The notes beneath the pieces are model-generated. The model saw only the letters and a list, made by a program, of their open reading frames with translations, did no database searches and was not told where the DNA came from. 64,000 bases of DNA from Sulfitobacter mediterraneus (GTDB taxonomy: Bacteria; Pseudomonadota; Alphaproteobacteria; Rhodobacterales; Rhodobacteraceae): NCBI RefSeq assembly GCF_016801775.1, contig NZ_CP069004.1, positions 1,116,001 through 1,180,000 on the forward strand, in the 5' to 3' direction. Made by a program: the position numbers and the translations under genes. Shown in pieces: positions 1 through 64,000 of the stretch (positions are counted from its first letter, which is position 1; the number at the start of each line of letters is the position of its first letter).

Positions 1-412
1 CCAGCAGCCGGCCAGGTGTGGCCACCAGCAGATCCACCCCTTTGGCGAGGCGGCTGATTTGTGGATTGATCGACTGGCCGCCGACAACCATCTGCACCTT
101 CAAAGGCGTGCGTTCGCAAAACCCTTTGAGGTTCTGCATGATCTGTTGGGCCAGCTCCCGCGTTGGGGCCAGAACCAGACCGCGTACGGATTTCGGGCTG
201 GGCCGCTGCGCCATCTCAAGCATCTGCGCCACAAGCGGCACACCAAAAGCCGCCGTCTTGCCGGTGCCGGTTTGCGCCAGCCCCATCACATCGCGCCCGT
301 TCAGCGCATGCGGAATTGCCTGTCTCTGGATCGGTGTCGGGTCTTTGAGACCCATTTCATTCAGACGCTCCACCAGTTTTGGCGGCAGGTCCATCATGTC
401 AAAATCGCTCAT
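1..412 (-). CDS. DEAD-box ATP-dependent RNA helicase, N-terminal part (cut by window edge)
   Basis: About 137 residues of the N-terminal RecA-like domain of a DEAD-box RNA helicase, which unwinds RNA duplexes in ribosome assembly or mRNA decay. Read on the minus strand, it begins MSDFDMMDLPPKLVERL and shows the Q motif (DPTPIQ), Walker A AQTGTGKTAA, motif Ia PTRELAQQ, a GGQSINPQ block and motif Ib VATPGRLL. The DEAD box itself and domain 2 lie beyond base 1. The ATG at 410-412 fits the family N-terminus. It is divergent from the Fur-family gene across a 360-bp gap. RhlE-type is likely, but the subfamily cannot be fixed from this part. Confidence 0.93.
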   Translation of the reverse strand, partial: MSDFDMMDLPPKLVERLNEMGLKDPTPIQRQAIPHALNGRDVMGLAQTGTGKTAAFGVPLVAQMLEMAQRPSPKSVRGLVLAPTRELAQQIMQNLKGFCERTPLKVQMVVGGQSINPQISRLAKGVDLLVATPGRLL

Positions 413-772
413 CTTACGTCTTTCCAACGCCTTGAGGCATCGCCCCGGCGCTTCTTCTTATTGCATCACGCCTCTCAAGGCGCAGGCAGGGTCACGCAAA
501 ACAGATCGCACGCGCGGGCCATATGCCACACACCTGTCTGATGCGTTTGGCCCCACGCGTGATTTTGGGAACAAGAGGCGAAGCTTACAAGCCGGACTGT
601 TGGGGCGTATCCCCGGCACCGGAACTGCTCACGCGGCAGAAGCATCACTTGAGCGGTCAAATGGGGGTTCGCGGCGCGAAAGTCAACCTCTGCGGTCAAA
701 AGCCTGTAGAACTGCGGCGCGAACACCGCTAAGACGGGGGCTCTTTGACGATCAGGCGACCGGGGGCGGCCC
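413..772. other. Divergent intergenic region, no gene recognised
   Basis: This 360-bp stretch separates the minus-strand helicase start from the plus-strand Fur-family start, so it should hold promoters for both. Short open frames here have no protein-like composition. GCGGTCAAA occurs twice (around 653 and 692). I see no convincing RNA gene, terminator or Fur/Mur box. Confidence 0.4.
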
Positions 773-1189
773 ATGAGTACATCCATCATCACCCGCTGCG
801 AAAGCATGGGGCTGCGCATGACAGGCCAGCGCCGCATCATCGCCCAGGTCATCGAAGACAGCCGCGACCACCCGGATGTCGAAGAGTTGTTCACGCGTGC
901 CTCCGCGCTGGATGGTGCAATCTCGATTGCCACGGTATATCGCACGGTCAAACTCTTTGAGGAGGCGGGCATCCTCGACAAGCTGGAATTTGGTGACGGG
1001 CGCGCACGCTATGAAGATGCAGAGCGCGATCACCATGACCATCTGATTGATCTCAATTCCGGCAAGGTCATCGAATTTGTAGATGCCGAAATTGAGCAAT
1101 TGCAGGAACGCATCGCCAAGAAGCTGGGATACGAGCTGCGCGGGCACCGGATGGAGCTTTACGGCGTCCCGCTCAAGAAAGGCAGCTAG
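773..1189 (+). CDS. Fur-family metal-responsive transcriptional regulator
   Basis: A 138-residue winged-helix repressor of the Fur family. The N-terminal DNA-binding domain (about 1-80) contains the typical recognition segment ISIATVYRTVKLFEEAG. The regulatory metal site HHDH is at residues 87-90, followed by a dimerisation domain rich in acidic residues and His. There is no C-terminal CxxC pair, so the structural zinc site of classical Fur is absent. That is usual for alphaproteobacterial Fur/Mur and Irr proteins. In this order, Fur orthologues often act as the manganese regulator Mur; whether this one senses Mn or Fe is not visible. It is convergent with the AbrB-like membrane gene, overlapping by 4 bases. 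Confidence 0.92.
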   Translation: MSTSIITRCESMGLRMTGQRRIIAQVIEDSRDHPDVEELFTRASALDGAISIATVYRTVKLFEEAGILDKLEFGDGRARYEDAERDHHDHLIDLNSGKVIEFVDAEIEQLQERIAKKLGYELRGHRMELYGVPLKKGS

Positions 1190-2256
1190 GCGGCGCCCTC
1201 TTTGCGTCGTTGACGGGCCAACATCGCGGGCAAAACAAAGCTGAGCACCACAAGCCGCATGATATGGCAGGCCGCGACGAAGCCGGGGATCACGCCCAGC
1301 ACCGCGCCCATCGCGATCATCGTTTCAAAACCGCCGGGTGCAAAGGCGACCAGCACATGCGCCAAAGGCATGCCCAGTGCCAGGCCAACCGGCACTGCGC
1401 CAAGCGCCGCCAGCCCGACCGCAACGCCGGTGATCGCCAAACCGGCCATGAGCCCACTGGTCAGCCGCGCCAATGTCACCCCTGAAAACCGTGTCCCGAT
1501 CAACCCGCCCAGCACCAGATAGGCCGGCAGGATCAACCATGCGGGCAAGACACCGGGCGTCAATTCCGTCACATGACCAAGTGCACTGACCGCCATGCCG
1601 CCCAACAACAACGGCGCCGGCACGTTCCAACGCATGAACAAATAGCCAACCCCAGAGGCCAGAACCGCAAGAACAGCAATCACCAGCAGGCTCATCTGAT
1701 CGCCTTGCGGGGCAACATTGCCCGACACTTCGATCCCCATGGCAAGGGCGACAAAGGGCACCACAATCGTCAGCGACAACAGCCGCACCGATTGCGTGAT
1801 CGAGATCCGCGCCACGTCAGAACCACCGTCGGTTGCGATGGCCATGACAAAGCTAAGATGCCCCGGCGCAGAGGCAAGGATGGCCGAGCGCGGATCAAAT
1901 CCGAACCCGCGTACCAGCATGAACCGGCACAGGACCAGGATCGCCCAGATGATCAGCGCCATAAAGACAAAGGCCAATGGCCAGCGCAGCATCGCCGCCA
2001 GCGCATCCGCGTCGAACCCCGCCCCGACCGCGATCCCCAGCAGCAGGAAACACAAATCGCGAAGCCGGGGGTCAACACCAGTCGTCAGGCCGCCCAAGCC
2101 CGCCAATGTCACCGCGATTGCCGGGCCAAGCAACATATAGACCGGCGCGTTTATGGCCCATCCCAGGGCAGCACCTGCGATCGCAATGGCAAGAGTGATT
2201 GCGGAGGTGAGCGGGGAAATCCGGGAAACATCGTTTTGCATGCCTCGTGCTATCAT
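1186..2256 (-). CDS. AbrB-family (duplicated membrane domain) integral membrane protein
   Basis: A hydrophobic protein of about 356 residues with ten or so predicted membrane segments arranged as two similar halves, each with a Gly/Pro-rich LGPAIAVTLAG or LLLGGMAVSALG-type block. This matches the 'AbrB duplication' membrane family (TIGR03082), often labelled putative ammonia monooxygenase, a name I would not trust. Function is unknown; transport is likely. The first Met may be followed by a better start at M6 (base 2241). It is convergent with the Fur-family gene and divergent from the EamA transporter. Confidence 0.82.
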   Translation of the reverse strand: MIARGMQNDVSRISPLTSAITLAIAIAGAALGWAINAPVYMLLGPAIAVTLAGLGGLTTGVDPRLRDLCFLLLGIAVGAGFDADALAAMLRWPLAFVFMALIIWAILVLCRFMLVRGFGFDPRSAILASAPGHLSFVMAIATDGGSDVARISITQSVRLLSLTIVVPFVALAMGIEVSGNVAPQGDQMSLLVIAVLAVLASGVGYLFMRWNVPAPLLLGGMAVSALGHVTELTPGVLPAWLILPAYLVLGGLIGTRFSGVTLARLTSGLMAGLAITGVAVGLAALGAVPVGLALGMPLAHVLVAFAPGGFETMIAMGAVLGVIPGFVAACHIMRLVVLSFVLPAMLARQRRKEGAA

Positions 2257-2341
2257 CGGTTGCAGGCAGCTTCCAGCCGCACTTGCCCTTGGCCGCCAAA
2301 ACCGTCATGGCGGGGAAAAGACAATCGGCTGGGATCTGAAC

Positions 2342-3211
2342 ATGGACAACTTTTGCGGCGCCGTCCTAATGGTATTGGCGATGCTGGGCTTTGCGCTTGA
2401 GGATATGTTCATCAAGCTGCTGGCCGACGCGCTGCCCATTGGGCAGATCCTGTTGATGCTGGGCATTGGCGGATCGGCGGTCTTTGGCGCGGTGGTTCTG
2501 GCACAGGGCAAATCCCTGTTCACCCGTGAAATGCTGTCCTGGCCCATCCTGGCCCGCGCGATGGGCGAGTTGATCGGCGCACTGACCTTTGTCTCGGCCA
2601 TCGTGCTGACCCCGATCTCCAGCGCTTCGGCGATTTTGCAGGCCACCCCGCTGGTGGTCACACTGGGCGCGGCACTGTTCCTGGGCGAGCCTGTGGGCTG
2701 GCGCCGGTGGAGCGCGATTTTTGTCGGGCTGTTTGGTGTCTTGCTGATCATCCGGCCTGGCATGGACAGCTTTGAACTATTGTCCATTCTGGCCCTGATC
2801 GCGGTCTTTGCACTGGCGCTGCGGGATCTGTCCACGCGCAAGATCCCGCCAAGCGTGTCGTCGATGCAGCTCAGCTTTGTTGGCTTTGTTTCCGTGCTGC
2901 CTGCGGGGGTGATCTTGTTGTTTTTCACCGGCGAAAGCCTTGTCGCGCCGACCTCTGGCGGTTGGATCAAGGTTATCTCGGCCATCACCATTGGCCTTTT
3001 TGCCTATTACGCCATTGTTGCCGCAACGCGCGTAGGTGACATCGGCTTTGTCACGCCCTTCCGTTATACGCGGCTGATTTTTGCGCTGATTGCAGGTGTC
3101 GTCATCTTTGACGAATCCCCCGATACGCTGACCCTGCTGGGGGCGGCCATCATTGTGGCCTCCGGCATCTATACCGTCTGGCGCGAACGCAAAATCAGGC
3201 CGCTACAGTAA
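2342..3211 (+). CDS. EamA/DMT-family transporter
   Basis: A 289-residue inner-membrane protein with about ten hydrophobic helices and two EamA halves. The first half contains ASAILQATPLVVTLGAALFL and the second ends VIFDESPDTLTLLGAAIIVASG, the usual drug/metabolite transporter pattern. I chose the ATG at 2342 (MDNFCGAVLMVLAMLGFALE) because the upstream in-frame extension is hydrophilic, low-complexity and overlaps the divergent neighbour. Substrate is unknown; relatives export amino acids, nucleosides or other small metabolites. Enolase follows after 66 bases and is probably transcribed separately. Confidence 0.9.
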   Translation: MDNFCGAVLMVLAMLGFALEDMFIKLLADALPIGQILLMLGIGGSAVFGAVVLAQGKSLFTREMLSWPILARAMGELIGALTFVSAIVLTPISSASAILQATPLVVTLGAALFLGEPVGWRRWSAIFVGLFGVLLIIRPGMDSFELLSILALIAVFALALRDLSTRKIPPSVSSMQLSFVGFVSVLPAGVILLFFTGESLVAPTSGGWIKVISAITIGLFAYYAIVAATRVGDIGFVTPFRYTRLIFALIAGVVIFDESPDTLTLLGAAIIVASGIYTVWRERKIRPLQ

Positions 3212-3259
3212 GCCGCCTTTCCAACCCGGCCCTGCCTCGTTAAAACGCACTCGACTTGA

Positions 3260-4552
<1,293 letters not shown>

Positions 4553-4564
4553 ATCAAACGAACG

Positions 4565-4593
4565 GATTGACCGGGTTACACGCCCGGTCAATC
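4565..4593 (+). terminator. Hairpin terminator downstream of eno
   Basis: An 11-bp perfect stem (4565-4575 with 4583-4593, GATTGACCGGG paired to its complement) and a 7-base loop, 12 bases after the enolase stop. The following T content is modest (TTCG), so termination may be weak or partial. Confidence 0.7.
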
Positions 4594-4675
4594 TTCGATC
4601 TGGAATGTCGCTTTTGCCACCTTGCGCAATTGCTGATCGCTGCCACTCTGTGTCTGGATTACACAGGACAAGATC

Positions 4676-5194
4676 ATGGCATTTCTTACCCCTCTCACTT
4701 TAGCAATGGTCAAACAGGCCGAGAAACGTGTCGGCGTGACATTTGATTACGTGCGCAAGATCGCACAGACAGACTTTGGCCTGTTGTTGAGATACAACAA
4801 GGTTTTTGGTTTCCTGGATCCGCGCAAACATCTCCCTGCAAAAGCCTATCACGCCGCCCGCTTGCGCGGCGCCCTGGCCGCCGATTGTGGCACCTGCGTC
4901 GAGGCCGAGATCAATCTGGCGCTGCAAGCCGGGCTCAGCAAAACCTTGGTCAAGGCGATCCTGAACAGCACGGCAGACGGCCCGCTGGGCGCGGTGATCG
5001 CCCTGACAGATGCAGTTGTCGGAGGCAAACAGGACGCGCCCGATGCCCGTGCAGACGTCCTGAAGGCTTACGGCGAAGCGGGGCTGATCGAATTATCCTT
5101 CGCAATGAACGGCGCCGCCCTGCTTCCCGGTGTCAAACGGGCCATGGGCTATGCCACCACCTGCAACCTGTCGATGATGAAGGCACTGTCATGA
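4676..5194 (+). CDS. AhpD-like / carboxymuconolactone decarboxylase-family protein
   Basis: A 172-residue alpha-helical protein of the AhpD-like superfamily. The redox CxxC motif is at residues 71-74 within ADCGTCVEAEINLALQAG, the usual position for peroxidase-like members. A specific substrate cannot be named; a role in thiol-dependent peroxide reduction is inferred from the family. The stop overlaps the start of the next gene (cupin) by four bases, so the two are translationally coupled. Confidence 0.8.
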   Translation: MAFLTPLTLAMVKQAEKRVGVTFDYVRKIAQTDFGLLLRYNKVFGFLDPRKHLPAKAYHAARLRGALAADCGTCVEAEINLALQAGLSKTLVKAILNSTADGPLGAVIALTDAVVGGKQDAPDARADVLKAYGEAGLIELSFAMNGAALLPGVKRAMGYATTCNLSMMKALS

Positions 5195-5607
5195 CCGCCG
5201 AACAGATTATCGCTCACCTTGGTCTTTCCCCGCACCCCGAAGGTGGACATTACCGACAAACATGGACAGCGACAAATGAGGGCCGCGCCACCGGAACCTG
5301 CATCTATTTTCTTTTGAAATCAGGCGAATGCAGCCATTGGCACAGGGTGGATGCAACCGAGATCTGGCTCTATCACGCAGGTGCACCGCTGGTGTTGTCG
5401 ATGGCAGCAACCGACACAGGGCCAGCGCAAGACCATCTGCTGACACCGGACCTGTCCAAAGGTGCGCCACAAATCATCGTGCCGGAGAACCATTGGCAGG
5501 CGGCCCGTTCCACTGGCGATTACACCTTGGTCAGCTGTACCGTTTCGCCGGGGTTCGAGTTTGCGGGCTTCACCCTCGCCGCGCCGGATTTTGATATCCC
5601 GCGGTAA
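5191..5607 (+). CDS. Cupin-fold DUF985-family protein
   Basis: A 138-residue cupin-like protein. N-terminal LSPHPEGGHYRQTW and the central SHWHRVDATEIWLYHAG block are diagnostic of the DUF985 (YML079w-like) family. The His/Glu residues of that block probably form the metal or ligand pocket. Biochemical function is unknown. The ATG at 5191 overlaps the stop of the AhpD-like gene (ATGA), which fixes the start; a longer in-frame extension only covers the other gene. Hairpin-rich repeat DNA follows. Confidence 0.85.
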   Translation: MTAEQIIAHLGLSPHPEGGHYRQTWTATNEGRATGTCIYFLLKSGECSHWHRVDATEIWLYHAGAPLVLSMAATDTGPAQDHLLTPDLSKGAPQIIVPENHWQAARSTGDYTLVSCTVSPGFEFAGFTLAAPDFDIPR

Positions 5608-5740
5608 ATGGGGGGCCAGCCCCCATCGCCGCTGCGCGGCGCTTCCCCCGGAGGTTTTTTGGCCAAATGAAGACCAGAGCGCCTTTTTCTTCATTTGGCC
5701 CTTAAACCTCTGGGGTCCGGGGCAAAGCCCCGGGTATTTG
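5608..5740. repeat. Hairpin-rich intergenic element
   Basis: Four perfect inverted repeats lie in 130 bases between convergent genes: ATGGGGG 5608-5614 with 5620-5626; CGCCGC 5627-5632 with 5636-5641; a 13-bp stem 5661-5673 with 5688-5700 (GGCCAAATGAAGA); and CCGGGGC 5717-5723 with 5727-5733. The G/C blocks and the TTTTGGCCAAA core resemble 28381-28436 and 56938-56960. It probably terminates transcription from both sides. Confidence 0.7.
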
Positions 5741-5760
5741 CCAAACAGAACAGCCCTTTG

Positions 5761-6864
5761 TTAAGGCCAGCTGACCGTTCCGCCGCCCACAGCCGCGCGC
5801 ACACCGGTGGTGCCGGGACAGGACGTGGGCAAGCCGCGTGCCACGCGCACCGCGAGATAAGCAAAGGCCTGCGCCTCCAGCATATCACCGTCAAGTCCGA
5901 TCTCTTCGACCGGCATGACAGGGCAATCAAGACTCACCGCCAGCATCTGCATCAGCACCGGATTGTTGCGCCCGCCGCCCGTCACCAGAACCCGTGTGGG
6001 CGGCTTGGGGCAATGTTGCATCGCCTCGGCCACGCCAGCGGCGCACATGGCGGTCAATGTGGCAGCGGCATCGGCATCGGACAGCTCGTTCACCAGCGCC
6101 ACCATCTCGGCAAAATCGTTTCGGTCCAGTGACTTGGGCGGCATCTTTGCAAAGTATGGCTCCGCCAGAAACAGCTCAAGCGCGCCCTGTTCAACCTGAC
6201 CTTTGGCGGCGATCCTGCCGCCTTCGTCAAAGGCCAGATCCAGACGCGATTGCATCAGGTCGTTGACCGGCGCATTGGCGGGACCGGTGTCGAATGCCAA
6301 TAGCGCCCCTTCCGCCTGAGGTTTTTCAAATGCGGGATCAACCCATGTCAGATTGCCAACACCGCCCAGATTGAGAAAGGCAACGGGCGCGTCCATCTTG
6401 GCCCAGCGGGCGCAAGCATGGTGGAAAAACGGCGCCAGCGGCGCCCCTTCGCCGCCCAGTTCCACGTCGGCGCTGCGGAAATCCCAGACCACCGGCAGAC
6501 CCAATACATCAGCCAAAGCGGCGCCATTCCCGACTTGCAATGTGCCTTGCAGGCGCGGGGCATGGGCCAAAGTTTGACCATGAAATCCAATCAATTCAAC
6601 GCCTTCGAAACCTGCAAGCAGTTCTAGATGGGCGGCTTCGACCACCTTTGCTGCCGCCTCGACCTCGTCCCCCGACCATTTGCCAAATCCTGCGGCAATG
6701 GTGGCGCGTTCGCCGGGGCCATAGGGGCGATAGCCGCTTGGCCCGAACCCCAAAATCTGATGCCCGTCGGTGGTCAGCACCGCCGCGTCCACCCCGTCCA
6801 GTGAGGTGCCGGACATCGCCCCCAATGCCACAACCGGGCCTGTTTTTCCGATGGCCTTATTCAT
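5761..6864 (-). CDS. anmK: Anhydro-N-acetylmuramic acid kinase
   Basis: A 367-residue cytosolic kinase that phosphorylates and hydrolyses 1,6-anhydro-MurNAc to MurNAc-6-phosphate in peptidoglycan recycling. Family blocks seen: [17 protein letters not shown] at the N-terminus, [39 protein letters not shown] and [15 protein letters not shown]. Length is typical. It is divergent from tyrS with 66 bp between starts. The recycling enzyme NagZ is also in this window (20361-21365), which fits an intact recycling route. Confidence 0.97.
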
Positions 6865-6930
6865 GGCCTTTTCCTTTGACTGCTCTGCGCCTATAGATTG
6901 CCCCGCAATTCAAGCCCGAGGCAAGTGATC

Positions 6931-8181
6931 ATGACCTACCATCCCAAATCGGAATTCATCCACACGATGAAAGAGCGCGGCTTTCTCGCCGATTGCACCG
7001 ATTATCAGGGCCTTGACGAGGCGCTGCTTAAGGGCGGACAGCCGGGCTATATCGGTTTTGATGCCACTGCCAAATCGCTGCATGTGGGCTCGCTGATCCA
7101 GATCATGATGCTGCGCTGGTTGCAAAAATCGGGCGGCAAGCCAATCACCTTGATGGGCGGCGGCACAACCAAGGTGGGCGATCCGTCGTTCCGCGCCGAT
7201 GAACGCCCTCTGCTTGGCCCCGAACAGATTGACGACAACATCGCTGGCATCAAGAAGGTGTTTTCGGCCTATCTGACCTATGGCGATGGCCCGTCGGATG
7301 CGATGATGATCAACAATGCCGAATGGCTGGACGGGTTGAACTACCTCGATTTTCTGCGTGACATCGGCCGGCATTTCTCGATCAACCGGATGCTGAGCTT
7401 TGAAAGCGTCAAGTCGCGGTTGGACCGAGAGCAAAGCCTGTCGTTCCTCGAATTTAACTACATGATCTTGCAAGCCTATGATTTCATGGAATTGCATCGC
7501 CGCTATGGCTGTATCCTGCAAATGGGTGGGTCGGACCAATGGGGCAATATCGTCAACGGGATCGACCTGACCCGACGGGTGATTGACGGTGAGGTCTATG
7601 GCCTGACGTCGCCCTTGCTGACCACCTCGGATGGCAAAAAGATGGGCAAAAGCCAGGCCGGCGCGATCTGGCTGAATGGCGATATGTTGTCGCCGTATGA
7701 GTTCTGGCAGTTCTGGCGCAACACGACCGATGCCGATGTGGGCCGGTTCCTCAAGCTTTATACCGAACTGCCGGTGGATGAATGTGACCGTCTGGGTGCC
7801 CTCGCCGGGTCCGAGATCAACGAAGCCAAGGTGCGGCTGGCCAATGAGGTCACGGCGCTGTTGCATGGTGCGGAGGCCGCACAGGCGGCAGAGGCGACGG
7901 CACGTGAGGTGTTTGAAAAGGGCGGTGTGGGCGACGATCTGCCGACATTGACCCTGTCGCCGGCGGAGCTGGGCGATGGCATTTCTATCGTGCAACTGAT
8001 CGTGAAATCCGGCCTGGCGGGTTCTGGCAAAGAGGCCAAGCGCTTGATCGCAGAGAACGGTGCCAAACTGGATGACGCCCCGCTGACCAATGCTGGCCTG
8101 ATGATTGACGCGGCTGCCCTGTCGAGCCCCATAAAACTCTCCGCCGGGAAAAAACGCCATGCGCTTGTAAAATTGGGTTAA
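6931..8181 (+). CDS. tyrS: Tyrosyl-tRNA synthetase
   Basis: A 416-residue class I aminoacyl-tRNA synthetase that charges tRNA-Tyr. It has the HIGH-type motif HVGS at residues 51-54, the tyrosine-binding [13 protein letters not shown] segment and the KMSKS-type motif [14 protein letters not shown]-terminal S4-like RNA-binding domain begins near residue 345 and ends [12 protein letters not shown] chose the ATG at 6931 ([13 protein letters not shown]), the normal family N-terminus, over an upstream in-frame ATG at 6898. Confidence 0.98.
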
Positions 8182-8206
8182 CCTTGGCCTGGTCGCGGGC
8201 CTGTGC

Positions 8207-8572
8207 ATGTCCGCGACACCGGGATTGGCCAATTGTCTGCCAAAGTCCCTTGCAAAGCTTGTGAGACCGCAAACTGCTCAGGCGGTCTGTCGCGGGGAGG
8301 CACTGATCCCGTTCGACATAAAAACCCGCTATATCGGAGAGGGCGGCTACCACGCCTTTGCCACGAAATCGCGCAAAGCCGGGCGGAGTAAGACCTTTTA
8401 TGAAGTCGGCATCGTAACCCACGCGGGCACGCCGATCCCGTCAGTTGCACAGGCCCAGAAGATGATGGGGCATTTCGAGCGGCGCAGAAAATGTCCTGCC
8501 AGCGATCTTCGGTATTCATCGAGCAGTGCAACCCTTTTTCGGATTACCTGTTCGCAGGGTGACAAACGCTGA
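8207..8572 (+). CDS. Small exported hypothetical protein (start uncertain)
   Basis: A 121-residue protein not recognised. The residues encoded just upstream of the ATG (LGLVAGLC) plus the first 15 after it form a plausible signal peptide ending near GLANC. Translation may therefore begin at an in-frame CTG (8189 or 8201), overlapping nothing. The mature part is basic, contains several Cys (two near the N-terminus, two near the C-terminus) and an FDIKTRYIGEGGYHAF block. It follows tyrS closely (26 bases or less) and may be cotranscribed. It could also be a truncated relic. Confidence 0.5.
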   Translation: MSATPGLANCLPKSLAKLVRPQTAQAVCRGEALIPFDIKTRYIGEGGYHAFATKSRKAGRSKTFYEVGIVTHAGTPIPSVAQAQKMMGHFERRRKCPASDLRYSSSSATLFRITCSQGDKR

Positions 8573-8622
8573 CCACAAGCGTGCTAACCGCAAATTAACC
8601 ATGGGCGGGCTTAATCCGGCGC

Positions 8623-9441
8623 ATGTTCGATGCGGCCCGCCCTTCAACACACGCCTTGCTGCAAGACCCCGCCTTTGTGGCGGCGCTGCGGTTGTGTGGG
8701 CAAAATCCGATTGTGTTGCCGGATAGAACAGTTCTGCTCAAACGCCGGTTCTTTGGCATGCCCGTCCTGATGCTGCCCCGCGCCTTGCCACCCGACGATC
8801 TGATCGAACAGTTGAAGGCCGCCGGGGTGCAGCGCTTGCCGCTGGTTTTGTCACCGGAGCGGCCATGGCACCGCCCGCGGGCGCTACGACTGCACCGGCC
8901 CCAAACGATCGCGAAGGTTGATCTGCGGCCTTCTGCGGAGGTTTTGCGGGACAGGTTGCACTGCAAGTGGCGCAATCAGTTGAAACGCGCCGAAGCTGGG
9001 CCGTTGAAATTGCGGCATAGCCATCTGCCCGCCGACCCGGATCATCCCGTCTTGCGACGAGAGGCGGCGCAGGCACGAGCGCGCGGATATGCACATTGGC
9101 CCGCCCCCCTGACCGCCGCTTTTGCCAAGGCTGCGCCAGAGCAGACCCATCTGTTCACCGCCAATCTCAAGGGGCAACCCGTCGCGCATATGCTGTTTTT
9201 GTCCCACGGCGGGCGGGCCAGCTATCACATCGGTCACACCACCGCGCGGGGCAAGGCGCATTGCGCCCATAACCTGCTGATGTGGCGGGCCTTTTGCGAT
9301 CTGGCGCAGCGCGGCATTGAAGAGATTGATCTGGGGCTGCTGGACCCGCGTACGCCGGGCTTGAACCGGTTCAAACTGCGCAGCGGCGCAGAAATGGTGC
9401 GGACCGGCGGCACATGGTTGCGCTGGCGGCCCTGGGCCTGA
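8623..9441 (+). CDS. GNAT/FemAB-like N-acyltransferase domain protein
   Basis: A 272-residue protein of the GNAT-like acyltransferase fold. The C-terminal half has the characteristic LFTANLKGQPVAHMLFLSH strand-turn and HNLLMWRAFCDLAQRGIEEIDLGLLDP, resembling peptidyl or FemAB-type acyltransferases in which an acyl or aminoacyl group is moved to an amine. The N-terminal half (about 1-95) is less conserved and rich in Pro, Leu and Arg. Substrate is unknown. It is convergent with the Uup-type gene, the two stops being directly adjacent. Confidence 0.72.
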   Translation: MFDAARPSTHALLQDPAFVAALRLCGQNPIVLPDRTVLLKRRFFGMPVLMLPRALPPDDLIEQLKAAGVQRLPLVLSPERPWHRPRALRLHRPQTIAKVDLRPSAEVLRDRLHCKWRNQLKRAEAGPLKLRHSHLPADPDHPVLRREAAQARARGYAHWPAPLTAAFAKAAPEQTHLFTANLKGQPVAHMLFLSHGGRASYHIGHTTARGKAHCAHNLLMWRAFCDLAQRGIEEIDLGLLDPRTPGLNRFKLRSGAEMVRTGGTWLRWRPWA

Positions 9442-11253
9442 TCAACCGGCCGCCTTTTCCTCAAGTTCCAGCCATTCTTCCTCGGAAGCGGCCAGTTTCT
9501 CCTGACGCTGCACCAAGGCCTCGGTTGCTTTTCTGAATTTGACCGGCTCACGGGTGAACAGATCAGGATCTGCCAGCAATTCCTCAAGCTTGCCGATCTC
9601 GGCCTCCAACCGTTCCAGTTCCGCGGGCAATGCCTCAAGCCGGTGTTTTTCGGTGAAGCTCAGCCCCTTTTTGCTGGCTTTGTCTTGCTTGGGCCGTGCC
9701 ACGGCGGCTTTCTTGGTCTCGGACACGCTTTGGGCAAAATCGTCCTGCCCGCGCTGCGCCAGATAATCGCTCCAGCCCCCGGCATAGACCGTGGCCTTGC
9801 CGCCGCCCTCCATCGCAATGGTGGTGGCGGCAACACGGTCCAGAAAATCGCGGTCGTGGCTGACAAGGATCACGGTGCCGTCGTAATTGCCCAGCAGTTC
9901 TTGCAACAGATCCAGCGTTTCGACGTCCAGATCGTTTGTCGGTTCGTCCAAAATCAACAGGTTGCTGGACCGCGCCATGATCTTGGCCAGCAAGAGCCGC
10001 GCCTTTTCGCCACCCGAGAGGGAGCGCACGGGTGCCCGTGCCTGCGCCTCATCAAACAGAAATTCCTTAAGATATCCAACCACATGCTTGGGGTTGCCGC
10101 GCACCAAGACCTGATCGGCCTTGCCCGACACACGCATGTCTGGATCACCCGTGAGGCTTTCCCACAGCGTCATATCGCCATCAAGCTGCGCCCGCGCCTG
10201 ATCAAACAGCGCCAGTTCCAGATTGGTGCCCAGTTTCACCGTGCCGCTGTCCGGTTCTTCGCGGCCGATCAGCATATTGAGCAAGGTGGTTTTGCCCACG
10301 CCGTTGGGACCAACCAGCGCGATCCGGTCGCCGCGTTGCACCGTCAGCGAGAAATCCTTGACGATGGTCTTGTCGCCGAACCCTTTGCTTAGCCCCGCCA
10401 CCTCGATCACTTTGCGACCGGATTTGGGACCGGCGTCCAGTTCCATCGCAGCGGTGCCCTGACGATTGATCTGCGCCGCCCGCTGCGCCCTCAGATCCTG
10501 CAACGCCCGCACCCTACCCTGATTGCGCTTGCGCCGCGCCGAGATACCCTCAACCGCCCAACGCGCCTCCGCCTTGATCTTGCGGTTCAGCTTATGACGC
10601 TGCATGTCCTCTTCTTCCCACAGGGTGTCGCGCCACGCCTCAAAAGCGGCAAAGCCTTTCTCCTGCCGGCGTACCATGCCGCGATCGATCCAAAGGGTCG
10701 CGCGGGTCAGCTCTCGCAGGAAGGCGCGGTCGTGGCTGATGATTACAAAGGCGGTGCGGGTGTTCTTCAGCTCCTGTTCGAGCCAGGCAATCGCTTCGAT
10801 ATCAAGGTGGTTGGTTGGCTCGTCCAGCAGCATCAATTCGGGCTCTTCGGCCATCAGGCGTGCCAAGGCGGCCCGCCGCCGTTCGCCGCCGCTGGCCGTG
10901 GCCACAGGGCGTGCGGGATCAAACTTGAGCCCCTCGCCCGCGCGTTCCACTTTGTACATTTCACCCGGATCAAGGCTGTGGGCGGCAAATTCGCCCAAGG
11001 TCTCAAACCCGCTCAGATCCGGATCCTGTTCCATATAGCCGACACTGACGCCCGGCCCGGCAATCACATCGCCGCGGTCGGCCTCGACCAACCCGGCCAT
11101 AACCTTCATCAAGGTGGATTTGCCCGACCCGTTGCGCCCGACAAGCGCCACGCGGTCCCCCGGCTGTATCACCAGCGAAAGTCCGTCAAACACAGGATCG
11201 CCGCCAAAGGTCAGCGATATTTCATTCAGTTGTAAAAGAGGTGCGCGTGCCAT
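9442..11253 (-). CDS. uup: ABC-F family ATPase, Uup type
   Basis: A 603-residue cytosolic protein with two ABC ATPase domains and no membrane segments. Domain 1 has Walker A GRNGSGKST and signature SGGERRR with LLDEPTNHLDIEAI. Domain 2 has GPNGVGKTT, SGGEKAR and LILDEPTNDLDVETLD. A coiled-coil C-terminal domain from about residue 510 (KHRLEALPAELERLEAEIGK) is typical of Uup, which acts on the ribosome or on branched DNA and affects transposon excision. Uup is favoured over EttA because of that C-terminal domain. Confidence 0.92.
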   Translation of the reverse strand: MARAPLLQLNEISLTFGGDPVFDGLSLVIQPGDRVALVGRNGSGKSTLMKVMAGLVEADRGDVIAGPGVSVGYMEQDPDLSGFETLGEFAAHSLDPGEMYKVERAGEGLKFDPARPVATASGGERRRAALARLMAEEPELMLLDEPTNHLDIEAIAWLEQELKNTRTAFVIISHDRAFLRELTRATLWIDRGMVRRQEKGFAAFEAWRDTLWEEEDMQRHKLNRKIKAEARWAVEGISARRKRNQGRVRALQDLRAQRAAQINRQGTAAMELDAGPKSGRKVIEVAGLSKGFGDKTIVKDFSLTVQRGDRIALVGPNGVGKTTLLNMLIGREEPDSGTVKLGTNLELALFDQARAQLDGDMTLWESLTGDPDMRVSGKADQVLVRGNPKHVVGYLKEFLFDEAQARAPVRSLSGGEKARLLLAKIMARSSNLLILDEPTNDLDVETLDLLQELLGNYDGTVILVSHDRDFLDRVAATTIAMEGGGKATVYAGGWSDYLAQRGQDDFAQSVSETKKAAVARPKQDKASKKGLSFTEKHRLEALPAELERLEAEIGKLEELLADPDLFTREPVKFRKATEALVQRQEKLAASEEEWLELEEKAAG

Positions 11254-11312
11254 GGCAGCCAGCTATCGGTCAGCAGCGCCAAGGTCAATTGCCCCTGCCC
11301 GATTATTCCGGG

Positions 11313-12038
11313 CTAGACAAGCGCCCGCAAAAGCCGTTTGCGCGCCGCTGGAATCGCCCCGATCTCCAGCCCGGTAAAAACATGCAGCGTGTTCATCTGG
11401 TGATCGACCACCGCATGATCGCTGACCCAGCCGCCCATCATCAAATAGCTGCGCAGCAAGGGGGGCATTCGCAGCATGGCCTGCTTCATATCCGGCTTGC
11501 GGCGCAGCTTGGCCGCAAAACGGAATACATTCGGTGCTTTGATTTGAGGCAGCCAGCGTTTCGGCGCCAAATGCCGCGCCCTGAGCACGGCAAAAGCGTC
11601 CAGATATTGCGCCGTTTCGACCCCGGCAAAAGAAGAACAGCCAAACAGCATACCCACGCCCTGGCTGTCCACATAATCAGTCATCGCCGCCCAGGCGAGG
11701 CGCAGGATGTCCGGGTCCGTGCGATCCGGCGTAACGCAAAACCGCCCCACCTCCATCATCAACCCGTCATATGAGGAAAGCGCACTGAGCTCATAGAACT
11801 GCGCGGCATAGGACGATGGCAGATCGCACCCTTGCAGCGGCAAAAGCCGGAAACAGCAGACCAAACTGCCATCTGCGGTGTCTTCGAGCAGGATATGAAC
11901 GCTTTTGGCATCAAACGCATCGCGGTCCGCAGGTATATCCAGACCAAAACACCGCGCCCGCAGCGCTTGCGCCGCGGCGATATCCGACGGGTCATCCGTT
12001 TGACGCGCTGTATATCTGCCTTTTTCAAGCACGATCAT
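11313..12038 (-). CDS. olsB: OlsB-type L-ornithine N(alpha)-acyltransferase (GNAT/hemolysin-like)
   Basis: A 241-residue GNAT-fold acyltransferase. In this family OlsB transfers a 3-hydroxyacyl chain from acyl carrier protein to ornithine, the first step of ornithine lipid synthesis. Seen here: AQALRARCFGLDIPADRDAFD, LEDTADGSLVCCFRLLPLQG, MEVGRFCVTPDRTDPDILRLAW and GMLFGCSSFAGVE, all typical of the family. The partner OlsA is not next to it in this window. It lies upstream of uup on the same strand, with 59 bases between. Confidence 0.85.
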   Translation of the reverse strand: MIVLEKGRYTARQTDDPSDIAAAQALRARCFGLDIPADRDAFDAKSVHILLEDTADGSLVCCFRLLPLQGCDLPSSYAAQFYELSALSSYDGLMMEVGRFCVTPDRTDPDILRLAWAAMTDYVDSQGVGMLFGCSSFAGVETAQYLDAFAVLRARHLAPKRWLPQIKAPNVFRFAAKLRRKPDMKQAMLRMPPLLRSYLMMGGWVSDHAVVDHQMNTLHVFTGLEIGAIPAARKRLLRALV

Positions 12039-12112
12039 GCCAGCCTCTTTCGATCAGCGTTGCACGGCCCGATGATAGACCACAAAACGTAACCGGAACA
12101 TGACCGAAAGAA

Positions 12113-12577
12113 TCAGCCGTTGAACCCGGCAGGCGTGATCCGGCCAATGCTGCCCAAGAGCTGACGCAGGAAGGTTTTGTTGCTGACGGGCGAGGAGGTC
12201 ACGCGCCGCTCAAGCGGGACAACTCGCCCGTCTTCGAGGCCGAACCGTTCGATGTTCTGCACAATGCCTGCGTCTGAGAAGCTGATGGCGAGGACTTCAC
12301 GCTCAATCTCGCGGTTGGCAAGCGGGCCAAGGGCGCGTTTGCGCGAACGCACGTAGTAATAGCCCGAGTTGGTCAGAACCCCCGCAGAGGCTGGCGTGCC
12401 GATCTTTTCCGCGACAGATGCGCGGGTATCGACACCAACCGTGATCTGGTCCAGATCTTCTTTTGGTGGGATATATCCATGGTTCTGATATTTGGCGGCA
12501 CAGGCCCCGAGGGCAAGGATCAAGCCAAAGGATGCAGCCCGAATTGCCATAATGCTGGCGCGGCTCTTGTTACGCAT
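12113..12577 (-). CDS. bamE: Outer-membrane assembly lipoprotein BamE (SmpA/OmlA)
   Basis: A 154-residue lipoprotein of the BAM complex, which inserts beta-barrel proteins into the outer membrane. The signal sequence ends in a lipobox at about LALGAC (residues 21-26), so Cys26 should be lipidated. The SmpA domain follows with ITVGVDTRASVAEKIGTPASAG and a YYYVRSRK strand. I start at the ATG at 12575-12577 (MRNKSRASIM); the longer frame is not protein-like. It is divergent from yceD over 91 bp, as in many Rhodobacterales. Confidence 0.9.
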   Translation of the reverse strand: MRNKSRASIMAIRAASFGLILALGACAAKYQNHGYIPPKEDLDQITVGVDTRASVAEKIGTPASAGVLTNSGYYYVRSRKRALGPLANREIEREVLAISFSDAGIVQNIERFGLEDGRVVPLERRVTSSPVSNKTFLRQLLGSIGRITPAGFNG

Positions 12578-12668
12578 GTGGTCTGCCCTCTTGCCCTTGG
12601 ATGTTCTGGCTTTTATTCCGCATACACCAAGGAGCCCCTTGGTTTCAAGAAACGAAAGAAGGCTTGCC

Positions 12669-13220
12669 ATGTCTCGCACCCCTCCCAGTGACACCGCGTT
12701 TCGCGTTTCAGAGCTGTCGCAAAGCGCTGACAACAGTTTTGCCCTGCGCCCAGATGCACCGCAGCGCGATCTGATTGCACAGGAACTGGACCTCAGCGCC
12801 CTGCGCAAGCTGGCCTTTGAGGGCGTCATAGCCCCCCAAGGCAAATCCGACTGGACCCTCAAGGCCCGCCTTGGCGCCACCGTGGTACAGCCCTGCGTTG
12901 TCACGCTGGAGCCTGTGACCACTCGCGTTGACGTGGATGTGACCCGGCATTTTGTCAGCGATTATGAAGACATCGAAGAAGCCGAGGCAGAAATGCCCGA
13001 AGACGACAGCACCGAAGCCCTTGGCCAATGGATTGATCCGGCCATGGTGATGATGGAGGCATTGGCCCTTGCTGTGCCGGATTATCCGCGCAAAAGCGAT
13101 GCAGAATTGGGCCAGATGGTATATACAAAACCCGGACATGCCCCGATGACGGACGAGGACGCCCGGCCCTTTGCCGGCCTGGCCGCACTGAAGGGACAGT
13201 TGGAAAAGGATGAGGACTAG
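12669..13220 (+). CDS. yceD: YceD-family (DUF177) protein
   Basis: A 183-residue cytosolic protein of the DUF177/YceD family, commonly encoded ahead of rpmF and implicated in 23S rRNA biogenesis in other organisms. Seen: the PCVVTLEPVTTRVDVDVTRHF core and an acidic segment EAEAEMPEDDSTE, with the C-terminal NPFAGLAALKGQLEK-like ending (RPFAGLAALKGQ). Start at 12669 (MSRTPPSD) rather than the long upstream frame, which covers the bamE promoter. It is followed by rpmF after a 196-bp leader. Confidence 0.9.
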   Translation: MSRTPPSDTAFRVSELSQSADNSFALRPDAPQRDLIAQELDLSALRKLAFEGVIAPQGKSDWTLKARLGATVVQPCVVTLEPVTTRVDVDVTRHFVSDYEDIEEAEAEMPEDDSTEALGQWIDPAMVMMEALALAVPDYPRKSDAELGQMVYTKPGHAPMTDEDARPFAGLAALKGQLEKDED

Positions 13221-13416
13221 CGCAAGATCGCGCAGGCCGAATTACGGGCTTGCATCGTCACAATTTCGCAGTATTTTGCCGCCCTCACCCCAATTAAGGT
13301 TGGACATTGCGGGGCCTTGGGCCTAAAGCGGCGTCACGCCCGATCAGGGGATAGATGAAACACGGGTCCGGCCAGCGCATTTTGGCTCCGACCCCCGAAT
13401 GACAAAGGCACCAGAC

Positions 13417-13623
13417 ATGGCTGTCCAGCAGAATAAAGTTTCCAAGTCGCGCCGCAACAACCGCCGCGCACACGATTCGCTCTCCGCAGAGAATCCAAAC
13501 GAATGCTCCAACTGTGGTGAGCTGAAACGCCCACACCACGTTTGCGCATCTTGCGGTCACTACAACGACAACGAAGTTGTCGCGCTGACCGACGAGATCG
13601 ATCTGGAAGACGACGCAGCATAA
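13417..13623 (+). CDS. rpmF: 50S ribosomal protein L32
   Basis: A 68-residue ribosomal protein. The N-terminus [20 protein letters not shown] is classic bL32. The four Cys of the zinc-binding motif are seen as [18 protein letters not shown]. The ATG at 13417 gives the conserved N-terminus. The 196 bases between yceD and rpmF may hold a promoter or autoregulatory leader; plsX follows after 45 bases, a common arrangement linking ribosome and phospholipid synthesis. Confidence 0.98.
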
Positions 13624-13668
13624 GCGCGCTCATCCTCTGTTCGCAGATCATATAAGGCATTCGCAGTC

Positions 13669-14736
13669 ATGACGGCCCAGACCGATCAGAACAAAGCGAA
13701 AGCCAGACACACCCTCATTTCCGTGGATGCCATGGGGGGTGATCAAGGCCCGGCAGCTGTAGTTGCCGGGTGTTCTTTGTCTGCAAAGTTGAATTCCGAC
13801 ATCGGCTTTATTTTGCACGGCGACGCGGCCGAATTGACCGCTTTGGTGGCGAAACGACCCGAACTGTCCGGGCGTTGCGAAATTCGCGGCGCCAGCGGCG
13901 TTGTCACGATGGATGACAAGCCCAGCCAAGTGGTGCGCACCGGCAAGGACACCTCGATGTGGTCTGCCATTGAATCGGTCCGCTCCGGCGAGGCGGCTGT
14001 GGCCGTGTCTTGCGGCAACACCGGTGCCTTGATGGCCATCTCGATGATCCGCCTGCGCAAATTGCCCGGTGTAAACCGTCCCGCGATTGCGGTCCTCTAC
14101 CCCTCCTCCAATCCGCATGGGTTCAATGTCATGCTGGATGTGGGCGCCGATGTGCGGGCAGACGCCGATGATCTGATGCGCTTTGCCCTGATGGGGATTT
14201 CCTACGCCCGCAACGGCATGGACCTGCCGCGCCCGCGCGTTGGCCTGCTGAACGTCGGCACCGAGGAACACAAGGGCCGCAGCGAGCTCAAGGAAGCCTA
14301 TGATCTGATTCGACAGCGCGAAACCGAAGCAGGCTTTGAATTTGTCGGCTTTGTTGAAGGCGGTGATATTTCGGGCAATGTGGCGGATGTGATCGTCACC
14401 GACGGCTTTACCGGCAACGTCGCAATCAAAACCGGCGAAGGTACGGCAAACCTGGTCAGCCTGCGCCTGCGCGAGGCGTTCAACCATTCCATCCTGTCCA
14501 AATTGGCCGCCCTTCTGGCCTATCCATCCCTGATGCGCCTGCGCAAGAAGATCGATCCGCGCCGCGTCAATGGCGGGGTGTTTCTGGGTCTCAATGGCAC
14601 AGTGGTCAAATCCCACGGCTCCGCCGATGCCACAGGCGTCTCGGCGGCCATCAAACTGGCGGCACAATTGTCAGAGAACCAGTTCAACGATAAGCTGGCA
14701 GCCCGTGTCGCTGCCACACTACCGACTGAGGAATAA
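13669..14736 (+). CDS. plsX: Phosphate acyltransferase PlsX
   Basis: A 355-residue enzyme converting acyl-ACP and phosphate to acyl-phosphate, the first step of glycerolipid synthesis by the PlsX/PlsY route. Family blocks seen: ISVDAMGGDQGP near the N-terminus, AVSCGNTGALMA, RPAIAVLYPS, LNVGTEEHKG, VIVTDGFTGNVAIKT and GGVFLGLNGTVVKSHGS. An N-terminal extension of about 15 residues is polar. It lies between rpmF and fabH, six bases upstream of fabH, so it is an operon. Confidence 0.97.
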   Translation: MTAQTDQNKAKARHTLISVDAMGGDQGPAAVVAGCSLSAKLNSDIGFILHGDAAELTALVAKRPELSGRCEIRGASGVVTMDDKPSQVVRTGKDTSMWSAIESVRSGEAAVAVSCGNTGALMAISMIRLRKLPGVNRPAIAVLYPSSNPHGFNVMLDVGADVRADADDLMRFALMGISYARNGMDLPRPRVGLLNVGTEEHKGRSELKEAYDLIRQRETEAGFEFVGFVEGGDISGNVADVIVTDGFTGNVAIKTGEGTANLVSLRLREAFNHSILSKLAALLAYPSLMRLRKKIDPRRVNGGVFLGLNGTVVKSHGSADATGVSAAIKLAAQLSENQFNDKLAARVAATLPTEE

Positions 14737-14741
14737 CCCTG

Positions 14742-15713
14742 ATGAGCCTGCGCGCTGTTGTGATCGGCTGCGGCCACTACCTGCCTGAACGTGTTGTTGA
14801 AAACGTCGAGTTTGAAGCAACGCTGGACACCAACGACGAATGGATTCGCAGCCGTTCAGGGATCGAACGCCGCCATTTCGCGGCTGAGGGTGAAACCACC
14901 TCCAATATGGCAACAGCCGCTGCCACAGCGGCCCTGAAGGACGCAGGACTGGTCGCAGATGACGTCGATGCCATCATCGTGGCCACATCCACCCCTGACC
15001 TGACCTTCCCCAGCACCGCAACCATGGTACAGGCCGAATTGGGCATGACCCGCGGCTTTGCCTTTGACGTGCAGGCCGTTTGCGCCGGATTTGTCTATGC
15101 GCTCAGCAACGCCAACGCCCTGATCATCTCAGGCCAGGCCAAGCGCGTGCTGGTGATTGGCGCCGAAACCTTCAGCCGCATCATGGACTGGACCGACAGA
15201 TCCACATGCGTCTTGTTTGGCGATGGCGCAGGCGCATTGCTGCTCGAAGCGCAGGACGGCGCAGGCACGCCCGCAGATCGCGGCATCCTGTCAACGGATT
15301 TGAACTCAGACGGTCGTTACCGCGACCTGCTTTATGTGGATGGCGGCGTGAGCACTGGCACCACAGGATATCTGCGGATGCAGGGCAATCAGGTGTTTCG
15401 CCATGCGGTCTCCAAACTGGCAGCCACCGCCACAACCGCAATGGAGCGTGCGGGCGTCAGTGCAAGCGAGATCAACTGGATCGTGCCCCACCAGGCCAAT
15501 ATCCGGATCATTCAAGGCACTGCAAAAAAACTGGACCTCCCGATGGAGCAGGTTGTTGTCACCGTTCAGGATCACGGCAACACCTCAGCCGCCTCCATTC
15601 CGCTGGCCCTGTCTGTGGGCCGTAACCGTGGCCAGATCAAGCAGGGCGATCTGATCGTGACAGAGGCGATCGGCGGCGGGCTGGCCTGGGGCGCCGTGGT
15701 TCTGCGCTGGTAA
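14742..15713 (+). CDS. fabH: 3-oxoacyl-[ACP] synthase III (KASIII)
   Basis: A 323-residue condensing enzyme that starts fatty acid synthesis by joining acetyl-CoA to malonyl-ACP. The catalytic Cys lies in [14 protein letters not shown] near residue 112. The His is in [11 protein letters not shown] and the Asn in [14 protein letters not shown], completing the Cys-His-Asn triad. Length is standard. It follows plsX with 5 bases between; ihfA begins 109 bases later and probably has its own promoter. Confidence 0.98.
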
Positions 15714-15822
15714 ACGCCTGAGATCAGGACCAAAAAAATGCAACTCAATCATGCGTTGCAAGCCATTGATATTGACTCCGAATTTCCCAACGGCCTATGT
15801 TGATCAAAACATGGGGGATGGA

Positions 15823-16125
15823 ATGTCGAATAAGACTTTAACGCGTATGGACCTGAGCGAGGCGGTTTTCCGCGAGGTCGGTCTGTCACGCAACGAAAGC
15901 GCACAGCTGGTTGAAACCGTTCTGGACCATATGTCCGATGCATTGGTGGCCGGTGAACAGGTTAAGATCTCGTCTTTTGGAACCTTCTCCGTGCGGGACA
16001 AAACCGCCCGTGTCGGCCGCAACCCAAAGACCGGTGAAGAGGTTCCGATCAACCCGCGCCGCGTGCTGACCTTCCGCCCATCGCACCTGATGAAAGACCG
16101 GGTCGCGGACGGGAACAAGTCCTGA
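15823..16125 (+). CDS. ihfA: Integration host factor, alpha subunit
   Basis: A 100-residue HU/IHF-fold DNA-bending protein. It shows [36 protein letters not shown] (the conserved GTF and arm) and [20 protein letters not shown], the proline-tipped beta-arm that intercalates DNA. I chose ATG 15823 ([10 protein letters not shown]); the upstream ATGs add residues not seen in the family. It lies immediately before the MerR gene (4 bases), the arrangement known from other proteobacteria where ihfA is followed by a MerR-type gene. Confidence 0.96.
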
Positions 16126-16129
16126 TCTG

Positions 16130-17314
16130 ATGGCCAAATCGCCCGACGCATTCCGCACCATTTCCGAGGTCGCAGACTGGCTGGGCATTCAGGCCCATGT
16201 GCTGCGCTTTTGGGAAAGCAAATTCACGCAGGTCAAACCGATCAAACGCGCAGGTGGACGGCGGTATTACCGGCCTGCCGACATGATGCTTCTGGGCGGG
16301 ATCAAACAACTTTTGCACGAAGACGGCCTGACGATCAAAGGCGTGCAAAAGATCCTGCGCGAAGAAGGCATGAGCCATGTCGCAGAAATGTCACCGCCCC
16401 TGGATGAGCTGACATTGCAGCAAATTGGCGAAGACACCAGCGTCTTGCAACAGGCCGAAGTGCCTGTGACCATTGCCGAAGAACCCAAAGGCGTGGTGCT
16501 GAGCTTTGAGACGAAATCTCCCGAAGATGACATCAAGATAAGCACCGAAGATACTGATAAAAAAGAAACATCCGGTCAAGTTCAAGCGATGGATGAAGAG
16601 GCGCAGTCGCCGGCCAATCCCGCCGCCACGCCAGCGGATGACCAGCCCGAAGCGCAATCACCGGCGCCGCCAGATGTAACTGACGCAACGCCGTCCGCCC
16701 AGGACAGCGCACCGCCACCCCCCGCCGTTCCGGACAGGTCGGACAGTCCGGCACCGCCACCCCCTGCCGCACCACAAGCGCCGCTTGCTGCCGATGACCA
16801 GTCCGCCAAAAACCCCGCATCAGAGGCAACGCCAGTGGCCGCGTCCGGCGACACTGAAAACGCTCCGCAGGAAGGTGCTGAAACAGACCGGCCCAGACCG
16901 ACGCCAGAGCAAACCGCCGCTGCCGCCATCCCGGACTTCTTGCGCCGTCCATTGACGCCGGAAGCGCCCAAGGCCAGCGACAATCCGCCCGCCGCACCAG
17001 AGGTATCCCCGCCGGCCGAGGAACAGCCTCCGCAAGCACCCGTAGCCGTATCGCAAGCTGCCGAACCCGAGCCCACACCAGAGCCAGAGGCCGCGCCGCC
17101 CGCACCCAAACCCCGGATCATTGACGGACCTCCGATCACACCGGAGGACCAGATCGAAGCCAGCCCCGCCGTTTTGAGCGCTGCGTTTCGCGCCAAGCGC
17201 CTCACGCCAGATCAGGCCCGCCTTGCCGCACCGCTTTTGCAAAGGCTCACAGCCTTGCGCGATTCGATGGCCGCCAGCAGGCGCGGCGGTGCAAGCGCCG
17301 GACCAAAAGACTAA
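16130..17314 (+). CDS. MerR-family transcriptional regulator with long Pro/Ala-rich tail
   Basis: A 394-residue protein. Residues about 1-80 form a MerR winged helix ([40 protein letters not shown]). The middle, roughly residues 135-345, is a low-complexity stretch dominated by Pro, Ala, Glu and Asp. A short conserved C-terminal helix region follows ([20 protein letters not shown]). MerR proteins are normally 100-150 residues, so the tail is unusual. The HTH resembles the MerR-like protein commonly found downstream of ihfA. The target is unknown. Confidence 0.88.
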
Positions 17315-17380
17315 ACCCATGCAATCGGTGGCAATTCCCTCTTGCACCAGCGGCAAGATCAGGTATGAACCGCCTCAAGT

Positions 17381-17457
17381 CGGGCTATGGCGCAGCCTGG
17401 TAGCGCGTCCGTCTGGGGGACGGAAGGTCGCAGGTTCGAGTCCTGCTAGCCCGACCA
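17381..17457 (+). tRNA. tRNA-Pro (anticodon GGG)
   Basis: A complete 77-base tRNA with encoded CCA. Acceptor stem CGGGCTA (17381-17387) pairs with TAGCCCG (17447-17453), followed by discriminator A and CCA. The anticodon stem TCCGT/ACGGA encloses the loop CTGGGGG, giving anticodon GGG (Pro). The T arm contains GGTTCGAGTCC. A rho-independent terminator follows at 17472. Confidence 0.97.
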
Positions 17458-17471
17458 ACACAACATCAAAC

Positions 17472-17505
17472 CGCCCGCGCCCTTGGGACGCGGGCGTTTG
17501 TTTTT
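17472..17505 (+). terminator. Rho-independent terminator after tRNA-Pro(GGG)
   Basis: An 8-bp perfect stem (CGCCCGCG 17472-17479 with CGCGGGCG 17489-17496) and 9-base loop is followed directly by TTTGTTTTT. It is a strong intrinsic terminator for the tRNA transcript and lies 17 bases ahead of the dCTP deaminase start. Confidence 0.92.
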
Positions 17506-17522
17506 GAAGAAAGAGCGGCGCA

Positions 17523-18599
17523 ATGAACGGCGTGATCCCGAACCAGCATATCTCCGGCATGATCAAGAACGGCGCCATCACCGCATCTCCTGCGGTGATC
17601 CCAGAACAGATCCAACCTGCCAGCCTTGATCTGCGCCTCGGCACCGTTGCGTACCGTGTTCGGGCCTCGTTTCTGGCCGGTGCAGGCAATACCGTGGCCG
17701 AGCGGCTGAACGAATTTCAGATGCATCAGGTCAACCTGACCGAGGGCGCCGTGCTGGAAAAAGGCTGTGTTTACGTTGTGCCTTTAATGGAATCGCTGAA
17801 CCTGCCCAAGGATGTGACCGCCGTTGCCAACGCCAAAAGCTCAACCGGGCGGCTGGATCTGTTGACCCGCACCATCACCGACAGCGGCACGGAATTTGAC
17901 CGCGTCGCGCCGGGTTATACCGGCCCGCTTTATGCGGAAATCTGCCCGCGCTCCTTTTCGGTGCTGGTCCGGCCCGGCATGCGCCTGAACCAAATCCGCT
18001 TTGGCCGCGGCGATGCCGTGCTCGACGATGCCGCCCTGCGCGACCTGCACGGCAAAACCCCACTGGTGGATGGCGAGGCGGTGATTGACGAGGGTCTGGG
18101 CTTTTCCGTTGATCTGCGCCTGCCGGGCACGACGCTGGTCGGCTACCGTGCGAAACCGCACACCGGCGTGATTGATTTGGACAATATCAGCCACTATTCG
18201 CCCGCCGATTTCTGGGAAGAGGTTCACAGCGACAACGGCCAGATTATCCTCGATCCCGGTGCGTTTTACATCCTCGTCAGCCGCGAGGCAGTGACCATTC
18301 CCCCGGACTATGCTGCTGAAATGGCACCGTTTTTGGCAATGGTCGGTGAGTTTCGCGTGCATTACGCGGGCTTTTTCGACCCCGGCTTTGGCTATGCAGA
18401 TGCAGGCGGCGCAGGCTCGCGCGGCGTGCTTGAGGTCCGCTGCCACGAGGCCCCCTTCGTGCTGGAGCATGGACAGGTCGTCGGACGCTTGGTTTATGAA
18501 CGCATGGCCGAACCGCCGACCCAGCTTTACGGCGCGGATCTGGCGTCAAACTATCAGGGCCAAGGTCTGAAGCTGTCAAAACACTTCAAAAGCCCCTGA
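17523..18599 (+). CDS. dcd: 2'-deoxycytidine 5'-triphosphate deaminase, double-length form
   Basis: A 358-residue protein in which the dUTPase/dCTP-deaminase fold is repeated. The N-half has PASLDLRLGTVAYRV, VANAKSSTGRLDLLTRT (the conserved SS..R..L block) and GYTGPLYAEICPRSFSVLV with the nearby LNQIRFGRG. The C-half has YHxGx-like DPGAFYILVSREAVTIP and VHYAGFFDPGFGY. Dcd enzymes make dUTP (or dUMP) from dCTP for thymidylate synthesis. Ordinary Dcd is about 190 residues, so this is the long family found in alphaproteobacteria. The start at 17523 follows a good GAAAG ribosome site. Confidence 0.88.
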   Translation: MNGVIPNQHISGMIKNGAITASPAVIPEQIQPASLDLRLGTVAYRVRASFLAGAGNTVAERLNEFQMHQVNLTEGAVLEKGCVYVVPLMESLNLPKDVTAVANAKSSTGRLDLLTRTITDSGTEFDRVAPGYTGPLYAEICPRSFSVLVRPGMRLNQIRFGRGDAVLDDAALRDLHGKTPLVDGEAVIDEGLGFSVDLRLPGTTLVGYRAKPHTGVIDLDNISHYSPADFWEEVHSDNGQIILDPGAFYILVSREAVTIPPDYAAEMAPFLAMVGEFRVHYAGFFDPGFGYADAGGAGSRGVLEVRCHEAPFVLEHGQVVGRLVYERMAEPPTQLYGADLASNYQGQGLKLSKHFKSP

Positions 18600-18613
18600 A
18601 CCACAGCCGTTTA

Positions 18614-18630
18614 TGGCCCGCGCAGGGCCA
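18614..18630. terminator. Short hairpin between convergent genes
   Basis: TGGCCC (18614-18619) pairs with GGGCCA (18625-18630) around a 5-base loop, between the convergent dCTP deaminase and the small minus-strand gene. There is no T tract, so terminator function is a guess. Confidence 0.35.
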
Positions 18631-18634
18631 AAGA

Positions 18635-18850
18635 TCAGAACTTACTGATCCGGCGCATCGCCTTCATTGACTGACGCGCCTGCCGCTGGGCGCGGCGTTC
18701 CGCCCCTGTCATTTGCGGCTTTGTTTCCTCATCCATACCGGCGCCCTTGCCTTTGCCGATCTTGCTGGCCTGATCGAATCCCGCGCTGACGCCGCGGTTG
18801 ATCAACTGGCGCATCACCTGCCGAATGATCATGTTGATAATCTGGTTCAT
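18635..18850 (-). CDS. Small basic hypothetical protein
   Basis: A 71-residue protein, not recognised. The N-terminal 30 residues (MNQIINMIIRQVMRQLINRG) look like an amphipathic helix. The C-terminal half is strongly basic (ERRAQRQARQSMKAMRRISKF), suggesting nucleic-acid or membrane-surface binding. I prefer the Met at 18850, which follows a CAGTCC-rich leader, over one 33 bases upstream. It sits 69 bases downstream of scpB on the same strand and may be in its transcript. Confidence 0.65.
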   Translation of the reverse strand: MNQIINMIIRQVMRQLINRGVSAGFDQASKIGKGKGAGMDEETKPQMTGAERRAQRQARQSMKAMRRISKF

Positions 18851-18919
18851 GGACTGACCCTTTTCTGCCTCGCAGCTTAACATAGCGTTAAATCTGTCGT
18901 TTTTCAGGCAAAGCGGCGG

Positions 18920-19579
18920 TTAATCCTCAAAAAGCTCGCTTTGACCCTCGGTGGCCTCCGGATCCTCTTCCGCATCCTCGCCCATCGTCGGTAATGTGCC
19001 GAGCGGTGGACGATTCTCAAGCAAACCGGCAGAACGCAGTTCCTTGAGCCCCGGCAGATCGCGTGCATTCTCAAGGCCAAAGTGATCGAGAAAGGTCTGC
19101 GTGACCACAAATGTCACCGGGCGCCCCGGCGTCATTTTGCGGCGGCCAAAGCGGATCCATTCCAGTTCCAGCAGTTGATCCACGGTCCCGCGCGAGACGG
19201 AAACCCCGCGAATTTCTTCGATCTCGGCCCGTGTCACGGGTTGATGGTAGGCAATAATCGCCAAGGTCTCGATCGCGGCACGGCTGAGCTTGCGCACTTC
19301 AACTGTTTCTTTTTGCATCAAGAATCCAAGGTCCGGTGCTGTTCGCATGGCATAACCGTCGCCCACACGCACCACCTGAACGCCGCGCCCTTCGTACCGT
19401 TTGCGCAGATGCACCATCGCCTCGGCCGGATCACAGCCATGCGGCATTCGCGCGGTCAATTCCTTCAGCGTGATCGGATCAGAGGTGGCAAACAGCACCG
19501 CTTCGATCATGCGTTCCTGTTCGGCCATGGGGGGCGCTTCAAACAGGCTTTCTTCGATGTCTGGGCTGTCTTCGGCCAC
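18920..19579 (-). CDS. scpB: Segregation and condensation protein B
   Basis: A 219-residue winged-helix protein of the SMC-ScpAB condensin complex. Seen: MIEAVLFATSDPITLKELTARMP, LSRAAIETLAIIAYHQPVTRAEIEEIRG (the most conserved ScpB block) and a C-terminal acidic tail of about 25 residues (EDAEEDPEATEGQSELFED). It lies three bases downstream of scpA in the nagZ-scpA-scpB block. It partners ScpA and SMC in chromosome organisation. Confidence 0.96.
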   Translation of the reverse strand: MAEDSPDIEESLFEAPPMAEQERMIEAVLFATSDPITLKELTARMPHGCDPAEAMVHLRKRYEGRGVQVVRVGDGYAMRTAPDLGFLMQKETVEVRKLSRAAIETLAIIAYHQPVTRAEIEEIRGVSVSRGTVDQLLELEWIRFGRRKMTPGRPVTFVVTQTFLDHFGLENARDLPGLKELRSAGLLENRPPLGTLPTMGEDAEEDPEATEGQSELFED

Positions 19580-19582
19580 GTC

Positions 19583-20368
19583 TTATTCCTTCTTGCGCAA
19601 CTGGATCGGCGCAAACAGCTCTGTTTGCCGGATTTCCAGGTGGCCTTCCTTTACCAGTTCAAGCGATGCCGCAAAGGTCGATGCCGTGGCAGAGCGACGC
19701 CGCACCGGATCACTTTCCCAGCCTTCCGGCAGATAGCTGGTCAGATCCGACCAATCGCCCGCATAGCCGATCAGCCCGCGCATCCGGTCCAGCGCCTGTT
19801 CCATCGTAAACACCGCCTCGCGGTCCATCACAAAGGGGCGAAAATCATCGCGGGTGCGAATCCGGGCATAGCCCTGCATCAGGTCCAGCAGGGTCGCCGT
19901 ATAGGTCACGCGCCGCACCTGTTCGACCTCATGGGTCTGACCGCGAGCAAAGAAATCACGGCCCAACTGGTCCCGTGCCATCAGGCGGGCAGCGGCATCG
20001 CGCATCGCCTGTAACCGCTCAAGCTGAAACGCCAGATGCGCGGCCAGTTCTTCGCCGGACGGGCCTTCTTCGTCCGGATCGGGCGGCAACAGCAGGCGCG
20101 ATTTCAAAAACGCCAGCCAGGCGGCCATCACCAGATAATCCGCCGCCAGTTCCAGCCGCAGCGCCTTGGCCTTTTCCACAAAGGCCAGATATTGCCGCGC
20201 CAGTTGCAGAACGGAGATTTTGCGCAGGTCGACCTTTTGCGTGCGGCTGAGCGACAGCAGCAGGTCCAGCGGCCCTTCAAAGCCGTCGACATCCACAATC
20301 AGCGCCTCGGCAGCAAGCCGATCCGCAACCGATACCGCGTCTTCTTCGAATAGTGAGGTGTCAGCCAT
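19583..20368 (-). CDS. scpA: Segregation and condensation protein A
   Basis: A 261-residue kleisin of the SMC-ScpAB condensin. The N-terminal SMC-neck-binding domain shows VDVDGFEGPLDLLLSLSRTQK and DLRKISVLQLARQYLAFVEK, and ELAADYLVMAAWLAFLKSRLLLP is characteristic. The C-terminal winged helix ends in LFAPIQLRKKE. I chose the ATG at 20366-20368 (MADTSLFEEDA) because the longer start lies well inside nagZ. The start overlaps the nagZ stop by 8 bases, indicating coupling. Confidence 0.95.
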   Translation of the reverse strand: MADTSLFEEDAVSVADRLAAEALIVDVDGFEGPLDLLLSLSRTQKVDLRKISVLQLARQYLAFVEKAKALRLELAADYLVMAAWLAFLKSRLLLPPDPDEEGPSGEELAAHLAFQLERLQAMRDAAARLMARDQLGRDFFARGQTHEVEQVRRVTYTATLLDLMQGYARIRTRDDFRPFVMDREAVFTMEQALDRMRGLIGYAGDWSDLTSYLPEGWESDPVRRRSATASTFAASLELVKEGHLEIRQTELFAPIQLRKKE

Positions 20369-21365
20369 GAGATGCCCCGCCCAGAAGCGTCTCAAGCTGC
20401 GCATCAAGGGCGGAAATGTCAATATCTTCGGGTGTTTTGCGCATCTTGAGCGCCCGCTCGGCGCGGGTTTGGGCGGCGGCTGTCATTTCGCCCGCCGCTT
20501 CGGCGACGGCGATACGGTCCGGCAATGGCGCGTTGCAGTAAAGGATCACATCACAGCCCGCCGCGATGGCAGCGGCGGCATTTTCAGGTGGCGTGCCGCT
20601 GAGCGCCTTCATCGAGATGTCATCGGTCATGATCAGATTGTCAAAACCGATCTCTTCGCGGATCAGATGCATGACCTTCGGCGACAAGGTTGCGGGCCGG
20701 TAATCCAATGCCTCGTAAACCAGATGCGCGGTCATCCCCATTGGCAGATCGTTGAGCGCCCTGAAGGGGGCGAAATCACTGCGGCGCAAATCGGCGATCT
20801 GCGCCTCGACCAATGGCAGATCAAAATGGCTATCCATCGTGGCGCGGCCATGGCCCGGCATATGTTTCACCACGGGCAGGACACCGCCATCCATGAGCCC
20901 CTTGGCCGCCGCGCGGGCCACTTTGATCACCCGCTCAGGATCACTGCCATAACAGCGATTGCGCAAGAACGGATGGGTCTGCGGCCCGGCAATATCCACC
21001 ATTGGCGCACAATTGCTATCCACCCCGCAGCTGCGCAGCTCATGGGCAATGGTACGGTACATCAGATACATCGCCTCTTCGGCGCGGTCGCCCGCAAGGG
21101 CGACAAATTCCAGCGGCGGTTGCCATTCACGCCAGTGCGGCGCGCGCATCCGCTGTACGCGGCCACCCTCTTGATCAATGGTGATCACCGCATCGCGGCC
21201 CACGGCCTCGCGCATGTCACTGCAAAGCGCCCGCAGTTGGTCCGGGCTCTCGATGTTGCGGGCAAACAGAATAAAGCCGAAGGGGTTGGCATCTCGAAAA
21301 AATGCCTTTTCTTCGTCGGTCAGCCGCAGACCTTCGGCATCAAGGATGGTCGCCCCGAACCCCAT
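20361..21365 (-). CDS. nagZ: Beta-N-acetylhexosaminidase NagZ
   Basis: A 334-residue GH3 hydrolase that cleaves GlcNAc from 1,6-anhydro-MurNAc-peptides in cell-wall recycling. Seen: ITIDQEGGRVQR near residue 70, KHMPGHGRATMDSHFDLP (the catalytic His/Asp loop of NagZ) and LIMTDDISMKAL with the nucleophile Asp. The start at 21365 (MGFGATILDAEG) overlaps the stop of the SPOR gene by one base. Its product feeds AnmK, encoded at 5761-6864. Confidence 0.96.
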   Translation of the reverse strand: MGFGATILDAEGLRLTDEEKAFFRDANPFGFILFARNIESPDQLRALCSDMREAVGRDAVITIDQEGGRVQRMRAPHWREWQPPLEFVALAGDRAEEAMYLMYRTIAHELRSCGVDSNCAPMVDIAGPQTHPFLRNRCYGSDPERVIKVARAAAKGLMDGGVLPVVKHMPGHGRATMDSHFDLPLVEAQIADLRRSDFAPFRALNDLPMGMTAHLVYEALDYRPATLSPKVMHLIREEIGFDNLIMTDDISMKALSGTPPENAAAAIAAGCDVILYCNAPLPDRIAVAEAAGEMTAAAQTRAERALKMRKTPEDIDISALDAQLETLLGGASHG

Positions 21366-22378
21366 CAGCGTGTCACCACGGGGATACAATCGGCGTTTTC
21401 AGCGACCAATGCCGAACAGAACCGCCGCGCATCGGCAATGTCTTCAAACCCCATCGCCCGCAGGCGGTAAAACACGCGGCCACCGCTGGTGGCCTTTTGA
21501 ACGATGCGGCTTTTGCCCTCAAGGTAAACGCCAAAGCGGCCCTTGATCTGGTCCCATTGTTCGCGGGCCACTTCGGCGCTGTCGAACGCGCCCAACTGGG
21601 CCAGACGGGTGCCAGCGGGCAAGGTCGCGGGATCAATGTCTTGGGTTTCCTGCGGCGCTGCCGGGGCCAATGAGGCAGGCACGATCTCCGGCATATTCGC
21701 GGGCCGCTTGCGCGGGCGCAACGAATGCCGCACGCCGGGCGCATCCAGAACCGCCGCCAGTTTCTTTTCCGCGGCCTGCACTTCGGCCACGGCCTTTTTC
21801 ACTGCGATTTCGGTTGGCTTGGCCGCAGCATCACTTTGATCAGACAGTGGCGCAACCCCTTCGGTCAGTTGCGCGACAAGATCATCCACATTCCCAGATT
21901 GCAGCGCGGCGGAAACGTCCAGCGCAGGTTGCGCAGCCTCAGGGCTCAGCGCGGCGGGAGCTTCAATCGGGGCCTGTGGCACCTGTGCAACCATTGCCGC
22001 CGTGATCACCTGATCCTCATCGGCAAGATCCAGCGCAGCGGGGGCGAGGCGCAGCTCATCCGCGGGGCGGCCGGCGGTGCCTTCGGCGGCAACCTCGTTG
22101 ACGGACAGACCCTGATGTTGGGCAAAAACGCCGCCCGGCTCTTCGGGGCGCACGCGCATTTCGCCGCTGACAGCGCGGACCACAGGAATGCCGGACACAT
22201 CGCGCACAAGCAACTTGTACCCCCAAACCCCGATCCCGATGACAAGCGCCAAGGACACCACAGCACCCGCCACATTCGTGAACGTTGTCAGTGCGTTAAC
22301 GGGCTGTTCCGTCACGTAGATGGATGCGGATTCATCTGCGTAATCCCCCGATGCGGGAGAGGACGTAAAATCTGCCAT
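21365..22378 (-). CDS. SPOR-domain membrane protein
   Basis: A 337-residue bitopic inner-membrane protein. A short cytoplasmic N-terminus is followed by one membrane helix near residues 34-55 (VAGAVVSLALVIGIGVWGYK). A long Ala/Pro-rich periplasmic linker follows, then a C-terminal SPOR domain (about 260-337: AQLGAFDSAEVAREQW, GRVFYRLRAMGFED). SPOR domains bind denuded septal peptidoglycan, so a role at the division site is likely. Start at 22378 (MADFTSSPASGD) with GAGG just upstream. It lies between argS and nagZ. Confidence 0.88.
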   Translation of the reverse strand: MADFTSSPASGDYADESASIYVTEQPVNALTTFTNVAGAVVSLALVIGIGVWGYKLLVRDVSGIPVVRAVSGEMRVRPEEPGGVFAQHQGLSVNEVAAEGTAGRPADELRLAPAALDLADEDQVITAAMVAQVPQAPIEAPAALSPEAAQPALDVSAALQSGNVDDLVAQLTEGVAPLSDQSDAAAKPTEIAVKKAVAEVQAAEKKLAAVLDAPGVRHSLRPRKRPANMPEIVPASLAPAAPQETQDIDPATLPAGTRLAQLGAFDSAEVAREQWDQIKGRFGVYLEGKSRIVQKATSGGRVFYRLRAMGFEDIADARRFCSALVAENADCIPVVTR

Positions 22379-22454
22379 GTCTGCCTCACTGCCCGCAGAA
22401 TACATTGCCCTGCGGGGCTGATCTTGGGTTGCCTGTTCAAGGCGCGCTGGTGCG

Positions 22455-24200
22455 TTATCGCATCTCTTGCGCCGGATTGACCCCAAGAATACCAAGACCT
22501 GCCGCAATTACAATCGCCACGGCCTGGGCGAGGGCAATTTTTGCCTGTGACGTCTGCGTATCATCCTCTTGGATGAACCGAAGCGAAGTCACATCATTGC
22601 CCCGGTTCCAAAGCCCATGGAAGTCACCGGCCAATTCATAAAGGTAGAAGGCAACGCGGTGCGGCTCATTGGTGCGGGCGGCGGTTTCAACCAAACGGGG
22701 CCATTCCGCCAGTTTGCGCAGCACGCCCAACTCGGCCTCGTGGTCCAATTTGCCCAGATCAGCGCCCTTGAGCGCAACTTCGGACACATCAATGCCCGCC
22801 TCGGCGGCCTTGCGCAGCACAGAGGAGACCCGCGCATGGGCGTATTGCACGTAAAACACCGGATTTTCGCGGCTTTGTTCGAGAACCTTGTCGAAGTCAA
22901 AGTCCAACATCGCGTCGTTCTTGCGGGTCAGCATCACAAAGCGGGTCACGTCCCGCCCGACACTGTCCACCACGTCGCGCAGGGTCACAAATGTCCCTGC
23001 CCGCTTGGACATCTTGAACGGCTCGCCGTTCTTGAAGAGTTTCACCAACTGCGTCAGCTTGATATCCAGCGGCACCTTGCCGTCAGACAGCGCCGAAACC
23101 GCCGCTTTCATCCGCTTGACATAGCCACCGTGATCGGCGCCGAACACGTCGATCAGCGCATCAAAACCGCGCTGCACCTTGTCATAGTGGTACGCGATAT
23201 CGGGCGCAAAATAGGTCCAGCCGCCATCGGATTTCATCACCGGACGGTCCACATCATCCCCATGTTCGGTGGATTTGAAGAGGGTCTGCACCCGCGGCTC
23301 CCAATCTTCGGGCTTTTTGCCTTTTGGCGGCTCCAGCACGCCTTCGTAGATCAGACCCTTGGATTTCAGATCCTCCAGCGCGGCCTCAATCCGGCCCGTG
23401 CCATACAAGGATTTTTCCGAATAGAAGACATCCATCTCAACGCCAAGCGCTTTAAGATCGGCCCGGATCAGATCCATCATCTGTTCGGTTGCAAATTCGC
23501 GCACCTCGGCCAGCCAGACGCTTTCGTCCTGGTCCACATAGGCGTCACCAACCTTGTCCTTCAGGGTTTGGCCCACAGGGATCAGGTAATCACCGGGGTA
23601 CGTCCCCTCGGGGAAGGCCACCTCTTGCCCGTGCGCCTCAAGATACCGCAGATACACGGACCGGGCGAGCACATCGACCTGCGCACCGCCGTCATTGATG
23701 TAGTACTCCCGCGTCACGTCATAACCGGCGAAATCCAGCAGGGAGGCCAGCGCATCGCCAAAGACCGCACCGCGTGTGTGACCCACATGCAAGGGGCCGG
23801 TCGGATTGGCCGATACATATTCAACATTCACCTTCTGCCCCTGCCCCAGTGCACCCCGACCAAAATCAGTGCCAGTGTTCAAGACAGCTGCTGCCACCTG
23901 TTGCCAGACCGACGCCGCAAGCCGCAGGTTCAAAAAGCCCGGCCCGGCCACTTCGGCGGAGGTGATCCGCGCATCATCTGCCAAACGTGCCGCAAGCGCC
24001 TCTGCGATATCACGCGGTTTCATACCGGCCGGTTTGGCCAGCACCATCGCGGCGTTGGTCGCCATATCGCCATGGGCGGCATCGCGGGGCGGCTCTGCGG
24101 TGATCGGGTCAAAGTTCAGCCCATCGGGCAAAGCCCCTTCGGCAACCATCTGGTCCAACGTGGCAATGATCAGCCCACGGATTTCGGCAAAGATATTCAT
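22455..24200 (-). CDS. argS: Arginyl-tRNA synthetase
   Basis: A 581-residue class I synthetase charging tRNA-Arg. The HIGH-type motif is seen in [20 protein letters not shown] near residue 130. The KMSKS-type loop is [12 protein letters not shown] near residue 390. The N-terminal Add1 domain and the C-terminal DALR anticodon-binding domain ([13 protein letters not shown] ... [13 protein letters not shown]) are intact. It lies 51 bases downstream of dgt and is followed by the SPOR gene after 76 bases. Confidence 0.97.
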
Positions 24201-24251
24201 GTCAGTTTTCCTTGTTCACCGCCCATGTACCACTTGGGAAGGCGCAGTCAA

Positions 24252-25406
24252 TCAGGCGGGGTCTTGGCGGCCAAAAAGACGTTGATGTTCGCCAAGCGCA
24301 AAGCGGTCGGTCATGCCGGAGATGTAGTCAGATACCATCCGCGCCAGCGCGGTCGCATCGCCACTGGCATCGGCCACCTGCCGGGCCCAATGGGGCGGCA
24401 GCAGTTCGGGCTGGGCCAAAAACAGCGGGAACAGATCCTCAACCACCTTGGTCACTTCGGCGCGTTTTTGCATCACTGATGGGGCGCGGTACATGCGTTT
24501 GAACAGGAACGCCCGGATTTGCCGCAGATCGGCCCAGACAGGATCCGAAAACCGGATGACCGGGCGGCCCAGATGCCGGATGTCACGGGCCGACGCAGCC
24601 CCCGATGCTGCCAACAGTTCCCGCGAGGTGTCGATCACATCAGACACCATCACCCCAAACACCCGGCGCAGCGCCTCGTGCCGCCGCCGGTAGCTGTCTG
24701 TATCGGGGTAAAGCTGATCAACCGCAGCGTAGGCCGGACCAATCATTGGCAATTCGGCGATTTCATCTTCGGTAAACAGACCGGCCCGCAGCCCGTCATG
24801 CAGATCGTGGTTGTTGTAGGCAATGTCATCAGACAGCGCCGCGACCTGCGCCTCTGCGCTGGCGTGGGTGTCCAGTTCCAGATCATGCAGGGCGTTGTAA
24901 CCGGCCAGGGCATGCGGCAATTCCCCCACGACAGGCCCGTTGTGTTTCGCAATGCCTTCAAGGGTTTCCCAAGTGAGGTTCAACCCGTCGAATTCCGCAT
25001 AATGCCGTTCCAGCGAGGTCACGATCTTGATCGCCTGCGCGTTGTGATCAAAGCCGCCATAGGGGGCCATTAACGCGTGGAGGGCATCCTCGCCCGTGTG
25101 ACCAAAGGGCGTATGCCCCAGATCATGGGCCAGCGCGACCGCCTCGGTCAGCTCTCCGTTCAGCCCCAAAGCGCCCGAGATGGTCCGCGCCACCTGCGCC
25201 ACCTCGATCGAATGGGTCAGACGGGTGCGGTAATAGTCGCCTTCATGCTCCACAAAAACCTGGGTTTTGTGTTTCAGACGCCGGAAGGCGCTGGCATGAA
25301 TGATCCGGTCCCGATCCCGCTGAAAGCAGGAGCGAAATGTACTTTCCTCTTCCTGCACGCGCCGTCCCATGGTTTGTGCCGGATCAGAGGCAAATGACGC
25401 GCGCAT
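24252..25406 (-). CDS. dgt: Deoxyguanosinetriphosphate triphosphohydrolase-like protein
   Basis: A 384-residue HD-domain enzyme that hydrolyses dNTPs to deoxynucleoside and triphosphate. The metal-binding H..HD pattern is visible as RLTHSIEVAQVARTI and ALAHDLGHTPFGHTGEDAL, with ALSDDIAYNNHDLHDGL as the third metal ligand block. It is the short, bacterial 'dGTPase-like' form rather than the long enterobacterial Dgt. It is divergent from erpA with 83 bp between starts. Confidence 0.94.
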   Translation of the reverse strand: MRASFASDPAQTMGRRVQEEESTFRSCFQRDRDRIIHASAFRRLKHKTQVFVEHEGDYYRTRLTHSIEVAQVARTISGALGLNGELTEAVALAHDLGHTPFGHTGEDALHALMAPYGGFDHNAQAIKIVTSLERHYAEFDGLNLTWETLEGIAKHNGPVVGELPHALAGYNALHDLELDTHASAEAQVAALSDDIAYNNHDLHDGLRAGLFTEDEIAELPMIGPAYAAVDQLYPDTDSYRRRHEALRRVFGVMVSDVIDTSRELLAASGAASARDIRHLGRPVIRFSDPVWADLRQIRAFLFKRMYRAPSVMQKRAEVTKVVEDLFPLFLAQPELLPPHWARQVADASGDATALARMVSDYISGMTDRFALGEHQRLFGRQDPA

Positions 25407-25489
25407 AGCGGCTGGTCCTTGTCGCCTGTCTTTGGGGTTTCTATATTACAGGCAACCACAGATGAAAACCGACCCTTCGGAGCCCTGCA

Positions 25490-25813
25490 ATGAACCTGCC
25501 GCCCAAAGTTACCCCCCGCGCCTTTGAACGCCTTGCCGAAATTGGGGCCGCGGGTGAAGGCAAAGCCCTGCGTGTGGCCGTTGAAGGCGGCGGATGTTCA
25601 GGATTTCAGTATGAAATCGCACTCGATGAACCAAAAGAGGACGATCTGATCCTCGAAGGCGGCGGGCAAAAGGTGGTTGTGGACAGCATCTCCCTGCCCT
25701 TCCTGACCGATGCCGTGATTGATTTCAGCGAAGAATTGATCGGCGCGCGCTTCACCATCGAAAATCCCAATGCCACCTCGGCCTGCGGCTGCGGCACGTC
25801 GTTCTCGATGTAA
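25490..25813 (+). CDS. erpA: HesB/IscA-family iron-sulfur cluster insertion protein
   Basis: A 107-residue A-type Fe-S carrier that delivers clusters to apoproteins. The three conserved Cys are in GGGCSGFQYEIALD (residue about 36) and the C-terminal SACGCGTSFSM pair. The rest follows the HesB fold (VTPRAFERLAEI ... DFSEELIGARFTIENPNAT). ErpA is the likely type, but A-type carriers are hard to tell apart. Its stop is 12 bases from the convergent unknown gene. Confidence 0.92.
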   Translation: MNLPPKVTPRAFERLAEIGAAGEGKALRVAVEGGGCSGFQYEIALDEPKEDDLILEGGGQKVVVDSISLPFLTDAVIDFSEELIGARFTIENPNATSACGCGTSFSM

Positions 25814-25827
25814 CGGCAGCCCTGGGA

Positions 25828-26925
25828 TCAGCGCGCCGAACGCGCGAGCTTGGAAATTTGTCCTTCGGCAAAAGCCGCACGGGAAAAACACTCAAAGAAT
25901 GTTTCAAAATAAGGTGTTGCGCCTTCTGCCTCTGCCAGAACCGCCTGGCACTCAGGGGACAGATAGGTCAATATATGTCCGCGCATACGCGGCCAGTCCG
26001 CCTGCCGCGCCGGGCCCATATCATGCAGGCTTTCAGACATGCCATGCAGCGGGCCAATTGAACGATCGGGCAGCGAAAACCGCAGCGGGCCCGCCGGGAT
26101 CTGCGGCACATCCGGCCTTGCCCCCATCAGGCCGAGCGCCCAACGGCTGACCAGAAATTGATGATATCCATCGCCGAGCGGGGCCGCGCGATCAGCAAAA
26201 AGCGTGATGCTGTGATAGCTATCAGCAACGGCCCGCTGCCAAACCGGCGGCACATGGGCCTTGGCCAGAACCAGCGCGGCGCAAACCTCGGCGAGAAGGT
26301 CAAAATCCAGATCAAGATGCGCCAGAATGCCCGCGTAATGCAGCCCCAGAAGGGCATTATGCGACATGACAGGCACGCGGCGGCCATAATCGGAAAGATA
26401 AAACACAACATGGGTCAGCTCATACGCTGCCTTCTTGTTGGGCAATGCAAAGGTCGCCGGACGCGACATGAAGCGGTGCAACCGACGGGCCAACGGGCCG
26501 TCTTCTACCGGCGCACCAACGCCGCGCCTGCGCAGCAAGCGCCGGGCCTCGGCGCGTTGCAGATCCGACATCTCGGCCTCTGCGAATTTGTGGGTCGCAA
26601 CCCAGTTGCACAATTCCTGCCCGCGTTGGCCGGCCATCCCCAAGTCTTCCAAATCCAGACAGATCGACAGCAAAAACCGATAATACTGCGGGAAGAAATG
26701 CAACTGGTCTTCGATGCGGTCATAAAAATCATGCAAGGGATCAAGCGCGCCCGGAGGCAGCTCCTCCCCTTCGGAGGCCAAAACACCAAGCAATTCAGCA
26801 ACTTCCTTGAGCCAATAGATGTCACTCGAGCCATGCCGTCCTTCGACAACCGCGGTGATCAGCGCACGAAGGCGTGCATCCTGATTGAGCTGCATGGCAG
26901 ATTGAAAGCTGAGGATATTTGACAT
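25828..26925 (-). CDS. Uncharacterised helical protein, partner of the repeat peptide
   Basis: A 365-residue protein I cannot assign. It has no signal peptide and no clear membrane segment. It is mostly alpha-helical by composition, with a conspicuous block at residues 169-215: ELTHVVFYLSDYGRR, then MSHNALLGLHYAGILAHLDL and DLLAEVCAALVLAKAH. His and Asp residues at helix-like spacing suggest a helical barrel or metal site, but this is only impression. Other regions: an acidic IEDQLHFFPQYYRFLLSICLDLEDLG (70-95 area) and an RRLLRRRG hinge (129-136). It lies 67 bases downstream of a peptide gene with three internal repeats, same strand, with a hairpin between. Confidence 0.8.
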   Translation of the reverse strand: MSNILSFQSAMQLNQDARLRALITAVVEGRHGSSDIYWLKEVAELLGVLASEGEELPPGALDPLHDFYDRIEDQLHFFPQYYRFLLSICLDLEDLGMAGQRGQELCNWVATHKFAEAEMSDLQRAEARRLLRRRGVGAPVEDGPLARRLHRFMSRPATFALPNKKAAYELTHVVFYLSDYGRRVPVMSHNALLGLHYAGILAHLDLDFDLLAEVCAALVLAKAHVPPVWQRAVADSYHSITLFADRAAPLGDGYHQFLVSRWALGLMGARPDVPQIPAGPLRFSLPDRSIGPLHGMSESLHDMGPARQADWPRMRGHILTYLSPECQAVLAEAEGATPYFETFFECFSRAAFAEGQISKLARSAR

Positions 26926-26958
26926 GGGATCGCTCCGGCTGGTGGATCAGGTGCCAAA

Positions 26959-26979
26959 GGCCCGCACTCAATGCGGGCC
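26959..26979 (-). terminator. Hairpin between the repeat peptide and its downstream gene
   Basis: GGCCCGCA (26959-26966) pairs with TGCGGGCC (26972-26979) around a 5-base loop. In the direction of transcription it follows the peptide stop by about 14 bases and precedes the next start by about 34. There is no T tract, so it may be a partial terminator or RNA-processing site rather than a full stop. Confidence 0.6.
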
Positions 26980-26992
26980 CTGACAGAAAGGT

Positions 26993-27211
26993 TCAGCAGC
27001 TGGTGGTGTAAAGGTCCAAACCATGACCAGTGGCCGCCAGACGCCCCGATGGCGCAGACCCGGTGGTGAACAGATCAAGCCCGCCACCTGTCATCATATC
27101 CGCCGCAGCGGGCGCAGAGCCGGTGGTAAAGAGGTCAAGCCCCTGGCCACTGTTTATTTGGGTGTGAGTAGAACGGGCGGGGGTTGGGATCGCAAGTGCA
27201 AGTGATGTCAT
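26993..27211 (-). CDS. 72-residue peptide with three GLDL(F/Y)TT repeats
   Basis: A short protein with an AAGGAGA ribosome site 8 bases before its ATG (27209-27211). Residues 1-20 form a Thr/Ala/Pro-rich leader-like part (MTSLALAIPTPARSTHTQIN). Residues 21-40, 41-60 and 61-72 are three units of exactly 20, 20 and 12 residues: SGQGLDLFTTGSAPAAADMM, TGGGLDLFTTGSAPSGRLAA and TGHGLDLYTTSC. The chain ends in Cys. The units are also repeats at DNA level with a 60-base period. It has no recognisable domain. Leader plus iterated core next to an unknown protein recalls a ribosomally made precursor peptide, but modification is not shown. Alternatives: a small adhesin-like or regulatory protein. Confidence 0.82.
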   Translation of the reverse strand: MTSLALAIPTPARSTHTQINSGQGLDLFTTGSAPAAADMMTGGGLDLFTTGSAPSGRLAATGHGLDLYTTSC

Positions 27212-27241
27212 GGGACAATCTCCTTTTGGGATGGGTGAAGG

Positions 27242-27259
27242 TTGTGATTGCAATCTCAA
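27242..27259. promoter_or_regulatory. Near-perfect 18-bp palindrome upstream of repeat peptide gene
   Basis: TTGTGATTG followed by CAATCTCAA: 8 of 9 positions pair. The inner 10 bases GATTGCAATC are a perfect palindrome. It lies about 31-48 bases upstream of the peptide ATG, in its 5' leader or promoter, a suitable place for a repressor operator. Confidence 0.45.
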
Positions 27260-27411
27260 ACAGCATTGCCCGCTAAGGTTGTTTTGCCAACAACTATATA
27301 CAACTTTTGGGAGAGCTCGAAAGTTATCCACATTAAGAACGGAGCACAAAATTTTTTGGCAGGCTGATTATTGGATCCTGTCCACAATCTGACATTTTTC
27401 CAATGTTTCGC

Positions 27412-27452
27412 GGGGCGGCGGGCCAATACACATGGGGCGACGGGCCAATACA
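27412..27452 (+). repeat. Imperfect 19-base direct repeat upstream of xth
   Basis: GGGGCGGCGGGCCAATACA (27412-27430) recurs as GGGGCGACGGGCCAATACA (27434-27452), 18 of 19 identical, with a 22-base period (two helical turns). It ends about 120 bases upstream of the xth start. Confidence 0.6.
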
Positions 27453-27574
27453 GCAGAGATCGACGGTCACCCGATCTGATCAAAGGCGGCAAAAGCGAAT
27501 CAATCTCGGGGTGCACCCCTTGTCCGAACTTGCGGTTTGCGGCATTCCAAGTGCAACGCAGTGAGGACATCAAG

Positions 27575-28357
27575 ATGAAAATCGCCACATTCAACATCAA
27601 CGGGATCAAAGCGCGGGCCGAGGCGCTGCCGGCATGGCTCGATGAAGCGCAGCCGGATGTGGTTTTGTTGCAGGAAATCAAATCGGTAGATGAAAACTTC
27701 CCCCGCGAGCTGTTCGAAGACCGCGGGTACAATGTGGAAACCCATGGGCAAAAATCCTTTAACGGTGTCGCGATCCTGTCCAAACATCCTTTGGAAGATG
27801 TGTCACGCGGCCTGCCGGGCGATGAGAGCGACGAACAGGCCCGCTGGATCGAAGCCACGGTGATGGGCGAGCGCGAGGCGCTGCGTGTCTGCGGGCTTTA
27901 CCTGCCCAATGGCAACCCTGCGCCAGGGCCAAAGTTTGATTACAAGCTGGCGTGGATGCAGCGCCTTAAGGCGCGGGCGCAGGCCTTACTGGCAGAAGAG
28001 ACCCCGTTTTTGATGGCCGGGGATTACAATATTATTCCGCAGGCCGAAGATGCTGCCAAACCCGATGCCTGGCGTGATGACGCACTTTTCCGCCCTGAAT
28101 CCCGCGCAGCCTGGCGGCGCTTGTTGAATCTTGGACTGACCGAAGCCTTCCGCGCCCGCACACAGGGGCCGGGGCATTACAGTTTTTGGGACTATCAAGC
28201 CGGCGCATGGAACCGCAACAATGGCATCAGGATTGATCATTTCCTGCTGAGCCCGGCCTGTGCGGACATGCTGCGCGACTGCCAGATTGACCGCGATGTG
28301 CGCGGGCGGGACAAACCGTCTGATCACGTGCCGGTCTGGGTTGATCTGGATTTTTGA
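27575..28357 (+). CDS. xth: Exodeoxyribonuclease III (AP endonuclease)
   Basis: A 260-residue Mg-dependent repair enzyme cutting DNA at abasic sites. It begins MKIATFNINGIKARAEALP and has the metal-binding LLQEIKS, the AGDYNIIP segment, NNGIRIDHFLLSP and the C-terminal KPSDHVPVWVDL with the catalytic Asp-His pair. The start at 27575 gives the invariant MKIATFNINGIKAR; the upstream frame is not protein-like. It is convergent with the HNH nuclease gene over a hairpin at 28381. Confidence 0.97.
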   Translation: MKIATFNINGIKARAEALPAWLDEAQPDVVLLQEIKSVDENFPRELFEDRGYNVETHGQKSFNGVAILSKHPLEDVSRGLPGDESDEQARWIEATVMGEREALRVCGLYLPNGNPAPGPKFDYKLAWMQRLKARAQALLAEETPFLMAGDYNIIPQAEDAAKPDAWRDDALFRPESRAAWRRLLNLGLTEAFRARTQGPGHYSFWDYQAGAWNRNNGIRIDHFLLSPACADMLRDCQIDRDVRGRDKPSDHVPVWVDLDF

Positions 28358-28380
28358 GCCTAGCGCTGCTTGGCGGATCG

Positions 28381-28401
28381 CCGGGGGCTGTCTGCCCCCG
28401 G
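28381..28401. terminator. Hairpin between convergent xth and HNH genes
   Basis: CCGGGGGC (28381-28388) pairs with GCCCCCGG (28394-28401) over a 5-base loop. It is followed by CCCCCGAGAATATTTATAGCC, a motif also seen reversed at 56938-56960. It probably acts as a shared terminator or is part of a dispersed element. Confidence 0.55.
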
Positions 28402-28436
28402 ACCCCCGAGAATATTTATAGCCAAAAAGGCAGGGC

Positions 28437-29021
28437 TCAGGCTTCGAGCTCGGCGTCCCAGTAAAGATAGTCGAGCCAGCTGTCGTGCAGGTGATTGGGC
28501 GGGAATTTCCGTCCCGTATTGCGCAGTTCCTCGGCCCCCGGCTGGCGCGGCGGTTTGCGCAGTGAAAGACCTGTGTGATGCAGCGGTTTGGAACCTTTGC
28601 GTAGATTACAGGGTGAACAGGCCGCCACCACGTTTTGCCAAGACGTCACACCGCCCGCCGCGCGGGGCACCACGTGATCAAAGGTCAGGTCCCCTTTGGC
28701 ACCGCAGTATTGGCAGCGAAATTCGTCCCTCAGAAATAAATTAAAGCGCGTGAAGGCCACGCGCTTTTGAGGTTTGACATAGTCTTTGAGCACAACCACC
28801 GAAGGTATCCGGATCACGGTCGAAGGGCTGCGCACCACATCGTCGTATTCGGCGACGATATCCACCCTGTCGAGCCATTTGGCCTTGATCGCATCCTGCC
28901 AGGGCCAAAGGGAGAGTGGATAATAACTGAGCGGTCGATAATCCGCATTGAGCACAAGCGCTGGCTTGTGTTTCAGACCCGCTGGTGCGCGGGTGAATTC
29001 GGTTCTGAAATCGCCGTCCAT
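28437..29021 (-). CDS. HNH endonuclease
   Basis: A 194-residue protein with an HNH nuclease domain in its second half. Two zinc Cys pairs flank the motif: CQYCGAKGDLTFDHVVPRAA and CSPCNLRKG, with the catalytic His in FDHV and Asn in the WQNVVAAC segment. The N-terminal ALVLNADYRPLSYYPLSLW block is the usual lead-in of the widespread alphaproteobacterial HNH family. I prefer the ATG at 29021 (MDGDFRTEFTRAP). This type is chromosomal and conserved; it is not evidently phage or intron linked. Its role is unknown. Confidence 0.88.
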   Translation of the reverse strand: MDGDFRTEFTRAPAGLKHKPALVLNADYRPLSYYPLSLWPWQDAIKAKWLDRVDIVAEYDDVVRSPSTVIRIPSVVVLKDYVKPQKRVAFTRFNLFLRDEFRCQYCGAKGDLTFDHVVPRAAGGVTSWQNVVAACSPCNLRKGSKPLHHTGLSLRKPPRQPGAEELRNTGRKFPPNHLHDSWLDYLYWDAELEA

Positions 29022-29152
29022 TTCTGGTGTCGTCCCCTGCCCGTTTCCGTCAACTATATCTCGTGGTTTTCCTCTTGCAAGCCCTAGGTTTTGCACAAGA
29101 TGTCGCGGAACATATAGGCGGGGATTACGACAGTTTCATAACAAGCGCCGGG

Positions 29153-29818
29153 TCACAGCCCCAGTTTATCGCGCATGAAGGCCAAGGCCACGCTGAGCCC
29201 GTCGGGCGCGATGCCGTGGCCTGTGCCTTTCATGACATGAGCGTAAACGTCCTGCCATCCCGCCTCTTGCAGCGCTTCGGCAGCTTGCGGCAGCGATTGC
29301 GGCGGCACCACATCATCCGCGTCGCCGTGAACCAACAATACTGCAGGTCTGACCACAACCTCATCCGCAAGGGTTTCGGGGGACAGCAAACGCCCCGAGA
29401 ACGCAACGATGCCCGCCACTTCATCCTCGCGGCGCGGCGCGACATGCAGGGCCATCATTGTGCCTTGGGAAAAGCCAAACAGAACCACCTGTTCGGGCAG
29501 CACATCTTCGTCCACCATCAGCGCATCGAGAAAGGCGTTCAGATCTGCGACCGCCTGCATCATGCCGCGTTCGGATTCCTCTTCGGAGGAACCGTCGATC
29601 CAGGGGATCGGAAACCACTGATAGCCCATCGGTGCGCCGGCACAGGCCTCAGGCGCATCTGGCGCCACGAAAAGCGTATCCGGCAGATGATCGGCCAATG
29701 GATCGGCCAGCCCCAGAAGATCGGCCCCATTGGCGCCGTAGCCGTGCAGAAACACCACAACCGATCGTGTTTCGCCAGATTTTGGCGCCCGGCGCCCCGC
29801 GTTGAGTACCCGTGTCAT
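29153..29818 (-). CDS. Alpha/beta hydrolase (phospholipase/carboxylesterase type)
   Basis: A 221-residue esterase of the carboxylesterase 2 group. The oxyanion segment is FLHGYGANGADLLGLA. The nucleophile Ser is in GFSQGTMMAL, the acid in HGDADDVVP and the His in GTGHGIAPDG. Substrate is unknown. The ATG (29816-29818) overlaps the stop of the upstream glycosylase gene as ATGA, which decides the start. It is transcribed with the alkA-like and cobK genes. Confidence 0.9.
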   Translation of the reverse strand: MTRVLNAGRRAPKSGETRSVVVFLHGYGANGADLLGLADPLADHLPDTLFVAPDAPEACAGAPMGYQWFPIPWIDGSSEEESERGMMQAVADLNAFLDALMVDEDVLPEQVVLFGFSQGTMMALHVAPRREDEVAGIVAFSGRLLSPETLADEVVVRPAVLLVHGDADDVVPPQSLPQAAEALQEAGWQDVYAHVMKGTGHGIAPDGLSVALAFMRDKLGL

Positions 29819-30465
29819 CCCAGACCTTCCCGTTGTTTGATAATGCGGTAGTAGGCAAAGAGCGCCCGCGCCGCAACCGACCGCCAGGGCGACCATTGCT
29901 GCGCCATCACAGCCAGCGCCTCTGACGTGGGCCGTGCATCGAGGTCAAACAGCACCCGGGCGGCCTCTTGCAAGGCCAGATCGCCGGGGGGGAACATATC
30001 GGCGCGGCCCAGACAGAACATCACGTAAATCTGCGCGGTCCAGGGGCCGATGCCCAAAAGACCGGTGAGCGCAGAAATCGCTTCGGCGTCCGGCAAATGC
30101 TCAAGGGCGGTATAGTCCAGATCTGACAGCGCCAGTGCGTGCACATAGCGGGCCTTGGGCTTGCTGAGCCCTGCGGCACGCAGCCCGTCTTGTCCGGCAC
30201 GCTGGACCTTGGAGGGCTCAAACAGACCAGCCTCGGCCATGCGCAACCGGATTGCATCGGCGGAAGCCACGCTGACCTGCTGGCTGATGATAATTTCGGT
30301 CAAACCTCTGAAACCCGGCGATTTCAGGCGCAGGGGCAGATCGCCCACCTGATCCAGCACCGGGGCAAAGCGTGGCTCGGCCCGCGCAAGCCATGCGGCC
30401 CCTTCAGTGAGGTCATCATGGTTTTGGATCAGACGGAACTGTGCGGTCAAAGCTCCGCCACCCAA
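29815..30465 (-). CDS. DNA-3-methyladenine glycosylase II (AlkA-like)
   Basis: A 216-residue base-excision repair glycosylase that removes alkylated bases. The HhH-GPD signature is clear: LLGIGPWTAQIYVMFCLGRADMFP followed by the catalytic Asp in GDLALQ. It is the short form, without the Ada-type N-terminal domain of E. coli AlkA. It overlaps cobK upstream by 19 bases and the hydrolase downstream by 4, so a minus-strand operon. Confidence 0.93.
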   Translation of the reverse strand: MGGGALTAQFRLIQNHDDLTEGAAWLARAEPRFAPVLDQVGDLPLRLKSPGFRGLTEIIISQQVSVASADAIRLRMAEAGLFEPSKVQRAGQDGLRAAGLSKPKARYVHALALSDLDYTALEHLPDAEAISALTGLLGIGPWTAQIYVMFCLGRADMFPPGDLALQEAARVLFDLDARPTSEALAVMAQQWSPWRSVAARALFAYYRIIKQREGLG

Positions 30466-31184
30466 TCGAGGATTGCCCCGACATCACGCACCACCAATGC
30501 CCCTTGCGGCGGCGCAGGGCGATCAATCAGGATCGTGGTGAGACCAAGCGCCTCGGCGGCGTCCACCTTGGGGCGGCTTGGCACCCCGCCAAGGTTGCGG
30601 CAGATCAGAACCTCCACGCCAAGTTTCTCAAACAAGGCAATCTCATCGGCCACAGTGAAGGGCGGATCGCCAAAAACCAACTCCACAAAATCATATGGTG
30701 CGGCCCGCCCGTGTCGTCCGGTTTGGCGCAAGAATAATTTTGATCCAGCAAAGGGCAGATAGTCGGACAAGCTGGCCCAACCGGTTGCGGAAAACACCCG
30801 CCCACCCGCCGGAATCATCGCATTGGCAATGCGCACATCTGCGGCGGCCTGCAGGTTGCGCCCTGCACCCACGTCCCAGCTTGGCCGCGAGAGGCTGACG
30901 AAGGGCAAGCCCGCCTGCCGCGCCGCCAGAAAGCCCTGCTGGGTCATGATCCCGTCAAAGCCATGGCTTGCGTCAACAACAGCCCGGCAGCTCTGCATCT
31001 GTGCCGTCAGGCCTGCCAAATCGTTAAAATCGTGCAAAGCAAAGGGCATAGGCATCGGGTTCGATCCGCGCGGCGGTTCGGACATCAAGGCCCGCACGCC
31101 AATCCCTTGATCGCGCAGCGCTGCGCCGATCTGCCGCGCCTCGGCGCTGCCTGCCAATAATAATATATCTGATCCGCCTGTCAT
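30447..31184 (-). CDS. cobK: Precorrin-6A reductase
   Basis: A 245-residue NADPH-dependent enzyme of the aerobic corrin pathway that reduces precorrin-6A. Seen: ILLLAGSAEARQIG at the N-terminus, VVDASHGFDGIMTQQGFLAA, LVFGDPPFTVADEIALFEKLG and LICRNLGGVPSRPKVDAAEAL, all characteristic of CobK/CbiJ. The start is the ATG at 31182-31184 (MTGGSDILLL). No other cob gene is in this window. B12 supply matters here because nrdJ (42531-46190) needs it. Confidence 0.9.
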   Translation of the reverse strand: MTGGSDILLLAGSAEARQIGAALRDQGIGVRALMSEPPRGSNPMPMPFALHDFNDLAGLTAQMQSCRAVVDASHGFDGIMTQQGFLAARQAGLPFVSLSRPSWDVGAGRNLQAAADVRIANAMIPAGGRVFSATGWASLSDYLPFAGSKLFLRQTGRHGRAAPYDFVELVFGDPPFTVADEIALFEKLGVEVLICRNLGGVPSRPKVDAAEALGLTTILIDRPAPPQGALVVRDVGAILDWVAEL

Positions 31185-31274
31185 GGCCGCGACATTAGGC
31201 CCCTGACCGGCGTGTGCAAGGGGTTGCTCCTGCCCAATCACGGCGGTACGCCTTTGCGCAGAAGTGGATTTACG

Positions 31275-32474
31275 ATGATTGATGATACACGCGCCAAGCG
31301 CAATGTAGCGGTTTTGGTCGGGGCGCAGGCCATTCTGGGCAGCCAAATGCCGATGATGTTTGTTGTGGCCGGTCTGGCGGGTCAAATGCTGGCCAGCAAC
31401 GTGTGTTTCGCCACCCTGCCCATCTCGATGATCGTTCTGGGATCCATGCTGTCAGCGACGCCAGTGTCGGCAATCATGCAGCGGTATGGCCGTCGGGCGG
31501 GGTTCTTTCTTGGCACCTTTGGCGGCGCAACCGGGGCGGTTGTCTCGGCCTATGGGCTATATACCGGGTCGTTCGCATTGTTCCTTGTCGGATCGTTTAT
31601 CTCTGGTATCTATATGTCCGCGCAGGGTTTTTACCGTTTTGCCGCGACCGACACCGCCTCTGATGATTTCCGGCCCAAGGCAATTTCATATGTGATGGCG
31701 GGTGGATTGATTTCTGCGGTGATCGGGCCGCAGCTTGCCACGGCCACTTCAAACGCCTTTGTTGTTCCCTTTCTGGGCACCTATTTTGCAGTGATTTCGG
31801 TCAATGTGATCGGATCGTTGCTGTTTTTGTTCCTCGACATTCCCAAGCCCGAACCTGTCAACCCCGATGCCCCCCGTGGCCGCAGCCGGTGGGAGCTGCT
31901 GACCACCCCGCGCATCGCAGTGGCGGTGATCTGTGCGATGGTTTCCTACGCATTGATGAACCTTGTGATGACTTCCACCCCCTTGGCGGTTGTCGGCTGC
32001 GGATATACCGAAAAGACCGCCGGTTATGTGGTCACGGGCCATGTTCTGGCGATGTTTGCGCCGTCGTTTTTTACCGGGCATCTGATCAACCGCTTCGGTG
32101 TGGAAAAGATCATGGGCCTTGGCATTGCGATCCTCGCTGCGGCGGGCGTCGTGGGCTTGCAAGGTGTTGACCTTGAAAACTTCTTTATCGCGCTGATCCT
32201 GCTTGGGCTGGGCTGGAACTTTGGCTTTATCGGGGCGACCACCATGCTGACCGGTGCACATGAGCCGCATGAACGGGGCCGGATGCAGGGGCTGAACGAT
32301 CTGTTGGTGTTTGGCGGCGTGACCGTTGCGTCGCTGGCTTCCGGCGGGTTGATGAACTGCTCCGGCGGGTCTGCTGTCGAGGGCTGGACAGCGGTGAACA
32401 TGGCGATGGTGCCGTTCCTCGCGCTGGCTGGCGGGTCGTTGATCTGGCTGGTGATGCGCGGCAAGGACGCCTGA
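31275..32474 (+). CDS. Major facilitator superfamily transporter
   Basis: A 399-residue inner-membrane transporter with about 12 helices. The loop between helices 2 and 3 has QRYGRRAGFFLGTFGG, the MFS motif A position. In the second half GHLINRFGVEKIMGLGIAIL plays the same role. I start at ATG 31275 (MIDDTRAKRN), 91 bases from the divergent cobK start; an upstream GTG/ATG adds a polar tail. Substrate is unknown. Confidence 0.9.
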   Translation: MIDDTRAKRNVAVLVGAQAILGSQMPMMFVVAGLAGQMLASNVCFATLPISMIVLGSMLSATPVSAIMQRYGRRAGFFLGTFGGATGAVVSAYGLYTGSFALFLVGSFISGIYMSAQGFYRFAATDTASDDFRPKAISYVMAGGLISAVIGPQLATATSNAFVVPFLGTYFAVISVNVIGSLLFLFLDIPKPEPVNPDAPRGRSRWELLTTPRIAVAVICAMVSYALMNLVMTSTPLAVVGCGYTEKTAGYVVTGHVLAMFAPSFFTGHLINRFGVEKIMGLGIAILAAAGVVGLQGVDLENFFIALILLGLGWNFGFIGATTMLTGAHEPHERGRMQGLNDLLVFGGVTVASLASGGLMNCSGGSAVEGWTAVNMAMVPFLALAGGSLIWLVMRGKDA

Positions 32475-32481
32475 TCGGCGG

Positions 32482-33258
32482 CTACCAGCGCCCGGTCAGG
32501 CTCCGGAACGCGAGGCGCAATTGATCTTGCGCTGCAACATCTGGCAATTGTCCATCTGCGACCCTCGCAGGGTTAGCCAATGCGGCTTTCAATGTAGTTT
32601 CCGCCTGCCCGACATGCAGCAGAGCCGCACGCGCGTTCTTTGAAACCAAAGCACGGGATTTGCGGGCGTTCTGCAATCGCTCCAATCCTTCGCCAGCGAG
32701 TGCCTTCACGCCGTCCGCAGTACCATCCACCAGCGGAATGCGCCCCTTCGCCTCAAGCTCAGGAATCGCGCGCAGCCATGTTGCGACCCCGGCGGCAAAG
32801 GCCGCGTCGCGCACAACAGCCTCATCCGCAGCGCCCAAGGACCGCGCGGCAACCCATGTCAGATGGCCGGATGTCCTGTTGAGGTAATCCGCAAAATGCG
32901 CCGCATCCTCGAACGGATCTTTGTAGATATCCCAACGCCTTGCCGCGACAAGCTGATCCAATAGATCAGCATCTCCCGGCGTTATCACCTGAGCCAATGG
33001 TGTGGCCACCTCGTGGCGGCGCACAGGGCCACCCTTGGCGATCTCTTCACATACGTCGCGCCACCATTGCAGGCGCATTTCTGCGATCATCGGCTCCTGC
33101 GTGACCCACGGCGCCCGCGCCACCTCGACGTTGAAGGCATAAAGCGGAAACAACACCCGGCGGGCCGCGACAGGCACCGCCATCACCGCGCGAAAGCGCA
33201 ACGGATCACCCCGTTCCACCAAAGCCGCGCAGGCGTTCAGATCCGCATCAAAGCTCAT
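32482..33258 (-). CDS. Squalene/phytoene synthase-family protein
   Basis: A 258-residue protein of the trans-isoprenyl diphosphate synthase (head-to-head) family. It shows LFPLYAFNVEVARAP, MIAEMRLQWWRDVCEEI and YLNRTSGHLTWVAARSLG. I do not see the two Asp-rich DxxxD motifs required for synthases; the first position is FNVEV. It therefore resembles the NDUFAF6-like branch rather than a carotenoid or squalene enzyme. Start ATG 33256-33258 overlaps the methyltransferase stop by 4 bases. Function is probably non-catalytic, but this is inference. Confidence 0.75.
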   Translation of the reverse strand: MSFDADLNACAALVERGDPLRFRAVMAVPVAARRVLFPLYAFNVEVARAPWVTQEPMIAEMRLQWWRDVCEEIAKGGPVRRHEVATPLAQVITPGDADLLDQLVAARRWDIYKDPFEDAAHFADYLNRTSGHLTWVAARSLGAADEAVVRDAAFAAGVATWLRAIPELEAKGRIPLVDGTADGVKALAGEGLERLQNARKSRALVSKNARAALLHVGQAETTLKAALANPARVADGQLPDVAAQDQLRLAFRSLTGRW

Positions 33259-33977
33259 TTCAGCCGCACAACACTCAGCAGATAGCCGCATTCGTCGCGG
33301 TGCGCCCGCCAGGTTGCGGCCTCTTCCTCGGCCTCGTCCAGCACGGCTGCAAGAGCCGCATCCGCAGTTGGCCGCAGCGCCGCGATCCGTTTGTCGAGGG
33401 GTCCAAAATACCCTTCCCACGCCGCATCGGACAGCTTGCGCGTGTCCAATGTTTCATAGCCCGCGGCCTCCACCCGTGCGGCGATGCCCGCAGCACCGGT
33501 CATCGGGGGATAACCGGCCCACATGGCCTGCGCCCGTTCCGAGCGGTCATCTGTGAACCAACAGGGTTCTGTAAAGGCGACAACGCCGCCTGGCCGCAAG
33601 GATTTGCGCCATGCGGTCAAGGCTTCGGTCACGCCCAGGAAATACACCGCGCCAGCGCACCAGATCATGTCAAAGCTGTTCATGATCCGCGCCATGTCAG
33701 CCTTGAGCACCGTCACGCGGCTGTCACTTTGCCAGACATCGCGGGCTGCCTCGACAAAATGCGCAGTCTTGTCCAGCGCGGTCACATGGCCCTGAGGCGC
33801 GGCCTTGAGCAGGCTGGCGATATCGCCGCCCGGCCCGCAAGCGACATCGGCAATCTCGGCGTTGGCCGGCAACCGGGCAATGTCAGCCGCCCAAGCTACG
33901 TCCGCCGCCTCGCCCGGCCCTTCGCGGGGCAAGTCGCGGTGCAGCTCAAAAAAGGCCTTCATAGGGTCAGATGTCAT
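33255..33977 (-). CDS. Class I SAM-dependent methyltransferase
   Basis: A 240-residue methyltransferase. SAM-binding motif I is seen as IADVACGPGGDIASLL, with motif II-like HVTALDKTAHFV and the later FDMIWCAGAVYFLG. Substrate is unknown; the pattern is that of small-molecule methyltransferases. Coupled to neighbours on both sides: it overlaps the squalene-synthase-like gene by 4 bases and the hydrolase gene by 11. A Met five residues in (33962) is an alternative start. Confidence 0.87.
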   Translation of the reverse strand: MTSDPMKAFFELHRDLPREGPGEAADVAWAADIARLPANAEIADVACGPGGDIASLLKAAPQGHVTALDKTAHFVEAARDVWQSDSRVTVLKADMARIMNSFDMIWCAGAVYFLGVTEALTAWRKSLRPGGVVAFTEPCWFTDDRSERAQAMWAGYPPMTGAAGIAARVEAAGYETLDTRKLSDAAWEGYFGPLDKRIAALRPTADAALAAVLDEAEEEAATWRAHRDECGYLLSVVRLK

Positions 33978-34950
33978 TGAGAAATTCCTTTATGGCCTTG
34001 GCGGTTTGCGGCGCATCGACAATATCGAGATGGCCAAGGTCCGGCACGATCTCATAGCTGCCCTTTTGGGTGGACCCGGCCAATGTCGGCTCATACTGGT
34101 CTGCGAAAAACGCCTCGTCCGCAGATCCCGCAATCAGCAGGAAAGGCGGAAGCGCGGCGGCATCTTTCAGATAATCACTGCGCGGTGCAAAGGAGGTGTT
34201 GAGCCGGTATGAATAGGCCGTCGTCGCCGTGTCGCCCAACGGCCCGTTCAGCACCGCAGCGGGCATGTGAAACTGTATGATGGTCAGGTGGTTCAGCGCC
34301 GTTATCCCAAAGGTGTTGAGCATCGAAAGCCCGATGATCCGGCGCAAAAGCGGCTCTGCCCAGCCGCCGGAATTGGGGCGTGTGGTGGGGGCATTGTGTT
34401 TCAAAAACGGCGCCAACAGAACCGCACCATCCAGCAGTGCCCCATGCGCGCCGCCAGCGAACCGGACCACAAGCCCGCCGCCAGAGGAATGACCACCCAG
34501 AATGACCTTTTGTCCCGCCTTGCGCTCTGCCGTGATCAGATCGGCCAGATCATCTTCGAACTGGCCGATGTAATCCACATCGCCGCGCCGTCCGGGTTTG
34601 GCCCCATGGCCTCGCAGATCAGGCACCAGCACATCGGCCTGCGCCGAAAGCTGCCGCGCCAGGCTGTCAAACTGAAGTCCGTGCCAACCGGAGCCATGTA
34701 ACAGCACCAGCAGCGGCGCATCCGGCTGATCGGCATCATAGCGGCGCACGTGCAGATCGAAGCCATCGCGCATTTTTACAGCCTCCTGCGCGGCAGGCGC
34801 GACACGGTCCGTCGCAAGGGTCTGATCAAAATTCAGCCCACCCTCGACGGGTTTCAACGGGCCGGGGCGTTGTGACAGGATCAACCCGACCGCGATCACC
34901 AATGTGATGCAGAGCGAAATGGCCGCAAACGAAAGAATTTTAAAAAACAA
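33967..34950 (-). CDS. Membrane-anchored alpha/beta hydrolase
   Basis: A lipase-like hydrolase of 327 residues with one N-terminal membrane helix (ISLCITLVIAVGLILS). The fold is clear: LLHGSGWHGLQFDSL (oxyanion), GGHSSGGGLVVRFAG (nucleophile Ser), and DLGHLDIVD (His). Start is uncertain. I propose the TTG at 34950 because it lies 4 bases after the cimA stop, giving MFFKILSFAAISLC; ATG starts at 34995 or 35022 overlap cimA by 41-68 bases. It follows cimA and precedes the methyltransferase in one operon. Substrate is unknown. Confidence 0.8.
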   Translation of the reverse strand: MFFKILSFAAISLCITLVIAVGLILSQRPGPLKPVEGGLNFDQTLATDRVAPAAQEAVKMRDGFDLHVRRYDADQPDAPLLVLLHGSGWHGLQFDSLARQLSAQADVLVPDLRGHGAKPGRRGDVDYIGQFEDDLADLITAERKAGQKVILGGHSSGGGLVVRFAGGAHGALLDGAVLLAPFLKHNAPTTRPNSGGWAEPLLRRIIGLSMLNTFGITALNHLTIIQFHMPAAVLNGPLGDTATTAYSYRLNTSFAPRSDYLKDAAALPPFLLIAGSADEAFFADQYEPTLAGSTQKGSYEIVPDLGHLDIVDAPQTAKAIKEFLNDI

Positions 34951-34954
34951 AACC

Positions 34955-36568
34955 CTAACCCTTGGTGTCGCGCACCAGTTTCCACCGGATCGCATCCAAT
35001 AGTGCCTCGAAACTGGCATCAACTATGTTGGCGCTGACACCGACGGTGGACCAGCGGCGGCCCTCGCCATCTTCGCTGTCGATGATGACCCGCGTGACCG
35101 CTTCGGTGCCGCCCTGGGTGATGCGGACCTTGAAATCGACCAGCCGCATGTCTTCGATCAGGGCCGAATATTTACCCAGATCCTTGGCCAAAGCCTTGGC
35201 CAGCGCGTTCACAGGCCCGCGATCGCCGCCGACTTCATCCATGGAATCGCTGACCGACATGCGCTTTTCGCCATCGACCTTCACGACCACCACGGCCTCT
35301 GACAGGCTGATCATCTTGTTGTGTTTGTTCTTACGGCGCTCCACCGTCACGCGATAGCGTTTGACCTCAAAGAGTTTCGGCATCTGGCCCAAGGCATCCC
35401 GCGCCAGCAGCTCAAAACTGGCTTGCGCGGTGTCATAGGCATATCCGATGGCCTCACGGGTTTTGACCTCTTCCAGAATGCGCCCCAGCGCCGGATCACC
35501 CTTGGGCACTTCCAGCCCCGCCTCGGTCAAGCGGCGGCGCAGGTTGGATTGTCCGGCCTGATTGGACATCGGGATGATCCGCGCATTTCCGACCAAAGCG
35601 GGATCGACATGCTCATATGTGCTCGGATCTTTGAGGATCGCGCTTGCGTGCAAACCGGCCTTATGGGCAAAGGCGGAAGAACCGACAAAGCCTGCCTGTT
35701 TCTTGGGCACGCGATTGAGGATTTCATCCAGCATCCGGCTGGTGCGGGTCAGCCCTTTGAGGGCTTTTTTACTGACGCCGATCTCATAGGTGCTGGCATA
35801 GGGTTCTTTGAGCAGCAGGATCGGGATCAGCGCCGTCAGATTGGCATTGCCGCATCGCTCGCCCAGCCCGTTGAGCGTGCCTTGGATCTGCCGCGCCCCG
35901 GCATCGACGGCAGCCAAGGTACAGGCGACCGCGTTTTCGGTATCGTCATGGGTGTGAATGCCAAGGTTTTCGCCCGGAATGCCCGCCGCAATGACCTCGC
36001 TCGTGATCCGCCCCACCTCGGCAGGCAGCGTGCCGCCGTTGGTGTCGCACAGCACGATCCACCGCGCACCGGCGTCCCGCACGGTCTTGAGGCATTCAAT
36101 CGCATAGTCTGGATTGGCCTTGTAACCGTCAAAGAAATGTTCCGCATCAAAAAGCGCCTCGCGCCCGCTGGCCACGATATGGGCAATGCTGTCGCGCAGC
36201 AGGCCGAGATTCTCGTCAAGCGTGATGCCAAGGGCGGTTTTGACGTGAAATTCGTGGGTCTTGCCAACGATACAGACCGATTTGGTGCCGGCGTTCAGCA
36301 CTGCGGCCAAAACATCATCGTTTTGCGCCGACATGCCGGGGCGTTTGGTCATGCCAAAGGCGGTCATCTTGGCTTTGGTCTTTGGGGCCGCATCAAAAAA
36401 GGCATTGTCGGTCGGGTTGGCACCGGGCCAGCCGCCTTCGATGTAGTCGACCCCCAGATCATCGAGCGCACGGGCGATCTGTTGCTTTTCTTCGGTGGAG
36501 AACTGCACGTCCTGGGTTTGCTGACCGTCGCGCAGGGTGGTGTCATAAAGGCACAGGCGGGTTTTCAT
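34955..36568 (-). CDS. cimA: (R)-citramalate synthase
   Basis: A 537-residue enzyme joining pyruvate and acetyl-CoA to citramalate on the threonine-independent route to isoleucine. Family blocks: LYDTTLRDGQQTQDVQFS, YIEGGWPGANPTDNAFF, LCDTNGGTLPAEVGRI and LGIHTHDDTENAVACTLAAV (the metal site), with a C-terminal regulatory (LeuA-dimer) domain. I start at ATG 36566-36568 (MKTRLCLYD) with AAAAGGAG before it. The GGW(P)G and length favour CimA over isopropylmalate synthase. It is downstream of cysS, same strand. Confidence 0.92.
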   Translation of the reverse strand: MKTRLCLYDTTLRDGQQTQDVQFSTEEKQQIARALDDLGVDYIEGGWPGANPTDNAFFDAAPKTKAKMTAFGMTKRPGMSAQNDDVLAAVLNAGTKSVCIVGKTHEFHVKTALGITLDENLGLLRDSIAHIVASGREALFDAEHFFDGYKANPDYAIECLKTVRDAGARWIVLCDTNGGTLPAEVGRITSEVIAAGIPGENLGIHTHDDTENAVACTLAAVDAGARQIQGTLNGLGERCGNANLTALIPILLLKEPYASTYEIGVSKKALKGLTRTSRMLDEILNRVPKKQAGFVGSSAFAHKAGLHASAILKDPSTYEHVDPALVGNARIIPMSNQAGQSNLRRRLTEAGLEVPKGDPALGRILEEVKTREAIGYAYDTAQASFELLARDALGQMPKLFEVKRYRVTVERRKNKHNKMISLSEAVVVVKVDGEKRMSVSDSMDEVGGDRGPVNALAKALAKDLGKYSALIEDMRLVDFKVRITQGGTEAVTRVIIDSEDGEGRRWSTVGVSANIVDASFEALLDAIRWKLVRDTKG

Positions 36569-36611
36569 GACTGTGCTCCTTTTGGGCAGGAGACAACAGT
36601 TCTGAAAACCG

Positions 36612-36632
36612 GTTCGTGCCCGTGGCACGAAC
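36612..36632 (-). promoter_or_regulatory. Hairpin in the cysS-cimA gap
   Basis: GTTCGTGCC (36612-36620) pairs perfectly with GGCACGAAC (36624-36632) over a 3-base loop. A second hairpin TTGCC/GGCAA and overlapping AAACC/GGTTT lie at about 36655-36676. They are in the 169-base leader of cimA, so could act as terminator, attenuator or spacer; no T-run follows. Confidence 0.4.
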
Positions 36633-36737
36633 AGTCCCCGACCGCCGCCGTTTTGCCGAAGGCAAACCTGCGGTTTGACGGTGGGCGCTTTTTGCCCCCC
36701 CGTTGCTGGGCGATGTTCTGTGTATTGCCTTCAAACA

Positions 36738-38123
36738 TCACAGCACCCCTTGCAACCTTGCGACATCGAAACCAGATGGCGCAGTCAGTTTGACGCCTGC
36801 CTTGCTCATCTGCACTTCGATACCCAATTCAAGCAACGCCGTCTTTATCCTGTCCACCTCAGTGAAGTCCTTGCTTTGCATTGCGGCCTCTCGAACCGCG
36901 GTAAACCGCGCCTCCTGCGCCGACAAATCAATGCCCAGAACAGAGGCCCAATTCGGTACGCCCGCATCCAACAGACCAACCACGATCATCGCGCTGCGCA
37001 GGCTGTCCACATCCCCTGCAGACGACAGCCGATGCATTTCCGTCAAGGCGCCATGGGTGTTCAGATCATCCGCCAACAAATCAACAACTGTTTGCGGCAC
37101 CGCGCCACTGGATGCCTCTGCAACCTGTTCATACCACTTCCGCAGCGTCTTTTCCGCCTCGGCCCGCTTTTTCTCCGTCCAATCCATTGGCTTGCGATAA
37201 TGCGTGGACAGCATGACAAAGCGGATCACCTCGCCCGGCACATCCTGATCCAGCAAATCGCGCACGGTAAAGAAATTGCCCAGGCTCTTGGACATTTTCT
37301 TGCCCTCCACCTGCAACATCTCGTTGTGCATCCAATAACGGGCAAAACCGTGACCGGCGCAGGTGCTCTGGGCGATCTCGTTTTCGTGGTGCGGGAACTG
37401 CAGATCATTGCCGCCACCGTGAATGTCAAACTCGCTTCCTAGCAAGGCCTCAGCCATCGCAGAGCATTCAATGTGCCAGCCCGGACGCCCCTTGCCCCAT
37501 GGGCTGTCCCAGCCGGGGGTGTCCGCATCTGATGGTTTCCACAGGACAAAATCCATCGGGTCTTCCTTGTAGGGGGCCACCTCGACCCGCGCACCGGCGA
37601 TCATGTCATCCACAGAACGGCCCGAAAGCGCACCGTATTTCTCGTAGGACCGCACCCGGAACAGCACATGCCCCTCGGCCGCGTAGGCATGCCCCTTGGC
37701 GATCAGATCTTCGGTCATCGCAATCATTTCCGCGATATAGGCAGTGGCACGCGGCATCGCCTTTTGATGCGCCTCCCCCCTGATCGAGGGTTGCAACGCC
37801 CCGACGGCGGCCATGTCATCCAGAAACCACTGGGTTGTCTCGGCCGTGATATCGCCAATGGAGCGCCCGGTTTCCGCCGCACGCGCGTTGATCTTGTCAT
37901 CCACATCCGTGAAATTGCGCACATATGTGACATGGTCTGCGCCGTAGACTTCGCGCAACAATCGATACAGCACGTCAAACACGATCACGGGACGCGCATT
38001 GCCGATATGGGCGCGGTCGTAAACCGTTGGCCCACAGACATACATGCGCACATCGTCAGGGTTGATCGGGACAAAATCCTCTTTTGTCCGTGTCTTCGTG
38101 TTGTGCAGCTTGATCGTCGTCAT
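36738..38123 (-). CDS. cysS: Cysteinyl-tRNA synthetase
   Basis: A 461-residue class I synthetase charging tRNA-Cys. Seen: [19 protein letters not shown] with the zinc Cys and HIGN motif, the zinc-binding [16 protein letters not shown] and [19 protein letters not shown], and the KMSKS loop [13 protein letters not shown]. Length is typical. It has an ATG at 38121-38123. cimA lies downstream after 169 bp. Confidence 0.97.
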
Positions 38124-38344
38124 GGGTTCGTCCTCGCGCAGGTCTGGCGCGGGCTTGCCACATATTTCTCAGAATGAAAACGACATGAACACGCCCGCGA
38201 GAAGTCTCAGCAGGTAATAATGCAGCAAATAATGCAGGTCATCGTGTTCATACCCCTGCCTAGCCCGCGACCCGCCGTGCGGTCAAGGGCAATTGACGAA
38301 TCAAATGACCTCTGCGCCCCTGCCCCAAAGCATGGGAGAAAGTT

Positions 38345-39520
38345 ATGCAGGTATCGCAGCGCATTGGCGGCATTCTAGGTGGTGGATCAGACGGTTGGGA
38401 TGTGTTCAACCGCGCCCGTGACATGATCGCGGATGGCGTGGCCGTAACAGAGCTGACCATTGGCGAACATGACATCCGCACCGCTGCGCCGATCCTGCTG
38501 GATATGCACCGCGCCGCGATGGCGGGTCACACAGGCTATGCCGCTGTGCCGGGCACCAATGCCCTGCGCGACACTGTGGCGAAACGGGTGCAAGACCGCA
38601 CCGGCGTGAAAACCACACGTGACAATGTGTTGATCACTCCCGGCGGCCAATCGGCCCTTTATGCCGCGCATATGGTGGCCTGTGATGCAGGCGATACCGC
38701 GCTATACCTTGATCCGTTTTATGCCACCTACCCCGGCACCATTCGCGGGGTCAGCTGCACACCCCGCCGCATAGCCACCCGCGCAGAGGATGCGTTTCAG
38801 CCCCGTGCGTCTGACATCGCAGCGGCGGCTGAGGGGGCCAAATCCCTGCTGATCAACTCGCCCAATAACCCCACTGGCGTGGTCTATTCCCGCGCCACGC
38901 TTGAGGGGATCGCGCAGGTTTGCAAGGATCATGATCTGTGGCTGATCTCGGACGAGGTTTATGACACCCAGGTATGGGAGGGCGAACATCTCTCGCCCCG
39001 CGCCCTGCCCGGCATGGCCGAACGTACTCTGGTTGTCGGATCCATGTCGAAATCCCACGCCATGACCGGATCGCGCTGCGGCTGGATCATCGGGCCGGAG
39101 GATGTGATCGGCGATCTGATCAACCTGGCCACCCATACCACCTATGGCGTGCCCGGTTTCATTCAGGATGCCGCCGTCTTTGCCTTGGACCAAGGCACTG
39201 AATTTGAGGAAGAAATCGCCGATCCGTTCCGCCGCCGCCGCGCCATTGCACAGCGGGTTCTGGCCGGTCAGAACACGGTGTCATTGGTGCCCTCTCAGGG
39301 TGCGATGTATCTGATGCTGGATCTGCGGAGCACCGGAATGACCGGCGAAGAGTTTGCCAATGCGCTGCTCGATGCCCATCAGATTGCCACCATGCCCGGC
39401 GAAAGTTTCGGCGAGGCGGCGGCGGGCCATCTGCGCGTGGCGATGACGATTGAGGATGACGCCTTTGAAGCGGCGCTCAAGACCCTTTGTGCCTTTGCCC
39501 AGACCTGCGCAACGGGCTGA
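38345..39520 (+). CDS. Pyridoxal-phosphate aminotransferase, class I
   Basis: A 391-residue fold-type I aminotransferase. Seen: TGYAAVPGTNALRDTVAKRV, the LLINSPNNPTGVVYS substrate-pocket block, LISDEVYDTQVW, and the PLP lysine in GSMSKSHAMTGSRCGWIIG. The final third (RRAIAQRVLAGQN ... GESFGEAAAGHLRVAM) is typical. Substrate unknown. A 222-bp promoter region separates it from cysS; a terminator hairpin is at 39521-39555. Confidence 0.92.
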   Translation: MQVSQRIGGILGGGSDGWDVFNRARDMIADGVAVTELTIGEHDIRTAAPILLDMHRAAMAGHTGYAAVPGTNALRDTVAKRVQDRTGVKTTRDNVLITPGGQSALYAAHMVACDAGDTALYLDPFYATYPGTIRGVSCTPRRIATRAEDAFQPRASDIAAAAEGAKSLLINSPNNPTGVVYSRATLEGIAQVCKDHDLWLISDEVYDTQVWEGEHLSPRALPGMAERTLVVGSMSKSHAMTGSRCGWIIGPEDVIGDLINLATHTTYGVPGFIQDAAVFALDQGTEFEEEIADPFRRRRAIAQRVLAGQNTVSLVPSQGAMYLMLDLRSTGMTGEEFANALLDAHQIATMPGESFGEAAAGHLRVAMTIEDDAFEAALKTLCAFAQTCATG

Positions 39521-39555
39521 AACGAAAAAGGCCGGGGCGTGTTCGCACCCCGGCC
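39521..39555 (-). terminator. Rho-independent terminator for the outer-membrane protein gene
   Basis: GGCCGGGG (39530-39537) pairs with CCCCGGCC (39548-39555), with an inner TG/CA pair around a TTCG loop. On the minus strand the hairpin is followed by TTTTTCGTT, a good T-run, so it mainly terminates the outer-membrane gene; it may also stop the aminotransferase. Confidence 0.85.
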
Positions 39556-39579
39556 CTCTGCCTCAAATCAACCCGATCT

Positions 39580-40179
39580 TCAGAACCGGAGCGAACCGCG
39601 CAGGCTGAACGTGGTCGCATCGATATCATTGCCGGCTACGCCGCCAACATCGCTGAACCGATGCTCAAGCAGCTCCGCGCCAACAGTGAACCGGTCCGTG
39701 ACCCTATGAGCTACGCCGATCCCTGCAAATGGGCCGGTTTCATCGCCAACGGAGGTATCCGCGCGGGCGACACCGCCGGTGGCATAGATCAATGTATTGC
39801 CCAGATCATAGCCGCCCTTCAGCTTGAGCCGCGCCACGGAATCGATGGAGGCTGCACCGCCCCCAAGGCTGATGTCTGTCTTGTCGTAGTCCAGTTCACC
39901 ACCCAGAACAAAATCGCCAAAGTCGTAGTCATAACCTGCGTGAAAACCGTAGGAATTGTCATTGCCATCCAGTGCGCCGGGGCCATCCGCATCGGCATAG
40001 CCAAGCTGCAAACCGGTGTAGAAGCCTGTCCAGTCGCCGGATGCGGCGATCACCGGGGCGGGCACAGCCACGGGCGCCTCAACAGCGGGATCTTGCAGGC
40101 TGCCTGCCTGTGCGATGCCGGTAAAGGCGGTGGCGGACAACAGCGCGGCGGCGGCGGTCAGTTTGGTGAAACGTGTCAT
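39580..40179 (-). CDS. Outer-membrane beta-barrel protein (OmpA/opacity-like)
   Basis: A 199-residue secreted protein with a cleavable signal peptide (MTRFTKLTAAAALLSATAFT, predicted cut after GIAQA). The mature part has a Pro/Ala/Val-rich spacer, then alternating hydrophobic strands typical of small eight-stranded barrels (SGDWTGFYTGLQLGYADAD, YGFHAGYDYDFGDFVLGGEL). The last residue is Phe, as expected for BAM substrates. The start is the ATG at 40177-40179. It resembles porin family/Omp25-like proteins. Function is unknown, perhaps membrane integrity. Confidence 0.9.
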   Translation of the reverse strand: MTRFTKLTAAAALLSATAFTGIAQAGSLQDPAVEAPVAVPAPVIAASGDWTGFYTGLQLGYADADGPGALDGNDNSYGFHAGYDYDFGDFVLGGELDYDKTDISLGGGAASIDSVARLKLKGGYDLGNTLIYATGGVARADTSVGDETGPFAGIGVAHRVTDRFTVGAELLEHRFSDVGGVAGNDIDATTFSLRGSLRF

Positions 40180-40393
40180 ATCTCTGCTCCTTGTTAACAA
40201 CAGCCCCACCGTTGCGGCGGGATCATCTGTTAACGCGGCAAATAGGATCGGGTTTCCTTGTCGACATCCCCCATAACCGTCATGGGCGAAATATCGCCCG
40301 ATTTCGATTTATCGTCGGCCAGCATTGGCCCATGGCTGCCATGCCCCTGCAAATGCGCCTGACTGCTCCTTGAAAACCTTAAGCTCACACCAA

Positions 40394-40441
40394 GTCGCAA
40401 ATGGAACAGCCGGTCGCAAACGGGACAGAACCGCAATCGGG
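40394..40441 (+). repeat. Iterated GTCGCAAAYGGRACAG direct repeats
   Basis: GTCGCAAATGGAACAG (40394-40409) is repeated as GTCGCAAACGGGACAG (40413-40428), period 19, and a weaker third copy CGCAATCGGGGA begins at 40432. Iteration about two helical turns apart, ahead of the methyltransferase gene, suggests a regulator-binding array. Confidence 0.6.
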
Positions 40442-40450
40442 GATTTCCCA

Positions 40451-40465
40451 GACTTTTCAAAAGTC
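40451..40465. promoter_or_regulatory. Perfect 15-base palindrome GACTTTTCAAAAGTC
   Basis: Two 7-base arms around a central C, 139 bases upstream of the methyltransferase ATG. It is followed by an AT-rich CATATATGAAAAG, which may be the promoter -10 region. It could be a regulator half-site pair. Confidence 0.45.
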
Positions 40466-40510
40466 CGGAGCATATATGAAAAGAGATCTGTGCATTATTT
40501 CCCGCGTGAT

Positions 40511-40527
40511 CCGCACCATCGGTGCGG
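40511..40527 (+). promoter_or_regulatory. Leader hairpin CCGCACC/GGTGCGG
   Basis: A 7-bp perfect stem with 3-base loop about 76 bases ahead of the mttB-like start, in the likely 5' leader. Its role is unknown. Confidence 0.35.
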
Positions 40528-40603
40528 AACGGGGACGTGCGGCGCGAGGGGCACCGGCCAAGGGGTAATCCGCCCTTCCCTCTTTTTTACAACGGATCTT
40601 GCC

Positions 40604-42145
40604 ATGTCAGACATTTCTCCCTCACGCAGCGGTGGCCGTGCTGCCCGCCGTGCTGCGCGCAACGCGCCCCTTGCCCAGCACCTGCGCCCCATCCGCCCCG
40701 GCCTTGAGGGTGGCACCTATAAGCCGCTCAGCGAGGCCGATATGCAGGCCATTCACCGCGCAGCGCTTGAAGCCCTCGAAGAGATCGGGTTGGCCGATGC
40801 CCCGCCCAGCGGCATAGCTTATCTGACCGGCGCGGGTGCGATCCTGGGCGACGACGGGCGCATCCGCTTTCCCCGCGCCTTGGTTGAAGACACGCTGGCA
40901 ATGGCCAATCGCCAGATCACCCTTTGCGCCCGCGATCCGGCCCATGATCTGGAATTGGGCGGCAACCGCGTGCATTTCGGCACGGCCGGCGCAGCGGTAC
41001 ATATGGTCGATGCGCAGGGCCGCAATTACCGCGAATGTGGCGTGCAGGATCTGCATGATGCGGCGCGGATCTGTGACACTCTGGACAACATCCATTTTGT
41101 GCAGCGCCCGATGGTCTGCCGCGATATTCCTGACAATCAGGAGATGGATCTCAACACCATTTTCGCCTGCTGCTCTGGCACGACCAAGCACATCGGCACC
41201 TCTTTCACGGAACCCGCATTCGTGCCTAAGGCATTGCAAATGCTGCATATGATTGCGGGCGGCGAAGACAAATGGCGCGAACGCCCCTTCATGTCCAACA
41301 GCAATTGTTTCGTGGTTCCGCCGATGAAATTCGCCACTGAATCCTGCGAGGTTATGGAGGCGGTGATTGAAGGCGGCATGCCGGTGCTGCTGCTCTCGGC
41401 TGGCATGGCCGGGGCCACGGCCCCTTCCACCGTGGCGGGCGCGATTGTGCAGGCCGTCGCGGAATGTCTGGCCGGGTTGGTCTATGTGAACGCCGTGAAA
41501 CCGGGGCATCCGGCGATCTTTGGCACATGGCCCTTTGGCCTTGATCTGCGGTCGGGTGCCATGACGGGCGGATCCGGAGAGCAGGCCTTGTTGACCGCCG
41601 GTTGCGCCCAGATGCACAAGTTCTACGGCGTTCCTGGCGGCGCGGCGGCGGGCATTGCAGACAGCAAACTGCCCGATATGCAGGCCGGATGGGAGCAGAT
41701 GTGTTCTAATGTTATGGCCGGATTGTCAGGCTGCAACATGATCTATGAGGCCGCCGGGATGCATGCCTCGCTGCTTGGGTTTTGCCACGAATCGCTGATT
41801 CTGGGGGATGACCTGATTGGTCAGGCGCTGCGCTGTGTGCGCGGGATCGAGGTGAACGACGAAACATTGGCGCTGGATCAGATGCGGCAGGTCTGCATGG
41901 GCGGGCCGGGGCATTATCTGGGCACCGAACAGACCCTGAGCCGGATGGAACTGGATCATGTCTATCCGGCGCTTGGCGATCGGTCCTCGCCCAAGGAATG
42001 GGACGAACTGGGCAAGCCGGATCTGATCGAAAAGGCCACGGCCCGCAAGGAGCAGATTTTGAGCCAGAGGTCTGCCGCCAGTTTTGATCCGATGCTGGAA
42101 AAGGCCCTGCGAGAGGCATTTACGATCCATTTGCCGGTGCAGTAA
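40604..42145 (+). CDS. MttB-family (trimethylamine methyltransferase-like) methyltransferase
   Basis: A 513-residue protein of the MttB/COG5598 TIM-barrel family. Members move a methyl group from a quaternary or tertiary amine (glycine betaine, trimethylamine, carnitine and others) to a corrinoid protein. Seen: PLSEADMQAIHRAALEALEE near the N-terminus, SGTTKHIGTSFTEPAF, LLSAGMAGATAPSTVAGAI and PAIFGTWPFGLDLRSGAMTG. There is no in-frame TAG, so no pyrrolysine; this is the non-Pyl group. Start ATG 40604 (MSDISPSRSGGRAAR). No corrinoid protein or reductive activator lies nearby, so the substrate cannot be deduced. Confidence 0.88.
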   Translation: MSDISPSRSGGRAARRAARNAPLAQHLRPIRPGLEGGTYKPLSEADMQAIHRAALEALEEIGLADAPPSGIAYLTGAGAILGDDGRIRFPRALVEDTLAMANRQITLCARDPAHDLELGGNRVHFGTAGAAVHMVDAQGRNYRECGVQDLHDAARICDTLDNIHFVQRPMVCRDIPDNQEMDLNTIFACCSGTTKHIGTSFTEPAFVPKALQMLHMIAGGEDKWRERPFMSNSNCFVVPPMKFATESCEVMEAVIEGGMPVLLLSAGMAGATAPSTVAGAIVQAVAECLAGLVYVNAVKPGHPAIFGTWPFGLDLRSGAMTGGSGEQALLTAGCAQMHKFYGVPGGAAAGIADSKLPDMQAGWEQMCSNVMAGLSGCNMIYEAAGMHASLLGFCHESLILGDDLIGQALRCVRGIEVNDETLALDQMRQVCMGGPGHYLGTEQTLSRMELDHVYPALGDRSSPKEWDELGKPDLIEKATARKEQILSQRSAASFDPMLEKALREAFTIHLPVQ

Positions 42146-42210
42146 CGGCGCTTCTACGCCAAGGCATTTCCTGCATGCAATCAAGGGCTTTGCCCTAGGT
42201 TGCCGAAAAG

Positions 42211-42252
42211 AAGAAAGGGAGAACCGGAGTTCTCCCTGAGTTTCGCCGTTCA
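42211..42252 (-). repeat. 42-base perfect repeat with terminator hairpin, copy 1
   Basis: Identical over 42 bases to 42340-42381. It contains an 8-bp stem GGGAGAAC/GTTCTCCC around a 4-base loop; on the minus strand this is followed by TTTCTTCTTTTC, so it looks like an intrinsic terminator for minus-strand transcription. Confidence 0.85.
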
Positions 42253-42339
42253 CGGGGGTGTTCTTCAGAACGCACACTCCCCTGACAGAACCTTTGGCGC
42301 AGACAAAGGTGGAGTCAGCCCGCGTCACGCACAGAAAAA

Positions 42340-42381
42340 AGAAAGGGAGAACCGGAGTTCTCCCTGAGTTTCGCCGTTCAA
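42340..42381 (-). repeat. 42-base perfect repeat with terminator hairpin, copy 2
   Basis: The second copy of the repeat, 129 bases from the first, same orientation. Its minus-strand tail reads TTTCTTTTTTCT, an even better T-run. It lies about 150 bases downstream of nrdJ. Confidence 0.85.
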
Positions 42382-42500
42382 GCTCAATATGTTAACCGCT
42401 CGAGATTTATTTTTGCCTGCGGCCTGAACGTCGTCCGGGGCGAGCGCACCCGCCCCTTGTGAGGTGGGGGGACGTAACGTACCGCCCCACCCATCGCAAA

Positions 42501-42524
42501 GGGGCACCGGATCACCGATGCCCC
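42501..42524 (-). terminator. Hairpin directly downstream of nrdJ
   Basis: GGGGCA (42501-42506) and TGCCCC (42519-42524) pair, with three more pairs inside around ATCA and one mismatch. On the minus strand it follows the nrdJ stop by 6 bases and is followed by TTTGCG, a weak T-run. Confidence 0.6.
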
Positions 42525-42530
42525 AATTTC

Positions 42531-45500
42531 TTAGCTACACCCGCTTGTCCCACCGCAGGTGTTGCATTTCATGCAGGTCCCGTTGCGCACCAGAGTGTAA
42601 TTGCCGCATTCGCCGCAGGCCTCACCCTCATACCCCTGCATCTTGGCCTTCGTCCGGGCATCAAGACTGGTGACAGAGCCGGACGCCACAGCCGTGGTGG
42701 TCGACATCGCAACCGCAACGCCGCCGGCAGTGGCCACTTCGGGCACAAGTGTTTCTACCGCGGATGCCGTCACTTCCTGGCCGCCCTGCAGGACAACCAG
42801 TTCCTGCGGCAAACGGTTGCGCAGATATCCGGTTGAACTGATTTGCTTGAGCACTTCGAGGGACCGCGTCGCAGCGGTTTCGGACAGTTCGGACACATTG
42901 GCCACGTTTTCTTCGGCCTCGCCCTTGCCCAGATCATCAAATGTCGCGCCCTGCGGCTTCACATGGGCCAGATCGGTGCGGTCCAGATAGCTTACCGCCA
43001 GTTCGCGGAAGATATAGTCAAGGATCGAGGTCGCGTTGCGAATGGTCTCATTGCCCTGCACCATGCCCGCAGGCTCAAATTTGGTGAAGGTGAAGGCGTC
43101 GACAAATTCCTCAAGCGGCACGCCGTATTGCAGGCCAACCGATACTGCGATGGCAAAGTTGTTCATCATCGCCCGGAAGCCGGCACCCTCTTTGTGCATG
43201 TCGATGAAGATCTCGCCCAGCTTGCCGTCTTCGTATTCGCCGGTGCGCAGATAGACCTTGTGCCCGCCAACAACCGCCTTTTGGGTGTAGCCCTTGCGGC
43301 GTTCCGGCATTTTCTCGCGGTGGGATTTGATGATCTCTTTGACGATCACCTTTTCCACGACTTTTTCCGCAAGAACCGCAGCCTTTTCCTGAATGGAGCC
43401 ACTTTCCAGCACCTCTGCCGCCTCATCGTCATCCTCAACCAGCGCCGCCGCCAGAGGTTGCGACAGTTTGGAGCCGTCACGGTAGAGCGCGTTGGCCTTG
43501 ATGCCCAAGGACCAGCTCAGCTCATAGGCTTTTTGACAATCCTCGATGGTGGCATCGTTTGGCATGTTGATGGTTTTTGAGATCGCGCCGGAGATAAAGC
43601 TTTGTGCCGCCGCCATCATGTAGATGTGGCTGTTCACGCTCAGGTAACGCTTGCCCTTTTTGCCACATGGGTTGGCGCAATCGAAGATGCCGTAATGCTC
43701 TTCTTTCAGATGCGGCGCGCCCTCAAGGGTCATGGTGCCGCAGACATGGTCGTTGGCTGCATCCACATCCTTGCGGGAGAAACCCAGAGATTTCAGCAGG
43801 TCAAAGGTGGGATCATTGAGCTTTTCCGCCGGAATACCAAGCACTTGGGTGCAGAACTCTTCTCCCAATGTCCACTGGTTGAACACAAACCGGATGTCAA
43901 AAGCCTGCGCCAATGCCGCGTCAACCTTGGCCAGTTCATTGGGACCAAAGCCGTGACCGGCCAGCGTGGTGTGGTTGATGCCCGGCGCATTGCCGATGGT
44001 GCCGTGGCCCACTGCGTAAGATACAATCTCTTCGATCTGGGCAGAGCCATAGCCCAGCTTTTCAAGTGCTGCCGGAACCGATTGGTTGATGATCTTGAAA
44101 TAACCGCCGCCGGCCAGTTTCTTGAACTTCACCAGCGCAAAGTCAGGCTCGATCCCGGTGGTGTCACAATCCATCACCAGACCAATGGTGCCGGTTGGCG
44201 CGATCACGGAAACCTGCGCGTTGCGGTAGCCATGGGCCTCGCCCAGCTTCAGCGCCTCATCCCAGCAGGACATCGCCACATCGACCAGACCCGGCTGCGG
44301 GCAGTTGCCATGATCAAGCGCCACAGGCTTGACCGCCAGCTTTTCATAGCCGGTGTCATTGCCGTAAGCCGCGTTGCGGTGATTGCGGATCACCCGCAGC
44401 ATGTGTTTGTCGTTCTTGGCATAGCCCGGAAACGCGCCCAACTCGCCCGCCATCTCGGCGGAGGTGGCATAAGACACGCCCGTCAGGATCGCGGTCAGCG
44501 CACCACAAAGGGCACGGCCCTCATCACTGTCATAGGAATACCCCATGTTCATCAGCAAACCGCCGATGTTGGCGTAACCCAGACCCAGCGTGCGGAAGTC
44601 ATAGGACCGCTGTGCAATCTCTTTGGACGGGAACTGCGCCATCATCACCGAGATTTCCAGTGTCACTGTCCACAGACGCGAGGCATGCATGTAGTCTTCG
44701 ACCTGAAACTCGCCATCCTTGAGGAAGGTCAGCAAGTTCATCGAGGCAAGGTTACAGGCCGTGTCATCAAGGAACATGTATTCAGAACAGGGGTTTGAGC
44801 CGCGAATGGCGCCGTCCTCGGGGCATGTGTGCCATTCGTTGACCGTGTCGTGATACTGGATACCCGGATCGGCGCAGGCCCATGCCGCGTGGCCCACCTG
44901 TTCCCACAGATCGCGGGCCCGGACGGTTTTGGATACTTTGCCGTTCACCCGGTCGATCAGTTCCCAATCGGCGTCTTTTTCCACGGCTGTGAGAAATGCG
45001 TTGGTGACACGGATGGAGTTGTTGGAGTTCTGGCCCGATACAGAATTATAGGCTTCGGAATCCCAGTCGGTGTCATAGGTGGGGAATTCGATGCTGGTGT
45101 GACCCTGCTTGGCGTAATCCAGCACACGCTTGACATAAGTCTCTGGGATCGCGACTTTTTTGGCGTCGCGCACAGCTGCTTTCAACTGATCATTCTTGGC
45201 CGGATCATAGGCGTCTGCCTCTGCCCCGTCCCATGCTTTGATGGCGTCAAAGATCTGGTTCAGCTTTTGCTCGTGCATCTTGGAGCCTGCGACGATGGAC
45301 GCCACTTTCTGCTCTTCGAGAACCTTCCAGTTGATGAATTCTTCGATGTCGGGGTGATCGGCATCGACGATCACCATTTTGGCCGCGCGGCGCGTTGTGC
45401 CGCCCGATTTAATAGCGCCCGCAGCGCGGTCACCGATTTTCAGGAATCCCATCAAGCCAGAGGATTTGCCGCCACCAGACAGGCTTTCTCCTGCGGCCCG

Positions 45501-46190
45501 CAGGGACGAAAAGTTGGTGCCGGTGCCGGAGCCGTATTTGAACAGACGCGCCTCGCGGACCCAAAGATCCATGATGCCGCCATCGCCCACCAGATCATCG
45601 GCGACAGATTGGATAAAGCAGGCATGCGGCTGCGGATGTTCATATGAGGATTTGGAGCGGGTCAGCTTGCCGGATTTGTGATCGACATAATAGTGGCCCT
45701 GTGCCGGACCATCGATGCCGTACGCCCAATGCAGGCCGGTGTTGAACCACTGAGGAGAGTTCGGCGCGGCGCGTTGGCTGGCCAGCATGTGGCGCATTTC
45801 GTCATAATAGGCGCGGGCGTCGTCCTCGGTGGTGAAATAGCCACCCTTCCAACCCCAATAGGCCCAGGCACCTGCCAAACGGTCAAACACCTGCTTGGAA
45901 GAAGTCTCGCCGCCCATCTCGGCGCCCTCAGCCGCAACAGAGCGCCACAGGAACTCTGGCACGCCCTTTTCTTTGACCTTCTTGAGTTTGCTCGGAACGC
46001 CCGCTTTGCGGAAATATTTTTGCGCGATGACGTCGCTTGCGACCTGGCTCCAGCTTGACGGAACTTCGACATCGTCCAGTTTGAACACCACCGATCCATC
46101 CGGATTTCGGATTTCCGATACCGTGGTGATAAAATCCAGGTCCGCGTAGGCGTCCTGACCGGCTTTGGTGAAATTCCGTTCAATCTTCAT
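42531..46190 (-). CDS. nrdJ: Adenosylcobalamin-dependent ribonucleotide reductase, class II
   Basis: A 1219-residue enzyme reducing ribonucleotides to deoxyribonucleotides with a B12 radical. Blocks seen: [38 protein letters not shown] and [20 protein letters not shown]. Also [20 protein letters not shown] near the catalytic cysteines, [20 protein letters not shown], and a C-terminal zinc-ribbon tail ([13 protein letters not shown] ... [11 protein letters not shown]) with the redox Cys pairs. The start is the ATG at 46188-46190 ([15 protein letters not shown]), the typical alphaproteobacterial N-terminus. Regulation by NrdR is suggested by a box pair about 200 bases upstream. Confidence 0.97.
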
Positions 46191-46388
46191 TGTCGCTGCC
46201 TCATATCCAGCTGTCCACATCAAGAGCCGCACCCGTCATTGCAGGTCGCCTCCGCCCCTCATAACCGCCAAATTGGCGCAGTCGTTTATTGGCCCGGTCA
46301 AACCTGTTGACCGGCCGAAACGCAGCATCTGACTTTGATATTTAGTCCTAAACCTGCCTGCACCTGCGATGCGCCCTTGCGGTTTCAT

Positions 46389-46404
46389 CCACTACATATT
46401 GTGG
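46389..46404 (-). promoter_or_regulatory. Putative NrdR box 1 upstream of nrdJ
   Basis: In the nrdJ sense the site reads CCACAATATGTAGTGG, close to the NrdR consensus ACACWATATHTWGTGT with a 16-base symmetrical form. It lies about 200 bases upstream of the start codon. Confidence 0.65.
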
Positions 46405-46419
46405 CGTCATCGTCGGCCT

Positions 46420-46435
46420 CCACAAACTGACGTAT
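46420..46435 (-). promoter_or_regulatory. Putative NrdR box 2 (degenerate)
   Basis: In the nrdJ sense it reads ATACGTCAGTTTGTGG. One half (TTTGTGG) fits the NrdR consensus; the other is degraded. The 15-base spacing to box 1 equals the usual two-box spacing, which supports the assignment. Confidence 0.5.
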
Positions 46436-47063
46436 TCACCCCTAATGGGTCAACGGAAATATTGTAAAAATTTCCAAAAGAAATTGTTGACCAAAGATAT
46501 TCCTGCCGGGCCAACCCGGCCAAAGTGATTCAAGCGCAATCTATCCCCAGCTTGATCCATAGGCACGGGTCCGCACAGCATCCCAATTAACCGAAGTTTC
46601 CGGCAGGCTTAGCCAAAATTGCTCATCTGATGGGTGAAGTTATCCACAAAAACCAGTTACAGAAATGGCCCTTCCCGGCGGCGCTAACCCCACGTTAACC
46701 TTTGCGCATTTTTGCAGCACAGATCACCCGTTTTTGCGCCGCGCCCACAGAATCGGCACCGAATCTCTCAAGGCTCAGCTCAGGCCGGTCACACCATCTG
46801 GGAGGGTTTCGCGACAAAACACACCATATCTAGGGAAGGCCTAAAACAGCCCGACGAGGCCGGATACAAAGGCCAAACAGCGCTGTTCGATGATTTTCCC
46901 TTGGCCCCTATTGCGCTCTGGGTCTAGGGTACGCCACTTTGTGCAAGACCGGATCGGGATCATATCTGCGCGGCAAATCAGATAGATCCACCGACGATCC
47001 AGCATCGCCGACTGTATGACATTAACCATTGCCCGCCGACGCCATTTTGAGAAAGCCAATTAG

Positions 47064-50000
47064 ATGCCTGACGATTTCTCCGATACAACATTGACTTCCG
47101 GTGCAATCACCCCCGGCACATCGGTCACCGGCGAGATCGAAGTCATCGGTGATGCGGACTGGTTCGAGGTCACGCTGATCGCGGGACGGATCTATGAAAT
47201 AGAGATGCGCGGCGCAGACACCGCGGATGGCACATTGGCCGATCCAGAATTTGCCGGTGTGTTTTTGTCCGATGGCACGGCAGCGGTGGGTACCGGCAAT
47301 GGCGACGCTTCTGCCGACACAACAAACAGCGCAACGACATTCTATGCGCCCTACAGCGGTGTCTATTATCTGTCCGCAACCGGGCTGACAGGTACCGGCA
47401 CCTATACTTTGGAAATTACGGATCTGTTGAACAGCGTCAGCGGGGCCGCGCCAGACGACCTGATCGTCGGAACCGAAGCGGACGACACGCTGCTTGGCCT
47501 CGCAGGCAACGACACGATCTATGGATTGGGCGGCGATGATCTGATTGAGGGCGGTGACAACGACGACAGCATCATCGGCGGGCTGGGCGCAGATACGATC
47601 CTGGGCGGCAGCGGCAATGACACCATCGTAAGCTCGAATGGACCGGACCCGGACCATGATGGCGCAATCCTCGGCGTGGCCGAAGACGACCTTTCCATCA
47701 CCGACGTAATCTACGGCGGCGATGGCGATGACCTGATCAACATGGGCGACGATCTGCCTGCCGGCAATAACTCCATCACCTATGGCGAGGCGGGTAACGA
47801 CAGCATAACAGGACGCGGCGCAGTGCAATACATCGACGGCGGCACCGGCGCGGACTACATGCAAGGCAGCGGCGGCGCGACGATCTACATCGTCGACAAC
47901 TTTGGTGATCAGACGATCGAGCTTTCCTCCGATGTGATGGGCCCTGGCAATTCAGCAACCGGCGATATTGACGAAGTGCGCTCCAGCATCAGTTGGACCT
48001 TGCTGCCCTGGAATGAGGCTGGCGGGGCAAACCAGATCGAGAACCTGACACTGATCGAGGGCGGCAACGCCAGCGCAACTGGCAATGAGGTGGGCAATGT
48101 CATAATTGGCAATACGGGCAGCAACCGGATCAACGGCATGGGCGGCGATGACACCCTAACCGGTGGCGGCAGTGCGGATATCTTTCAATTCTCTCCGGGC
48201 GGTGGTCACGATATCATCACAGATTTTCAGGTCGGCATTGATCAATTCGGCACCGTCGGCTTTGGCAGCGCGCCTACAGTGGTCGAAACTGTCGATGCAG
48301 ACGGATATCGGGTCTTTACCTTTGATGGCGACACGTCCGTGACCCTTTTGGGGGTCTTTGCCAACCGCGCGCCGGAGTTTACCAGCGTCCCGCCCCTGAC
48401 CATCAACGAAGACGAGCTGTTCACTTACCGCGTGACGGCAGACGATCCCGACGACGACAACCTCAGCTTTGTCAGCTCCTCCTGGCCATCCTGGCTGACG
48501 CCGGTGGGCGGGGTACTGACAGGCACCCCCACGCAAGAGAATGTCGGCACAGAAGGCAACAGCTTCAGCTTTGTTATTTCGGATCCGGGCGGCCTGACCG
48601 CAACGCAGGAATTTGTCATTGAGGTTTTGAACGTCAATGATGATCCGGTCTTTGACACCTCCCCGATCCTGACGGGGACCGAAGGCTCTGCCTACAGCTA
48701 CACCCCGACCTTTAACGATGAGGACGGGGACATCCCGACCATCGACATGGCGAACACCGTGCTGCCTGATTGGTTGACTATTGATCCGGCAACCGGCGCC
48801 CTGAGTGGCACCCCGACACAGGCGGATGTCGGCACCCATGCGATTAACATCGCCATCAGGGATGGCAACGGTGGCACCGCGGTGCAAGCCTTTGAGCTGA
48901 CCATTGAGGCAGTCAATGACCCGCCCGTTGCACAGGATGACACGGCCACCGGCACAGAAGATGCCGTTCTGGTCATCGCGAACCTACTGGGCAATGACAG
49001 CGATGCAGAGGGCGATCCATTGAGCATCCAGTCTGTCAGCCAAGGCGCACATGGGGATGTGATGTTGAACGCTGACGGTACAGTCAGCTATACGCCTGAT
49101 CCCGATTTCAGCGGCACCGACACCTTCACCTATACCGTCACAGACGACACAGGTGGCACCGATACGGCAAACGTGACGGTGACCATCGAGAATGAAAATG
49201 ATGCGCCCGCAGGGGACATTCGTATCTCCGGCGCTGCAATTGTGGGCCAGACCCTGACCGTCGATCTGTCACAGCTTTCCGACCCGGACGGGATCGACAG
49301 CGCCACAATGACCTATCAATGGTTGCGAAACGGGGCAGAGATTGCCGGAGCCACCGCCAGCACCTTCACCCTCAGCGACGCTGACATCGATGCAACACTG
49401 TCCGCCTCACTGTTCTACAACGATGAGGGCGGCACGGCGGAGGCGGTGACCAGCCTTGCCACAGGTGCAGTTGCGGCCGAGGCCACGCCGGTGACTGGAA
49501 CACTTGCCATCACCGGTACTGCCGGATTGTTTCAGGTGCTGCAGGTGTCCAAAGATCAATTGAATGACCCCGACGGCCTTGCACTGCAAAGCGAGAGCTA
49601 TCAATGGCTCAGCGATGGACAGCCCATCACAGGCGCAACAGGCCCTGTTCTGGAAATTACACCAGAGCTGATGGGCCGCGATATTACCGTGCAATTGCAT
49701 TACGTTGACAGCACCGGCACGGAGGCAACCCTCGCCAGTGCCCCACTTGCCATACCGGATCCGATCATCGGCACCGAAGCCGCTGACCAGATGACCGGCA
49801 CCTCCGGCAACGATCTCATTGATGGTCTGGACGATCACGACACGCTGGTCTTTACCGCAAATCGGGCAAGCTACTCTATCACGCTCAGCCAGCAGGGGAT
49901 CATTGTGGACGACCGCCGCACCGATGGTGATGGCACGGACCAGATCGCCAATATCGAAACCCTTGCGTTTCTCGACAATAATTGGCCGCTGCATGTGTTT

Positions 50001-50630
50001 TCTGACGTGACCACGCTAAGCCAGGCGGAATTTTCGACCTTTATCGAGATGTATATCGCTTACTTCAATCGCGCCCCGGATGCCGAGGGGCTGTTCTTCT
50101 GGGCCAATGCCCTGTCCAACGGCACCTCCCTGGAAGAGATCGCGGCACTGTTCTTTGATCAGGACGAAACCCGCAGCATCTATGGCGATGAGATCACCGA
50201 TCTTCAGGGGTTCGCCCAACAGGTCTATCAAAACGTGCTGGGCCGCGCATTTGATCAAGAAGGGCTCGATTTCTGGGTATCGGTTCTGCAAAGCGGCGCC
50301 GTGGCCCTGCCAACCTTCATGCTTGAGATCATCAGAGGAGCAAAAGCACCGGCGGCGGAGGATGCAAGCCAGGCTTTCAAGGATCAGAAGGCCGCCGATG
50401 TGGCCTATCTGTCAAACAAGGCCGATCTGGGCACTTATTTCTCTGCCATCAAAGGCATGAGCGACGTAGAAAATGCCCGCGCAGCCATGACACTGTTTAA
50501 CGGCAGTGCAGACAGCATCACCGCCGCGAAAAACGCGATTGATGGTTATTATGCAGATGCTTTGGATGCCCAGAACGGTGAATTCCTGATCTCCGTTGTG
50601 GGTGTGGTCGATGATCCGTTTGCGGCCTAG
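47064..50630 (+). CDS. Large secreted RTX calcium-binding protein with PPC-like, Ig/cadherin-like and DUF4214 domains
   Basis: A 1188-residue extracellular protein with no N-terminal signal peptide, as expected for type I secretion. Residues about 15-120 resemble a bacterial pre-peptidase (PPC) beta-sandwich. Residues 133-190 and 218-250 carry RTX nonapeptides (LAGNDTIYGLGGDDLIEGG, LGADTILGGSGNDTI), with another at 360-368. Residues 435-620 contain two putative-Ig repeats (VGGVLTGTPTQ, ATGALSGTPTQ); about 620-710 is a cadherin/VCBS-like repeat (LLGNDSDAEGDPLSI). Two further beta domains have QWLRNGAEIAGAT/QWLSDGQPITGAT. The C-terminus, from about 985, is DUF4214. It ends VDDPFAA. No transporter is adjacent. 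Likely an adhesin or surface-layer protein. Confidence 0.9.
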   Translation: MPDDFSDTTLTSGAITPGTSVTGEIEVIGDADWFEVTLIAGRIYEIEMRGADTADGTLADPEFAGVFLSDGTAAVGTGNGDASADTTNSATTFYAPYSGVYYLSATGLTGTGTYTLEITDLLNSVSGAAPDDLIVGTEADDTLLGLAGNDTIYGLGGDDLIEGGDNDDSIIGGLGADTILGGSGNDTIVSSNGPDPDHDGAILGVAEDDLSITDVIYGGDGDDLINMGDDLPAGNNSITYGEAGNDSITGRGAVQYIDGGTGADYMQGSGGATIYIVDNFGDQTIELSSDVMGPGNSATGDIDEVRSSISWTLLPWNEAGGANQIENLTLIEGGNASATGNEVGNVIIGNTGSNRINGMGGDDTLTGGGSADIFQFSPGGGHDIITDFQVGIDQFGTVGFGSAPTVVETVDADGYRVFTFDGDTSVTLLGVFANRAPEFTSVPPLTINEDELFTYRVTADDPDDDNLSFVSSSWPSWLTPVGGVLTGTPTQENVGTEGNSFSFVISDPGGLTATQEFVIEVLNVNDDPVFDTSPILTGTEGSAYSYTPTFNDEDGDIPTIDMANTVLPDWLTIDPATGALSGTPTQADVGTHAINIAIRDGNGGTAVQAFELTIEAVNDPPVAQDDTATGTEDAVLVIANLLGNDSDAEGDPLSIQSVSQGAHGDVMLNADGTVSYTPDPDFSGTDTFTYTVTDDTGGTDTANVTVTIENENDAPAGDIRISGAAIVGQTLTVDLSQLSDPDGIDSATMTYQWLRNGAEIAGATASTFTLSDADIDATLSASLFYNDEGGTAEAVTSLATGAVAAEATPVTGTLAITGTAGLFQVLQVSKDQLNDPDGLALQSESYQWLSDGQPITGATGPVLEITPELMGRDITVQLHYVDSTGTEATLASAPLAIPDPIIGTEAADQMTGTSGNDLIDGLDDHDTLVFTANRASYSITLSQQGIIVDDRRTDGDGTDQIANIETLAFLDNNWPLHVFSDVTTLSQAEFSTFIEMYIAYFNRAPDAEGLFFWANALSNGTSLEEIAALFFDQDETRSIYGDEITDLQGFAQQVYQNVLGRAFDQEGLDFWVSVLQSGAVALPTFMLEIIRGAKAPAAEDASQAFKDQKAADVAYLSNKADLGTYFSAIKGMSDVENARAAMTLFNGSADSITAAKNAIDGYYADALDAQNGEFLISVVGVVDDPFAA

Positions 50631-50632
50631 GA

Positions 50633-52063
50633 TCACGCCACGGCAAAAAGATCATCCAAGAATCCCGCCATCGGCATCAGGAACGCACCCTGTTCCGGGT
50701 CGAGCGCGGCAAGATGCGCCAGATCAATCGCTGCAATTGCTTCAGAAAAACCCGCATCGCTGCCGTCATACAAGGCCATGGAAGAGGATGCGCTTTGCAG
50801 ATCGGACAGGCCCAGCTGCACAGAGAAATACGCCCCTATGTCCGTCTTGGCTTCGAGAAAGGCCAAATCTGCAAGCTGTTGATTTTCAAATTCCTGCCCC
50901 AGATGGGAGGGCGGCGCGGCCTTGGCGCCTTCCAGCACGCGCAAAATAAATGCGTCGCGTTGCACCTGCCCGCTGTCCAGCAGGCCCACCCAGAAGTTGA
51001 AGCCGTCCGTGTCCGGTGCGCGGCCCAAAACGTTGTCATAAACTGCAGTGGCAAATTCAGCCGCGCTGGTGCCAACGGGGTAAAGGGAAAGCGTTTCGGC
51101 CTGACCGGAAAATTCCTGCGACATCTTATCTAGCGGCAAACCATCAGCAAATGCCGCCGCCCAGAAATACAATCCTTCCGCATCCGGGGCCCGGTCGAAA
51201 TAGGCCACGTAAAGCTCGATGATGCTTCTCAGATCGCTCTGCGCGATTTGGGACACCGCCATCAAAGCCGCGAGATTCACCCCAGCGTCGCCAGCGCCTC
51301 CGTCGAACTCCAGATGCTCGATCCGCGTCAACTCATCCAGCCCTTCACCATCGACCCTGCGATCCAGCAGCGTGACGCCAGATGGGCCAACGGTCAGCGT
51401 AAAACTGTCCTTCTCACCAGACACAACCGCCGTATCAACGCCCTGCCCGCCATCCAGAATGTCGTTCCCATTGCCGCCGGACAGCCGGTCATCACCGGCC
51501 CCGCCGGACAGCATGTCGTCACCGCCCGCACCAAAAATTTCCTGATCAAAGCCGCGGGTCAGGATCACATCCGCCTCTGCCGTGCCGACAATCGAAAACG
51601 GAAACTCAATAAGCGTGTCCCGCGCAACAAAGCCAAGCCAACCCACACCCGACGGATTGGGCAGAACATCATCGACATCAATCCCGACCAGATCCAAGAG
51701 CGAGCCTACCACAGAATTGCTGTTTTGATCGAACACCTCGTAGCTGAGGGTCTGGCCGTTCATCGCCAGCGCAAACTGATCAATCAGCGCGGCCACGGCG
51801 GCGGGGGATCTGCCGCCCAGATCCAGCGTGACGCGGTCGATCCGATGCGCTTCTATGCTGCTTTCAGAAGAAAGCGCACGCGGCACCCAAGCGCTTTGCT
51901 GATGTGTCTCAACGTATAATTCCCCTGAAAACAGGGTGTTATCTGTATAGGCCGAGAGGATGAACTCAGCGTCCCGATCATCGGTGAGGATCAAAGCAAG
52001 ATGCCCTGCGCCGGTTGATATGTCCTGACCAACCCTGCGTCCGGCAATTTCAATAGATGCCAT
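50633..52063 (-). CDS. RTX calcium-binding protein with C-terminal DUF4214
   Basis: A 476-residue secreted protein with no signal peptide. Residues 1-165 form a beta-rich unknown domain. RTX repeats lie near 172-215 (IFGAGGDDMLSGGAGDDRLS, GGNGNDILDGG). DUF4214 follows from about 285, with IIELYVAYFDRAPDAEGLYF strongly matching the neighbour's IEMYIAYFNRAPDAEGLFF. The tail ends GFLDDLFAVA. It is convergent with the larger protein, stops two bases apart, so the two DUF4214 ends face each other. Probably exported by the same type I system. Confidence 0.88.
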   Translation of the reverse strand: MASIEIAGRRVGQDISTGAGHLALILTDDRDAEFILSAYTDNTLFSGELYVETHQQSAWVPRALSSESSIEAHRIDRVTLDLGGRSPAAVAALIDQFALAMNGQTLSYEVFDQNSNSVVGSLLDLVGIDVDDVLPNPSGVGWLGFVARDTLIEFPFSIVGTAEADVILTRGFDQEIFGAGGDDMLSGGAGDDRLSGGNGNDILDGGQGVDTAVVSGEKDSFTLTVGPSGVTLLDRRVDGEGLDELTRIEHLEFDGGAGDAGVNLAALMAVSQIAQSDLRSIIELYVAYFDRAPDAEGLYFWAAAFADGLPLDKMSQEFSGQAETLSLYPVGTSAAEFATAVYDNVLGRAPDTDGFNFWVGLLDSGQVQRDAFILRVLEGAKAAPPSHLGQEFENQQLADLAFLEAKTDIGAYFSVQLGLSDLQSASSSMALYDGSDAGFSEAIAAIDLAHLAALDPEQGAFLMPMAGFLDDLFAVA

Positions 52064-52312
52064 AACTCCGTTCCCTCAAAGGTGCGTGTCAATTGGCGAC
52101 AATCGCAAAAGGGTGCCCTGCCAAGGGGGGCAATTCAACCTGGATTCGTTAGGGCCAAGCGGAGTACCGCCGCCACGATCCTGAGGCGGCCCGGACAGGC
52201 AGAATCCGAAAAACACCCGGAAAGGTAAAAATCGCGGCCATCATAGCCTGGCGAAGTCTTCACCCGTCATGCGGCCCACAAAAGTGGAAGTCTCTGATGA
52301 TGCTGGTGAAAG
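52064..52312. other. Intergenic region, promoter of the smaller RTX gene
   Basis: This 249-bp gap has hairpins TGCCC/GGGCA near 52115-52131 and GCCGCC/GGCGGC at 52169-52190, but no gene. It should contain the promoter of the minus-strand RTX gene and the 3' end of the tRNA transcript. Confidence 0.4.
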
Positions 52313-52389
52313 TGGTCGGAGCGAGAGGATTCGAACCTCCGACCCCCTGTACCCAAAACAGGTGCGCTACCAGGCTGCGCCACGCTCCG
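52313..52389 (-). tRNA. tRNA-Pro (anticodon UGG)
   Basis: A complete 77-base tRNA with encoded CCA. On the minus strand the acceptor CGGAGCG pairs with CGCTCCG, discriminator A then CCA. The anticodon stem CCTGT/ACAGG encloses the loop TTTGGGT, giving TGG (Pro). The T arm GGTTCGAATCC is standard. With the GGG tRNA at 17381, it is the second proline tRNA in this window. Confidence 0.97.
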
Positions 52390-52450
52390 ACGTGGCCTCT
52401 TTAGCCACAGTTGATCTGAATGAAAAGCCCTAGATTGCGAGTTTCTGAGA

Positions 52451-52951
52451 TCAATTGCAGGGCCAAGCCGGATCATGGGCGCCAAAGGCCGGATGACGCA
52501 GGGCGCTGCCCTCGTTTATCCCCAGTTTTTTGGCCATTCCGCCGTTGATCTCCAGCACCGCCAGCACCTGATCCCCGCCAAAAATCGGCGTCTCATCCAG
52601 GGGAATCGCCTGATGGTGAATGTGCTGCACAATGCCCTGCGCGTCGACAAACAGCATATCGAGGGGAATCAGCGTGTTGCGCATCCAGTATTGCGCAGTC
52701 TGCGGCGCCGGGTAGACAAAGAGCATGCCTGCGCTGGCCGCCAGTTCTTCGCGGTGCATCAATCCCTGCGCCTGTTCGGCGGGATCATCGGCAATTTCAA
52801 CGTTGAAACGGGCCTGCCCCCAGTCGCCGCGCAAGCTGACGGTGTCGTCTTGGCAGATGTCCTGCGCGAAGGCACCGAGTGGCAAAAGCGACAGAGCCGC
52901 CGCCCCGCCTAGGTGCCGCCACCCTCGTTTGATCCAATTGCTGCTTCCCAT
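52451..52951 (-). CDS. DUF192-family exported protein
   Basis: A 166-residue protein with a signal peptide (MGSSNWIKRGWRHLGGAAAL, cut after GAFAQ or near). The DUF192 domain follows with VEIADDPAEQAQGLMHREEL, GMLFVYP and QYWMRNTLIPLDMLFVDAQG, the family signature. Function is unknown. It overlaps the end of the cold-shock gene by 43 bases, same strand, so it is downstream in the same unit; a later start would be needed to remove the overlap. Confidence 0.88.
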   Translation of the reverse strand: MGSSNWIKRGWRHLGGAAALSLLPLGAFAQDICQDDTVSLRGDWGQARFNVEIADDPAEQAQGLMHREELAASAGMLFVYPAPQTAQYWMRNTLIPLDMLFVDAQGIVQHIHHQAIPLDETPIFGGDQVLAVLEINGGMAKKLGINEGSALRHPAFGAHDPAWPCN

Positions 52952-53469
52952 GCCTGCACCTCAGCGGCCATAACGCCGCGTTTACCATTGATCACCCGCA
53001 TCGCCAAAGCTTCTCCCGGTTGCAGATCGGACAAGCCCGATTGCCGCAACACTTCGACGTGCAAAAACACATCTTCGTCCTTGCCAAAGACATTGGCAAA
53101 TCCAAATCCCTTGGCCTTGTCAAACCATTTGACACGCGCCGGTTGCAACGGCGTATCCGCCATCGCCTGTGCATCCAGATCTCCGATGTCTGTCAGCACC
53201 GCCGCCTGCGCACCCTCAGGTGGAATGATCTCGGTGATGCTTGCCGCCTGAACGCCGCGATCTGTCTGGTGGGCGTGGAAGGTTATCTTGGCCCCGTCCG
53301 CAACGGAACTTTGGCCAAAATTTTGCAACACATTGACATGCAACAAAATATCCGGCCCACCATGATCCGAAATGACAAAGCCAAAGCCTTTGACAGGGTC
53401 GAACCATTTGACCACTCCGGTCAGCGGCTGCGGATCAACCTGGGGTATTTCAGGGTTGTCTTGTGACAC
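52909..53469 (-). CDS. Cold-shock protein with two CSD domains
   Basis: A 186-residue protein with two cold-shock domains, each a single-strand nucleic-acid-binding OB fold. CSD1: VVKWFDPVKGFGFVISDHG with DILLHVNVL. CSD2: VKWFDKAKGFGFANVFGKDE with DVFLHVEVL. A linker of about 35 residues separates them. Single-CSD proteins are about 70 residues; double-domain forms are common in Rhodobacterales. Role likely RNA chaperone. It precedes the DUF192 gene with coupled overlap. Confidence 0.95.
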   Translation of the reverse strand: MSQDNPEIPQVDPQPLTGVVKWFDPVKGFGFVISDHGGPDILLHVNVLQNFGQSSVADGAKITFHAHQTDRGVQAASITEIIPPEGAQAAVLTDIGDLDAQAMADTPLQPARVKWFDKAKGFGFANVFGKDEDVFLHVEVLRQSGLSDLQPGEALAMRVINGKRGVMAAEVQAWEAAIGSNEGGGT

Positions 53470-53576
53470 ATCTCAACCATTGCTGTTTTGCCGTTCACGG
53501 CTTCGTTATCTGGACGACATTAGACATTTTTTTCTGTTTTGCATCAAATTTAGCCCGTGATCTATGTCCTATCACA

Positions 53577-54194
53577 TCACGGGTTCAGGCGCGTCACGCT
53601 CCAAGGGGCGTCCGGGGCTGCGCGGCGCCACTGGAATCTGTCGTGCAGACGGAAATCTCCATCCGCCCACAGTTCGATCTCCAGCGGAGTCAACCGGTAT
53701 CCCCCCCAAAAGGGTGGACGCGGGGGATTCGGCCCTTTGCTGGCCGTGATTTTGGCGACTTCGGCCATCAGTGCGGCCCGGCTGCTGAGCGGCCGCGACT
53801 GCGCAGAGGCCCAGGCGCCCAACCGGCTCTTGAGCGACCGCGACGCATAATAGGCATCCGCCTTTGGCCCATCCTCACGGGTGATCAGCCCCCGCGCCCG
53901 CACCTGGCGGCGCAGGGATTTCCAATGCATTACAAAGGCCGCCTTGCCCGCACTGTCCAGCTCCTGCGCCTTTGCGCTTTCGTAATTTGTATAAAAAACA
54001 AAGGCATCCGCCTCGATTTCTTTCAGCAGAACCATCCGCGCATTGGGCATTCCATCGGCATCCACTGTCGACAGGGCAATCGCGTTGGGATCATTCACCT
54101 CGGCCGGTTCGGCCTCTGCCAACCAGCGGCGGGCAATCTCAAAGGGATCGTCACCCGCAAACAGACCTGTACGTTTTTCCATTGTGATACTCAT
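53577..54194 (-). CDS. pdxH: Pyridoxamine 5'-phosphate oxidase
   Basis: A 205-residue FMN enzyme making pyridoxal phosphate from pyridoxamine or pyridoxine phosphate. Seen: [47 protein letters not shown], the [19 protein letters not shown] segment and the C-terminal WSVTRLNP. I start at 54194 ([12 protein letters not shown]); a second ATG 12 bases later is possible. It is divergent from fabI, with the palindrome GCGCCGCGCGGCGC at 54281 between. Confidence 0.95.
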
Positions 54195-54359
54195 CCATGC
54201 TTTGCCCCGACAGCGCCGGGATTTCCAAATCGCTAACGCAATAGACATACGGCAGCAACGCAAAGGTCAATTGGACATATGCGCCGCGCGGCGCTTGATG
54301 GCATGGTCACAATCCCCTAAACGTGGCTTTGTTAATGACTTTCAGGGTGAGGCAGCACT

Positions 54360-55166
54360 ATGGCGAACGACTTGATGCAGGGCAAACGCGGGCTGATTAT
54401 GGGCCTCGCCAACGACAAATCCATCGCTTGGGGCGTCGCACGCGCACTGGCCGATGCCGGGGCAGAACTGGCCTTTTCCTATCAGGGCGATGCTTTGAAA
54501 AAACGCGTTGATCCACTGGCCGCACAATTGGGCAGTGACATTGTCCTGCCTTGCGATGTGGGCGATGAGGCCTCGCTGGATGCGCTGTTTTCCGATCTAA
54601 AGGAGCGCTGGGGCGAACTGGACTTTGTCGTCCATGCCATCGGCTTCTCCGACAAGAACGAATTGCGCGGGCGCTATGTCGACACCAGCCGCGGTAACTT
54701 TGCCATGTCGATGGATATCTCTGTCTATTCTTTCACCGCCGTGATGCAACGCGCGGAAAAGATGATGTCGCCCGGCAGCAGCGCCCTGACGCTCACCTAT
54801 TACGGCGCAGAAAAGGTCATGCCGCATTATAACGTCATGGGTGTGGCCAAGGCCGCGCTTGAAGCATCGGTGAAATATCTGGCCGAGGATCTGGGCAAAG
54901 ACGGCATTCGCGTCAACGCAATCTCTGCCGGTCCGATCAAAACGCTGGCCGCCTCCGGCATTGGCGATTTCCGCTATATTATGAAGTGGAACGAATACAA
55001 CTCGCCCCTGCGCCGCAATGTGACCATTGATGATGTGGGCAAGGCGGCTCTGTTCCTTGTCTCCGATCTGGGCTCCGGCACCACGGGCGAGAACCTGCAT
55101 GTGGACGCGGGCTATCACGTCGTGGGTATGAAGGCGGTGGATGCACCGGACATGAGCAAGGAATGA
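54360..55166 (+). CDS. fabI: Enoyl-[ACP] reductase (NADH)
   Basis: A 268-residue short-chain dehydrogenase-fold enzyme for the last reduction of fatty acid elongation. Seen: GLIMGLANDKSIAWGVARAL (nucleotide loop), YYGAEKVMPHYNVMGVAKAAL with catalytic Tyr and Lys, and the RVNAISAGPIKTLAASGI loop where triclosan-type inhibitors bind. The stop overlaps the next gene (ATGA). fabI expression is probably driven by a promoter in the 165-bp pdxH-fabI gap. Confidence 0.97.
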   Translation: MANDLMQGKRGLIMGLANDKSIAWGVARALADAGAELAFSYQGDALKKRVDPLAAQLGSDIVLPCDVGDEASLDALFSDLKERWGELDFVVHAIGFSDKNELRGRYVDTSRGNFAMSMDISVYSFTAVMQRAEKMMSPGSSALTLTYYGAEKVMPHYNVMGVAKAALEASVKYLAEDLGKDGIRVNAISAGPIKTLAASGIGDFRYIMKWNEYNSPLRRNVTIDDVGKAALFLVSDLGSGTTGENLHVDAGYHVVGMKAVDAPDMSKE

Positions 55167-55774
55167 CGGCAACCGCACTCGCCAGCCTTGCCATTGTGCA
55201 GCTTTTGATCGCAATGAGCCCCGGCCCTGCCGCGGTTCTGACGATCCGCACGGCGGCGGTTGAGGGTGCCAAACCCGCGCTGACCCTCAGCGTCGGCCTC
55301 GCGATTGGTGTGCTGCTTTGGGCCGTGGCTGCCCTGCTTGGCCTGTCTTTGGTGTTCGAAATCATGCCGTGGCTGCAAACGGGGCTGCGGGTGGCTGGCG
55401 GGCTGTTCCTGATCTGGATCGCCCTCGCCCTTTGGCGCAATGCCGCGGCGCCCTTGCCCGAGACCCGCACGCAACTTCCGCGCAGCACGCTGTCCATCCT
55501 GCGACTGGGCATCTGGACCAATCTGGCCAACCCCAAGGCGCTCGCCTATTTCGCCGCTGTGTTCACCGGTGTGTTGCCCGCAGACCTGACCCTGATGCAG
55601 GCGCTGGTCGTGCTTGCCATGATCTTTGCCATCGAAACCGGCTGGTATGCCGCGCTTTCCTTACTGTTTTCCCGCGCGGGACCGCGCCGCGTCTATGTGC
55701 GGATCAAGACTGGTGCAGAAAGGGTCTTTGGCGTGCTGCTGGGCCTCTTTGGTGTCCGAATTGCATTGTCATAA
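55163..55774 (+). CDS. LysE-family amino-acid exporter, copy 1
   Basis: A 203-residue inner-membrane protein with five or six helices. It opens TALASLAIVQLLIAMSPGPA, and has the LysE loop GLRVAGGLFLIWIALALWRN and a mid-protein FWTNL-like LGIWTNLANPKALAYFAAVF. Substrate unknown; threonine or homoserine-type export is common in this family. It overlaps the fabI stop by four bases. Confidence 0.9.
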   Translation: MTATALASLAIVQLLIAMSPGPAAVLTIRTAAVEGAKPALTLSVGLAIGVLLWAVAALLGLSLVFEIMPWLQTGLRVAGGLFLIWIALALWRNAAAPLPETRTQLPRSTLSILRLGIWTNLANPKALAYFAAVFTGVLPADLTLMQALVVLAMIFAIETGWYAALSLLFSRAGPRRVYVRIKTGAERVFGVLLGLFGVRIALS

Positions 55775-55794
55775 CCGCACGAAGGATCCGTTGA

Positions 55795-56397
55795 ATGTCT
55801 CTTGAAGCCCTGATTGCATTTAATCTCGTCCTGCTGGCCGCGCTTGCCAGCCCCGGCGCTGCCATGCTGTACACCGTCAAGAAAACCGTCAGTGCAGGCC
55901 GCCGGGCCGGTATGATGACTGGTATGGGCCTCGGCACCGCCGCCGCCTGCTGGACCCTCGCCGCCTTTCTGGGTTTGGAAAGCGTTTTTGCCCTGTTCCC
56001 ATGGGCTTATGGCGCTTTGAAGGCGGGCGGCGCGCTCTATCTGATCTGGATCGCTGTGCAGACATGGCGCCACGCCCGCGCCCCTCTTAACGATGCCCCA
56101 ACCCCTTCGGCCCGCAGCTTTGCAGGCGGATTGCTGGTGAACTTCGGCAATCCAAAATCCATGCTTTTTGCCGCCGCCGTGATCCTCGTGGTCTTTCCCA
56201 AGGATCTGAGCGCCGGGCAGATCACCTTTGTTGTGCTCAACCACCTTGTGCTGGAATGGCTGTTTTACGGCATTCTGGCCACCGCCCTCAGCGCCCCTGC
56301 TGCACGGGCAGGATATCTGCGCCTCAAACCCATTTTTGACCGCATCGCCGCCTCTCTGCTGGGCGCGTTTGGACTGCGGCTGCTCCTTGAAAGGTAA
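55795..56397 (+). CDS. LysE-family amino-acid exporter, copy 2
   Basis: A 200-residue inner-membrane protein paralogous to the gene before it. Seen: [40 protein letters not shown] and [20 protein letters not shown]. It lies 20 bases downstream. The N-terminus is less conserved (ASPGAA in place of SPGP). Two adjacent exporters may differ in substrate or act together. Confidence 0.9.
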
Positions 56398-56402
56398 CCC
56401 CC

Positions 56403-56924
56403 ATGACCGACAACAGACTGCCCCACGAAAAAGGGTTCCACATTAGCTGGGATCAAATCCATCGCGACAGCCGCGCCCTGGCGTGGCGGCTTGATGGCAA
56501 GGGGCCGGATGATGGCGCGTGGCGTGCTGTGGTGGCCATCACCCGTGGCGGCATGGCCCCCGCGATGATCGTCGCCCGCGAGTTGGACATCCGCACCGTC
56601 GATACAATCTCCGTGGTGTCTTATCATTCCGGTGGCGGCAAGGCCGATCAGCGCCGCGAAGCCAAAGTGCTCAAATCCCCGGACAAAGAAGTAATGGGCG
56701 ATGGAACCGGCGTGCTGATCATCGACGATCTGGTGGACAGCGGCAAAACCCTCGAACTGGTGCGCCAGCTTTACCCGCAGGCCCATTTCGCAACAGTCTA
56801 CGCCAAACCCGAAGGCGAGCCACAGGTTGACACCTTCATCACCGGGGTCAGCCAGGACACATGGATTTTCTTCCCCTGGGACATGGCCCTGCAATATGTC
56901 GAGCCTTACCGCGGCAAGGACTGA
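56403..56924 (+). CDS. gpt: Xanthine phosphoribosyltransferase
   Basis: A 173-residue type I PRTase that salvages xanthine and guanine. The PRPP-binding site is [17 protein letters not shown]. The N-terminal [20 protein letters not shown] and [19 protein letters not shown] are typical of Gpt. The WIFFPWD C-terminal region is the usual base-binding part. It is six bases downstream of the second LysE gene. Confidence 0.95.
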
Positions 56925-56937
56925 CCCCTCTGCGCCC

Positions 56938-56960
56938 CCTTTTTGGCCATAAATACTCTC
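56938..56960. repeat. CTTTTTGGCCATAAATAC motif, related to other intergenic elements
   Basis: The sequence CCTTTTTGGCCATAAATACT here is nearly the reverse complement of the motif at 28406-28430. Both lie next to gene ends. It probably belongs to the same dispersed intergenic family as 5608-5740. Confidence 0.5.
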
Positions 56961-56985
56961 CCGCACTCTCACCCATGAGCCGCAC

Positions 56986-58164
56986 ATGACCCTGACACGC
57001 ACCGCCGCCACCTTCCCGCCCCCCGTGATGGAGGCCCGCCGCTGGCTCGCGGGCGTGAATTTTCCCGCAGATCGCCCGCTGATCAACGTCAGCCAGGCCG
57101 CGCCGGTTGATCCGCCCCCCACGCCCTTGCGCCAGGCGATGGCCGATGTTGCGCTGACCAATGACGAGGCGCATCTCTACGGGCCTGTGCTGGGCCTGCC
57201 GGAGTTGCGGGCCGAACTGGCCGCACAAACCGCTGCGCATTACGCCGGCACCGTGCATGCCGAACAGGTCTGCATCACCTCCGGCTGCAATCAGGCCTTC
57301 GCCGCCGCCATTGCGATGCTGTGCAGCGAGGGGGATGAGGTCATCTTGCCAACCCCTTGGTATTTCAACCACAAAATGTGGCTGGACATGTCCGGCGTCA
57401 CCTCCGTGCCACTGGCCACCGGCGCGGATCTGCTGCCTGATCCGCAAGCGGCGGCTGCCCTAATCACCCCGCGCACCCGTGCGATTGCGCTGGTCACGCC
57501 CAACAACCCCGGCGGCGTCGAATACCCCGCCGAACTGGTGCAGGGCTTCTTTGATCTGGCCCGCGACAAGGGCATCGCCCTGATCCTTGATGAAACCTAC
57601 CGCGATTTCGACAGCCGCAGCGGCCCGCCCCATGCCTTGTTCCAGGATCCCGATTGGCAGGACACGCTGATCCACCTTTATTCCTTCTCCAAGGCCTACC
57701 GCCTGACCGGCCACCGCGTTGGCGCGATGATCTCCAGCGCGGCACGTCTGGCCGAGGTGGAAAAGTTTCTCGACACCGTGGCAATCTGTCCGGCGCAACT
57801 GGGCCAACATGCCGCGCTTTGGGGGATGCAGAACCTCAAACAATGGCTGGCCGGAGAGCGCGATGAAATCCTCGCCCGCCGCGCCGCGATCACCGCATAC
57901 ATGCCCAAGCTGGAACCGCTGGGCTGGAAACTGCTGGGTCTGGGCGGCTATTTTGCCTATATGCAGCATCCCTTTGCAGAAAGCTCCGCCGATCTGGCCC
58001 CGCGTCTGGTGCGCGATGCGGGTATCCTGACCCTGCCGGGCACCATGTTCTGTCCTGAAAGTGACCCAAGCGGTGCCAGCCAACTGCGGATCGCCTTTGC
58101 AAATCTGGACGCGGACGGGATTGCTGTGCTGTTTGACAGGCTGGCCGCGGTGCCACAGGCGTAA
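56986..58164 (+). CDS. Pyridoxal-phosphate aminotransferase, class I
   Basis: A 392-residue fold-type I aminotransferase. Seen: LYGPVLGLPELRAELAAQTA, ITSGCNQAFAAAIAMLCSEG, ALVTPNNPGGVEYP, LILDETYRDF and the PLP lysine in YSFSKAYRLTGHRVGAMIS. It resembles aspartate-type and tyrosine/aromatic transaminases; substrate unknown. It begins 61 bases after gpt; the spacer holds the dispersed motif at 56938. Confidence 0.9.
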   Translation: MTLTRTAATFPPPVMEARRWLAGVNFPADRPLINVSQAAPVDPPPTPLRQAMADVALTNDEAHLYGPVLGLPELRAELAAQTAAHYAGTVHAEQVCITSGCNQAFAAAIAMLCSEGDEVILPTPWYFNHKMWLDMSGVTSVPLATGADLLPDPQAAAALITPRTRAIALVTPNNPGGVEYPAELVQGFFDLARDKGIALILDETYRDFDSRSGPPHALFQDPDWQDTLIHLYSFSKAYRLTGHRVGAMISSAARLAEVEKFLDTVAICPAQLGQHAALWGMQNLKQWLAGERDEILARRAAITAYMPKLEPLGWKLLGLGGYFAYMQHPFAESSADLAPRLVRDAGILTLPGTMFCPESDPSGASQLRIAFANLDADGIAVLFDRLAAVPQA

Positions 58165-58230
58165 CCGGCTCTTGCCCCCCTGCCACGCAGGGCATAGACA
58201 ATCGACAAACAAATTTACAGGTGCGCTGAC

Positions 58231-60075
58231 ATGGCCAAAGGTTCTAGCCTTTCGAAAACTGCAATCTGGATCCTGATGGGTCTGCTGATGTTAGGCCTTG
58301 GCGGCTTTGGCGCGGTGAACCTCAGCGGCAATATCCGCTCAATCGGCACTGTCGGTGACAAGGCAATCCCCGTGGATGCCTATGCCCGCCAGATCCAGAA
58401 CGAAATCCGCGCATTGGAACAGCAAACCGGACAGGCCCTGCCCTTTGCCCGCGCTCAGGAAATGGGTCTGGACCGCGCCGTGCTGCAACGTGTGGTGCGC
58501 AATCGCGCCCAGGACCACGAGACAGAACAGCTTGGCCTCTCTGTCGGCGATGAAACCCTGCGCGACGAGATCCTGCAGATCCCCGCGTTTCAGGGCGTAA
58601 ACGGCGAATTTGACCGCGAAGGCTATCGATTTGCCTTGCAACAGGGCGGCATCAGCGAGGCGGAGTTTGAAACCTCCCTGCGCGAAGAGGCGGCCCGCAC
58701 CCTGCTTCAGGGCGCGATTGTCGGCGGTGTGCAGATGCCCGACACCTATGCCAAGACCCTTGTCAGCTATCTGACCGAGACCCGCAGCTTCACCTGGTCG
58801 CAACTGGATCGCGATGATCTGGCCGCGCCGTTGCAAACCCCGGCAGATGACGTTCTGAAAACCTATTATGATGAGAATGTTGATCTGTTCATGCTGCCCG
58901 CCAGCAAACAGATTACCTATGTCACACTGTCGCCTGATGCGCTGATCGACGAGGTTGTCGTCCCCGAAGAGGAACTGCGCGCCGAATATGACGCCCGCGC
59001 CGATGAATACAATCAGCCCGAGCGACGCTTGGTCGAACGTTTGGTGTTCTCGGACAGTGACGCCGCCGACAGCGCTGCCGCCATGCTTGAGGTCAGTGGC
59101 ACCACGTTCAACGCCTTGGTCGAGGAACGCGGGCTTCAGCTCTCCGATGTGGATCTCGGCGATGTCAGCCGCCTAGAGCTTGATGCCGCCGGAGAGGCTG
59201 TCTTTGCCGCCGAAGTGGGTGCGGTGGTTGGCCCCCTGCCCAGCGATCTCGGCCCGGCCCTGTTCCGCGTAAACGCGGTTCTGCCCGCACAGAACACCAG
59301 CTTTGAAGAGGCCATGCCGGCCCTGCGTCAGGAATTGGCCCTGACCCGCGCTGTGCGTGCGGTAGAGGCCCGCGCACAGGATCTTGATGACCAACTGGCG
59401 GGCGGTGCAACGCTCGAACAACTGGCAGCAGAGACCGAAATGAGCCTTGGCACCATTGATTGGACCGAGGACAGCTCCGAGGGTATCGCCGCCTACGGCG
59501 AGTTCCGTCAATCCGCAGCGGCACTTGACGAGGGCGATTTCCCCAAGATCGAACAGCTTGAGGATGGCGGCATCTACGCCATGCGTCTCGACACCGCGCT
59601 GGACGCTCGACCTGAGCCGTTTGACAGCGCCCGTGATGCCGTACTGGAAAGCTGGCAAGCCCAGCAAACGGTCAATCTCCTGACGGCGCAGGCCACAACG
59701 CAGATCGCCACATTGGGCGGCGCGGCCTCCTTTGAAGCCGCCGGTCTGGATGCAACTGTCGAGACCGACCAGAACCGCAACGCCTTTATCGAAGGGGCAC
59801 CTGCCGGTTTCATGGACGAGGTTTTCGCCATGAACATCGGCGATGTCGCGGTCCTGCCCGGTGAGGACACGGTGACCATTCTACGGCTCGACGATATCAA
59901 CGCGGCATCGCAAGATGACGACCGCTCCAACGCGCTTGTTGCCCAGATCAGCGAGCAGTTGAACCAGACCCTCGCGCAGGATCTTTACGGGATCTTTGCC
60001 GACGAGGTCGTCAGCCGTGCAGGCCCGCAAATCGACCAACGCGCCTTGCAGGCCGTTCACGTCAACTTTCCCTAA
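58231..60075 (+). CDS. PpiD-type periplasmic folding factor (SurA-N/parvulin-like)
   Basis: A 614-residue inner-membrane-anchored chaperone for periplasmic and outer-membrane proteins. One membrane helix near residues 12-32 (AIWILMGLLMLGLGGFGAV) is followed by a SurA-N-like helical domain (QNEIRALEQQTGQALPFARA) and a PPIase-like region around 250-360 (LVERLVFSDSDAADSAAAML). The catalytic parvulin residues cannot be confirmed by eye, and many PpiD homologues are inactive. It lies 12 bases upstream of trpE, as in other Rhodobacterales. Confidence 0.88.
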   Translation: MAKGSSLSKTAIWILMGLLMLGLGGFGAVNLSGNIRSIGTVGDKAIPVDAYARQIQNEIRALEQQTGQALPFARAQEMGLDRAVLQRVVRNRAQDHETEQLGLSVGDETLRDEILQIPAFQGVNGEFDREGYRFALQQGGISEAEFETSLREEAARTLLQGAIVGGVQMPDTYAKTLVSYLTETRSFTWSQLDRDDLAAPLQTPADDVLKTYYDENVDLFMLPASKQITYVTLSPDALIDEVVVPEEELRAEYDARADEYNQPERRLVERLVFSDSDAADSAAAMLEVSGTTFNALVEERGLQLSDVDLGDVSRLELDAAGEAVFAAEVGAVVGPLPSDLGPALFRVNAVLPAQNTSFEEAMPALRQELALTRAVRAVEARAQDLDDQLAGGATLEQLAAETEMSLGTIDWTEDSSEGIAAYGEFRQSAAALDEGDFPKIEQLEDGGIYAMRLDTALDARPEPFDSARDAVLESWQAQQTVNLLTAQATTQIATLGGAASFEAAGLDATVETDQNRNAFIEGAPAGFMDEVFAMNIGDVAVLPGEDTVTILRLDDINAASQDDDRSNALVAQISEQLNQTLAQDLYGIFADEVVSRAGPQIDQRALQAVHVNFP

Positions 60076-60087
60076 GGCACTGAATAC

Positions 60088-61599
60088 ATGGCACTGACCC
60101 CGGAATTTGATGACTTTGCCAAGGCCTATTCCGCCGGACAAAATCAGATCGTCTATACCCGTCTGGCCGCGGATCTGGACACGCCTGTATCCTTGATGCT
60201 CAAGCTGACGGGCGCGGCAGAAAATGCCTTTGTGCTGGAATCCGTCACCGGCGGCGAAGTGCGCGGCCGCTATTCGATCATCGGCATGAAGCCCGATCTG
60301 ATCTGGCGCTGCCGGGGCGAAACCTCCGCGATCAACCGCGCCGCCCGCTATGATGCGGAGGCCTTTGAAGATGTGCCGGGCGACCCTTTGGATGTGCTGC
60401 GCAGCGTGATTGCGGAATCCAAGATCGACCTGCCCGAAGATCTGCCGCAAGCGGCGGCGGGCCTGTTTGGCTATCTGGGCTATGACACCATCCGGTTGGT
60501 GGAACACCTGCCGAATGTGAACCCCGATCCGCTGGGACTGCCCGATGCGCTGATGCTGCGCCCCTCTGTTATTGCGGTGCTCGACGGGGTCAAAGGTGAG
60601 GTCACCATTGTCTCTCCCGCCTGGGCTTCAGACGGACAATCGGCCCGCGCCGCTTATGCCCAAGCCGCCGAACGGGTGATGGATGCGGTGCGCGATCTGG
60701 AACGCGACATGCCCGGCGCCTCCCGCGATCTGGGCGATGCGGGCGAAGATGCTGCGCCTGTGTCCAACTTCACCCGTGAGGGGTACAAGGCCGCTGTTGA
60801 AAAAGCCCGCGAATACATCGTTGCGGGCGATATTTTCCAGGTGGTGCCAAGTCAACGCTGGGCCCAGGGGTTTACCCAGCCGCCATTTGCCCTTTATCGG
60901 TCCTTGCGGCGCACCAATCCGTCGCCGTTCATGTTCTACTTCAACTTCGGCGGCTTCCATGTGGTTGGCGCCTCGCCCGAGATCCTTGTGCGGGTCTTCG
61001 GCAACGAGGTGACGATCCGCCCCATCGCAGGCACACGCAAACGCGGTGAAACCCCAGAAGAAGATCGCGCATTGGAGGCCGAATTGCTGGCCGACGAAAA
61101 GGAACTGGCAGAACATCTGATGCTGCTGGATCTGGGCCGCAATGACGTGGGCCGGGTGGCCAAGATCGGCACTGTGCGCCCCACCGAAGAGTTCATCGTT
61201 GAGCGTTACAGCCATGTGATGCACATCGTTTCGAACGTGGTGGGAGAACTGAAAGAAGGCTGTGATGCGCTTGATGCTTTCTTTGCCGGAATGCCAGCCG
61301 GCACGGTGTCCGGCGCACCCAAAGTCCGCGCGATGGAGATCATTGATGAGCTGGAGCCGGAAAAACGCGGCGTCTACGGCGGCGGTGTCGGATACTTCAG
61401 CGCGGGTGGTGATATGGACATGTGCATCGCCCTGCGCACCGCGGTGATCAAGGACGAAACGCTGTATATCCAAGCAGGCGGCGGCGTGGTCTATGACAGC
61501 GACGCCGAGGCCGAATTCATGGAAACTGTACACAAATCCGGTGCCATCCGCCGCGCGGCTGCCGATGCGGCGCGCTTTGATGGCAAGGGCAATAGATAG
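60088..61599 (+). CDS. trpE: Anthranilate synthase component I
   Basis: A 503-residue chorismate-using enzyme for tryptophan synthesis. Seen: RYSIIGMKPDLIWRCRGE, AAAGLFGYLGYDTIRLVEHL, the core QVVPSQRW, PFMFYFNFGGFHVVGASPEI, IRPIAGTRKRGETPEED, and the GVYGGGVGYFSAGGDMDMCI end with the catalytic Glu and Lys region. The LLES-type feedback motif is near FVLESVTGG (residue about 50). trpG is not adjacent here; a NADAR gene follows two bases later. Confidence 0.96.
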   Translation: MALTPEFDDFAKAYSAGQNQIVYTRLAADLDTPVSLMLKLTGAAENAFVLESVTGGEVRGRYSIIGMKPDLIWRCRGETSAINRAARYDAEAFEDVPGDPLDVLRSVIAESKIDLPEDLPQAAAGLFGYLGYDTIRLVEHLPNVNPDPLGLPDALMLRPSVIAVLDGVKGEVTIVSPAWASDGQSARAAYAQAAERVMDAVRDLERDMPGASRDLGDAGEDAAPVSNFTREGYKAAVEKAREYIVAGDIFQVVPSQRWAQGFTQPPFALYRSLRRTNPSPFMFYFNFGGFHVVGASPEILVRVFGNEVTIRPIAGTRKRGETPEEDRALEAELLADEKELAEHLMLLDLGRNDVGRVAKIGTVRPTEEFIVERYSHVMHIVSNVVGELKEGCDALDAFFAGMPAGTVSGAPKVRAMEIIDELEPEKRGVYGGGVGYFSAGGDMDMCIALRTAVIKDETLYIQAGGGVVYDSDAEAEFMETVHKSGAIRRAAADAARFDGKGNR

Positions 61600-61601
61600 G
61601 C

Positions 61602-62045
61602 ATGACTATCTACTTCTACGCTCAAACGGACCCATATGCCGAGTTTTCAAACTTTGCTCCGTTCGGGGTTGAAATGGATGAGCTTTGGTGGCCGACCGTG
61701 GAGCACTACTTCCAAGCGCAGAAATTCACCGATGCAGTATATCAAGAGCGAATTCGCCGGGCCATTAAACCTAAGGACGCAAAAGCACTTGGCATGACCC
61801 GAGCCTTACCACTGCGATCGGATTGGGAGGACACAAAAGTTACGCTAATGCACAGCGCAGTGGCCTGCAAATTCAAAACCCACCCAAAACCGCGGGATTT
61901 GCTGCTGTCGACCGGGACAGAGGACATTGTCGAAAACGCGCCCATGGACAGTTTCTGGGGCTGCGGGCCAGATGGACAAGGAGCAAACATGCTTGGAAAG
62001 ATTCTGATGCAAGTGCGTAGCGATCTGCAGGATGCCGCAGCATGA
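61602..62045 (+). CDS. NADAR-family (YbiA-like) protein
   Basis: A 147-residue protein of the NADAR superfamily (N-glycosidase for ADP-ribose-type linkages; the E. coli member YbiA is linked to riboflavin-intermediate damage repair). Seen: YAEFSNFAPFGVEM, WPTVEHYFQAQKF, AIKPKDAKALG and the C-terminal SFWGCGPDGQGANMLGKILM, all diagnostic. It begins two bases after the trpE stop and overlaps the AstE-like start by 4. Base usage is slightly more AT-rich than in its neighbours, so recent acquisition is possible. Confidence 0.9.
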   Translation: MTIYFYAQTDPYAEFSNFAPFGVEMDELWWPTVEHYFQAQKFTDAVYQERIRRAIKPKDAKALGMTRALPLRSDWEDTKVTLMHSAVACKFKTHPKPRDLLLSTGTEDIVENAPMDSFWGCGPDGQGANMLGKILMQVRSDLQDAAA

Positions 62046-63079
62046 GCCGTGAAGCTTTTCAAATCGCGGGCCAATCCATTGCCCCAGGCACGTCGCAATC
62101 TGTCACCCTGCCCGTGTCGATCCTGCCCGATCACACGCCTGTCGGGTTGGCTGTACAGGTCCATCACGGCAAGCGCCCCGGCCCCACGATGTGCGTCAGT
62201 GCGGCCGTGCATGGCGATGAGGTGATCGGCGTTGAAATCGTGCGCCGCCTGTTGCGCGCACCGCAGCTCAAATCCCTGCGCGGCACGCTCTTGGTGGTTC
62301 CGGTGGTCAACTCCTACGGGTTTTTGTCCCGCTCACGCTATTTGCCCGACCGGCGCGATCTCAACCGGTGTTTTCCGGGGCACCCATCCGGCTCACTGGG
62401 CGCCCGGTTGGCACATATCTTTCTAAATGAGGTGGTTCTGCGCTGCGATTTCGGAATTGATCTGCATTCGGCAGCAATCCACAGGACAAACCTGCCGCAA
62501 GTGCGGGTGTCTCCGGCAGACAAGGTGACCGCAGGCATGGCACTTGATTTTGGCGCTCCCGTGGTGCTGACCTCGCCCCTGCGGGATGGGTCGTTGCGGG
62601 CCGTGGCAGCCAAACACGGCACACCCATTTTGCTGTATGAGGCGGGCGAAGGTTTACGGTTTGACGAGATGGCCGTGCGGGCCGGTGTGGCCGGTATCCT
62701 GCGAGTGATGCGCGGGCGCGATATGTTGCCCGCGAAGGGCATCGCCAAGGCCAAGAGCGCACCGCATATCTGCACCTCTTCCACATGGCTGCGCGCCCCG
62801 GCGGGCGGGCTGCTGCGCACCTTCCGCGCCGAGGGGGAAACCGTGGCCAAAGGGGATGTGCTTGCCACGGTCTCTGATCCCTTTGGCGATGTGGAGGCCG
62901 ATCTGGTCGCACCCTCCGCTGGCATCCTGATTGGCCGCGCGATCCTGCCGGTGGTGAATGAGGGCGATGCGGTGTTCCATCTGGCCCAGCTCAGCCCCCG
63001 CGCCAATGCCGATACGGTGGAGGATCTCGCCGAGCAGCTGGAAAGTGATCCGTTGTTTGACGAGGATGAAATTATCTAG
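62042..63079 (+). CDS. Succinylglutamate desuccinylase/aspartoacylase-family zinc hydrolase
   Basis: A 345-residue zinc carboxypeptidase-fold deacylase. Zinc ligands: SAAVHGDEVIGVEIVRRLL (HxxE), then the third His in FGIDLHSAAIHRTNLPQVR. The C-terminal domain carries a lipoyl-like barrel (LLRTFRAEGETVAKGDVLAT). Family members remove succinyl or acetyl groups from amino acids; the substrate is unknown. The ATG overlaps the NADAR stop (ATGA). Confidence 0.9.
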   Translation: MSREAFQIAGQSIAPGTSQSVTLPVSILPDHTPVGLAVQVHHGKRPGPTMCVSAAVHGDEVIGVEIVRRLLRAPQLKSLRGTLLVVPVVNSYGFLSRSRYLPDRRDLNRCFPGHPSGSLGARLAHIFLNEVVLRCDFGIDLHSAAIHRTNLPQVRVSPADKVTAGMALDFGAPVVLTSPLRDGSLRAVAAKHGTPILLYEAGEGLRFDEMAVRAGVAGILRVMRGRDMLPAKGIAKAKSAPHICTSSTWLRAPAGGLLRTFRAEGETVAKGDVLATVSDPFGDVEADLVAPSAGILIGRAILPVVNEGDAVFHLAQLSPRANADTVEDLAEQLESDPLFDEDEII

Positions 63080-63172
63080 CTGCGTCAGGCCACTGACCCA
63101 AAATTTTCGCAACGCTGCGCAGATCGCCATTTTTTGTTAAACTGTCGGAGCTTTCCCTGCCGGAGCCCCGAA

Positions 63173-63955
63173 ATGCTGAAGTTTGACGCCGAAACCGCCA
63201 AGATCCTGGACAACGCCTATCAAGGGGCCGATGTCACGGCGCGGCGCTTGGTCTCCTACAACGCCTTGTCGCCAAACCCCGGCGAGACCCTCCTGGATAT
63301 CGGATGCGGCAACGGTCTGCTGACACTGGATCTGGCCCGCGCCACAGGGCCAGAAGGCCGGGTCGTGGGCATTGATCCGAGCGCGGATATGCGCAAGGTT
63401 GCCGCAGCGCGATGCGCAGGGCAGCCCCATGTGACATTCCGTGACGGACTGGCCGGTGCGCTGCCGGTTGAGGATGGCGTGGCCGACGGCGCCGTGGCGT
63501 TGCAGGTTTTCGAATATGTTGAGGACCTAGGCACCGCCATGCGGGACGCGATGCGATGTCTCAAGCCCGGCGGGCGGTTGGTGATCGGCGATCTTCACTT
63601 CGGCAGTTTCATCTGGCACAGCGAGAATCTCCCACGTATGGCACGGATGCGGGCCGCATGGGACCACCACTTTGTCCATGCTGACCTGCCGACCAAAATG
63701 CTGCCGCTGTTGAAAGAGGCCGGTCATCGCGTCGAAGCGGTTCGCCCCTTCACCACCGCCGATCATTGCCTCAGGCCGGGCGGGCTGGCGCGCATGATGA
63801 TGCACCTTATGACCCGCTATGCCGTTGAAAACGGACATGTCTCACAGGATGAGGCGGACGATTGGTTCGCCGAACAAGAGGATCTGGCCCGCAGGGGACA
63901 TTTCTTTTTCTCGCTCAGTCAGTTTGTGATCACCGCCCGCAAGACAGGCTCATAA
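63173..63955 (+). CDS. Class I SAM-dependent methyltransferase
   Basis: A 260-residue methyltransferase. SAM motif I is LLDIGCGNGLLTLDLARATG; the post-motif acid is in VVGIDPSADMRKVAA; motif IV-like ALQVFEYVEDLGTAMRDAM. The pattern resembles UbiE/arsenite-type or small-molecule methyltransferases. I start at ATG 63173 (MLKFDAETAKIL); the upstream Met at 63134 adds a Ser/Arg/Pro-rich tail. It follows the AstE-like gene after 93 bases and may have its own promoter. Confidence 0.88.
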   Translation: MLKFDAETAKILDNAYQGADVTARRLVSYNALSPNPGETLLDIGCGNGLLTLDLARATGPEGRVVGIDPSADMRKVAAARCAGQPHVTFRDGLAGALPVEDGVADGAVALQVFEYVEDLGTAMRDAMRCLKPGGRLVIGDLHFGSFIWHSENLPRMARMRAAWDHHFVHADLPTKMLPLLKEAGHRVEAVRPFTTADHCLRPGGLARMMMHLMTRYAVENGHVSQDEADDWFAEQEDLARRGHFFFSLSQFVITARKTGS

Positions 63956-64000
63956 GTCGCGTTTATTGTTCGCGGCTCAGCACAGCGGAAATGGGCGCCA
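63956..64000. other. Window end, no gene seen
   Basis: Forty-five bases after the last stop. The stretch is too short to interpret; a gene beginning or ending here, on either strand, cannot be seen from what is given. Confidence 0.3.

Follow-up and report, generated by a model that had tools for sequence, protein, structure and literature searches.

Multi-core precursors, in which a leader is followed by iterated cores with flanking recognition sequence, are known from cyanobactins, fungal dikaritins and yeast alpha-factor. The peptide described here shares this layout and, among the precursors of its kind as in alpha-factor, the copies resemble one another inside a precursor but differ between species. 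It differs from these systems in that no linked protease, exporter, transporter, protease/cyclase pair or secretion signal is seen in the gene pair and its ten neighbours, and in that the locus is syntenic and forms no mobile cluster.

The partner gene encodes a DUF6902 protein, which invites comparison with the DUF6895 epimerase of a lasso-peptide pathway, named in the title of a paper by Shi et al. (ACS Catal. 2026, doi 10.1021/acscatal.5c08590) in the reference list of PMC13352647. DUF6902 is homologous to DUF6895 at the level of sequence, and it shares with 13 DUF6895 proteins the columns that do not vary among them. Contrary to the lasso system of that title, however, DUF6902 constitutes a separate Pfam family with a multi-core precursor and no lasso genes nearby, occupies one fixed chromosomal site, and was found here in one bacterial family only. 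MslH, a lasso-peptide epimerase, is described as metal-dependent and as acting on one C-terminal Trp (PMC10406935). It is a single enzyme that alters the stereochemistry of a ribosomal precursor, as DUF6902 putatively does, and many DUF6902 precursors end at a core residue (118 of 161 exactly at core position +4). The internal cores of the DUF6902 system have no free C-terminus, however, and MslH is likened to it by description rather than by sequence.

In open-licence papers (subscription papers lay outside the search) we found no mention of DUF6902, only a reference-list entry for DUF6895 and, going by titles, nothing on the precursor/DUF6902 system. The pair probably makes an undescribed kind of modified peptide.

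The repeat peptide and its DUF6902 partner

The window is a 64,000-nucleotide stretch of Sulfitobacter mediterraneus DNA, and its relevant features are collected in Table 1. The original prediction had described, at 26993-27211, a ribosome site AAGGAGA, 20 leader residues, three units (20, 20 and 12 residues long) that carry GLDL(F/Y)TT at an equal position, and a terminal Cys; all of these were read again, and the minus strand was added. A seven-base gap separates the ribosome site (27225-27219) from the ATG at 27211. The leader MTSLALAIPTPARSTHTQIN is followed by the units SGQGLDLFTTGSAPAAADMM, TGGGLDLFTTGSAPSGRLAA and TGHGLDLYTTSC, the last ending in Cys-stop, and the three cores are mixed. 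The predicted exact 20-residue periodicity was likewise borne out, with a period-20 self-match score of 31 compared with a maximum of 16 over 20,000 shuffles of the same residues. Comparison with the orthologue in L136, also from S. mediterraneus, gave a dN of 0.10 and a dS of 0.70, an excess of dS over dN that supports reading the ORF as coding. The precursor matched no Pfam or NCBIfam family, and no second copy was found in the window's own genome at E < 0.06.

The adjacent gene starts 67 nt past the precursor stop. The earlier description of a large unknown protein was correct as to the shared strand, and the protein can now be identified as DUF6902 (PF21843, 420.3 bits against a curated cut-off of 27). 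It also matches the DUF6895 Pfam profile (75.4 bits, cut-off 23.8); the partner turns out to be related to a family named, in a title, as an epimerase. A profile comparison of the two families gave 97.1%, with Y-H, D-E and Y-H residues aligned, and Y168, H172, G181, D209, E213, Y254 and H255 of DUF6902 align with the invariant DUF6895 columns; in the numbering of the DUF6895 protein L265, the His, Asp, Glu and His of this set are H173, D214, E218 and H276. Conserved residues of DUF6902 are H172, D209, E213, H255 and E44, and the predicted model is a helical toroid (pLDDT 94.7).

Between the two genes lies a stem-loop, which could keep the precursor level above that of the enzyme. It is not universal: of 163 loci, 47 gave a z below -2 for the fold of the equivalent intergenic stretch and 56 a z above 0.

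Table 1. Features of the window, and short ORFs upstream of DUF6895 genes (numbered within their own loci)
Feature	Position	Strand	Basis
Precursor gene, 72 aa + stop	26993..27211	-	ORF reading; dN/dS vs L136
Ribosome site AAGGAGA of precursor	27219..27225	-	Direct reading
Precursor leader, residues 1-20	27152..27211	-	Direct reading; start resembles other leaders
Core 1, FTTGS	27116..27130	-	Core positions 0 to +4
Core 2, FTTGS	27056..27070	-	Core positions 0 to +4
Core 3, YTTSC, final residues ahead of stop	26996..27010	-	Core positions 0 to +4
Stem-loop, precursor/DUF6902 intergenic	26952..26985	-	67-nt fold -28.5 kcal/mol, z -2.4
DUF6902 protein, 365 aa, putative core-modifying enzyme	25828..26925	-	PF21843 E 7e-126, PF21836 E 6.7e-21
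xthA-like exonuclease, conserved neighbour, outside the system	27575..28357	+	PF03372; synteny
erpA-like Fe-S protein, conserved neighbour, outside the system	25490..25813	+	PF01521; synteny
Short ORFs before DUF6895, L264	9254-9451 and 9653-9850
Short ORF before DUF6895, L265	10907-11338
Short ORF before DUF6895, L266	9425-9910
Short ORF before DUF6895, L268	9840-10076
Short ORF before DUF6895, L269	3602-3862
Short ORF before DUF6895, L270	3747-3953
Short ORF before DUF6895, L271	3329-3685
Short ORF before DUF6895, L272	3708-3905

Linkage, synteny and distribution

Precursors were sought beside DUF6902, in the window's own genome and in 30 erpA loci. The DUF6902 set comprised loci L001-L215 without L029 (a weak, DUF6895-like match) and L135 (a start-less fragment), that is 213 loci from two overlapping collections, encoding 181 unique proteins. 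For each, the best ORF ending between 400 nt upstream of the DUF6902 start and 140 nt inside it was taken, so that adjacency is given by construction. A repeat peptide lies directly upstream in 174 of the 181, or 174 of the 177 that could be judged, and three have none. The four outside the judgeable set (L065, L076, L077 and L110) are affected by N runs or contig ends, L076 having a repeat in another frame. By score alone 170 precursors passed and 11 were weak, four of which (L139, L021, L107 and L182) were accepted by eye. At DUF6902, 163 of 176 loci had an upstream repeat score of at least 16, compared with 1/166 control regions upstream of dgt, 2/148 for erpA, 0/36 for an HNH gene and 0/111 for argS. 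The xthA control is high (65/172) because xthA faces the precursor.

Repeat-less homologues had been named beforehand as a finding that would speak against the proposal. Such proteins do exist, in L115, L133 and L134, which represent two lineages rather than three and sit beside the usual neighbours; among the 181 unique proteins, these are also the only ones that have lost E44, Y81, H172 and D209, and their DUF6902 copies are perhaps repurposed or decaying. Separately, an internal stop in L113 (G164) and the fragments in L135 (G426) suggest decay of DUF6902 in some lineages.

In 181 of the 199 loci whose flanks were long enough (not deduplicated; 14 further loci were too short), the pair has xthA on its upstream side and erpA on its downstream side; the other 18 have xthA only (16), erpA only (1) or neither (1). 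From lists of genomes without DUF6902 we chose 33, all of which carry erpA, and fetched 30 of the loci. None of these 30 contained a DUF6902 match or a motif-bearing repeat peptide, so both genes are absent together. Within their flanks xthA was present in 22, at about 130 nt or less from erpA in eight and at 245-1347 nt in 14. A lasso cluster was considered for the window and rejected: the ten neighbours carry other domains, no Asn-synthetase-like cyclase stands beside the precursor, and the only Asn_synthase hits in the genome are partial and lie some 300 kb off.

Among genomes of the same genus, 28 of 36 contain PF21843, counting that of the window. Across the family, 111 of 395 genomes, and 99 of 351 genera, carry DUF6902. 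Six of 299 genomes drawn from the phylum have PF21843, all six from the same family. Of 423 stretches in a scan of a species collection, 377 were confirmed as relatives; the best 80 of these 377 bear names such as Sulfitobacter, Roseobacter, Ruegeria, Roseovarius and Salipiger, which we take to be members of the Rhodobacterales, except for L169, an Alphaproteobacteria bin.

Short leader-plus-core ORFs were also recognised by eye directly upstream of DUF6895 in 8 of 13 loci (L264-L266 and L268-L272 of L264-L276; Table 1), with leaders like L-x-x-S-G-I-I-D and cores such as GPWYVY and WDKYVLV. Together they make up a precursor family, as yet without a name, that spans Pseudomonadota, Bacillota and Actinomycetota. 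L265 and L266 contain two modules each and L264 two paralogous genes; L273 and L276 have an upstream short ORF of a different kind, and L267, L274 and L275 have none that is clear. These precursors align poorly, with 16-29% identity to the first row and a single invariant column, and none of the ten peptides scanned (L276 left out) exceeded a Pfam or NCBIfam cut-off. In L273, from a Streptomyces fungicidicus plasmid, a tandem DUF6895 pair accompanies a short ORF and P450 and serine hydrolase genes (451-5688); L275 holds a similar tandem pair, and both are possibly another peptide pathway.

Repeat architecture and selection on the cores

A position matrix scan found 1009 units in 171 of the 174 precursors, with 57 majority pentamers, a median of 5 and a maximum of 20 units per precursor, and a spacing of 20 (451 cases) or 21 (319). 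It had been proposed that the repeat number would vary while leader and partner stayed conserved, and this is what we see, with 2 to 20 units in 169 of 174 precursors. The remaining five score zero (L126, L127, L132) or one (L116, L130) because the motif has diverged, and other motifs are seen there as repeats. The majority pattern at the start of the leader, over 168 precursors, is M-[TS]-A-[LQ]-x-K: the third residue is A in 131 of them and the sixth is K in 102. Start calling was biased towards certain second residues but had no preference for A3 or K6. The L044, L050 and L119 precursors contain compound units in which the core is doubled, for example MFTSGLVQMFTSGL.

Among the 161 precursors with at least three units, G stands at -6 in 161 and F at 0 in 159, which is partly a product of how the matrix was built, and position +2 is Ser, Thr or Cys by majority in 160. 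The linkage, the conserved leader and the repeats together support the original idea of a multi-core precursor with a partner, with two corrections. The terminal Cys, present in the window precursor, is not general (Cys occurs in the majority core of 31 of 161), and the suggestion of Asp as a modification site is unsupported, the shared core residues being Phe and, two places later, Ser/Thr/Cys.

Within a precursor, identity at positions +1, +2, +3 and +4 is 97, 95, 91 and 91%, compared with 39, 56, 38 and 35% between precursors. A single pentamer is used throughout in 105 of 161, where dealing the units at random gave a mean of 0.9 and a maximum of 5; the other 56, the window's own included, are non-uniform. 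Unit pairs within a precursor differ in 3-9% of amino acids at +1 to +4 and in 48-61% of the fourfold sites of the same codons, a divergence that resembles that in the spacers. Core identity within a precursor is therefore shown to be under selection. When mapped on a DUF6902 tree with 160 tips, the 49 types of pentamer require 68 changes, against an average of 117 and a minimum of 113 for shuffled labels, so that cores track descent yet switch often. One such switch separates L174 from L171, whose DUF6902 proteins are 95.5% identical: Thr in one stands against Ser in the other at +1 in every unit (7/7 and 6/6), with several unit-specific flanks kept. In L174, three units in the middle are copies of recent origin. 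The DUF6902 columns show no visible tracking of core type, and a later partner may therefore dictate the core.

The proposed pathway and its alternatives

The precursors combine a conserved leader with iterated cores under selection, as is characteristic of multi-core RiPP precursors, and the adjacent gene encodes a homologue of the family named by title as an epimerase, its own activity being a prediction. We consider it very probable that the pair is a dedicated peptide-modification pathway, a two-gene RiPP. With moderate confidence, we further favour a minimal multi-core system with DUF6902 as the enzyme that alters each core, epimerisation being the most likely change. The precursor would consist of a leader and repeated units, each combining the putative recognition stretch G-x-x-[VTL]-x-x with a five-residue core, F-x-[STC]-x-x, and with a spacer in which +6 is often Pro. 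We infer that the DUF6902 protein would bind each unit and modify the core inside the central cavity of the toroid, through putative acid/base chemistry with H172, H255, D209, E213 and E44. The most likely reaction would be an epimerisation that converts one residue of the core, perhaps Ser/Thr/Cys at +2, from L to D, after which peptidases encoded elsewhere would free the short peptide in several copies. Processing and export would have to depend on genes elsewhere.

This reading is favoured by the 174/177 repeat linkage compared with near-empty control regions, the match to DUF6895, for which a title names a lasso-peptide epimerase, the confinement of the E44, Y81, H172 and D209 losses to three repeat-less loci, the identity of cores despite diverged fourfold sites, and the leader-plus-core ORFs at DUF6895 loci. 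Against it stand the nature of the epimerase link, a homology across families to an activity given in a title, the unlike core residues of DUF6902 and DUF6895 precursors, the lack of a linked protease or exporter and of a C39 peptidase in the window's own genome, enzyme columns that do not visibly track the core, the non-uniform precursors, and repeat-less exceptions in two lineages.

The near-constant Ser/Thr/Cys at +2 would also suit side-chain chemistry, and one RiPP enzyme family may contain several activities. That DUF6902 performs dehydration, cyclisation or another linkage at these residues within the same multi-core RiPP is possible, if unlikely, given that epimerisation is the only activity named by title in the related DUF6895 family, that the same His/Asp/Glu/His set is kept, and that DUF6902 showed no cofactor or metal motif of a known type. 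Short-motif repeats facing a predicted helical toroid, with no processing genes linked, could alternatively point to binding, the peptide being an unmodified multivalent ligand or scaffold whose F-x-S-x-x repeats DUF6902 holds in a complex. We think this quite improbable, as the DUF6895 relative is named as an epimerase, the conserved polar His/Asp/Glu residues are lost together with the peptide, and cores switch between species with no visible change in the protein, which would be unusual in a binding pair. Slippage can generate repeats in GC-rich DNA, and the repeats might in principle be a functionless ORF; the probability of this is negligible, since the linkage, a dN lower than dS, cores that stay identical while their fourfold sites diverge, and almost empty control regions all contradict a functionless origin by chance or slippage.

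Returning to the favoured epimerase pathway, the fixed position of the pair, with cores uniform within and different between precursors, suggests a physiological or signalling role over that of an acquired antibiotic. A broader proposal, which we regard as speculative and rather doubtful, is that DUF6895 and DUF6902 are widespread stand-alone peptide epimerases with their own precursors. The Rhodobacterales branch would then be a vertically inherited core-genome module making many copies of a D-residue pentapeptide, uniform within a strain and switching between species, as expected for a pheromone or kin-recognition signal.

The DUF6895 loci hint at further precursors in four phyla, and there is an evolutionary question in what keeps the copies of one precursor alike while their sequence switches between species. 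If the favoured reading is right, the enzyme would read many cores in one chain and be useful for D-residue peptides, and since only two genes are needed the system would be directly testable in E. coli. A modified-peptide pathway would, on that reading, have gone unnoticed in a common and mostly marine group of bacteria, the family in which 111/395 genomes and 99/351 genera carry DUF6902.
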